DNA of 39,385 bases, from positions 1 through 39,385 of the forward strand of contig JAOAFA010000025.1 in the NCBI GenBank assembly GCA_026416535.1. Direction: 5' to 3'. Position numbers and translations under genes: made by a program. The DNA is from Deltaproteobacteria bacterium. GTDB taxonomy: Bacteria > Myxococcota > SpSt-1050. This document shows positions 1-39,385 of this stretch, one piece after another (within the stretch, counting starts at the first letter, position 1; each line of letters opens with the position of its first letter). The notes beneath the pieces are model-generated. The model was not told the DNA's origin and made no database searches. It saw only the letters and a list, made by a program, of their open reading frames with translations.

Positions 1-45
1 ATATTTGTGGATAAGGGAGCGGAGGATATAAAAGGGGTAGTATAA
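1..45 (+). CDS. Possible C-terminal tail of a gene cut by the window edge
   Basis: Frame 1 is open from the first base to a TAA at 43-45 and reads as 14 residues ending DIKGVV. The other two forward frames close earlier. The composition looks protein-like, but the stretch is too short to recognise a family or to exclude chance. If real, it is the end of a gene upstream of the pilus operon. Confidence 0.25.
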   Translation: MFVDKGAEDIKGVV

Positions 46-146
46 AAGCATATTTACGAGTAGACAATAGGTGTAGAAGTTTTGAGTTTTAGTTGAGTTC
101 TTATTTTGATTTATCAAAGGTAGTAAAAGTTAGTAATTGCACCCTC

Positions 147-209
147 AATTCTACCTGACACCCGGTGTTTTTAATTCTACCTGACACCCGGTGTTTTTAC
201 CTGACACCC
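147..209 (+). repeat. Two and a half tandem copies of a 26-bp repeat with a hairpin core
   Basis: Copy 1 (147-172) and copy 2 (173-198) are identical 26-mers. A third partial copy of 11 bases (199-209) repeats the ACCTGACACCC part. Each full copy contains ACACC-C-GGTGT, an inverted repeat around a single C, followed by five T. The GGTGTCAGGT sequence on the minus strand resembles motifs often found next to REP-associated tyrosine (Y1) transposases; this link is from memory. No transposase is visible here. A GTG inside copy 1 opens a long frame into pilB, but it has no ribosome binding site and is not a credible start. Confidence 0.85.
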
Positions 210-289
210 AAGGATGAGATTAAAAAGGTTACAAGAGAAGAGAAATTTCACATACAAAAACTTCCCACTATGGGGGGTATTTTTATATT

Positions 290-350
290 TCGACAGGACA
301 AAAAAGCTCATTATATAAAATATTTGATTTTTTCACATTATTATTATAAT
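290..350 (+). promoter_or_regulatory. Candidate sigma-70 promoters for the pilus operon
   Basis: Two overlapping candidates are visible. One is TCGACA (290-295) with an 18-base spacer to TATAAA (314-319). The other has a perfect TATAAT at 345-350 with a weak TTTGAT (323-328) 16 bases upstream. The second would give a very short leader ahead of the AGGAGG at 360-365. No TGGCAC-N5-TTGC sigma-54 promoter was seen upstream of the operon. AT-rich sequence makes chance matches likely. Confidence 0.4.
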
Positions 351-371
351 AAAACATACAGGAGGTTCAAT

Positions 372-2087
372 GTGGGTTCTCAAGATAAGCTAGGTGAACT
401 CCTAGTTAGAGAGAAATTGATATCCCTAGAACAGCTTAAAAAGGCGAAGGACTCTCAATCTAAAAGTGGAGAACGACTTGGTTCTATCTTAGTGAAGGAG
501 GGCTTTATAAAGGAGCAGGAGTACACAAATTTTCTAAGCAAATTATATAAAACCCCTGCCGTTGAACTCTCTGAGATGGAGCTGGATCCTCAAATTGCGA
601 AACTGATACCTCGGGATGTTTGTGATAAGCATTGTATTATTCCTATTAATAGAGCCGGTAATTCTATAATAGTTGCTATGTCTGACCCATCCAATGTATA
701 TGCCATAGACGATATTAAATTTTTAACGGGTTACAACGTCGAACCAGTTATTGCCTCTGAAGTGGCTATTAAAAATGCTATAAATAAGGTGTTTGGAAGT
801 ATTGAAAAACAGAAGCAGGAGAGCGAACTAAATTCTGCTATAGAGGCTCTTATTACTGAGATTGGGGCTGAGGGAGAGGAGGAGATGGAGACTATAGACT
901 TGGAAAAGGCCTCTTCTGCTAAACCTATTATAAGGCTTGTGAACCAAATACTGATTGATGCTATTGAGAGGAAGGCAAGTGATATTCATGTTGAATGTTA
1001 TGAAAAAGAATTCAGGATTAGATTTAGAATAGATGGTGATCTTGTAGAGGTACTAAAGCCTCCAATGAAGATAAGGATGGCTCTCATATCCAGACTTAAG
1101 ATTATGGCAAATTTAGATATAGCCGAACATAGAATACCGCAGGATGGAAGAATTAAGATAAAACTCAAAGATGGAAGAGAAATGGATTTTAGAGTCTCTG
1201 TACTTCCATGTGTGTTTGGAGAGAAGGTTGTCATGCGACTCCTTGACAAGTCTAATTTGCAATTAGATATGACAAAATTAGGGTTTGAGGACTTCCAGCT
1301 CAAGCAATTTAAAGAGGCAATTTATCAACCTTATGGTATGGTGCTTGTAACCGGTCCAACGGGGTCGGGAAAGACAACCACATTATATTCTGCCTTAGCA
1401 GAACTAAATAAGACAACAGTAAATATAATGACAGCTGAGGACCCGGTAGAGTATAACATAGAAGGTCTGAATCAGATTCAAATGCATGAAGAAATAGGGC
1501 TAACATTTGCATCTGCTCTAAGATCGTTCCTTCGCCAGGATCCTAATGTTATTCTTGTTGGTGAGATAAGGGATCTAGAGACCGCTGAAATAGCAATCAA
1601 AGCGGCTTTAACAGGGCAATTGGTTGTGTCAACCCTTCATACAAATGATGCGCCATCTTCTATAACTCGTCTAATTAATATGGGTATTGAGCCATTCCTT
1701 GTTGCATCTTCACTAAATCTGATTCAAGCTCAAAGACTTGTAAGGACAATTTGCAAAAATTGTAAAGAGCCAGTTGATATAGATAAAAAATATATGATTG
1801 AGTTGGGACTTACAGAAGAGGAGGCAGAAAGCGCGACTCCGATGAAAGGAAGAGGATGTGATAAATGTCGAGGAACAGGTTATAAGGGGAGAATAGGAAT
1901 ATATGAAATCTTACCAATTACGGAGGATATTCGAAATGCTATTATTGCGGGTATGTCCGACATAGAAATAAAGCATATCGCAATGAAAAAGGGAATGAAG
2001 ACACTGAGGCAGAGTGCTCTTTTAAAAATGGCTAAAGGTATTACCACCCTCGAAGAGGTGTTTGCTGTAACATTAGCAGATGAATAA
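372..2087 (+). CDS. pilB: Type IV pilus assembly ATPase PilB, first copy
   Basis: Hexameric GspE/PilB-family ATPase that powers pilus extension at the inner membrane. An N-terminal MshEN domain (about 1-140) precedes the ATPase core. Walker A GPTGSGKT is at about 328-335, the catalytic-glutamate region reads AEDPVEY, Walker B is near 393, and a zinc-type tetracysteine has C461/C464 and C496/C499. I place the start at GTG 372 because AGGAGG lies 6 bases upstream and because this gives 571 residues, matching the 572-residue paralogue next door. The frame stays open back to 165, but that extension runs through the repeats. In the first MshEN half-motif the usual arginine is lysine (KLGELL); the second keeps RLG. 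It is 15 bases upstream of the second pilB. PilB is preferred over GspE or MshE because pilT and pilC follow. Confidence 0.93.
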   Translation: MGSQDKLGELLVREKLISLEQLKKAKDSQSKSGERLGSILVKEGFIKEQEYTNFLSKLYKTPAVELSEMELDPQIAKLIPRDVCDKHCIIPINRAGNSIIVAMSDPSNVYAIDDIKFLTGYNVEPVIASEVAIKNAINKVFGSIEKQKQESELNSAIEALITEIGAEGEEEMETIDLEKASSAKPIIRLVNQILIDAIERKASDIHVECYEKEFRIRFRIDGDLVEVLKPPMKIRMALISRLKIMANLDIAEHRIPQDGRIKIKLKDGREMDFRVSVLPCVFGEKVVMRLLDKSNLQLDMTKLGFEDFQLKQFKEAIYQPYGMVLVTGPTGSGKTTTLYSALAELNKTTVNIMTAEDPVEYNIEGLNQIQMHEEIGLTFASALRSFLRQDPNVILVGEIRDLETAEIAIKAALTGQLVVSTLHTNDAPSSITRLINMGIEPFLVASSLNLIQAQRLVRTICKNCKEPVDIDKKYMIELGLTEEEAESATPMKGRGCDKCRGTGYKGRIGIYEILPITEDIRNAIIAGMSDIEIKHIAMKKGMKTLRQSALLKMAKGITTLEEVFAVTLADE

Positions 2088-2102
2088 CTATTTTGAGGTA
2101 TT

Positions 2103-3821
2103 ATGGCAAAACCACTTGGTGAATTACTTGTAAGAGAAAAATTAATCTCTATTAATCAGCTTCAGAGAGCTCTCGAGGAGCAGAAGAAATCTGGAGGTAG
2201 ATTAGTTGATAACCTTATTAAGCTTGGATTTGCAAAGGATGATCAGCTCGCTAATTTTCTCTCAAGTCAATATGGTATACCAGTTGTAAATTTAGATGAT
2301 TATCAGATAGATAGTGAGCTTATTAAAATTGTTCCTAAGGAGATGTGTATAAAACATACTATTATTCCGATAAATAGGGCTGGTAGTTCTCTTGTCATAG
2401 CTGTTGCTGATCCATCGAACATATTCGTTGTTGACGATGTAAAATTTCTGACAGGTTATAATGTTGAAAGAGTACTTGCCTCTTATAGTCAAATTAAATC
2501 AGCCATAGATAAATATTATGGAGCCGAACAAAAACAGCAAGCGCGAGAAGGAATGAGTTCATCAATATCTGATACATTAGATGTTCTAGAGGTGATAACA
2601 GAGGATGTACAAGATATAAATGTCTCTGAGCTCGAAAAGAGTGCATCTGATGCACCAATAGTTAAATTCGTAAATGCAGTTATTACAGATGCTATTAACA
2701 AAGGTGCAAGTGATATTCATATAGAACCTTATGAAAAATACATGCGAATAAGATATAGAATAGACGGTGTTCTATATGAAGTCTCTCGACCTCCCCTTGC
2801 AATTAAGGATGCTATATCAAGCCGTATTAAGATAATGGCAAAGATGAATATATCTGAGAGGAGGCTACCACAGGATGGAAGGATCAGAATGGTTTTCCCA
2901 GGGGATGAAGAGCCCATAGATTTTAGAGTATCAACACTTCCTTCTATATTTGGAGAGAGAATTGTCCTCAGAATCCTTAGAAAGGCGGGACTCCAGCAGG
3001 ATATGACAAAACTCGGCTTTGAACCCAAGCAGCTAGAAGACTACCAGTGGGCAATTTCTCAACCGTACGGTATGGTATTGGTAACTGGTCCTACAGGTTC
3101 AGGCAAAACTACTACGCTTTATTCAGCGCTTATGGAATTGAATAGGGACGATGTAAACCTGTCTACGGTTGAGGAGCCTGTTGAATATAATATAAGGGGT
3201 ATGAACCAGGTTCAGGTGAGGCCAGAAGTCGGTCTTACCTTTGCGGCAGCTCTAAGGTCATTCTTGCGCCAGGATCCGGATGTTATAATGGTAGGGGAGA
3301 TTAGAGACCTGGAGACAGCGGAGATCGCCATCAAATCTGCACTCACAGGACATTTGGTTCTCTCTACCCTACATACTAATGATGCACCCTCTACAATAAC
3401 GAGGCTTTTAAACATGGGGGTCGAACCCTTTCTTGTGGCCTCAGCGGTCCTTATCATTGTTTCCCAAAGACTTGTAAGGAAGATTTGCCCAGATTGTAAA
3501 GAGGAGGTGAGTGTCTCTCGAGAGGTCCTTGAAGGATTAGGTGTCCCAAAAGAGAAAATACCCACGTTCAAGGTTTATAAAGGTAAGGGTTGTGAAAGTT
3601 GTAATAATATAGGATACAAGGGGAGGATCGGTATATATGAGAATCTGAGATTTAACAGGGAAATAAGGGAAGCTATACTAAGAGGTGATTCAACTGCTGA
3701 GATTAGAAGGATTGCGATTAAAAATGGTATGATAACGCTCAGAGAAGCTGCGTTAAAAAAACTTGGTGATGGTATTACTACAATTGAAGAGGTTATAAGA
3801 ACTACGGCTGTTATTAGGTGA
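2103..3821 (+). CDS. pilB: Type IV pilus assembly ATPase PilB, second copy
   Basis: Second full-length PilB/GspE-type ATPase, 572 residues, collinear with the preceding gene and clearly similar along its whole length, so a tandem duplication is likely. It has an MshEN domain at about 1-140, Walker A at about 329-336, Walker B near 393-400, and tetracysteine C462/C465 and C496/C499. The catalytic-glutamate segment reads VEEPVEY instead of the more usual VEDPVEY, keeping the first glutamate. Its MshEN half-motifs are more eroded than in copy one: PLG in the first and RLV in the second, where RLG is usual. GAGGT at 2096-2100 supports the ATG. All ATPase motifs look intact, so it should be active. 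The two copies could form mixed hexamers or serve different pili. Confidence 0.93.
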   Translation: MAKPLGELLVREKLISINQLQRALEEQKKSGGRLVDNLIKLGFAKDDQLANFLSSQYGIPVVNLDDYQIDSELIKIVPKEMCIKHTIIPINRAGSSLVIAVADPSNIFVVDDVKFLTGYNVERVLASYSQIKSAIDKYYGAEQKQQAREGMSSSISDTLDVLEVITEDVQDINVSELEKSASDAPIVKFVNAVITDAINKGASDIHIEPYEKYMRIRYRIDGVLYEVSRPPLAIKDAISSRIKIMAKMNISERRLPQDGRIRMVFPGDEEPIDFRVSTLPSIFGERIVLRILRKAGLQQDMTKLGFEPKQLEDYQWAISQPYGMVLVTGPTGSGKTTTLYSALMELNRDDVNLSTVEEPVEYNIRGMNQVQVRPEVGLTFAAALRSFLRQDPDVIMVGEIRDLETAEIAIKSALTGHLVLSTLHTNDAPSTITRLLNMGVEPFLVASAVLIIVSQRLVRKICPDCKEEVSVSREVLEGLGVPKEKIPTFKVYKGKGCESCNNIGYKGRIGIYENLRFNREIREAILRGDSTAEIRRIAIKNGMITLREAALKKLGDGITTIEEVIRTTAVIR

Positions 3822-3837
3822 ACCTGAAAGGAGGTAT

Positions 3838-4911
3838 ATGCCGAATTTACATCAATTATTAAAAGCGTTAATAGAAAAAGGTGCTTCGGATATGCATATT
3901 ACAACTGGTTCTCCACCCCAATTAAGAATAGATGGCAAGCTTGTGCCGCTTAAACTCCCTCCACTTACACCAGCTGAGACTAAGGAGTTGTGTTATTCAA
4001 TTTTAACAGATGCTCAAAAGAGAAGATTTGAGGAGGAGAACGAACTTGACCTATCTTTTGGTATCAAAGGATTATCAAGGTTTAGGGCAAATATCTTTAT
4101 GCAAAGGGGGGCTGTAGCAGGGGCGTTTAGAGTTATCCCATTTAAGATTATGACCTTTCAGGAGCTGGGGCTTCCTCCTATAGTCGCAGAACTTGCCAAA
4201 AAACCACGTGGGTTGATTCTTGTTACCGGTCCAACTGGAGCCGGTAAGACAACAACGCTTGCCTCTATAATTGATAGAATAAATACCGAAAGACATGAAC
4301 ATATAGTAACAATAGAAGATCCAATCGAGTATCTTCACCCTCATAAAAATTGTATAGTTAATCAAAGGGAAGTAGGTTCGGATACGGCATCCTTCAAAAA
4401 GGCTCTTAAGTATATTTTAAGACAGGATCCAGATGTGGTGCTTATCGGTGAGATGAGGGATCTCGAGACTATAGAGGCTGCGCTAACTATTGCTGAAACT
4501 GGACATTTGGCATTTGCAACGCTTCATACCAATTCTTGTGTACAGACTATTAACAGGATTATAGATGTCTTTCCACCATATCAACAGCCTCAAGTTAGGG
4601 CACAGCTTTCATTTGTTTTGGAAGGGGTATTGTCTCAACAGTTACTACCAAGAATCGGTGGTGGAAGGGTATTAGCTCTTGAAATAATGATACCAAATGC
4701 AGCTATTAGAAACTTGATAAGGGAAGATAAGATTCATCAGATATACTCATTGATGCAGGTTGGACAATCAAAGTATGGGATGCAAACAATGAATCAATCA
4801 TTGGCGATGTTGTATTTAAAGAAGTTGATTACTTTGGAAGAGGCTGTTGGGAGATCTTCTGATCCGGAAGAGTTAAAGAATATAATTGCCAAAGGCGGAA
4901 TAAGCCAATAA
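3838..4911 (+). CDS. pilT: Type IV pilus retraction ATPase PilT
   Basis: Hexameric ATPase that depolymerises pili and drives twitching motility and DNA uptake. Length (357 residues) is normal for PilT. Visible are the N-terminal GASDMHIT segment, Walker A GPTGAGKTTT at about 131-140, the EDPIEY catalytic segment, the RQDPDVVLIGEMRDLET Walker B region, and the PilT signature AIRNLIRE near residue 290, which separates it from PilB and GspE. It lacks the MshEN domain and tetracysteine of the two genes before it. AGGAGGT sits just ahead of the ATG, 16 bases after pilB copy two, within the same operon. Confidence 0.96.
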   Translation: MPNLHQLLKALIEKGASDMHITTGSPPQLRIDGKLVPLKLPPLTPAETKELCYSILTDAQKRRFEEENELDLSFGIKGLSRFRANIFMQRGAVAGAFRVIPFKIMTFQELGLPPIVAELAKKPRGLILVTGPTGAGKTTTLASIIDRINTERHEHIVTIEDPIEYLHPHKNCIVNQREVGSDTASFKKALKYILRQDPDVVLIGEMRDLETIEAALTIAETGHLAFATLHTNSCVQTINRIIDVFPPYQQPQVRAQLSFVLEGVLSQQLLPRIGGGRVLALEIMIPNAAIRNLIREDKIHQIYSLMQVGQSKYGMQTMNQSLAMLYLKKLITLEEAVGRSSDPEELKNIIAKGGISQ

Positions 4912-4926
4912 AAGGAGGGTAAATAA

Positions 4927-6138
4927 ATGCCAGTATTTCTTTGGGAAGGAACTACTAAGACAGGAGAAAAGAGGAGTGGACAGACAGAAGGACCAAATGA
5001 AGAGTTTGTCATAGCTTTATTAAAGAAACAAGAGATTCAGGTTACTTCGATAAAAAGGAAGACGCAGTTAAAGTTTGATCTTTCTGCGATTTCCTTTGGA
5101 ACAGGCGTTAGTAGTAAAGACTTAGTTGTCTTTACAAGACAGTTCGCTACAATGATTAATGCCGGTCTTCCACTTGTTACGTGCCTAGATATCTTGGGTA
5201 ATCAGTCTGATAATCCTGCCCTAAAAAAGATTCTTCTTCAAGTCAAGAGTGATGTAGAAGGGGGTTCTACATTTGCGGACGCTCTTCGCAAACACCCCAA
5301 GGTATTTGATGATCTATTTGTAAACCTTGTAGCAGCTGGAGAGATAGGGGGTATCCTTGATACAATTATGAATAGATTAGCGGCTTATATTGAAAAAAAT
5401 GAAAAGATTGTCAGAAAGGTCAAAGGAGCAATGACATATCCCCTTGTGGTGCTTGGAGTAGCTGTCTTGCTTGTGATAGGTATGTTGTGGAAAGTTATCC
5501 CTATGTTTGAAAAGATGTTTAGAGATTTTGGTGGGGAATTACCTGGACCTACCCAATTTGTTATAGACCTATCAAACGCATTTATGAATCATGCTTTATT
5601 GATTGTGGGATCCATTGTGGGTTTTGTGGTGGCATTTATTTTATTTTACAAGAGCAAACCAGGGAAAGAGATATTTGATAGAATTCTAATACAATCGCCT
5701 GTATTTGGAGATATAATTAGAAAATCCGCGGTTGCAAAGTTTACCAGAACTATGAGCACTATGATTGCCTCGGGTGTCCCCATACTTGATGGTCTCAATA
5801 TTGTTGCTAGAGCGGCTGGGAATGTGGTTGTTGAAAAGGCTATTATGTATACAAGGGACAAAATAAGTGAGGGTAAAAATATTGCAGAGCCTATGATGGA
5901 GACAAAGGTCTTCCCACCCATGGTTGTTCAAATGATAGCAGTAGGGGAGGCAACGGGAGCTATGGATACTATGATGTCTAAAATAGCCGATTTTTATGAG
6001 GATGAGGTTGACACAGCTGTAGAGACTATGACCTCATTACTTGAGCCAATAATTATGATTTTCCTTGCTATAGTTGCTGGTGGTCTTGTTGTCTCAATGT
6101 ATTTGCCAATATTTAGTGTAGCAGGCGCAATTAAGTAA
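4927..6138 (+). CDS. pilC: Type IV pilus inner-membrane platform protein PilC
   Basis: Polytopic platform protein on which PilB and PilT act to add or remove pilins. The 403-residue protein has the standard two-repeat T2SSF layout. Repeat one is at about 65-190 (FTRQFATMINAGLPL) and ends in a membrane segment. A second membrane segment lies at about 215-240. Repeat two is at about 270-400 (FTRTMSTMIASGVPI) and ends in a C-terminal membrane helix. Conserved GEIGGIL and GEATGAMD motifs are both present. AGGAGGG is 8 bases before the ATG. It lies 15 bases after pilT and 15 before the sensor kinase. Confidence 0.96.
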   Translation: MPVFLWEGTTKTGEKRSGQTEGPNEEFVIALLKKQEIQVTSIKRKTQLKFDLSAISFGTGVSSKDLVVFTRQFATMINAGLPLVTCLDILGNQSDNPALKKILLQVKSDVEGGSTFADALRKHPKVFDDLFVNLVAAGEIGGILDTIMNRLAAYIEKNEKIVRKVKGAMTYPLVVLGVAVLLVIGMLWKVIPMFEKMFRDFGGELPGPTQFVIDLSNAFMNHALLIVGSIVGFVVAFILFYKSKPGKEIFDRILIQSPVFGDIIRKSAVAKFTRTMSTMIASGVPILDGLNIVARAAGNVVVEKAIMYTRDKISEGKNIAEPMMETKVFPPMVVQMIAVGEATGAMDTMMSKIADFYEDEVDTAVETMTSLLEPIIMIFLAIVAGGLVVSMYLPIFSVAGAIK

Positions 6139-6153
6139 AAAACAAATCATAAC

Positions 6154-7782
6154 ATGCAAACTTACTCCAACGAAAACTTCAGAACTAGACTAATCTGGGT
6201 AATGCTTTTTAGAATTATAATTGTCTCTCTGCTGCTTGTTGCAACCTTGATGAGACATATAAGGGAATTTGAGTTTATAGTCAAACTTAACTCCTCTTTT
6301 ATAGTGTTAATAATAATATCTGCCTATCTAGCTTCTCTTGTATACTTGTATTTGTTAAGACAAGCCAGTTGGTATAGGGTATCGGCGATAACCCAAATTA
6401 TTGGGGACATTATATTTGCATCGGCACTTTGTTATTTCACTGGCAAGGATGGCTCAGTATTTACAATATTTTTTGCTTTTGCAATAATAATAGCATCTAT
6501 TCTGTTTTCGAGAGCCGGTGCATATATAATTGCGACTATCTCCTCAGTGATAATTCTAATTTTTGCTGTTGATAGGCAGTTTCTCTTCCTGCCATATATC
6601 TCTGGGATGGTAGTAGACAACACTAAACCTCCCTTGGATCAGATGGTATATTCTGTATTCATTCATGTCTTGGCCTACTTTGTAATTGCCCAGCTAAGTT
6701 CATTTCTCTCAGTTGAACTAAAGACTACAAGTGAGAGGTATTATGAACAAAAGAGAGACTATGATATATTATACGAACAGTATAAGACGATTGTGGAAAA
6801 TTTATCAGATGGTGTTGTATTATTTAAAAATGGCAAGCTCATGTATATGAATGATGTTGCAGCTGATATATTTGAGATAAACAAGGCAACACAAAATGAT
6901 TATGAGATTGGTGAGAAGATGAGAGACACATTGCAGAGACTAAGTATTTCATCAGGTGGAGAGATTTCATCGTTTGCGACAGGAAGTAATAAGATTATTT
7001 CTGTAAAGCACAGACGGAAGACATATGGTAAAGATGATATTGAAGATATATACATTATATCTGATCTTACTGAAAGTAGAAGAATGCAGGATGAAATTGT
7101 ACGTTCCGAAAAACTCGCCTCCATTGGGAAGGTTGCTACCGGCTTCGCCCATGAGATCAGAAATCCGCTCTCTTCTATACTCGGTTCCATTGAGCTTATA
7201 ATGAGGACGACAAAATTTGAAAATGAGAACAATACCCTTATGAACATTATCGTTAAGGAACTATTAAGAGTAAATGAGCTTATAGAACGTTTCCTTATGT
7301 TTGCCAGACCTATGCCGCCAAAGTTTACGTCCGTGAACCTAAAGCAGATTGTTTCTGAAGTAGTGGAAATGATTAAGTTTGATAAAGATTATAGAGAGGG
7401 TATTAGGATTGAGATCGAGGATGAACTTATGACTGACATAATGGCAGATCCATCGATGATGAAACAGGTATTCTGGAATCTACTTAAAAATTCTGTTCAG
7501 GCAATAAAGGAAGATGGAGAAATCATGATAACTATAAAAAAGGGCAAAGATGACGGTTTTGCTGAGATTGAAGTAAAGGATACAGGTTGTGGTATACCCC
7601 AGACAGAACTCAACAAGATCTTTGACCCATTTTATTCTACAAAAGAGAAGAGCATTGGTATTGGACTATCAATTATCCACTCCATTATCAAAGAGCATAA
7701 AGGAAGAATAGATGTAGATTCTGTTGTAAACGAGGGGACAACATTTAGGATTATGTTACCTATAGAACATGCTGAGGGTTAA
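6154..7782 (+). CDS. pilS: PilS-like membrane sensor histidine kinase
   Basis: Sensor kinase of the PilS/PilR pair, which usually controls pilin transcription. It has 542 residues. About six membrane segments lie within residues 13-190, then a short coiled linker, and a PAS-like domain at about 205-300 (VENLSDGVVLF). The dimerisation/phosphoacceptor box GFAHEIRNPLSSI has its histidine at about 333. The HATPase domain shows the N box (WNLLKNSVQAI), DTGCGIP, FDPFYSTK and GIGLSI. Six membrane helices plus PAS is the PilS layout. The Shine-Dalgarno is weak, so translation may be coupled to pilC 15 bases upstream. The response regulator follows after 2 bases. Confidence 0.9.
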   Translation: MQTYSNENFRTRLIWVMLFRIIIVSLLLVATLMRHIREFEFIVKLNSSFIVLIIISAYLASLVYLYLLRQASWYRVSAITQIIGDIIFASALCYFTGKDGSVFTIFFAFAIIIASILFSRAGAYIIATISSVIILIFAVDRQFLFLPYISGMVVDNTKPPLDQMVYSVFIHVLAYFVIAQLSSFLSVELKTTSERYYEQKRDYDILYEQYKTIVENLSDGVVLFKNGKLMYMNDVAADIFEINKATQNDYEIGEKMRDTLQRLSISSGGEISSFATGSNKIISVKHRRKTYGKDDIEDIYIISDLTESRRMQDEIVRSEKLASIGKVATGFAHEIRNPLSSILGSIELIMRTTKFENENNTLMNIIVKELLRVNELIERFLMFARPMPPKFTSVNLKQIVSEVVEMIKFDKDYREGIRIEIEDELMTDIMADPSMMKQVFWNLLKNSVQAIKEDGEIMITIKKGKDDGFAEIEVKDTGCGIPQTELNKIFDPFYSTKEKSIGIGLSIIHSIIKEHKGRIDVDSVVNEGTTFRIMLPIEHAEG

Positions 7783-7784
7783 TT

Positions 7785-9179
7785 ATGCCTGACATCCTGA
7801 TCGTTGAAGATGAAGAAAGTTTAAGGGAGGTCTTAAAGATAAATTTTAAAAGGCAGAATTACAGTTTAGATTGTGCGGAGAGCTTTAAACAGGCTAAAGA
7901 GTTTATCGATAAAAACAGTTATGATGTGGTGTTAACTGATTATAGACTTAAAGGTTCCTCTGGTTTTGATGTATTAAAGTATCAACAGGAAAAGATGCCA
8001 CTTGCACAGACGATTTTAATGACGGCGTATGCTACAGTTGAAAATGCAATTGAGGCACTTAAGTTAGGCGCATATCACTACTTAATCAAACCGTTAAAGA
8101 TGGAAGAGCTTAATGCTATTGTTGGTAAGGCTATTGAAACAGCGAGGATACTAAAAGAAAACTATCGATTGAAAGAGCAGTTAAGAAAACAATACGCTGT
8201 CGAGGGTATTATCGGTAAGTCACCCAAGATGGTCAAAATTTTCGACCTTGTAAAGAAGATAGCAGAGACAAAGACAACTATTCTGATAACAGGTCAGAGT
8301 GGAACAGGTAAGGAAGTAATTGCCAGAGCAATTCATGGTTTGTCTAGGAGGGAAGGTGAATTTATTGTAGTAAACTGTGGGGCGCTTCCAGAATCTCTTT
8401 TTGAGTCAGAATTATTCGGTCATGTAAAAGGTGCCTTCACCGATGCTAAATTTGACAAGAGGGGTCTTGTAGAGGAGGCAAACAAAGGGACACTGTTTCT
8501 TGATGAGATAACTGAGATCCCTCTGAACCTTCAGGTAAAACTTTTGGGTTTATTGCAAAGCTCGAGGGCAAGGCGGGTTGGTGATACTAGGGAATACGAA
8601 GTAGATATTAGGGTCATTGCAGCCACCAATAAAAATATTGAGAGCGAGGTTGAGAAGGGTCGCTTTAGAGAGGATCTTTATTACAGGGTAAATGTTATAA
8701 GAATTGAACTGCCACCTCTTAAGGAGAGAAAGGAAGATATACCCCTTTTAGTTGATAATTTTATAAGACTGTATTCTGCAGAACAGAATAAGGCAATACA
8801 GGGAATCAGTGAGGATGCCCTTAAACTTATTATGAATTATGACTTTCCTGGTAATGTGAGACAATTGGAGAATATCATAGAGCGTGCTGTAACTCTGACA
8901 AAGGATGGCAAGATTGGTATGGATGTGCTCCCCGATTTTATTAGAAATACCAGTTGTGAACCTGTAAGTAGTATCTACCAATATGGGGGAATAGATCTTG
9001 ATGCAAAGCTCATGGAAATTGAAAAGGAGGCAATACTTTCGGCCCTAAAAGAGGCAAATGGGAAAAAAACTCAAGCAGCAAGGTTGTTGGGACTTTCTTT
9101 TAGGTCTTTTAGATATAGATGCCAAAAGTATGGCATAGCAGCCGATGAAGAAGAGGCAGAAGAAAATAAAGAACAGTAA
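7785..9179 (+). CDS. pilR: PilR-like sigma-54-dependent response regulator
   Basis: NtrC-family activator, 464 residues. The receiver domain (1-120) has its phosphoacceptor at about D52 in LTDYRLKG and a conserved lysine in LIKPLK. The AAA+ domain (about 140-370) has Walker A GQSGTGKE at about 170-177, the sigma-54 contact loop reading GAFTDA at about 216-221 instead of the canonical GAFTGA, and Walker B GTLFLDEI. A Fis-type helix-turn-helix at the C terminus (TQAARLLGLSFRSFRYR) closely matches PilR. The GAFTDA variant is known in other members and is probably functional. Its TAA stop shares the A of the pilD start codon. The expected target is a sigma-54 pilin promoter, which lies outside this window. 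Confidence 0.92.
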   Translation: MPDILIVEDEESLREVLKINFKRQNYSLDCAESFKQAKEFIDKNSYDVVLTDYRLKGSSGFDVLKYQQEKMPLAQTILMTAYATVENAIEALKLGAYHYLIKPLKMEELNAIVGKAIETARILKENYRLKEQLRKQYAVEGIIGKSPKMVKIFDLVKKIAETKTTILITGQSGTGKEVIARAIHGLSRREGEFIVVNCGALPESLFESELFGHVKGAFTDAKFDKRGLVEEANKGTLFLDEITEIPLNLQVKLLGLLQSSRARRVGDTREYEVDIRVIAATNKNIESEVEKGRFREDLYYRVNVIRIELPPLKERKEDIPLLVDNFIRLYSAEQNKAIQGISEDALKLIMNYDFPGNVRQLENIIERAVTLTKDGKIGMDVLPDFIRNTSCEPVSSIYQYGGIDLDAKLMEIEKEAILSALKEANGKKTQAARLLGLSFRSFRYRCQKYGIAADEEEAEENKEQ

Positions 9180-10069
9180 TGTACGATTTAATAGTTTCAA
9201 ATTCGAATTTTTTGATGATAGCCAAGATATTTGCATTCGTTGTAGGAACGTTTATCGGTTCTTTCCTCAATGTGTGTATCTGTAGGATTCCATATAGGAA
9301 ATCTATTTTATACCCTCCTTCGAGATGTTTTTTATGTCTTACTCCAATAAAATGGTATCACAATATACCTATTGTGAGCTACTTTATACTTGGTGGCAGA
9401 TGCAACTCTTGTCATCAGAGTTTTTCAATAAGATACGTAGTAATAGAATTGATGATGGGTCTAATTTCATTGTCTCTATTTATTAACACATCAGATTTCT
9501 ATAGCTATTTTGTCTTGATTTATTTTATGGGCGCTGCAATAGTGTTGAGTTTTATAGATATTGATCATTGGCTTTTGCCAGATAGGATAACAATACCTTC
9601 TATATTTATGGGTATATTATTTTCTATCTTCATTTTTTCATTACCTTCTGGCAGTTACATTGATTTTAAGTCTTCCATAGCAGGTGCCTTTATAGGGTTT
9701 TCAGTATTGTTTTTTCTGGGTTTTGTTGCATCAAAGATACTGAATAAAGAGGCGTTGGGAGGCGGTGATATTAAGTTCATGGCGATGATCGGGGCATTTC
9801 TTGGATGGAAATCATTTGTCCCTATTCTGCTAATGGCAGCACTCCAGGGGACCGTGTTTGGTATATTCCAATTGATTTATTACAAACTCGGAAATAGGGT
9901 TGTCTTATTAAACAATAATGGTATTTATTCTGTATTCAAAGATAGGTCAGATGCCTTTAATCCTACTCCACATCATATTCCTTTTGGACCCTTTTTGGGT
10001 CTAGCAGCTTACGAATACATTATATTTGGCAATAAGCTGATTAATGTCATATTTGGATTGAACTTTTAA
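9179..10069 (+). CDS. pilD: Prepilin peptidase / N-methyltransferase PilD
   Basis: Bifunctional A24 aspartyl protease that cuts type IV prepilin leaders and methylates the new N terminus. The 296-residue protein has the cytoplasmic tetracysteine loop (CFLC and CNSC, about residues 46-76) and about seven to eight membrane segments. The two catalytic aspartates lie in FIDIDHWLLPDRI (about 120-133) and GGGDIKFMAMIG (about 195-205). The ATG overlaps the pilR stop by one base, indicating translational coupling. It is the last gene of the pilus operon and converges on comF, 22 bases away. A second, shorter A24 peptidase is encoded at 14594-15058. Confidence 0.95.
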   Translation: MYDLIVSNSNFLMIAKIFAFVVGTFIGSFLNVCICRIPYRKSILYPPSRCFLCLTPIKWYHNIPIVSYFILGGRCNSCHQSFSIRYVVIELMMGLISLSLFINTSDFYSYFVLIYFMGAAIVLSFIDIDHWLLPDRITIPSIFMGILFSIFIFSLPSGSYIDFKSSIAGAFIGFSVLFFLGFVASKILNKEALGGGDIKFMAMIGAFLGWKSFVPILLMAALQGTVFGIFQLIYYKLGNRVVLLNNNGIYSVFKDRSDAFNPTPHHIPFGPFLGLAAYEYIIFGNKLINVIFGLNF

Positions 10070-10091
10070 GGACTATGGAGTTGAGTCAGAG

Positions 10092-10880
10092 TCATTCTCC
10101 TCTTGCTAAAACAAACAGATCAACAGACCTTGCCCCTTTGTCTTTTAGAAGCTCTGCACATAGTGAGGCCGTAGTACCAGTGGTAAAAACATCATCTACG
10201 AGCAGTATCTTCTTATCTTCGAGTTCTTTTCTATAATTATCTTGTATTGCAAAAGAGCCTCTTATGTTTCTGAGACGTTCTTCCCTCTTTAAGCCGACTT
10301 GTGCCCTTGTATATTTGACTTTCTTTAATATATTGTATCTCACAGGGATTGAAAGAATATTTGAGATTAGATCTGCTATGTAGGCTGTAGGTGAAAACCC
10401 TCGCATAAAGATCTTTAGGAAATGTATTGGAACGGGGACTATAAAATCCAACTTTAGCTCTAAAATCTCTTTGTATAAGAGGTTTATAGATTCCAAGGTT
10501 AGCCTTCGACCAGCGAATAAGTTGTGGTCATATTTGAATGCCGCAATTGAATCACTTATTGCTCCTCCATATATAAAACGGTAAATGGTTCTGTCAAAAG
10601 GTTTGGGATTTTTTACGCAGTCGCCGCACTTTGATTCACCTGTCTTTCCATAATGCCTTGTCCCACACATTGGGCAAAAATTCTCTCCTCTCTCCTCAAC
10701 AGTATCTCCACAAATTTCACAGAAAATGCCTAGTTTGAGTTTGGAATGCTCCATAATATATTTTTTGCAACTCACACATCTAAGTGGATAGATAAATTCA
10801 AGTAGATCTCCTGCTAAGTCTAGCAGTTTAAAATATTTTTTATTAAGATTTGCAATTTTGCCCTTTGAACTATCATTCAT
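10092..10880 (-). CDS. comF: ComF-family phosphoribosyltransferase-like protein
   Basis: ComF/GntX family: an N-terminal zinc-ribbon-like half followed by a type I phosphoribosyltransferase fold. Four CxxC pairs in the first 90 residues (CVSC, CEIC, CPMC, CGDC) look metal binding. Then come FKYDHN, the VPVPIHFLKIFMRGF segment, and the PRPP-binding loop ILLVDDVFTTGTT near the C terminus. ComF proteins are tied to natural transformation and DNA processing in several bacteria, though the biochemistry is unsettled. I choose ATG 10880 (262 residues) over an upstream TTG at 10904; an AAGG lies 9 bases before the ATG. It is the last gene of the cpaA-type operon, which fits a role with pili in DNA uptake. 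Confidence 0.88.
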   Translation of the reverse strand: MNDSSKGKIANLNKKYFKLLDLAGDLLEFIYPLRCVSCKKYIMEHSKLKLGIFCEICGDTVEERGENFCPMCGTRHYGKTGESKCGDCVKNPKPFDRTIYRFIYGGAISDSIAAFKYDHNLFAGRRLTLESINLLYKEILELKLDFIVPVPIHFLKIFMRGFSPTAYIADLISNILSIPVRYNILKKVKYTRAQVGLKREERLRNIRGSFAIQDNYRKELEDKKILLVDDVFTTGTTASLCAELLKDKGARSVDLFVLARGE

Positions 10881-10928
10881 AGTAAAATGCCTTGATGCCT
10901 GCAAGCATGGTGTTATAAAAACCAGTAA

Positions 10929-12392
10929 TTACTTTTTTATTATATATACAACTCCTACGATCATCCCGATAATGCAAGCCGCTACTAAAAGTGGATGTAA
11001 TTTAACACCTTCTCCTTCTAAAAGGATGTTGAAGATTTCAGCTACAATTAGAGTTATTATCTCAAATACTAGAACGAATGATGTCACAATGACAATAGAT
11101 TGCAGTGTATTTGGTGGCTCTTCCATTGAGACCTTGGGAGGATTTTTTACATAGTCGTTAATAGTCTCTGATTTTATAGCCTCGCCCTGATCATCTATAG
11201 TCTCACCTGATTTGACTACTGTATCGTTTATGTTGCTATTATAATTATAAACATCTGAATTCCTATCGAATCTAATCCCTGATATAGAATTTTGATAAAT
11301 CTGGCAATTCTCAATGGTCGTGCAACTAGCATCGGAGACTATTATCCCATATCCTATATTATGGTGAATACTACTGTTTTTCATATTTGAGCAAGAGTTG
11401 TAACTTATGATTACTCCACTTCTCTTATTATAAGATATCTCGCTACTATCAGAAAAGAGGTTAGCATCATTTATAAGTCTTATACCGGTATTCTCTCCAT
11501 CAACTACGTAGCTATGGATTAAAAATAGAGTTGCCCAATCTCTTACGATAATGGATGAATCTAAGCATGTGCTTACTATTGAATTTTCAAGCACGCACTT
11601 TGAATCATCTGAGATGACTAAACCAGATTTTAAGCATCTATTTATAACTGAATTTTCTATTCGCAGATCAGATTTCTTGCCATATACGAAAATACCAGAT
11701 AGTGTTGCACCAATTATCTTACAATTTTTAATGACTACTTTTGAGTTTACAACCTCAATTATATTGCATCTGTCGTATTCAGTTCTGCTCATACCTTCTA
11801 ATGTGAGATTTTCCAAAACGACCCCTTCTGTATCTACAATAGTAAAAACTGGTGATGTATCGCATTGCATGATTACCTTATCATTTGCTACTCCGTATAT
11901 TCTTACTGGTTTTTTTATTCTGAAATGTCCATAATGTACTCCTGGGAGGAGTTCAATCTCTCCTTGGGGTTCAACATCTCTTATTGCGTTGTAAATTGAA
12001 TCGTAAAATTCACCTTCTAAGGACCTGCCTACAGTAATCTTCTTTGAAGGGAATACAAGGTTAATATCTCCTATTGATTTAGGATTTAAAATTCCAAGTG
12101 CATATGCCCATGTATTTATGATCCAACGCGCCGTCTCCTCAGGGATGTTCATCCTGACTATGAGCCTTGATATTATTATCCTATTAATTATCTCAATTTC
12201 GTATTTGTGTCTCAGATTTAATAACTCTTCCACCACTCCATATTCTAACGCCTTATTCAAGAGAAGAAATTCCTTTCTAATAGCTCCATATTTTTTTGAT
12301 AGTAACTCTATACATCTATCAACTTTTGTTACCTCTGCAATCCCATTCTCATCTACTATCTCTTTTAGTAGATTTTTAATTGAGGAGTTCAT
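10929..12392 (-). CDS. Membrane-anchored right-handed beta-helix protein
   Basis: The 487-residue protein has three parts. Residues 1-100 form an alpha-helical module ending ETARWIINTWAYALGI, which resembles an N-terminal module I recall from multidomain proteins ending AARWAVxxWAxALG; its role is unclear. Residues about 130-410 are a right-handed parallel beta-helix of NosD/pectate-lyase type. Rungs of 22-24 residues with ENS, NxxSGI and VxNCxI turns open with LPGVHYGHFRIKKPVRIYG. Two hydrophobic helices lie at about 430-452 and 466-485, with no N-terminal signal peptide, so the helix probably faces the cytoplasm. Its ATG overlaps the stop of the upstream Cys-repeat lipoprotein gene by one base. 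No catalytic residues are recognisable. Scaffold, ligand binding or carbohydrate recognition are all possible. Confidence 0.8.
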   Translation of the reverse strand: MNSSIKNLLKEIVDENGIAEVTKVDRCIELLSKKYGAIRKEFLLLNKALEYGVVEELLNLRHKYEIEIINRIIISRLIVRMNIPEETARWIINTWAYALGILNPKSIGDINLVFPSKKITVGRSLEGEFYDSIYNAIRDVEPQGEIELLPGVHYGHFRIKKPVRIYGVANDKVIMQCDTSPVFTIVDTEGVVLENLTLEGMSRTEYDRCNIIEVVNSKVVIKNCKIIGATLSGIFVYGKKSDLRIENSVINRCLKSGLVISDDSKCVLENSIVSTCLDSSIIVRDWATLFLIHSYVVDGENTGIRLINDANLFSDSSEISYNKRSGVIISYNSCSNMKNSSIHHNIGYGIIVSDASCTTIENCQIYQNSISGIRFDRNSDVYNYNSNINDTVVKSGETIDDQGEAIKSETINDYVKNPPKVSMEEPPNTLQSIVIVTSFVLVFEIITLIVAEIFNILLEGEGVKLHPLLVAACIIGMIVGVVYIIKK

Positions 12393-14581
12393 TATTTGCC
12401 TACTGGAACACAGATGTAATTTTGATTTATCTCCGAACAGATGTTGGTCGGTGGAGAGCAGTCTAAAGGGTTATTTATATCGCATGGCTTTGTGCAAAAC
12501 GACCTCTCTCCGTCATTATAACAGAATAGATTGTATGCACAATCTAACCAGCCTGATGGACAAGGGTCGCCCAGACCACCCCGTTTTTTATCGGGCCTGC
12601 ACCCCATAAAGTATATCTCACTCCCATTAGAAAGGCGTGAGTGAGCCACATCACACTTCATATTATGGTCGCAATCTAAATCTGAGAGACAATACTTTGT
12701 GCATATTGCGTCATCGCTACATAGATCACTCGCACACTTTGGTTCAAGTGTCTGCGGATTGCAGGTCGAACCGAAGGGTTGACCATTTGGTAATGGCAAC
12801 ATACAAGCGTTCTTCTCATATATTCCATCGAACGAGATAAATCTACGGCAGATCTCAGGAGCAGTACAGTCCTTATCAGTTACGCAGCTCTTTAGAGAAC
12901 CATATCTTAACCTACAGGTAAGAGTAAATCTAAGAGATGAATCTGGCATCTTGAGAGGTGAGTAATCACATCGATAAACATTGGACCCACAGTCTGATGT
13001 AGATTTACAGAATTTATCACAATAATTGTAATAAGTGCACATGTTATTTTTACACCAAGGATTTCCTGTAATAAATGAACAATTCTCAAGAGGATAATTA
13101 CCCTCCATCCCCTCTCTACAAGATATCCTATATAGTTTGTTCTCATCTATGGATAGAGAGCATACTTCTGTATTTTTGCAGTCTGAGTCATATATACATT
13201 CTCTTACTTGCATTATTGGGAGACAAAGCATTTTTCCGGTCAAATATAAATCGTCCTTTCTGCACTCATAACCGTCTATGCAATCTTCTGAAGATAGACA
13301 CTCCTTAGTGCAGATAGGTGATGGCTTGTTGGGGTCATCGTTTAGGCAGAAGAGTCCTTCTCTACAACTGAGATTTTCGTTACATAGATCACCGATTCTT
13401 CCATAGGTGTAATATCGTGCTATGCAACCCTTTAAGGAAACTTTGTTTCCGTTTATGTCAAACTTTAAGCCTTCACATATGTAACCTCTTGGGCAATCCT
13501 GATCTCTCTCACAAGGTTTACTGCACACTTTATTCTCTGGGCATAGGTTTGTTTTACAGTCTCCGTGTTGCTCGCATGAGTATCCCAGGTCCACTCCATC
13601 AGCAAATGACTGACTGCAATAAGAACCTGCACTATCTTGAGAATCGGCGATGAATATACAGGATTCACGCTTATTGTAATCACAGTCAGCGTCCTTTTTA
13701 CATGACACGCCTGTGTATACAGCCTTTTTCTTCTTGCAGACCCTCATCCCCTGACTATATATGGCACACGTATAATTGTATGGACAGATGGAGCTATCCT
13801 GAGTGCATTCGACTGAGCAATAATAATTGCCATCATCATAAATACAAATCCCATTTTCACAGATTAACTCTTCCAATACATCACCATTACTAAATCCAGC
13901 ATCTGGCAGGCAGGATTTACCTATTTCTCCCATTCCTTTCCTTTTACATTCGTTTGTGTTTTTATTGCAGTAGAATCCTTGAGGACAGTCTAAATCTGAG
14001 TAACAAGGTGGATACCTACATCCCTCAGGATTTTTACACAATCCGTTTACACATATAGCACAACCACCGCAATCTTTGTTGTCTGAACACATTGAACCGG
14101 TGCATCCTTCTATTGGTACACATAACCCGCTTATGCAATTCATGCAGTAAGGACAGTCGGCTATTGTTGAGCACATAAATAGTGAATAGGGACATCCATA
14201 TTCTTCTGAACATCTATTTGATATACAATGACCACAAACCCCACACTCTTTATCTGATTCACATCTATTTTTGTCTCCAACAAACACACACATTGGAGGA
14301 CTACCTAAACAACTGTAGTTATTTGGACAATCTGTATCTTTTGAGCAGTTATAGGTACAATACCCATAATCTTTGTCTGGACCTTTTACGCATATTCCTG
14401 ACAGACACGAATTATTCTCGGTACAAACATTCCCAACAACTTGTACGCACTGCCCATTGTAAAGGCAATTCCCGGGCATACAAATGGATTTTTCGCAGAA
14501 GAACTCATTCTCACAAGAGTGACAGGAGATGAGTATATAAAAAACACATGAAAAGGCAGATGTAATGAGTAGGTACCTCAT
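12392..14581 (-). CDS. Large cysteine-repeat surface lipoprotein
   Basis: The 729-residue protein starts with a lipoprotein-type signal (hydrophobic 3-19, lipobox LISC with Cys20). The rest is a run of cysteine-rich modules of about 40-50 residues with the pattern Cx4-7DC-x5-8-C-x4-10-C, for example SDLDCPQGFYC and SSEDCIDGYEC. A hand count gives about 97 cysteines (13%). The pattern resembles Dickkopf-type and EGF-like repeats seen in myxobacterial secreted proteins and implies many disulfides. An AGGAG 9 bases before the ATG overlaps the upstream peptidase stop. Flanked by a prepilin peptidase and a membrane beta-helix protein, it may be an adhesin or stalk, but no enzyme or binding domain is recognisable. 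Confidence 0.88.
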   Translation of the reverse strand: MRYLLITSAFSCVFYILISCHSCENEFFCEKSICMPGNCLYNGQCVQVVGNVCTENNSCLSGICVKGPDKDYGYCTYNCSKDTDCPNNYSCLGSPPMCVFVGDKNRCESDKECGVCGHCISNRCSEEYGCPYSLFMCSTIADCPYCMNCISGLCVPIEGCTGSMCSDNKDCGGCAICVNGLCKNPEGCRYPPCYSDLDCPQGFYCNKNTNECKRKGMGEIGKSCLPDAGFSNGDVLEELICENGICIYDDGNYYCSVECTQDSSICPYNYTCAIYSQGMRVCKKKKAVYTGVSCKKDADCDYNKRESCIFIADSQDSAGSYCSQSFADGVDLGYSCEQHGDCKTNLCPENKVCSKPCERDQDCPRGYICEGLKFDINGNKVSLKGCIARYYTYGRIGDLCNENLSCREGLFCLNDDPNKPSPICTKECLSSEDCIDGYECRKDDLYLTGKMLCLPIMQVRECIYDSDCKNTEVCSLSIDENKLYRISCREGMEGNYPLENCSFITGNPWCKNNMCTYYNYCDKFCKSTSDCGSNVYRCDYSPLKMPDSSLRFTLTCRLRYGSLKSCVTDKDCTAPEICRRFISFDGIYEKNACMLPLPNGQPFGSTCNPQTLEPKCASDLCSDDAICTKYCLSDLDCDHNMKCDVAHSRLSNGSEIYFMGCRPDKKRGGLGDPCPSGWLDCAYNLFCYNDGERSFCTKPCDINNPLDCSPPTNICSEINQNYICVPVGK

Positions 14582-14593
14582 TGATTGTTACTC

Positions 14594-15058
14594 CTAAGTT
14601 ATAAAATTATAGCCATATGTAATAAGGACTGCAAGAGTCATGGGGGGACCAAATGGGATAAAGATACTCTCCTGCATCTGAAATCTCTCTGCCTTTTTCA
14701 GTCTAAATCTTACGAGCAATGCGAGGGCGAAGATACCACCTATAATAGCTGAGATAATAACCCAATTTATAATTAATGGATAACCCATGATAGCGCCTAT
14801 AGCTGCAGCAAATTTAACATCACCCGCTCCAAAGCCACCAAAAAAGAAGATGATTAAATAGATTCCGAACGCTATGCAAAATCCCATTATACTTGCGATA
14901 AGACCGTCAACCCCTGAGTTTATCGACCAGATCAAAATGCCTAAAAGGATAGATGGATATGTCAATAGATTGTAGATTTTCCTCTCCCTAAAATCAGTGA
15001 TTGCTGCTATAGTTCCAATAACCATGAGGCAAGAGAATTTTGTGAATTCAAACATCAT
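14594..15058 (-). CDS. CpaA/TadV-type prepilin peptidase (A24, short form)
   Basis: Short A24 aspartyl protease lacking the N-terminal methyltransferase domain, like CpaA/TadV of tight-adherence pili. The two catalytic aspartates sit in AAITDFRERKIYN and GFGAGDVKFAAAIG, spaced as in the family. Five or so membrane segments follow. A TTG at 15094 also opens the frame, giving 166 residues. I prefer the ATG at 15058 (154 residues), since the TTG is part of a good -35 hexamer and has no Shine-Dalgarno. First gene of a four-gene minus-strand operon with the Cys-repeat lipoprotein, beta-helix protein and comF. No Tad ATPase or pilin lies nearby, so its substrate is unknown. Confidence 0.88.
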   Translation of the reverse strand: MMFEFTKFSCLMVIGTIAAITDFRERKIYNLLTYPSILLGILIWSINSGVDGLIASIMGFCIAFGIYLIIFFFGGFGAGDVKFAAAIGAIMGYPLIINWVIISAIIGGIFALALLVRFRLKKAERFQMQESIFIPFGPPMTLAVLITYGYNFIT

Positions 15059-15065
15059 TATTATG

Positions 15066-15094
15066 ATAATATTAAAATTTGTCAGATCAGTCAA
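15066..15094 (-). promoter_or_regulatory. Candidate promoter giving a nearly leaderless cpaA-type mRNA
   Basis: On the minus strand TTGACT (15089-15094) is followed after 17 bases by TATTAT (15066-15071). The expected transcription start falls about one base from the ATG at 15058, so the message would have almost no leader. This agrees with the lack of a Shine-Dalgarno ahead of that ATG. Confidence 0.45.
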
Positions 15095-15156
15095 ATAGAA
15101 TAAGGCTTTTTGCTAGGTAGTAGCGGGCCAGATCCATTCATTTAAGTTGTTAAGTC

Positions 15157-15184
15157 AATCTATAACTGAGGGAAGATATGTCAA
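15157..15184 (-). promoter_or_regulatory. Alternative upstream promoter for the cpaA-type operon
   Basis: On the minus strand a consensus TTGACA (15179-15184) is followed after 16 bases by TAGATT (15157-15162). It would give a leader of about 90 bases before the ATG at 15058. It competes with the closer candidate at 15066-15094; both may work. The 158 bases from 15095 to 15252 contain nothing else recognisable. Confidence 0.4.
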
Positions 15185-15252
15185 CTTTCTCCTCTAAGAT
15201 ACTAACATAGAATGATTAAAATCCAAAAAAATGTCTGCTTTTCGCAACAATT

Positions 15253-16992
15253 TTACTTATATCTCAAATATCTCCCGAGGTAATAAGCAAACCTTAGATC
15301 AACTCCTGACAGAACTCTTGTTCCATCTCCACCTCCATTAGGTATATAGGGATTTGTACGCCAGTGAAAATTGGAGGGTGGTCTGACCCTCATTGGTATG
15401 GGTTCTTCTGTTATCAAATCTCCATTTCTGCCTTTGTATCCGATTACAGTTACCACTGTCCCATCGATAAGGACACAAGTACCTGATTTGATTTCTTCTT
15501 CATCACAGTTTTCAATTCTGTTGTCAAAGAATGGAGTGTCAGGAAATTCTATTAGGGTTTCTAAACCTCTCTCTATTGCATCCTTTTGATAGAATCCATT
15601 TGGTTTTGAATATATGCTTCCTCCTGTCTTTGAGTAGGCGTAGATGACATCAAAAAGTGTTTGCTTCATCTCTATGGGTTGTCTATCACTATTTGGAACA
15701 TTATATATCTGGAGTTCGATTGCTTTTGTAATCTCTTTTCTCACATCTTCTATGGGAATATATCGTATTGCCAAAAATGAGGATATCATAACCATGTTGT
15801 AGTTTGAAAAATTTGATACAAGACCCATATTAATAAATTTCATTTCTTCAGATGCTATCTTGTGGAGCCTCCTCTTGTTTACTAATACCTTTTGCAAGTA
15901 CTCATGTGCCTCTTTGTCTTCTGAGACATAGGCATAGGCGGCTACAATCCCTAATGCCATTGTGGCATAAAATCCATTGTTGAGTCCTGGGATATATGTC
16001 CCATCTACATTATTCTCATTTATATAGCCGTGTAGAGGAGTTCTTCCATCGGCGTCTAAAAATTCCAGGTCATACCCACTCTCCCTTTTTCTTCTGAGTA
16101 CCTCTCCTACGGATTTTGCATATCCTCTTAATTGTTCTTTGATCTCCTTTTCAAAGGATGGATCATCATTAATAACCTCTTTCACAATAGCCATAGCAAG
16201 TGCCCACCCGAGCATCATATCTCTTGAGATCGAGTCCTCCCAAACTAAGTGTGGATATCTACCACTCAGATCCTCTCGCCAAGTGCCATTATTTTTTTCA
16301 TATGGTAAGGGGATGCCATTGTTATCAAAGAGCGGGAGGGTCTCTATTCTCTTCCCAATACCAGGTACCATCCTATTTGCAAATCCACGTGCTACAACTC
16401 CATGTGTAGCTGGAATAGAAAATGCTATTAACAAAGCCTCAATAGACCTCTTTAATTGTTCTTTGGCGATCATGACCTCTTTACAGTCTGCCCCAGAATC
16501 TCTTAGAATTGCATATCTCATAGCATCGGCTGCTATGCCAGCCCCAGCGTATAACCCTGCGCTCTTATCCCAACCCTCTATTATATCGGTAACTTTAAGC
16601 CCATTCTCGAATTCATTTAGATCCCAACCCTCATATTCAAATAAAAATTTTTTTAATTTTTCCCGCTTATCGAAAGAGGAATTGGATATGGTTAGTTCCG
16701 TATTAGAGCCATGTGCAAAGGTAACAAATGTGTGGAAGAACCTATCATATCTCCTAACCTTGTCTGCTAATGATTTGTTGAAACCCTCTTCGAATTCAGA
16801 TGGTATAAGATGATGTCCATAAAATACATTGCTCCCACACTCTGGGAATTTAATGATTCCTCCAGCATCCGATGTGTCTCCATATGTATCATGTAGATTT
16901 TCCAAGGTGGGAGTATCCATGACCTCAAGTCCCCTCTCGCTACAAGAAAATAATAAGAGCAATAGATTAATGAGGAATAGTATCTTAATCAT
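15253..16992 (-). CDS. Large predicted lipoprotein of unknown function, helical-barrel-like
   Basis: From the ATG at 16992 the protein has 579 residues and begins with a clear lipoprotein signal (lipobox LFSC, Cys17). A GGAGGTG lies 6 bases upstream. The frame extends to a TTG at 17007, but that codon overlaps this ribosome site. The mature part is helix-rich, with recurring segments such as GLYAGAGIAADAMRYAIL, WEDSISRDMMLGWALAMAIV, NGFYATMALGIVAAYAYV and VDLRFAYYLGRYLRY. This pattern resembles an alpha/alpha-toroid of glycan-active enzymes, but I see no defining active-site motif. I do not recognise the family. It is alone between the cpaA-type operon and the divergent deoxyhypusine-synthase-like gene. 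Confidence 0.82.
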   Translation of the reverse strand: MIKILFLINLLLLLFSCSERGLEVMDTPTLENLHDTYGDTSDAGGIIKFPECGSNVFYGHHLIPSEFEEGFNKSLADKVRRYDRFFHTFVTFAHGSNTELTISNSSFDKREKLKKFLFEYEGWDLNEFENGLKVTDIIEGWDKSAGLYAGAGIAADAMRYAILRDSGADCKEVMIAKEQLKRSIEALLIAFSIPATHGVVARGFANRMVPGIGKRIETLPLFDNNGIPLPYEKNNGTWREDLSGRYPHLVWEDSISRDMMLGWALAMAIVKEVINDDPSFEKEIKEQLRGYAKSVGEVLRRKRESGYDLEFLDADGRTPLHGYINENNVDGTYIPGLNNGFYATMALGIVAAYAYVSEDKEAHEYLQKVLVNKRRLHKIASEEMKFINMGLVSNFSNYNMVMISSFLAIRYIPIEDVRKEITKAIELQIYNVPNSDRQPIEMKQTLFDVIYAYSKTGGSIYSKPNGFYQKDAIERGLETLIEFPDTPFFDNRIENCDEEEIKSGTCVLIDGTVVTVIGYKGRNGDLITEEPIPMRVRPPSNFHWRTNPYIPNGGGDGTRVLSGVDLRFAYYLGRYLRYK

Positions 16993-17149
16993 GGATTTCA
17001 CCTCCAAACTAAAAATAGCATTTTTATAAATTTATTCAAATCTAAAAACCTTGGAGACGAGATCCGTTGGAAGATTAGTAAAATAGTGTTCTGTGTCCGA
17101 TAAGGTTATAAAGTACTTGATAGATAAGCGGTTAGCGTCTATAAAATTC

Positions 17150-17178
17150 TTGACAAGGATTTTTATGTTATTTATAAA
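17150..17178 (+). promoter_or_regulatory. Strong sigma-70 promoter for the deoxyhypusine-synthase-like gene
   Basis: TTGACA (17150-17155), a 17-base spacer and TATAAA (17173-17178) make a near-consensus promoter. Transcription would start near 17185, leaving a leader of about 28 bases that contains GAAGGG ahead of the ATG at 17213. Confidence 0.7.
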
Positions 17179-17212
17179 AAATTTTCAATGGGTTATTTGA
17201 AGGGAAAATACT

Positions 17213-18184
17213 ATGAAGAGACAAATAATCTCAAAATTTATTGAGAAACATTTTTTGCATTTTAACGCAGCAACGCTTGTAGATGCTGCAAAGGCTTATA
17301 AAAAACATATAAATAGTGGTGGGAAGATGATGATTACTCTTGCTGGGGCGATGTCAACGGCTGAATTAGGTATATCGCTTGCTGAGATGATAAGGAAAGA
17401 CAAGGTTCACATCATCTCTTGTACAGGTGCTAATTTGGAAGAAGATATTATGAATCTCGTGGCCCACAAGCACTATAAAAGAGTTCCTAATTATAGATAT
17501 TTAACACCGGAGATGGAGAAGGAGCTTTTTAATCAGCACTACAATCGGGTAACAGACACTTGTATTCCAGAGGAGGAGGCGTTTAGAAGGTTGGAGAGGC
17601 ATCTACTTAAGGTATGGGAGAGGGCACAGAAAATGGGTCAGAGGTACTTCCCTCACGAGTTTGTATATCAAATTGTCAATAGTGGTGAATTAAAAAGGTA
17701 TTATCAAATTGACCCAAAGAATAGTTGGGTAGTGGCGGCGGCAGAGAAGAATCTACCAATGGTGGTCCCCGGTTGGGAGGATTCAACGACGGGTAATATA
17801 TTTGCGGCCTTGTGTATTAATAAGACGTTAGAGCCATCAATAGTTAAAAGTGGAATTGAATATATGATGTGGCTTGCCAATTGGTATAGAGCTAACTCGA
17901 AAGGTAAAGGAGTTGGATTTTTTCAAATAGGAGGTGGAATCGCCGGAGATTTTCCTATTTGTGTAGTTCCCATGCTTAATATGGATTTAAAACTCAATGT
18001 CCCTTTCTGGGCTTATTTCTGTCAGATAAGTGATTCAACAACTTCCTATGGTTCCTATAGTGGAGCAGTCCCCAATGAAAAAATTACCTGGGGCAAATTA
18101 GATGTGAAAACTCCAAAATTTATAATTGAGAGTGATGCAACCATAGTTGCGCCATTAATATTCGCTTATGTGTTGGGGTGGTAG
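17213..18184 (+). CDS. Deoxyhypusine-synthase-family protein
   Basis: The 323-residue protein belongs to the deoxyhypusine synthase family, whose members move a 4-aminobutyl group from spermidine in an NAD-dependent reaction. Seen here are the NAD-site motif CTGANLEEDIMN (about 75-86), GGGIAGDFP (about 240), and the catalytic-lysine motif ITWGK near the C terminus with Lys at about 295, followed by ESDATIVAPL. Bacteria lack eIF5A, the eukaryotic and archaeal target. Some bacterial homologues are thought to act in polyamine synthesis, such as homospermidine formation. No spermidine, agmatinase or homospermidine gene is adjacent, so substrate and product are open. It has its own strong promoter and is 165 bases from the malic enzyme gene. 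Confidence 0.9.
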   Translation: MKRQIISKFIEKHFLHFNAATLVDAAKAYKKHINSGGKMMITLAGAMSTAELGISLAEMIRKDKVHIISCTGANLEEDIMNLVAHKHYKRVPNYRYLTPEMEKELFNQHYNRVTDTCIPEEEAFRRLERHLLKVWERAQKMGQRYFPHEFVYQIVNSGELKRYYQIDPKNSWVVAAAEKNLPMVVPGWEDSTTGNIFAALCINKTLEPSIVKSGIEYMMWLANWYRANSKGKGVGFFQIGGGIAGDFPICVVPMLNMDLKLNVPFWAYFCQISDSTTSYGSYSGAVPNEKITWGKLDVKTPKFIIESDATIVAPLIFAYVLGW

Positions 18185-18241
18185 ACGATAGTAAGGTTCT
18201 TCTCCAGAGAATATTAAAAATTTTACATTCCTCATATTTTC

Positions 18242-18270
18242 TTGACAGGAGATATGTAAAAACCTAAAAG
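18242..18270 (+). promoter_or_regulatory. Candidate promoter for the malic enzyme gene
   Basis: A consensus TTGACA (18242-18247) is followed after 17 bases by TAAAAG (18265-18270), a poor -10. Transcription would start near 18277, giving a leader of about 73 bases to the ATG at 18350. Confidence 0.4.
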
Positions 18271-18349
18271 TTAATCTGATGTTAGGGGTAATTTATTGCA
18301 AAAACAACTTTTATTTAACATGAGGGGGAGAGAATTTAAGGAGGAATGT

Positions 18350-19804
18350 ATGAAAAAGATAGATTTTTCATTGAAAAACCTTCAGAGTTTATTCCCTAAA
18401 GAATTTACAAAAGAGCAGATCTCTAAGGCTCAGACAGTGTTTTTAAAAGAGTTAGCTTTTATGCTTCACAAATTTTATAGAGGGAAGATTATGATTGTGC
18501 CGAAGGCGGGTATTTACGGATTTAACTGGTTTAATATATGGTATACGCCTGGTGTATCAGTAGTCTCTACGTCAATCAGAGATGATAATAATCTCTCTTT
18601 TGAGCTTTCAAATAGGGGAAATCTTGTAGCCGTTGTAAGTGATTCTACAAGGGTATTAGGAGATGGTGATGTTACACCCCCGGGTGGACTTGGTGTGATG
18701 GAAGGAAAGGCATTCTTGATGAAGTACCTAGGTGGTGTTGATGCTGTTGCATTGTGTATTGATAGTAGAGATAAAGATGGTGAACATAATCCTCAAAAGA
18801 TTATAGATTTTGTAAAAATGGCCGAGCCTAGCTTTGGGGCCATAAATCTTGAGGATATCTCACAGCCTCAGTGTTATAAGGTTTTAGATACTCTCAGGGA
18901 AGAGTGTGAGATCCCTGTATGGCATGATGATGCCCAAGGGACGGGGTCAGTTACCCTCGCGGGACTGATTAATGCACTGAAGATTGTAAAGAAGAGACTC
19001 GACAAGGTTAAGATAGTATACTATGGAGCAGGTGCGTCGAATACTACTATTGCTCGTTTGATTATTAAGGCAGGTGGTAATCCTGAAAATATGATATTGT
19101 TTGATACAAAGGGAGCATTACACAGAAATAGAGAGGATATAAAAAATGACCCTGCCTTTTATAGAAAGTGGGAGCTCTGTCTTGACACAAATCCTCACTG
19201 TATTGATGGTATAGAGAACGCAATGGAAGGTGCTGATGTGTTGATTAGCCTTAGTAAGCCAGGTCCCGATACAGTAAAGCAGGAGTGGATTAGAAAGATG
19301 TCTGATAAACCTATAGTGTTTGTCTGTGCTAACCCGATCCCTGAGATATATCCGTATGCGGCAAAAGAGGCAGGTGCGTATATTGTAGCTACGGGTAGAG
19401 GAGATTTCCCAAATCAGGTAAATAACTCTTTGGGTTTCCCGGGCATTCTCAAAGGGGCACTTCTTGTCAGATCGAGAAAGATTACCGACGAGATGGCAAT
19501 AGCCGCGGCATATTCTGTTGCAAAGTTTGCAGAAAAGAAGGGTATAAATCCGGAAAGGATTATGCCGACAATGGATGAAACAGAGGTGTTTGCACATGAG
19601 GCTGCCGATGTTGCAATGGAGGCTATTAGAAATGGTGTTGCAAGAATAAAGCTTACTAGAGAAGAGGCATTTAGAAAAACTTTAAAGGATATAAAAGAGG
19701 CGAGGGCGATTTTTAAAAATCTGATGGATAAAGGATTTATTAAGAAACCGCCAAAGAAGATGATTGAGGAGGCCCTTAAAAAGGCTATTGAAAAAGTAAA
19801 ATAA
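18350..19804 (+). CDS. NAD(P)-dependent malic enzyme (malate dehydrogenase, decarboxylating)
   Basis: Oxidative decarboxylation of malate to pyruvate and CO2. I set the start at ATG 18350 (484 residues), since AAGGAGG at 18338-18344 sits 5 bases upstream. The frame extends to a TTG at 18296 with no such site. The malic N-terminal domain shows YTPGVSVVS, SDSTRVLGDGD and INLEDISQP with HDDAQGTG, the divalent-metal and active-site region. The Rossmann domain begins VKIVYYGAGASNTTIARLI, and FVCANPIPEI and ATGRGDFPNQVNN follow. It is the short bacterial form without a phosphotransacetylase domain. The cofactor preference cannot be read safely. It converges on nikR with a 7-base gap. Confidence 0.93.
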   Translation: MKKIDFSLKNLQSLFPKEFTKEQISKAQTVFLKELAFMLHKFYRGKIMIVPKAGIYGFNWFNIWYTPGVSVVSTSIRDDNNLSFELSNRGNLVAVVSDSTRVLGDGDVTPPGGLGVMEGKAFLMKYLGGVDAVALCIDSRDKDGEHNPQKIIDFVKMAEPSFGAINLEDISQPQCYKVLDTLREECEIPVWHDDAQGTGSVTLAGLINALKIVKKRLDKVKIVYYGAGASNTTIARLIIKAGGNPENMILFDTKGALHRNREDIKNDPAFYRKWELCLDTNPHCIDGIENAMEGADVLISLSKPGPDTVKQEWIRKMSDKPIVFVCANPIPEIYPYAAKEAGAYIVATGRGDFPNQVNNSLGFPGILKGALLVRSRKITDEMAIAAAYSVAKFAEKKGINPERIMPTMDETEVFAHEAADVAMEAIRNGVARIKLTREEAFRKTLKDIKEARAIFKNLMDKGFIKKPPKKMIEEALKKAIEKVK

Positions 19805-19811
19805 GAATCTT

Positions 19812-20228
19812 TTATGGGATTGCCTTAGCTGATGTAAAAGAAATATCTCCGTGCTTTACACCTTTAAGTGATATAAGTTTATCTGCTAATTCATTAATCT
19901 CTCCTGCCTTCCCTTTTACAGCGATTATCTCTAAACAGTTGTCGTGGTCTAAGTGAATGTGTTGAGTTGATACAATGTATTTCTGATAATTGTGTTGAAT
20001 TGCTGTCATCTTTGAGAGTAGCTCGCGTTTGTGATGATTGTAGAGTAAGATGATTGCCCCGGCGATCTCACCTCCTGCCTCCCAGGTTGTGTTAATCAGC
20101 TCTTTTCTTATTAGATCTGCAATTGCTTTTGACCTGTTGGTGTACTTTCTTCTTTTAATAAGCATGTCAAACTTATCAATAAGGGATTTTTCGAGTGAGA
20201 CACCGAAGCGATAAATTGTATCTTCCAT
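19812..20228 (-). CDS. nikR: Nickel-responsive transcriptional regulator NikR
   Basis: Ribbon-helix-helix repressor, 138 residues. The DNA-binding ribbon-helix-helix is at 1-45 (YRFGVSLEKSLIDKFDML). The C-terminal ACT-like domain keeps the four square-planar nickel ligands: His79, His90, His92 and Cys98, equivalent to His76, His87, His89 and Cys95 of the E. coli protein. AGGAGGG lies 6 bases before the ATG. It is the second gene of an operon behind a surface-type hydrolase, 12 bases away. No nickel transporter, hydrogenase or urease gene is in the window. The palindromic sites upstream of the operon suggest autoregulation. Confidence 0.95.
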   Translation of the reverse strand: MEDTIYRFGVSLEKSLIDKFDMLIKRRKYTNRSKAIADLIRKELINTTWEAGGEIAGAIILLYNHHKRELLSKMTAIQHNYQKYIVSTQHIHLDHDNCLEIIAVKGKAGEINELADKLISLKGVKHGDISFTSAKAIP

Positions 20229-20240
20229 AAAAAAGCCCTC

Positions 20241-22331
20241 CTATTCTTCGAGGACCGCCCTTTCTTTGTAAGCAATGTTGTAAAAAAAGGTCTTATACAT
20301 CTCTATTGCCGTTGTATCGTAGAATATTGGAAAATGTCCCTGATCCTTAAACTGAACTAGAACCCCCGTAGATGAACCGCTTCCATCTTCTGTTTTTGCG
20401 TTGTTTGGTAGATCATCTTTGCTAACAAGATGAACACCATATCTCTCAAAAAATTCTTTACTTCGATAAATCTCTTTATAGGGATTTACCCCGATTGACA
20501 TTGCCAATACTTCAATTGCATCAGGTGGTGTAAAAGGATCGCTCGTTCCTTCTGTCATAAAGATGTGTTTTGGCAAACAAATGCCATCTTTGCATACTGG
20601 ATTTTTTATTAATAACCTTCCATAGTTTGCAGGATCTGCTGGATCTGCCATTATCTGTAAAAGGTTCAACACAGGGTGAAATAGATCTATGTCATGATCT
20701 TTTTCATCTAGAGCGAGTAGTATTCTTGCTATCTTTGGTATGTCAATAGGCTCGGTCTTTTGATAAACAGATATAATGAATCTGCCCCCGCCGGCGGAAA
20801 ATAGAGCTGCTTTTATGTCGGGTTCTACACCTACGAATAACGGTCCTGTAAGTCCACCCTGAGAATGTCCAAAGAAGTAAAATTTATTCTTATCGAATCT
20901 AATTTCCCTCCCATTACAACTTACACCAGGTTGAATAGTATTTCTCATAAGGATGTGCATTAGCACAATTGTATCAATGGCTGATTGTCTAAAATTATCC
21001 CTTGTAGCTAGCATGTTATTGATATTAAAGGTTTTCATCTCTACATTCCAATTCCCTGTATTTCTGCCCCCATGCAATGGTTGATCAAATGAGACGACCG
21101 CGATCCCTTTTAGTGCTAAGTTTTCTGCTATGTCTTCGTATATAAATGATTTGTAATTGCCGCCGGTTCCATGTGCGTACAAGACAACAGGAAAGCCATT
21201 CTGGGGCATTTCAGAATTAGGTATTGTTAAATAGAACCTGACATCCTCCCTTCTTTGAACGATGGGATTTCCTTCATTGTCAAACTCGAACATCCCGGAA
21301 TCAAGGCTATCATAAGGGGGAGCCCCTTTCTGAAATTGGTATGTTCTAAAAATTCCATTTATTCCACAATAAGATGACGTTGTTGTATCTTTTTTAATCT
21401 CCTTGAAGTTTAATTCTCCTTTTTCTACAACAAAGTCTCTCATTTTTTTAAGTTCTCCCACAGGATCCAATGTCGTGAAGATTGTCATAACGGCGATATC
21501 CTCTTTATTAATGTTAATGTCCTTAAGGTATTTATAGATAGGATAGTAGAGTCTTCTTGCCCTTTCAAGTCGCGCATCAGCAAATTCCATTGAGGACTTC
21601 GTAGATTCAAATTCTTTTGAACTCCCAAGAGGTCTTCCGTCACTTCCTTTAATTCTTCTTGTAATCACAAGGGCATATCTGTTTTTTGGCCTTAAAACGA
21701 ATCCATTTTCAGGTGTTATTATAAGGGTATTAGAACTAATATATTTATCTCCCCTTTCAACAAATCTGAGAAGAAGAGGGATTCGCTCTCCTTTATATTT
21801 ATTGTCTGTGACGTTAATAAGGAACAATGGTGAATCTTTCACAATAGTCTTTAATGGATCTTGAGGCAAAGATGTTGTGTCAATTTTATCATCAAATTTT
21901 ATGTAGATTGCACCTTGTGTTGAGAAGCCTGAGAAATTATTTTTTATTGTCTCTAAATAAATAGTTAGGAGGTCTATATTTGCAGGGTTCGGAAAACCAT
22001 CGATATTCAGTGTGCCGTCTGAATTAATTAGGAGATCAGATGGAAAAGGGAAAAAATAAAAATTTTGTGGTGTTTTATCTTCGGGAATTTTAAAGTAAGC
22101 CTTGACACCCGGTACCTCTGGGATATCAGTATCCGCTGAGATATCAGAAGATCCATCTTTATATTCAGATACATCATATGTCGAACCGTCTTTGTTATTA
22201 GGAAGATCTGAAACCTCCTCAGAACAATGGGTAATCGTTACAAAAATTATTATCACAAGTGGGGAAAAATATAAATTCTTGTAGATATACTCTTTTGCTT
22301 CCATTTTAGGATTATATGTAAATTTTAACAT
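20241..22331 (-). CDS. Surface-type alpha/beta hydrolase with lipase N-terminal-like domain
   Basis: From the ATG at 22331 (AAAGGA 8 bases upstream) it has 696 residues; a TTG at 22373 also opens the frame. A hydrophobic stretch ends in Cys at about 36 within TITHCSEE, then a D/S-rich linker typical of a lipid-anchored protein, though His before the Cys is atypical for a lipobox. The FPFPSDLL/DGTLNI/GFSTQGAIYIKFD segment at about 95-165 resembles the N-terminal domain of bacterial virulence-factor lipases (VolA type). The hydrolase domain has LYAHGTGG, nucleophile elbow GHSQGG (Ser near 487), the acid in GTSDPF (about 598) and the histidine in GHFP (about 665). Substrate is probably an ester or lipid. 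It is co-transcribed with nikR. Confidence 0.83.
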   Translation of the reverse strand: MLKFTYNPKMEAKEYIYKNLYFSPLVIIIFVTITHCSEEVSDLPNNKDGSTYDVSEYKDGSSDISADTDIPEVPGVKAYFKIPEDKTPQNFYFFPFPSDLLINSDGTLNIDGFPNPANIDLLTIYLETIKNNFSGFSTQGAIYIKFDDKIDTTSLPQDPLKTIVKDSPLFLINVTDNKYKGERIPLLLRFVERGDKYISSNTLIITPENGFVLRPKNRYALVITRRIKGSDGRPLGSSKEFESTKSSMEFADARLERARRLYYPIYKYLKDININKEDIAVMTIFTTLDPVGELKKMRDFVVEKGELNFKEIKKDTTTSSYCGINGIFRTYQFQKGAPPYDSLDSGMFEFDNEGNPIVQRREDVRFYLTIPNSEMPQNGFPVVLYAHGTGGNYKSFIYEDIAENLALKGIAVVSFDQPLHGGRNTGNWNVEMKTFNINNMLATRDNFRQSAIDTIVLMHILMRNTIQPGVSCNGREIRFDKNKFYFFGHSQGGLTGPLFVGVEPDIKAALFSAGGGRFIISVYQKTEPIDIPKIARILLALDEKDHDIDLFHPVLNLLQIMADPADPANYGRLLIKNPVCKDGICLPKHIFMTEGTSDPFTPPDAIEVLAMSIGVNPYKEIYRSKEFFERYGVHLVSKDDLPNNAKTEDGSGSSTGVLVQFKDQGHFPIFYDTTAIEMYKTFFYNIAYKERAVLEE

Positions 22332-22384
22332 TTTCGACTGTCCTTTCTCAAAAAAGGTATATAGATTTCCCAAAACAATGCATA

Positions 22385-22398
22385 TGTAATATATTACA
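22385..22398. promoter_or_regulatory. Perfect 14-bp palindrome in the hydrolase-nikR promoter
   Basis: TGTAATATATTACA is its own reverse complement. It covers the proposed -10 of the hydrolase-nikR promoter (22391-22396, minus strand), so a protein bound here would block transcription. It shares GTAAT/ATTAC half-sites with the interrupted palindrome next to it. Confidence 0.55.
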
Positions 22399-22420
22399 AC
22401 CGTGCGTAATCGACTAGCAA
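22391..22420 (-). promoter_or_regulatory. Candidate promoter for the hydrolase-nikR operon
   Basis: On the minus strand TTGCTA (22415-22420) is followed after 18 bases by TAATAT (22391-22396). Transcription would start near 22384, about 50 bases before the ATG at 22331. Both hexamers are covered by the palindromic candidate operators. Confidence 0.45.
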
Positions 22421-22430
22421 TAATTACACA
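22403..22430. promoter_or_regulatory. Interrupted palindrome, candidate NikR operator
   Basis: TGCGTAAT (22403-22410) and ATTACACA (22423-22430) are inverted arms with one mismatch, separated by 12 bases. NikR operators in other bacteria are dyads with long spacers (GTATGA-N16-TCATAC in E. coli; GTGTTAC-type arms have been described in other groups, from memory). The site overlaps the -35 of the operon that encodes NikR, so autorepression is a sensible inference. Confidence 0.5.
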
Positions 22431-22440
22431 AATTTGTTAC

Positions 22441-22765
22441 TTTTGCAACTGATAACATTCTAAGTGAGGGTTTGATAATGAGCATTGATATTGTTTTATA
22501 TAAAGTGGGCTATATTTTTTATGAGTATTCTATTTTTTCTTTTTTACTCTAAGAGAAAATTTTACACTGATGACATAGATAAGACATTTGCAACAAGGCA
22601 ATTAAGGTTATGTATGTATTCGGTGGATTGACCTCTAACGCAAAGGCTAAGAAAGAACTTTTGAAACACTTTTGATGTAATGTAGGTTGCAGGTAACTTG
22701 TTGTTGTGTATATTTAAAATCTATACCAAAAATCAGGTTGTTAGATTGTCCTTTTTACACCTAGG
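22441..22765. other. Intergenic stretch without a convincing gene
   Basis: This lies between the hydrolase operator region and the promoter at 22766. It is AT-rich with short T runs. Three short open frames are visible: 22478-22552 (24 codons, weak GAGGG upstream), 22521-22631 (36 codons, hydrophobic start then basic) and one near 22612 (21 codons). None has both a good ribosome site and recognisable sequence, so I call none of them. No RNA gene or terminator was recognised. Confidence 0.5.
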
Positions 22766-22794
22766 TTGACTATGTTAATTAATAAGAATAGAAT
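22766..22794 (+). promoter_or_regulatory. Sigma-70 promoter for the duplicated-domain lipoprotein gene
   Basis: TTGACT (22766-22771), a 17-base spacer and TAGAAT (22789-22794) match the consensus at ten of twelve positions. Transcription would begin near 22801, leaving about 33 bases before the ATG at 22834. Confidence 0.6.
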
Positions 22795-22833
22795 TACATT
22801 GCAAATGTGAAAAAATAATACTATGTTAATATC

Positions 22834-23604
22834 ATGAGGTTACTACTAATTTTAATACTCCATATTTTATTGATTGGTTGTGTAGGAAGTGGTGGTGGAG
22901 AGGCTATTGTTGCATATGAAGTGTTTGTGGCTAATGTGGATAGAATAATTGTCAACAAAGAAGTTAACGTAGCTGAACCGATTAGAATAGGAATAGACGG
23001 TCATTTTGAAGATGACTGCTCAGAATTTGCTCACATTGCAATTGAAAAATCTGACTCCCCTAATAACATAGAATTGACAGTATATGGTAAGCGGAGACTT
23101 AATTCAAAGTGTAATAGTAAGAGAGTTATCTACTTCGGTTCTATTACTATAACAGGATTATCGGAGGGGAGGTATAGGATAAGAATAAATGGTAATAATA
23201 ATCTTGTTGAATATTTTTCTGTAGTTAGAGGTGATACTAGAGATGCATCCTCAGGTACAGATGCTGGTTCCGATTGTGTTGATGAAATTGCAAATGTAAG
23301 TATGGCTGATATTACAGTTGATGGGTTCAATTCTGCGAAAAATACAAAGATTCCATATGGAACGCCTATAAGTGTGATAGTAAAAGGGACAATAATAGGA
23401 CCTTGTAGAAGTTTTAAAGGGTTTGATTATGATAAATTGGGTAATTATCTATACCTTGATGTTATTGCAGAATATTGTCCATTGAGTTGTTTTGCTGAGA
23501 ATGAGGAATACAATGAGACATATGTAATCTCTGGGCTCTTAAAAGGTAAGTATAAGCTTTACATTAATAATTATATAGAGATACCGTTTGAGATAGTAGA
23601 TTAA
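22834..23604 (+). CDS. Lipoprotein with two related beta-rich domains
   Basis: The 256-residue protein has a strong lipoprotein signal (MRLLLILILHILLIGC, Cys16) and a GSGGGE tether. Two halves look like diverged copies of one another. The first (about 30-130) has DCSEF, then ITITGLSEGRYRIRING and a closing strand EYFSVV. The second (about 155-255) has GPCRSF, then YVISGLLKGKYKLYINN and IPFEIV. Each carries a cysteine pair, likely disulfides. The halves are joined by a D/S/G-rich linker. Fold is probably Ig-like beta sandwich. Function is unknown. No clear Shine-Dalgarno precedes the ATG, but the signal peptide begins exactly there. The acyltransferase gene follows after 6 bases. Confidence 0.8.
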   Translation: MRLLLILILHILLIGCVGSGGGEAIVAYEVFVANVDRIIVNKEVNVAEPIRIGIDGHFEDDCSEFAHIAIEKSDSPNNIELTVYGKRRLNSKCNSKRVIYFGSITITGLSEGRYRIRINGNNNLVEYFSVVRGDTRDASSGTDAGSDCVDEIANVSMADITVDGFNSAKNTKIPYGTPISVIVKGTIIGPCRSFKGFDYDKLGNYLYLDVIAEYCPLSCFAENEEYNETYVISGLLKGKYKLYINNYIEIPFEIVD

Positions 23605-23610
23605 GCACAT

Positions 23611-24345
23611 ATGCACCCTTATGTGAAAGGCTATGAAAATAGATTAGATAAGTTTGATATTAAATTTATTTCTCGCAATATATTTCTTGCCGGACTTTTA
23701 AAGTTATATTTCAGATATGAGGTATTTGGATTTGAAAACATTCCACAAAAAGGGGCAGGTATAATTGTAATGAATCACGGTATTTTACCTCTTGATGGAT
23801 TTTTATTAGGTATGGAGATATTAATAAGGCTTGCCCGATTACCTCGAGGTCTTACAGATCATATAATATTTAATGTCCCTTTTTTGAGGGAGTTATTTTT
23901 GTCTGTTGGTATCGTTGATGGGAATAGAGATAATGCATTGAAGGTGTTGAGGAAAGGTGGATTGTTGATGGTGATGCCAGGTGGTGCAAGAGAGGGAATC
24001 AAGATGCCGGAGGACAAATATAAGCTAAATTGGGAGGGTAGAACTGGTTTTATAAAGATTGCCCAGATGAGCGGTGCCCCAATAGTCCTGTCGTTTTGCT
24101 ATGGGATAGATGACATTTATGAATGGATATTACATAAAACTGGTAGAAAAACTGAGGACATAGGTGTCCCTGTTTTGATGGGATTAGGTATTTTACCTCT
24201 ACCTGTTAAGCTTACTCAGGTGATCTCCAAGCCGATTTTTATATCTCCCAAAAAAGACCCTGAAGAAGTAAAAAAGAGCTTGATGAGAGAAATGAGGAGA
24301 TTATATAAGAAGGCTAAATTACTCAGCATTCAGAGAAGATGTTAA
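23611..24345 (+). CDS. MGAT/DGAT2-like lysophospholipid acyltransferase family protein
   Basis: The 244-residue protein is of the glycerolipid acyltransferase superfamily, nearest to the MGAT-like branch. The block that normally reads NHxxxxD is NHGILPLD at 54-61, with five rather than four residues between His55 and Asp61. The second block PGGAREGIK (about 123-131) is the PGGxRE signature of the MGAT/DGAT2 branch. FGFENIPQKGAGIIVMNH precedes the active site, as in the family. It probably acylates a glycerolipid or other alcohol at the inner membrane. Six bases from the lipoprotein gene before it, with no strong Shine-Dalgarno, so translation may be coupled. The acyl acceptor cannot be deduced. 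Confidence 0.85.
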   Translation: MHPYVKGYENRLDKFDIKFISRNIFLAGLLKLYFRYEVFGFENIPQKGAGIIVMNHGILPLDGFLLGMEILIRLARLPRGLTDHIIFNVPFLRELFLSVGIVDGNRDNALKVLRKGGLLMVMPGGAREGIKMPEDKYKLNWEGRTGFIKIAQMSGAPIVLSFCYGIDDIYEWILHKTGRKTEDIGVPVLMGLGILPLPVKLTQVISKPIFISPKKDPEEVKKSLMREMRRLYKKAKLLSIQRRC

Positions 24346-24597
24346 TATCTGAATTGAGTCCTTGGAGGTGTGAGGTATATAAGTGGTGTTATTTGACTAT
24401 TTGAGGGCGTAGCGGTAGTGTTAATATTATGAGGATTTTTGAGTAGAGGGGTCTTTTCGTTCTCATTGTTTTAAAAGGGGTGATTGCCTTTATGTGTGGT
24501 AGGCAAAGTTTGATGAATTGTAGATGTGGATTTATATATAAAATCACACTGCTTTTCAGATTAGATGTTGTGTAGTGATAAGATCAATTAAAAAATT
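24346..24597. other. Intergenic stretch ahead of clpB
   Basis: No gene is visible. A weak hairpin has arms TTGCCT (24484-24489) and AGGCAA (24501-24506) with an 11-base loop and no T run, so it is a poor terminator candidate. An AT-rich partial palindrome is centred near 24537. I see no CIRCE dyad (TTAGCACTC-N9-GAGTGCTAA), so HrcA control of clpB is not supported. Confidence 0.5.
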
Positions 24598-24626
24598 TTG
24601 TCACTACTGAGTAAGAACCTTATTGT
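24598..24626 (+). promoter_or_regulatory. Candidate promoter for clpB
   Basis: TTGTCA (24598-24603) with a 17-base spacer to TATTGT (24621-24626) is the best vegetative match upstream of clpB. It would start transcription near 24633, 62 bases before the ATG. I could not see a convincing sigma-32-type pair. Confidence 0.35.
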
Positions 24627-24694
24627 TCAAATCTTGTAAATTATAAAATAGTGATTAAATTTCGATATGGGCTTTGGACGAGAGGAGACAATAA

Positions 24695-27277
24695 ATGAAT
24701 ATCAATAAGTTTACTATCAAAACGCAGGAGGCTCTGTATTCTGCTCAAGAGCTTGCAAAGGAGAGGAAGAATTCTGAGCTGGAGGTTGAGCACCTGTTGT
24801 TAAGTCTTCTCAACCAGCAGGAGAGTGTAATCATACCTATTATTAAGAAGACAGGAGTTAACTTTGATGTAGTAAAGACATACCTAGAGAGAAGAGTTGC
24901 GGCACTCCCCATTGTTCAGGGAGAGAGTGAACTATATATTTCGAGGAGACTCAACAAATTAATTGATATAGCGCAGAAGGAAATGAAGGCGTTAAAAGAT
25001 GAGTATATCTCATCAGAACATATATTACTTGCGGTATTAAATGATGAATTTAGAGACGAATTATCTGAAGGATTGAAAAGACTGGGTTTAAATAGGGATA
25101 TAATACTCAAATCCCTCATTGAAATAAGAGGAAGTCAAAGGGTTATAGATCAAGATGCTGAATCGAAGTATAATGTATTAAAAAAGTTTACAAGGGATCT
25201 TACTGAAGAGGCTATGCAGGGGAAGCTTGATCCGGTAATAGGTAGAGACGATGAGATCAGGAGGGTGATGCAGGTCCTCTCTAGGAGAACAAAAAATAAT
25301 CCTGTTTTGATTGGTGAGCCTGGTGTAGGTAAGACTGCGATAGTGGAGGGGTTAGCACAAAGGATAGTTAATGGGGATGTGCCTGATACTCTAAAGAATA
25401 AACGACTTTTAGCTCTTGACCTGGGTTCACTAATTGCCGGGACAAAATATAGGGGGGAATTTGAGGAGCGAATGAAGGCTCTCTTAAAAGAGATTCAATC
25501 AAAGGAAGGGGAGATAATTTTATTCATAGATGAACTACACACACTTGTTGGGGCCGGCTCAGCTGAAGGTGCTATGGATGCCTCTAATATGCTAAAACCT
25601 ATGCTTGCTAGGGGAGAGCTCCATTGTGTTGGAGCGACAACCTTGAACGAATACAGAAAACACATAGAGAAGGATGCGGCTTTGGAAAGGAGATTTCAAC
25701 CTGTACTTGTTAATCCACCAGATGTTGAACAGACTATAGCAATTCTGAGGGGACTAAAGGAAAAATATGAGATTCATCACGGAGTCAAGATTCAAGATTC
25801 AGCACTGATTGCCGCTGCGACCCTCTCAAACCGGTATATTTCCGACAGATTTCTGCCCGATAAGGCAATAGACCTTGTAGATGAGGCGATGAGTAGAAGA
25901 AAGATTGAAATAGAGTCAATGCCCTTTGAGATAGACCAGGTAGAGCGTAAAATTATTCAGCTGAAAATAGAAAGACAGGCTCTCTTAAAAGACGAATCAC
26001 AGGAGGCCAAAGAAAGACTCGCTGAGCTCGATAATGAAATAAAGATATTAGAGGAGAAGTCAAATGCCCTAAAAGCTAAATGGAAGATTGAGAAAGATTT
26101 GATTCAGTCGATATCAAGGGCGAAGGAAGAATATGAAAAACTGAAGATTGAAGAACAAGATGCCCTAAGAAGGGGCGACCTAAATAGAGCAGCCGAGATA
26201 AAGTACGGCAAGATCTTGGAACAACAAAAGAAGATTGAAGAGTTATCAAAAAGACTTTCTGATGTCCAAAAAGATGGTGCTGTCTTGCGTGAAGAGGTTA
26301 GTTATGAAGACATAGCCAAAGTTGTGGCTAGCTGGACCGGCATACCTATAACTCGATTAATCGAGAGTGAGTCAAAGAAGCTTTTAAATATGGAAGAGAG
26401 GTTAAAACAGAGAGTTGTTGGACAAGATGCCGCAGTCGAGGCTGTCTCCAATGCCATAAGGAGAGGACGCTCTGGTCTATCTGATCCTAATAGACCTATT
26501 GGTTCTTTTGTGTTTCTGGGTCCTACGGGTGTGGGGAAGACTGAGTTGACAAGATCACTTGCTGAATTCTTATTTGATTCTGAGAATGCAATGATCAGGA
26601 TAGATATGAGCGAATACATGGAGAAACATTCGGTCTCGCGTTTAATAGGTGCCCCACCAGGATATGTTGGCTACGATGAAGGCGGGCAACTTACAGAGGC
26701 TGTAAGGAGAAAGCCGTATTCTGTAATTCTTTTTGATGAGATAGAAAAGGCCCACCAGGATGTCTTTAATATACTTTTGCAGATTTTAGAAGATGGAAGA
26801 CTTACTGACTCCCACGGCAGGACGGTAGATTTTAGAAATACTGTTATAATAATGACTTCTAACTTAGGTTCTCAGTATTTCCTTGACAATAACCTTTCGA
26901 GGGAAATTATTGAAAGGAAAGTTCATGAAGAAGTCAGGAGATTTTTTAAGCCTGAGCTTTTAAATAGAATAGATGAGGTAATTGTGTTTAACCGATTGGA
27001 GAAAGAACATATAAAGGAGATAGTAAAGATTCAGATCAAAAAGCTTGAAAATACATTGAAGGAAAAGAATATGTTTATTAGAGTCACAGATAAGGCAGAG
27101 GAGTTGATCGCCAAAATTGGTTTCGAACCTGTATTTGGTGCGAGACCTATAAGGAGAGTAATAGCAAAATATATTGTAAATGAAATTTCAAAAATGGTTA
27201 TATCAGGTGAATTCAAAGAAAGTCAAACTCTCATCATCGATGCTGTAGATGAAAGGTTTAGTTTTAGAGTTAAATAA
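24695..27277 (+). CDS. clpB: ATP-dependent protein disaggregase ClpB
   Basis: Hsp100 hexamer that pulls aggregated proteins apart with DnaK help. The 860 residues match the usual length. Present are the Clp N domain (1-150, starting FTIKTQEAL), AAA-1 with Walker A GEPGVGKT at about 207-214 and Walker [10 protein letters not shown], the coiled-coil middle domain (about 405-525, [16 protein letters not shown] onward) that separates ClpB from ClpA and ClpC, and AAA-2 with Walker [10 protein letters not shown] at about 609-617 and [10 protein letters not shown]. The D2-small domain includes [15 protein letters not shown] is 9 bases before the ATG. It is a single-gene unit; the downstream minus-strand gene remnant ends 5 bases away. 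Confidence 0.97.
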
Positions 27278-27282
27278 TGTTT

Positions 27283-27995
27283 TTACTGTTTTCTTTCATA
27301 TAAAGAAAAGACTGGTCCTAATCTGCTGCTAAATTTCATTTTTAAATTATAGTTTTCTTCGATATAGAGCCTCAACATATCATAATTCTTAACGCTCTTT
27401 ATGTGATGTGGTTCAAAATAATAGAGTTCAGAACCATAGGGGTAGTATAGCCTCCCAGCCTCGTGGGTTAATATATATTTTACATTCTCCTTGATGAGTA
27501 TTTTTATAATCCTTTCAGCGTCTATTTCTCCAGTCCTTACCGATCCACCTGAGATGTATCCTGAAATAGATGTTCCCTTTAATCCACTGTGAAAATTAAA
27601 GTATCCGTAATCAGCGAGTAACACATCGTCTTTCGATGAGGTATTCTTGAGGTAAGATGATACGATTTTTATTGTCTCATCATGCTAGGAGTGCTAATTC
27701 TCCTTACTATTAGAAAAATCACTAATGCCGCCATAAATCTCAAAAGGGATGCCACATTATCTTAAAGATGATAATTTCATTCCTTACTAATCTATGAATT
27801 ATAGCGCCAAGCCAAAATAGAAGTGGCGGTTTTGCTGCCAGTACCTCTGTATAAAGGGAGCTCCCGAAAGACAAAGCGGAAGATATATATATATAAGTAT
27901 GCCCCTTCGTCATCTTCATATAAGAAACCATCCGGGTTTATAAGAATGATTGACCATACCAATGTTATTAGGGCGATATATTTTATACTCTACAT
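27283..27995 (-). pseudogene. Decayed glycosyltransferase-39-type membrane protein
   Basis: Remnant of a PMT/GT39-like membrane glycosyltransferase, normally about 450-550 residues. Reading the minus strand, one frame gives LVWSIILINPDGFLYEDDEGAYLYI with the acidic DDE loop of the family. The frame then shifts at the (AT)6 tract (27883-27894) into SSALSFGSSLYTEVLAAKPPLLFWLG. A second shift near 27745 leads to a membrane segment FMAALVIFLIVRR. From about 27680 the C-terminal part resumes (DETIKIVSSYLKN to FSLYERKQ, stop at 27283), so the middle of the gene is missing. The only ATG in frame with the N terminus (27995) is followed at once by TAG. These lesions make a functional product very unlikely. 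Confidence 0.8.
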
Positions 27996-28060
27996 TTTTA
28001 CTTACCAAATAATACATCTCTTGTACGCCATAATCAAGTATCACACAAGCTTTTTTGTTC

Positions 28061-28089
28061 TTGCTTTTAAGAAAGTCTTTGGATAATAT
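28061..28089 (+). promoter_or_regulatory. Candidate promoter for the coiled-coil / MshEN gene pair
   Basis: TTGCTT (28061-28066) and TAATAT (28084-28089) are 17 bases apart. Transcription would start near 28096, about 25 bases before the ATG at 28121, with AAGGAG inside the leader. Confidence 0.5.
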
Positions 28090-28120
28090 ACACCACAGAT
28101 ATTATTAGAAGGAGTTCTGT

Positions 28121-29077
28121 ATGGAATTCAAGAAATTTTTGTTATCTCTTGCAGGAATTCTCATAATTGGAGGCATAATTATATATTTAATAACTTACGC
28201 TACAAAGGTAAATGCCGAGCGGAATTATGAGCTTGAAAAAAAGAACTTAGTTCAAGAATTCATTATAAAAAATGCATGGATGAGGGTTGCTAAAAACAAA
28301 GGACAATATGTAACAGAGATAACATCGCTTATAAAGAGTCACTTAGGCAAGATCAAAGATGTATATAAGAAGTATGGTAAGGAGATGGATATTGATAAGA
28401 AGTGGAAAGAATATTTGGAAGGTGGTAAGGAAGTAGGGACACAATTAGCTATGTTGGGGGAAAAGGTAGATAAAAAATATGAAGAGCGGAAGGCAGCTAT
28501 GGAAGAGGCATTTAAGTATTCAAAAGAGGTCTTTCAGACATTTTTGGAGGCGAGATATAATCCTATATATACTGCATCGGATGAGGGTGTAAGGCTGGAT
28601 TTTTACGATATATCACGAGTGAATGAAGGTGGCAATTCTGTTTTGAGGTGGAAGTTTATAATGTGGGGTGCATTTCCAGAGATGAGATATAGTGGTATAA
28701 CAATAACATTATATGATGAAAATGGTAAAAAATTTGGTGAGATCAATTCGTCTTCATCTCAACCTAATATGAGAGTTGAAGATCCCACTATATGGATAGA
28801 GGATTTTCCGCCTCTGGCTATGCCGGGTTATTATGACCTGCCCCTTATTCCTCATCCTGTTGCAAAGGCAGATTTTGAGTTTAGGTATTCTGCTAAGACC
28901 TACTTTGGTTCAGAGGTTCAGTGGGCACTTAGTTTTAAGGATGTTCCAATTGAGCCATCATGGAAGTTGCCACCCGATGCGAAATGGGAGGCGCAGGCAG
29001 TTGAGGAGGTTCCACCAGAATTTAATGAAGATATCTCGCCGAATAAGATGAAAAAAGAGGCGAGAAAGAAGAAATAA
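28121..29077 (+). CDS. Membrane-anchored coiled-coil protein of unknown function
   Basis: The 318-residue protein begins with a single membrane helix (about 5-26, LSLAGILIIGGIIIYLI). A long charged helical region (about 30-150, YELEKKNLVQEF to EEAFKYSKEVFQ) is likely coiled coil. A beta-rich C-terminal domain (about 155-285) has DFYDISRVNEGGNSVLRWKF, SGITITLYDENGKKFG and FGSEVQWALSF, and a basic tail ends the protein. With one N-terminal helix and no lipobox, the bulk probably lies in the periplasm. I do not recognise the family. AAGGAG lies 7 bases before the ATG. The MshEN gene starts one base after its stop, so the two are surely co-translated and may work together. Confidence 0.82.
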   Translation: MEFKKFLLSLAGILIIGGIIIYLITYATKVNAERNYELEKKNLVQEFIIKNAWMRVAKNKGQYVTEITSLIKSHLGKIKDVYKKYGKEMDIDKKWKEYLEGGKEVGTQLAMLGEKVDKKYEERKAAMEEAFKYSKEVFQTFLEARYNPIYTASDEGVRLDFYDISRVNEGGNSVLRWKFIMWGAFPEMRYSGITITLYDENGKKFGEINSSSSQPNMRVEDPTIWIEDFPPLAMPGYYDLPLIPHPVAKADFEFRYSAKTYFGSEVQWALSFKDVPIEPSWKLPPDAKWEAQAVEEVPPEFNEDISPNKMKKEARKKK

Positions 29078-29078
29078 G

Positions 29079-29819
29079 ATGCAACCCAAGAAGAGACTAG
29101 GAGATATATTGCTTGAATTGAGGGTAATAAATGAGGATCAGCTCAAGGTTGCATTAGATTTTGCAAAGAAATGGAATTATAAGCTTGGTGCCGCACTTGT
29201 AGCCAACAATTTTATTAAAGAGGAGAAATTGTTAGAAATCCTCAGTAGACACTTAGGTCTCCCTATAGTGGATCTAACAAGTTATAGGGAGAATAAGATG
29301 ATACTTAAACTGATAACCCCAGAGATTGCCCAAAAATATACGCTTTTCCCTGTTTCATTTGTTCAGGAAGGACCAAGAACTCTTCTTCTTGTGGCAATGG
29401 TAGATCCCTTAAATTTAGATGCCATAACAGAGGTTGAATTTGTTTCTAATTATAAAGTTAGACCGGCACTTGCCCCTCAAGGTATGATAGAGAAGATGAT
29501 AAGAAGATATTATCTTGGGATTGACACCGATCCTATTGAAATATCACCAGATAGTAAAATGTCGCCCTATTCAGAGCTTAGTGTTCCACTCTATGAACAG
29601 GAGATCTCTTTTGAAGGCAATGAGAGTAACATAGTGGTAAAAAAAGAGGAAAAAAGGCGAGAAGTTACAAATAGTAAAATTGTTGAATTCTCAAAGAGTG
29701 ATAAAGTAGCACAGGATTTACAATTTGTAGCGGTAGTCAGATTACTAATTAAAAAGGGCCTTATAACGAAGGAAGAGCTTGTAGATGAGATTAATAAACT
29801 CAAACAAAGGAAAAAATAA
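29079..29819 (+). CDS. Stand-alone MshEN (GspE N-terminal) domain protein
   Basis: The 246-residue protein has the MshEN domain of type II secretion and type IV pilus ATPases (about 1-155) without any ATPase core. The first half-motif is RLGDILLELRVINEDQL, with the arginine kept. The second is KLGAALVANNFIKEEKL, where lysine replaces arginine. The middle reads FPVSFVQEGPRTLLLVAMVDPLN and VEFVSNYKVRPALAP, very like the PilB copies at 372-3821. After a charged linker, a C-terminal helical part (about 210-246, VVRLLIKKGLITKEELVDEI) looks like another half-motif. MshEN domains bind cyclic-di-GMP in some proteins, so this may be a c-di-GMP-responsive adaptor. No P-loop is present, so it is not an ATPase. 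Confidence 0.87.
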   Translation: MQPKKRLGDILLELRVINEDQLKVALDFAKKWNYKLGAALVANNFIKEEKLLEILSRHLGLPIVDLTSYRENKMILKLITPEIAQKYTLFPVSFVQEGPRTLLLVAMVDPLNLDAITEVEFVSNYKVRPALAPQGMIEKMIRRYYLGIDTDPIEISPDSKMSPYSELSVPLYEQEISFEGNESNIVVKKEEKRREVTNSKIVEFSKSDKVAQDLQFVAVVRLLIKKGLITKEELVDEINKLKQRKK

Positions 29820-29863
29820 ATATAATCCATTTTCATTACTAATATAATAATACTGGAGGTGTT

Positions 29864-31171
29864 ATGGATGTAGTGTTGCTATCTAGAATCCAGTTTGCTT
29901 TGACTGCCGCATATCATTTTTTCTTTCCACCTGTGACAATTGGGATGTCTCTTCTTATATTCTTAAATGAATATAGATATTATAAGACGGGTGACAAAAT
30001 AAATGAGGACATATCAAAGTTTTTGATTAAGATATTTTCTATTCTATTTGCCGCGGGTGTGGCCACGGGGATTGTAATGGAGTTTCAATTTGGAACAAAC
30101 TGGTCGAGGTACTCAGAGTTTGTAGGTGATATATTTGGGTCACCACTAGCAGCAGAGGCGATATTTGCATTTTTCCTTGAATCTACGTTTCTTGGAGTGT
30201 TGATATTTGGTCGCCAAAAGGTAAGTAAAAGATTCTATCTAGTATCTACGTTTCTTGTTTTTATGGGTACTCTTCTCTCTGCTTTCTGGATAATAGTGGC
30301 GAATTCCTGGATGCATACACCTGCTGGATATGAGGTCGTTGGTAATCGTGCAGTAATTACTGATTTTTGGGCAGCCGTATTTAATCCTTCTACATTGCCA
30401 AGATTTACTCATACTGTAGTTGGTTGTATTATCACTGGTTCATTTTTTGTAATGGCGATAGGGGCCTATATACTTATTAAGAAGAAGGAAGATGAATTCT
30501 CCAGAAGATTGTTAAAGTTGTCACTAATCATTGGAACAATATTCTCCATAGCTCAGTTGTTTACCGGACATTGGCACGCTGTTCAGGTGACGCGAACACA
30601 ACCGGTGAAAATGGCCGCTTTTGAAGGTCTTTTCAAGACTCAGAGAGGGGCACCAATGTCACTGTTTGGAATTCCCGATAAGGAAAGAGAAGAGTTAAGA
30701 TATCCCATTCTAATTCCTAAAATGCTGTCCATAATGGCAGAGTTTGATCCCAATGCTGAGATAAAGGGACTTGACTCAGTTGATAAATCCTTTTGGCCAC
30801 CGCTAAAGATAACATTCTTTTCTTATAGGGTAATGATTGCCTTTGGTATCTTCTTTATACTTCTTACTGGGTTTGGTATCTTCTTGCTGATTAGGAACCG
30901 CCTGTTTGAAAACACTCTGTATCTTAAGGTGTTGGTCCTATCCGGCATAATGCCACTCATATCTATGCAATTTGGTTGGATAGCAGCTGAAGTGGGTAGA
31001 CAACCTTGGATTGTTCAGGGGCTTATGTTGACGAGAGATGGTATATCTGTTGTAACCTCGGCTCAGGAGGTTTTATTTTCAATAGTTTTGTTTACTCTAA
31101 TATTTCTATGTCTTTTGACTATCGTTATATTTCTTGTGAAGAGGGAGATAGTCAAGAAATTAGCTGAATAA
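29864..31171 (+). CDS. cydA: Cytochrome bd quinol oxidase subunit I
   Basis: Quinol oxidase core subunit that carries hemes b558, b595 and d and reduces oxygen to water with high affinity. It has 435 residues and about nine membrane helices. Likely heme ligands are His18 in AAYHFFFPP, His in PRFTHTV (about 183) and Met in ISMQFGWIAAEVGRQPW (about 365). The proton-path glutamates lie in AAEAIFAFFLEST. The quinol (Q) loop is short, compared with the long loop of the 522-residue E. coli form. GGAGGTG is 4-5 bases before the ATG. cydB follows after 12 bases. A TATAAT at 29843-29848 lies too close to the start to be a clear promoter. Confidence 0.96.
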   Translation: MDVVLLSRIQFALTAAYHFFFPPVTIGMSLLIFLNEYRYYKTGDKINEDISKFLIKIFSILFAAGVATGIVMEFQFGTNWSRYSEFVGDIFGSPLAAEAIFAFFLESTFLGVLIFGRQKVSKRFYLVSTFLVFMGTLLSAFWIIVANSWMHTPAGYEVVGNRAVITDFWAAVFNPSTLPRFTHTVVGCIITGSFFVMAIGAYILIKKKEDEFSRRLLKLSLIIGTIFSIAQLFTGHWHAVQVTRTQPVKMAAFEGLFKTQRGAPMSLFGIPDKEREELRYPILIPKMLSIMAEFDPNAEIKGLDSVDKSFWPPLKITFFSYRVMIAFGIFFILLTGFGIFLLIRNRLFENTLYLKVLVLSGIMPLISMQFGWIAAEVGRQPWIVQGLMLTRDGISVVTSAQEVLFSIVLFTLIFLCLLTIVIFLVKREIVKKLAE

Positions 31172-31183
31172 GGAGTATAGAGT

Positions 31184-32200
31184 ATGATACTGAACAGTTT
31201 GTGGTACGTTCTCATTGGTATAGTATTTACAGTTTATATCGTTCTTGATGGCTATGACCTCGGTGTGGGTATACTCAACAGATTTCTTGGCAAGACAGAT
31301 GAGGAGAGGAAAAGATTGTACTACTCAGTTGGTCCATTTTGGGATGGCAATGAGGTATGGTTACTTACCGGTGGTGGGGCATTATTTGCCGCATTCCCAG
31401 TGGTCTACGCCTCCGTATTTTCTGGCTTTTACACAGCCTTAATTCTGCTTCTGTTCTTCTTAATACTTAGGATAATTTCACTTGAGTTTAGAAACAAGTT
31501 GGAACACGAAAAAAATAGATTGTTTTTTGATAATATATTTATGATCTCAAGCCTTTTAATCGTTTTTATCTTAGGGGTTGCTCTTGGGAATATTGCTCGT
31601 GGGCTTGAATTGGTAGGAGGGAAACACTACTATGGTGGTTTTTTGGGATTATTAAATCCGTATTCAATATTTATGGGTTTGTTTGCGGTGTCTGTTATAA
31701 TCATGCATGGCTCGGCTTATGTAATGTTAAAGCTTGAGAATGAAGTTTACAAAAGAGCGATGATTATTAATAAATATTTCATCTTTATCAATGTAGCCAT
31801 GTATTTATTAAACCTGCTACTAACTATTATTTTTGTGCATGAGAGACTCTCAAACTACCTTGAAAATCCAATATTGTTTGTATTGTTAATATTACCACTT
31901 GTATTTTTGTTTCTTTCATATCTTGCGAATAAATCTGCAAAGATCACGAGTAATTTTCTGATGAGCTCTCTGTTTATAACCTCGCTAATGATAATATTCG
32001 GAGTGGGGAATTATCCGTATTTTCTTCCATCGCTTGATTCATCGGGGGGACTTGATATATATAATTCTGCATCAACCCCTGCTACGCTCAGAAATATGTT
32101 AATAATTGTGTTGCTCGGGTTACCAATCGTAGTTTTTTACACAGTGTATATCCACCGGATATTCTCTGGAAAGATCAAGGAAGGAGAGAATTTGTATTAA
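31184..32200 (+). CDS. cydB: Cytochrome bd quinol oxidase subunit II
   Basis: Second subunit of the bd oxidase, 338 residues with eight or so membrane segments. The N-terminal DGYDLGVGIL and the conserved GPFWDGNEVWLLTGGGALFAAFPVVYA at about 47-73 are diagnostic. AGGAG lies 9 bases before the ATG, and the gene is 12 bases behind cydA. It ends at 32200, exactly one base before the end of the opposite-strand gene at 32201, so the two stop codons abut with no room for separate terminators. No cydX-like small gene or cydDC was found nearby. Confidence 0.95.
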   Translation: MILNSLWYVLIGIVFTVYIVLDGYDLGVGILNRFLGKTDEERKRLYYSVGPFWDGNEVWLLTGGGALFAAFPVVYASVFSGFYTALILLLFFLILRIISLEFRNKLEHEKNRLFFDNIFMISSLLIVFILGVALGNIARGLELVGGKHYYGGFLGLLNPYSIFMGLFAVSVIIMHGSAYVMLKLENEVYKRAMIINKYFIFINVAMYLLNLLLTIIFVHERLSNYLENPILFVLLILPLVFLFLSYLANKSAKITSNFLMSSLFITSLMIIFGVGNYPYFLPSLDSSGGLDIYNSASTPATLRNMLIIVLLGLPIVVFYTVYIHRIFSGKIKEGENLY

Positions 32201-32830
32201 TTATGTTGTTTCTTCTTCTCTGTCAGCAGGAATGGCCTTTATAGTAGCCTTACCTCCTTTCACAGATATCTTGAATACTATATTATCTGTTTTATATTTC
32301 TCTTTCAAAAGTGGGAGTTGCTTCTCGAGTGACTTTTTGAAAGTGTCAAGCGTAATATTACCAAGAGTTTCACCAAGAGTCTGTTTTACCTGAATGTAGT
32401 TGTCATACAACTCTTTTACATATTCATCTGGAAGCCCATTTGAGGTATATGGTTTTTTGGGATAAGCATCTTTTTCCTCGTCTTCACCAATGGTATATGT
32501 ATCCTGTTTTTTATACGTCTTTTGAGCAAATTCTTTTTGAATAATCTGCCGTTTTAAAAGCTCTCTTTGGTATGTCCCATCTTCTATTTGCTGCATTATC
32601 CTCTCCCAATACCTTACATAGCTGTTATATTTCCCAACGACACTCTGAAGCCTATATCGTTGTCCAGCGTTGGTAATAAAAGTATTAAGGAGTTCCCTGA
32701 CCTTTCGATCTACCTGGTCTCTTTCTGCATTTGGAGGTTTCTTTTCAAGACCAAAAAAGAATAGTTCATACTTTTTCTTTAGTGCCTCGATCATATTTTC
32801 CAGCTTGGTTATTTCTGAATTGATATCCAT
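32201..32830 (-). CDS. MXAN_5187 C-terminal-domain-like protein
   Basis: The 209-residue protein matches my memory of the MXAN_5187 C-terminal domain family found mainly in myxobacteria and relatives. A helical N-terminal half has YELFFFGLEKKPPNAERDQ, a TFITNAGQRYRLQSVVGKYNSYVRYW segment and IEDGTYQREL. A charged linker (about 110-135) follows. The C-terminal half (about 140-200) has YDNYIQVKQ, TLDTFKKSLEKQLP and FKISVKGGKATIKAIP. No signal peptide or membrane segment is seen, so it is cytoplasmic. Function is unknown. It converges on cydB without any gap. Confidence 0.82.
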   Translation of the reverse strand: MDINSEITKLENMIEALKKKYELFFFGLEKKPPNAERDQVDRKVRELLNTFITNAGQRYRLQSVVGKYNSYVRYWERIMQQIEDGTYQRELLKRQIIQKEFAQKTYKKQDTYTIGEDEEKDAYPKKPYTSNGLPDEYVKELYDNYIQVKQTLGETLGNITLDTFKKSLEKQLPLLKEKYKTDNIVFKISVKGGKATIKAIPADREEETT

Positions 32831-33160
32831 GAATTATAGAATAATATTAATCTGTTCCTCTGTCAAATTAATCGGATTTAGCCTTAGTATTTTGTGTGGT
32901 TGTAAATACAGAACGAGTGAAATATAAAAGAGCTTTTTTAAAATGTGCCATGAAATTATGGTTGAATCTTTTCTATTGATTTTAAAGTGCCCACTCTGGG
33001 GTACAGCTCTGTCATTTATTACTATAACTTCTCAGACATAGAAAATGAGACGTGGAATGGGATTAATGTATATATTTACTTTTGGTTAATTTGGAATAGA
33101 GCTACTCTACCCTTAGGTAAAAAATAGACCTTGAGGTTACTAAGGAAGTATTTCCCAATT
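32831..33160. other. Intergenic stretch with a hairpin near the ttcA end
   Basis: No gene or RNA gene is recognised. A small perfect inverted repeat TAGAG-CTA-CTCTA is at 33097-33109. A longer hairpin pairs CCTTAGGTAA (33111-33120) with TTACTAAGG (33137-33145), with one bulge and a 16-base loop. It lies just downstream of the ttcA-like stop, but no T run follows on the minus strand, so termination there is uncertain. Confidence 0.45.
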
Positions 33161-33907
33161 TCATGTGCAGCGTCTATTGGGATTTCCATACATTGAGGCA
33201 AAGATGTTTAAATAGGCCTTGTTGTTTATCTTGTTCATCTCTTCAACTAATCTTCTCATCTCTACCCTAATATTTTTAGATGCTTCGGGGCATCTACAAG
33301 TGTGGTATGTAAGTTTATTTAATTCTGCAAATCTCTTTGTTTCGCTTTCCCTAACAAAGAATAGGGGTCTTATCAGTTCAAATTCACCTCCAAAGAATGA
33401 GACCTTTGGCTCCATTCCCTCTCTTTTCCCATGAACAATCATATTCATAAGAATTGTATGAATTACATCATCCATATGATGACCCATTGCAATTTTATTA
33501 CAGTTATATTTTTTTGTTGCTAAAAAGAGAGCTTTTCTCCTATTCCATGAACAAAAGAAACAGTTGAGTTTCTCCCTTTTTTCTCTTAAACGCTTTAGTA
33601 TTTCAATCTCCTCAAAGTGATATTCTACACCCAACTCCTCAAATATCTTTCTTAAAATGTCTTTGTGCACACACCCCGCGCAATACATATCTGATTGAAC
33701 ATTTACCGCAACTATTTCATATTTTATTGGAACCCATGTCTTTCTTGCTAATAAAGCCTTTAACAGAGTTAGTGAGTCCTTACCTCCGCTGACAGCTACT
33801 AGAATTCTGTCATTTTCGTTGATCATTTTATAGCGATTAATTGCCAATCCTACCTTTTTAATCACCCTATAAGAGAAGCTATCAATCTCTGAAGTTTTAC
33901 ATTCCAT
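33161..33907 (-). CDS. ttcA: TtcA-like tRNA-thiolation ATPase (PP-loop)
   Basis: PP-loop ATP pyrophosphatase of the TtcA family, which thiolates tRNA cytidine 32 with an iron-sulfur cluster. From ATG 33907 it has 248 residues; a TTG at 33922 would overlap uppP by 8 bases. The P-loop is AVSGGKDSLTLLKAL. The cluster cysteines CFFCSWNRRKALF match the CxxC(S)xxRR pattern of TtcA, with the third cysteine in YHTCRCPEAS. AMGHHMDDVI is the GHHxDD motif. An extra pair, MYCAGC, lies upstream and is not a standard TtcA feature that I know. It is the last gene of the metK-ahcY-uppP operon, with a weak ribosome site. Confidence 0.85.
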   Translation of the reverse strand: MECKTSEIDSFSYRVIKKVGLAINRYKMINENDRILVAVSGGKDSLTLLKALLARKTWVPIKYEIVAVNVQSDMYCAGCVHKDILRKIFEELGVEYHFEEIEILKRLREKREKLNCFFCSWNRRKALFLATKKYNCNKIAMGHHMDDVIHTILMNMIVHGKREGMEPKVSFFGGEFELIRPLFFVRESETKRFAELNKLTYHTCRCPEASKNIRVEMRRLVEEMNKINNKAYLNIFASMYGNPNRRCT

Positions 33908-33914
33908 GATAGAA

Positions 33915-34715
33915 TCAGACAAAGAAGATTAAGATGATAGTGCCAAGCAATATTCGGTAATATGCAAATATATTTATCTTATGAGAGACTAAAAATCTCA
34001 ATAAAAACTCAATTGCTATAATTCCTGAGACAAGTGAGAATAGAGTGGCAATTATAACCGAAGCTATGCTATAACCCAAATCAGAATTAAATATCTCATT
34101 TGCCTCGAAAATTGCTGCCGCCAGCACAGAGGGTATTGACATCAAAAAAGAAAATCTGGCTGATATCTCCCTTTTATAACCTAAAAACAATGCCATACAT
34201 ATTGTAACTCCAGAGCGTGAGGCACCTGGAATGAGTGCAAAGGCTTGAGCCAAACCTATTAGAATGGCATCTTTCAAATTCATATTCTCTATTCCTTTTT
34301 CTTTCTTGCCAATCCATTCCGATATTAGCAACAGTGCAGCAAATATTATTAAGGATAACGACACAACGAGGAGGGATCTGAATTCGTTTTCAATCAGTCT
34401 TTTAAAAAGTATTCCGAAAATTATTATTGGGATGGTCCCTACAATAATGTAGAGTGATAGAAGAAAATTTGGATTTTTGAAGTTCTTTTTGATGAGGGAT
34501 GAAGAGAAATCGACTAATAGTTTATAAACGTCTTTCCAAAAATATATGATAAGAGAGAAAAGGGTTCCTATCTGGATAATGGCAGTGAATGCCGCCCCTA
34601 AGTCCTTTTGACCAAGCAATTCAGGTAGTATCCTTAGATGCGCTGTGCTTGAAACAGGGATAAACTCAGTCAACCCTTGAATGATTCCCATAAGGGCCGC
34701 AAAAAGGTACTCCAT
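33915..34715 (-). CDS. uppP: Undecaprenyl-diphosphatase UppP (BacA)
   Basis: Integral membrane phosphatase that turns undecaprenyl diphosphate into the monophosphate carrier for peptidoglycan and O-antigen synthesis; extra copies give bacitracin resistance. The 266-residue protein has about eight membrane segments. The two hallmark motifs are QGLTEFIPVSSTAHL at 14-28 and IPGASRSGVTI near 163-173. A weak AAGGGA lies about 9-14 bases before the ATG. It sits 18 bases behind ahcY in the same transcription unit. It has no obvious functional tie to SAM metabolism beyond shared transcription. Confidence 0.96.
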   Translation of the reverse strand: MEYLFAALMGIIQGLTEFIPVSSTAHLRILPELLGQKDLGAAFTAIIQIGTLFSLIIYFWKDVYKLLVDFSSSLIKKNFKNPNFLLSLYIIVGTIPIIIFGILFKRLIENEFRSLLVVSLSLIIFAALLLISEWIGKKEKGIENMNLKDAILIGLAQAFALIPGASRSGVTICMALFLGYKREISARFSFLMSIPSVLAAAIFEANEIFNSDLGYSIASVIIATLFSLVSGIIAIEFLLRFLVSHKINIFAYYRILLGTIILIFFV

Positions 34716-34733
34716 TAATTTATTTCCCTTTGG

Positions 34734-35990
34734 TTATGTCCCTTCCTCCCATTGTGAGAGGTATTTCTTTTGCTCTTCAGTTAGTGTATCGATTGATATA
34801 TTAAGGCATTTCAACTTGATACGTGCTACCTCTCTATCGAGAGAGATTGGAATAGTATAGACCTCTTTTTTAAGGGCTTTTTTATTTTTCAATATGTATT
34901 CAACTGATAGAGCCTGATTGGCAAAACTCATATCCATGACGGATGCCGGATGTCCTTCTGCTGATGCAAGATTGATTAATCTCCCATCGGCAAGTAAATA
35001 AATCTTCTTACCATTTTTCAATGTGTATTCCTCCACAAAGTCCCTGACTACTTTATGGGACTTTGAAATCCTTTTGAGCCCAACAATATCAATCTCTACA
35101 TTGAAATGTCCTGAATTTGATAAAATAGCCCCATCCTTCATACTTAGCATGTGTTTGGTAGTGATAACATTTATGTCGCCTGTCAGTGTGCAAAATATGT
35201 CACCAATTTTTGAGGCTTTATCCATTGGCATAACCTCAAATCCATCCATAACTGCCTCAAGGGCCTTTATAGGGTCTACCTCGGTTACAATGACCTTGGC
35301 TCCCATGCCTCTGGCTCGCATTGCCACACCTCTTCCGCACCATCCATAACCAGCTACTACAAAGTATGAGCCACAAATAAGTCTATTTGTTGCTCTCAAT
35401 ATCCCGTCTATTGTAGATTGTCCTGTGCCATATCTATTGTCAAATAAGTGTTTAGTCAAGGCATCATTGACAGCTATTATTGGATAAGCCAGAACTCCGT
35501 TTTTAGCCATATTTTTGAGTCTTATTACACCTGTTGTAGTCTCTTCAGTTCCTCCGACGACGTTGGGAAGTCTCTTCTTCTCTTCACGATGCAAAACTGA
35601 GACCAGATCTGCCCCATCATCCATGGTAATTTGAGGATTTATAGAGAGTACGGAGATTATATGTGAATAATAGATCTTGTTGTCCTCTCCCTTAATGGCG
35701 AATACTGGGATCTTGTCAAACTTCACAAGTGCCGCTGCAACATCGTCCTGAGTAGATAAAGGGTTACTTGCACATAACGCTATTTCTGCTCCACCATCTT
35801 TTAATGTCCGCATAAGATTTGCTGTTTCTGTTGTAACATGTAGGCAGGCCGCTATTCGCACACCTTTAAGTGGCTTTTCTTCTCTGAATCTCTCTCTAAT
35901 CTTTCTTAGGACAGGCATATCCATTTCTGCCCATCTTATTCTTAGCTCTCCCTTTTTTGCTAAAGACAAGTCTTTTATATCGTATCTCAT
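34734..35990 (-). CDS. ahcY: Adenosylhomocysteinase
   Basis: NAD-dependent enzyme that splits S-adenosylhomocysteine into adenosine and homocysteine, removing the methyltransferase inhibitor. It has 418 residues, the shorter form without the roughly 40-residue insert of eukaryotic and many proteobacterial enzymes. Visible motifs are [49 protein letters not shown], the catalytic lysine in [20 protein letters not shown], and the Rossmann segment [24 protein letters not shown]-terminal and NAD motifs look closest to the thermophile/archaeal-like type, by memory only. A GGGGG-rich site precedes the ATG, 12 bases after metK. Pairing with metK completes the SAM-SAH cycle. Confidence 0.96.
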
Positions 35991-36002
35991 TTGTCCCCCT
36001 TT

Positions 36003-37178
36003 TTACTTAATTTTGCAGAGTTTTAAAAGTTTATCAGTCATATCTGTCCTCTCCCATGTAAAGTCCTTATCTTTTCTTCCAAAGTGTCCATATGCCGCTG
36101 TCTTTTTATATATTGGTCTGAGAAGATTTAAATGTTCAATAATGGCCCTGGGCCTCATATCAAATAGTGAGATAACTGCCTTCTCTATCTGTTTGACATC
36201 TGTCTTTTCGGTCCCAAAAGTATCTATATATACTGATACAGGATGGGCAATACCAATAGAGTAGGCGAGTTGAACCTCACATCTTGATGCAAGACCAGCC
36301 GCTACCACGTTCTTAGCAATATATCTTGCCATATATGAGGCAGAGCGATCAACCTTTGTTGGATCTTTCCCTGAGAAGCAACCTCCACCATGATGCCCCC
36401 ATCCACCGTAGGTATCAACGATGATCTTTCGTCCAGTCACCCCACAATCTCCCATAGGACCTCCAATCACAAACCTTCCAGTAGCGTTCACATAGTACTT
36501 TGTGCCTCTGTGGATAAGATTCTCAGGTATTACTTTTTTGACTACCTCTTCTATTAGAGCCTCTTCTACTTTTTTGTGAGCAATTTCTGGAGAATGTTGA
36601 GCCGCGAGCACGACTGTGTCTACAGCGATAGGCCTATTACCTCTATACCTAACTGTTACTTGTGACTTCCCATCAGGTCTAAGCCACGTGAGCTTTCCAC
36701 TTTTTCTAAGCTGAGCTAACTTCATGGTAAGCCCATGCGCAAGCATTATAGGTAGTGGCATTAATTCCTCTGTCTCATCACAGGCATAGCCGAACATAAT
36801 ACCCTGATCGCCCGCTCCAAGTTCCTTCTTGTTATAAACACCTTTACCATTTACTCCCATGGCGATGTCCGGAGACTGTTTATCAATAGAGGTAATCACT
36901 GCACATGTCTCCCAATCAAAACCCATGGATGAATCGTTATAACCTATTTCCTTTATGGTTTGCCTTACAATATTTGGCATATCAACCCATGTTGTTGTAG
37001 TTATCTCTCCAGCTATCATTGCAAGACCTGTTGTTACAAGTGTTTCACAGGCCACCCTACAATTTTTGTCGTCTTTAATAATGGCATCAAGTATGGCATC
37101 AGATATTTGATCTGCCACTTTATCAGGATGGCCCTCTGTTACCGATTCAGATGAAAATAAATACTCTCGTTCGTTCAT
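36003..37178 (-). CDS. metK: S-adenosylmethionine synthetase
   Basis: Makes S-adenosylmethionine from methionine and ATP. I start it at ATG 37178 (391 residues), because GGAGGT is 6 bases upstream; the frame runs on to a TTG at 37208. Canonical motifs include [29 protein letters not shown] (ATP loop), [40 protein letters not shown] and [11 protein letters not shown]. Length and motifs match bacterial MetK. It is first in the operon with ahcY, uppP and the ttcA-like gene. I see no SAM or SAH riboswitch in the short leader, which is only about 30 bases from the predicted start site. Confidence 0.97.
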
Positions 37179-37216
37179 ACTCATACCTCCATGGATAACC
37201 CAAAGCACTTTTTTAT

Positions 37217-37244
37217 ACTATATCAAAATTATATTACAAGACAA
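37217..37244 (-). promoter_or_regulatory. Promoter for the metK-ahcY-uppP-ttcA operon
   Basis: On the minus strand TTGTCT (37239-37244) is followed after 16 bases by TATAGT (37217-37222). Transcription would start near 37210, leaving about 32 bases with GGAGGT before the ATG at 37178. That leader is too short for a riboswitch. Confidence 0.5.
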
Positions 37245-37300
37245 AATTTGAATTGTGATTAAAATTTTCAAAAATCTAAAGGACTCAAGTTTAAAACCTG

Positions 37301-37330
37301 TGGACAAATACAAAAGTTTATGTTTATAAA
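37301..37330 (+). promoter_or_regulatory. Candidate promoter for the LEA14-like lipoprotein and Crp genes
   Basis: TGGACA (37301-37306), an 18-base spacer and TATAAA (37325-37330) lie divergent from the metK promoter. The expected start near 37337 leaves about 46 bases before the ATG at 37383, with AAGGAG in front of it. Confidence 0.45.
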
Positions 37331-37382
37331 AAAATAATGTAATTTTCTTGAGGTAAACTTTGTAATTTGTAAGGAGATAAAA

Positions 37383-38207
37383 ATGAGATTTGCCATTTTG
37401 TTTATTTTAGGTTTGTGTATGATTTCATGCGCTACAACAAGGGTGGATAAGCAGACTTATGATTTTTCAGCTGATAAGATTTCTATTGATTATGATAGGA
37501 TAGATTTTGTAAATCCCTCGATTACAGGGATTGAGTATAAATTTAGGTTTATAGTTGAAAATAAGAATAATGTTCCTATTACTATTAAGGAGGCTGAGTA
37601 TTCATTTTCGCTTGCAGATATAAAGATTCCAGCTATCAAAAAAGAGATTAATCTTAGCGTAGAGGCATTGAAGAGTAGCAGTTTTGATATAGTTGTCCCT
37701 GTGAGATTTCCTGAGGAGAGCGCAAAGCTAGAGGAGTTTCTCTCTAAAAAGAATGCAGACTATGAACTGAGTGGATTTGTGAGGGGTGATGGCTTTGAGA
37801 TTCCAATAGGTGCGAAATACCAGATAATTCTTCCTGAGATACCACAGGTAAGTGTCCCTGGTGCATCAATTTCTAGTGGTGAAAAGGGGGAGATTGGTTT
37901 TACATTTGACCTGCTTATAAGCAACAACAACACGTTTGAAATAAAGATTGATTTTTTTGACTACAGAGTTTTGATAGAGAATATCCCTGTTGGGGAAGGA
38001 CGGATTGCTGAGCTAGAAAAATGCCCACCAAATGCTCAATTGAGTTATACCTTCCCAGCAAAGATTGACCTTTCGAAGTACTCTGTTCAAGTAAAAAAGA
38101 TGCTTTCTCAAAAGAAGTTTAATTATGTAGTAGAGGGGATTTTGGGTGTAAACGGTAAGACATTTCCGATAAATCGCCAAGGCTCTATAAACTTTTCTAT
38201 GAGGTGA
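37383..38207 (+). CDS. LEA14-like (LEA type 2) lipoprotein, tandem domains
   Basis: The 274-residue protein begins with a lipoprotein signal (MRFAILFILGLCMISC, Cys16). Two LEA_2/WHy-type beta domains follow. The first (about 30-150) starts IDFVNPSITGIEYKFRFIVENKNNVPITIKEAEYSFSL. The second (about 155-270) starts VPGASISSGEKGEIGFTFDLLISNNNTFEIKIDFFDYRVLI. In each, a strand followed by NxNxxxIxI and a short turn is the family signature. Such bacterial lipoproteins are common in deltaproteobacterial genomes and are of unclear role, possibly in the periplasm. It is upstream of the Crp-family gene. Confidence 0.88.
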   Translation: MRFAILFILGLCMISCATTRVDKQTYDFSADKISIDYDRIDFVNPSITGIEYKFRFIVENKNNVPITIKEAEYSFSLADIKIPAIKKEINLSVEALKSSSFDIVVPVRFPEESAKLEEFLSKKNADYELSGFVRGDGFEIPIGAKYQIILPEIPQVSVPGASISSGEKGEIGFTFDLLISNNNTFEIKIDFFDYRVLIENIPVGEGRIAELEKCPPNAQLSYTFPAKIDLSKYSVQVKKMLSQKKFNYVVEGILGVNGKTFPINRQGSINFSMR

Positions 38208-38212
38208 AGTTG

Positions 38213-38893
38213 ATGACGTCAGGGGAGATATTGAGCAAAATATTTTTATTCTCCGATTTAAACAAGTATGAGTTGAATAAACTTTCTTCTCTAATGAGTG
38301 AAAAAGTGTACAAGAAGGGGGAAAACATACTTATCCAGAATGACAAAGGAGACTCTCTATATGTAATTCTTGAAGGAAAAGTAAAGGTAGTTCTTTATGG
38401 AGAGAAAGGACGGGAGATTATACTTTCTATCTTAGAAGATGGGGATTTCTTTGGGGAAATGGCTTTATTGGATGAAGATGTAAGGTCAGCCTATGTAATT
38501 ACTCTGGAAAGAACCCGAGTGTTGGTTTTGCCAAGGGAAGTATTCTTAGAGTGGCTCTATGGACATCCGGCATTCACAGTTAAGTTACTAAAATATCTCT
38601 CAAAAAGATTGAGACAGGCTGATGGAATAATCTCTAATCTATCGCTTTTAGATGCCTATGGTAGAGTTGCTCGGTTTATAATTGACCTTGTAAAGAAAGA
38701 AGGAAGAGACATAGGAAATGAGTTTGTGATTGACAACAGGCCTACTCACAATGTAATTGCCTCTCAAATAGGGACGACGAGAGAGACAGTAACCAGAAGT
38801 ATTAACGATTTTATTAAGCGCGGTATTATCCGACAGAGCGGAAGGATGCTCTTTGTTAAGAAAAATTTCATCCAGAGCGAATTGTCAAAGTAA
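38213..38893 (+). CDS. Crp/Fnr-family transcriptional regulator
   Basis: Cyclic-nucleotide-type regulator. I choose ATG 38213 (226 residues), since AGGTGA (38202-38207), overlapping the stop of the lipoprotein gene, is 5 bases upstream. A GTG at 38204 also opens the frame. The cNMP-binding fold (about 10-125) has GDSLYVILEGKVKV and FFGEMALLDEDVRSAYV. The glutamate and RS pair in that motif match the cAMP-phosphate contacts of E. coli Crp. No FNR-type N-terminal cysteines exist, so an iron-sulfur sensor is unlikely. The Crp-type helix-turn-helix is IASQIGTTRETVTRSINDFIKRGII (about 185-209). It may bind cAMP, cGMP or c-di-GMP; the ligand is not determined. Confidence 0.9.
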   Translation: MTSGEILSKIFLFSDLNKYELNKLSSLMSEKVYKKGENILIQNDKGDSLYVILEGKVKVVLYGEKGREIILSILEDGDFFGEMALLDEDVRSAYVITLERTRVLVLPREVFLEWLYGHPAFTVKLLKYLSKRLRQADGIISNLSLLDAYGRVARFIIDLVKKEGRDIGNEFVIDNRPTHNVIASQIGTTRETVTRSINDFIKRGIIRQSGRMLFVKKNFIQSELSK

Positions 38894-38913
38894 ATACTTT
38901 AGGGAGCAAAGTT

Positions 38914-39385
38914 ATGAAAGTATATTATGCGGTAATATTTCTGGCAGTGTTAATCACTGATTATGTCGGGGCTAAGGATAAAGATGGTAATACTAAAGTT
39001 CCAGAAAAATACCTTATAACCAATAATTCTGTCGGTTATTTTAAAATTGGTGGTAATTGGATGGAGATTGCAGAAAAGGAATATAAATATGATTTTGTAG
39101 AGGGATATGGAATCTGTATAGATGGTTGCTGTTCTGGTGGATATGGTCTTGGAAAACAGATTGTTATTGAAAAAGATGGAAATAAAATGATTGATAGTTT
39201 ACATTTGATAATTGTTACTCAGGGAGTTGAAGAGAATAAAGTCATAGACAAAAATGACAAAAGTATATTTTTTGTTGAATCAGATAACTGTCCGGGATGG
39301 TATTATAAGGATAAAATAGACACAATAATGGTAATGTCTGATTTGTTTAAAACAAAAGAGGGTATTAAGGTAGGGAGCAGACTGG
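38914..39385 (+). CDS. N-terminal part of a secreted protein, cut by the window end
   Basis: An open frame starts at ATG 38914 behind AGGGAG (38901-38906) and is open to the last base, so at least 157 residues are encoded. The first 20 residues look like a cleavable signal peptide (VYYAVIFLAVLITDYVGA, likely cut after GA). There is no lipobox. The visible mature part has NNSVGYFKIGGNWMEI, then CIDGCCSGGYGLG, then FFVESDNCPGWYYKDK, which suggests a small disulfide-bearing domain. I do not recognise the family. It lies 20 bases behind the Crp-family gene on the same strand, so it may share its operon. Confidence 0.72.
   Translation, partial: MKVYYAVIFLAVLITDYVGAKDKDGNTKVPEKYLITNNSVGYFKIGGNWMEIAEKEYKYDFVEGYGICIDGCCSGGYGLGKQIVIEKDGNKMIDSLHLIIVTQGVEENKVIDKNDKSIFFVESDNCPGWYYKDKIDTIMVMSDLFKTKEGIKVGSRL

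Follow-up and report, generated by a model that had tools for sequence, protein, structure and literature searches.

Does a run of four genes that lies beside a type IV pilus operon form a unit of its own, and does it serve that pilus? The question is raised by the minus strand of a 39,385-nucleotide stretch of Deltaproteobacteria bacterium DNA (the window, contig JAOAFA010000025.1), where four consecutive open reading frames at 10092-15094 encode a short A24 prepilin peptidase, a Cys-repeat lipoprotein, a beta-helix protein and a ComF-like protein. These genes and their immediate surroundings are as follows.

14594-15055, minus strand: short prepilin peptidase of the CpaA/TadV/KilA type, 153 aa (PF01478 at 65 bits, no PF06750)
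12392-14581, minus strand: Cys-repeat lipoprotein, 729 aa, 97 Cys, lipobox LISC at residue 20 (no family above cut-off)
10929-12392, minus strand: beta-helix protein, 487 aa (PF13229, AlphaFold model, hydropathy)
10092-10880, minus strand: ComF/GntX-like protein (zinc-ribbon and phosphoribosyltransferase motifs)
12392-12392, minus strand: stop/start overlap TAATG of 1 base between the lipoprotein and beta-helix genes (identical in the congener)
9179-10069, plus strand: pilD (A24_N and A24, by Pfam), the end of the convergent pil operon; a neighbour, outside the block

A first, sequence-only reading of this DNA had reported four minus-strand genes separated by 12 bases, a 1-base overlap and 48 bases, and we recovered the same positions and spacings in that order, with the last counted from the comF ATG at 10880. 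Alignment with the congener places the peptidase start at ATG 15055 and the comF start at ATG 10880, and the TTG starts given by the ORF finder (15094 and 10904, respectively) are probably wrong. The four genes are predicted to be co-transcribed. Note that scans for promoters and terminators returned matches no more frequent than in shuffled sequence, and that the gap of 48-96 bases upstream of comF could leave room for a promoter.

The source genome (G000) was compared with the sole other genome of the genus examined (G001, the congener) and with a genome of the same order (G002). The congener carries all four genes in identical order and orientation, with identities of 81, 74, 60 and 55% for the peptidase, the lipoprotein, the beta-helix protein and the ComF-like protein, respectively, and the 1-base overlap between the lipoprotein and beta-helix genes is retained exactly. 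The flanks of the block differ on both sides, with synteny breakpoints at both ends, and the genes beyond the side away from the pil operon map to further contigs. Since the flanks differ and the inside is intact, the four genes form exactly one synteny block. Indeed, an order, an orientation and a 1-base overlap that are kept despite breakpoints on both sides exceed what chance would give. Several other multi-gene blocks are also kept between these two genomes, and therefore the synteny supports an operon and does not prove it. Conservation means here two genomes, and the block is absent outside the genus: in the genome of the same order, homologues of the peptidase, the lipoprotein and ComF lie on three different contigs, and the beta-helix protein occurs in 2 of 195 genomes of the phylum, none of them outside the genus. 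The gene combination that the sequence-only reading had considered undescribed is thus a real and conserved block, and its worry that the genes might be neighbours in no related genome is answered by the congener, where all four adjoin. The synteny across genera that it had proposed as a check does not hold, and the block is known from one genus alone.

Other genes of the window lie beyond the peptidase. A probable lipoprotein of 584 aa (15253-17007), with no match in Pfam or NCBIfam, is kept in the congener on a separate contig (C72). A deoxyhypusine-synthase family protein (17213-18184; PF01916, 142 bits) is encoded in this bacterium with scores below all NCBIfam equivalog cut-offs, and a 710-aa protein (20241-22373) weakly resembles VolA/Pla-1 phospholipases (TIGR03502, 97 bits against 384).

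The peptidase gives the clearest indication of a function. Its reading frame (14594-15094) carries the A24 domain PF01478 at 65 bits without the A24_N domain PF06750 that is present in PilD, the catalytic Asp pair lies in the motifs TDFRERKI and GFGAGDVK, and both residues (D34 and D92, the latter in GxGD) are invariant in an alignment of 10 homologues; a PDB search returned FlaK as the only match. The expectation that a short A24 peptidase would process pilins or pseudopilins is supported. In the tree, the protein stands apart from PilD, and its nearest relatives by path are the CpaA of the genome of the same order and peptidases from Kil/Tad clusters, with deep branches that are poorly resolved. 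Six relatives in four families have the homologous gene directly beside genes for a secretin, an FHA-fused ATPase and FHA proteins, a Tad-cluster location that is usual for short Tad peptidases and not strictly required. Their arrangement corresponds to that published for cluster I of the Kil system of Myxococcus xanthus (PMC8460266). In the genome of the same order, the short peptidase gene adjoins a Flp pilin gene. Two small lipoproteins are encoded nearby, and the source genome has their orthologues (51% and 45% identity) beside the TadE cluster.

This Tad context had been missed by the sequence-only reading, and the machinery itself is found elsewhere in the source genome as a split, Kil-like apparatus that is conserved in the congener. 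A secretin, an FHA-fused ATPase and an FHA-TPR protein are encoded together in C59 (L106:8118-13268), where the FHA-fused CpaF ATPase adjoins the secretin with its pilus N-terminal region (L106 10085-11785 and 11790-13268); CpaB, TadB, TadC and FHA proteins are encoded in C70 (L127:8256-12095), a TadE-like pilin cluster in C13 (L148:4631-9279), and a Flp pilin in C130 (L146:3360-3704). No peptidase gene lies beside any Tad or pilin cluster of the two congeneric genomes, in both of which the peptidase gene sits in the four-gene block, away from the Tad clusters, and it encodes the only short CpaA/TadV-type peptidase found in the genome. Because its homologues lie beside Tad genes, because the Tad clusters of this genus have no peptidase gene, and because the homologue in the same order adjoins Flp, we regard it as most likely a displaced Tad/Kil peptidase. 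By homology and by elimination, a link to Tad in this genus is most likely. However, the role remains uncertain because a third, divergent A24-like protein with the motifs VEDIIYKKVRN and SAGDAKF is encoded in C51 (L007, about 12074-13138, minus strand), and Tad pilins could be substrates of PilD as well. The C51 protein is fused to a further membrane domain, and its gene lies beside a radical-SAM gene.

The two proteins in the middle of the block are less easily placed. For the lipoprotein, the lipid anchor and the Cys repeats proposed earlier agree with the lipobox LISC and the 97 Cys residues. The homologue in the genome of the same order, at 42% identity, retains all 97 Cys and only 32% of the other residues, which points to a disulfide-rich exported domain. 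The AlphaFold model is poor (pLDDT 59), a PDB search gave no match, and an alignment search matched only in the congener and in the metagenome-assembled genome of the same order. Of 58 relatives, 12 have homologues, whose gene neighbourhoods vary (ExbB/ExbD genes, RtcB-like genes and others). As separate observations, a paralogue directly follows ExbB-ExbD-ExbD in both congeners (C87, L063:6255-8465 in the source genome and L064:6710-8824 in the other), a neighbourhood in which a Cys-repeat lipoprotein is coupled to a proton-driven energiser, and homologues in three genomes of family f5 (L066, L074 and L075) share another recurring neighbourhood with RtcB-like and conserved unknown genes.

The beta-helix protein comprises an N-terminal helical domain (residues 1-100), a right-handed beta-helix (about 116-394) and a C-terminal hairpin with membrane helices at 433-451 and 467-485 (AlphaFold model, mean pLDDT 72.8), and PF13229 together with the hairpin seen in hydropathy and model bears out the membrane-anchored beta-helix protein suggested before. 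No signal peptide was seen and Lys or Arg stands at the extreme C-terminus, so the beta-helix would most likely be cytoplasmic. Foldseek returned generic beta-helix folds (AlgG, AlgE4 and tailspikes) and no catalytic assignment, while the PDB search and a first scan of the contigs gave no match. Membership in NosD (TIGR04247) was rejected at 36.8 bits against a cut-off of 300. The N-terminal domain, which may resemble a widespread domain, has no match in Pfam, plasmids or relatives.

The sequence-only reading had tied the four genes to the adjoining pilus as a surface or competence module acting in DNA uptake, and the evidence for this lies in the pil operon next to the block within the window, in the presence of the four genes together in two species and in the ComFC protein of Helicobacter pylori, on which transformation and the handling of ssDNA depend (PMC9005727). 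The adjoining operon (pilB-pilB'-pilT-pilC-pilS-pilR-pilD) does include PilD as had been stated; it is not complete, since neither pilA nor pilMNOPQ lies within it. The congener has the same operon with its own pilD on a different contig from the block, so that the neighbourhood is seen in the source genome only, and we rejected a functional link of the block to this operon on that ground. The ComF-like protein has four CxxC zinc-ribbon motifs and the phosphoribosyltransferase motif LLVDDVFTTG, and Pfam reports a double zinc ribbon and a phosphoribosyltransferase domain; its score for ComF (TIGR00201) is 87.4 bits against the NCBIfam cut-off of 233.55. With the family domains present and the score under the cut-off, it is named ComF-like only; a PDB search gave no match. 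Moreover, each of the eight genomes checked has a single comF gene, which in the three relatives inspected lies beside gpmI (two genomes) or rsfS (the genome of the same order), a housekeeping context. The sole copy and this context suggest that relocation, rather than recruitment of a duplicate for competence, probably brought comF into the block. No other competence or DNA-uptake gene lies within the block, and the peptidase homologues belong to Tad clusters. We therefore rejected the competence module, and consider the surface/competence reading as a whole quite improbable.

Equally doubtful, in our view, is a peptidase that serves a pathway other than Tad and acts either on pilins or pseudopilins of the neighbouring type IV pilus or on those of another T2SS-like system. 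Prepilin peptidases are promiscuous (PMC8460266), and the genome encodes several further PilB-type ATPases (nine T2SSE matches, eight of them over the cut-off). However, a short A24 protein without A24_N matches the Tad types and has its homologues in Tad clusters, and the genome also has PilD, which falls apart from it in the tree, poorly resolved as that tree is. Somewhat more weight, while still on the unlikely side, is due to chance and drift, by which four unrelated single-copy genes would have come to adjoin one another before the genus diversified, in its ancestor, and would share transcription only. Their ancestral contexts do differ (a Tad cluster for the peptidase, varied for the lipoprotein, none known for the beta-helix protein, gpmI or rsfS for ComF), the block is confined to one genus, and one more block among the several kept between the two genomes is not extraordinary. 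In contrast, drift does not readily account for breakpoints that fall exactly at both ends of an intact interior with an identical 1-base overlap, nor for an order still kept at identities as low as 55%, which indicate a long divergence.

Altogether, the preferred reading, to which we assign a probability of about 0.62, is a lineage-specific composite operon in which a displaced Tad/Kil prepilin peptidase is joined to two orphan envelope proteins and a housekeeping ComF. It builds on what can be read directly from the sequence, i.e., the gene order and its conservation in the genus, the catalytic residues, a Tad apparatus without an adjoining peptidase gene and homologues beside Tad genes. The operon would have been assembled from genes of different origin. 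The most likely substrates of the peptidase are the Flp pilin (C130) and the TadE-like pseudopilins (C13); once their leaders are cleaved, these would be assembled by the Tad machine encoded in the C59 and C70 clusters. The disulfide-rich lipoprotein would be anchored to the envelope and most likely exposed to the periplasm or at the cell surface, as a partner in binding or in structure; the beta-helix protein, whose gene would be translationally coupled to that of the lipoprotein, may form a scaffold on the cytoplasmic face of the inner membrane, tethered by its C-terminal hairpin; and the ComF-like housekeeping gene was probably carried along. We also advance, as a speculative and rather doubtful extension, that a Kil-type Tad system might include two accessory parts not described before and co-expressed with the peptidase: the lipoprotein, acting as a receptor in the envelope or at the surface, and the beta-helix protein, providing a docking platform at the inner membrane. 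Nothing ties either protein directly to a pilus, and other members of the lipoprotein family lie in unrelated contexts. The probable displacement of a Tad prepilin peptidase into a new operon makes these two orphan envelope proteins candidate Tad accessory parts, and the split clusters extend a predation-type (Kil-like) Tad apparatus to a lineage known here from draft genomes only (the named relatives being metagenome-assembled genomes). The pil operon and ComF also call for caution, since function is not readable from one adjacency.

Compared with known systems, the peptidase resembles the short Tad peptidases CpaA, TadV and FppA, which likewise have about 150-180 aa, the A24 domain alone and two catalytic Asp residues, and differs from them in genomic context. 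The beta-helix protein shares its core with NosD and other right-handed beta-helix proteins (PF13229, with a weak NosD match), whereas the signal peptide is missing and the N-terminal helical domain and C-terminal membrane hairpin are its own. The ComF/GntX family shares the double zinc ribbon and the phosphoribosyltransferase domain with the block protein, which scores far under the NCBIfam cut-offs and has no adjoining competence genes. The closest likeness is to the Kil system of Myxococcus xanthus, in which cluster I holds KilA, KilC and KilF with FHA proteins (PMC8460266) and KilA is required for the minor pilins of Tips 2-4, i.e., three of the four tips (PMC12075869). Both have a short peptidase without A24_N (PMC8460266; PMC12075869), a secretin, an FHA-fused CpaF ATPase and FHA proteins together, TadB/TadC with CpaB in a second cluster, and scattered pilin clusters. 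The Kil system is a predation pilus and the likeness here is one of genes; in this genus the peptidase gene lies outside both clusters, in the company of a Cys-repeat lipoprotein, a beta-helix protein and ComF.
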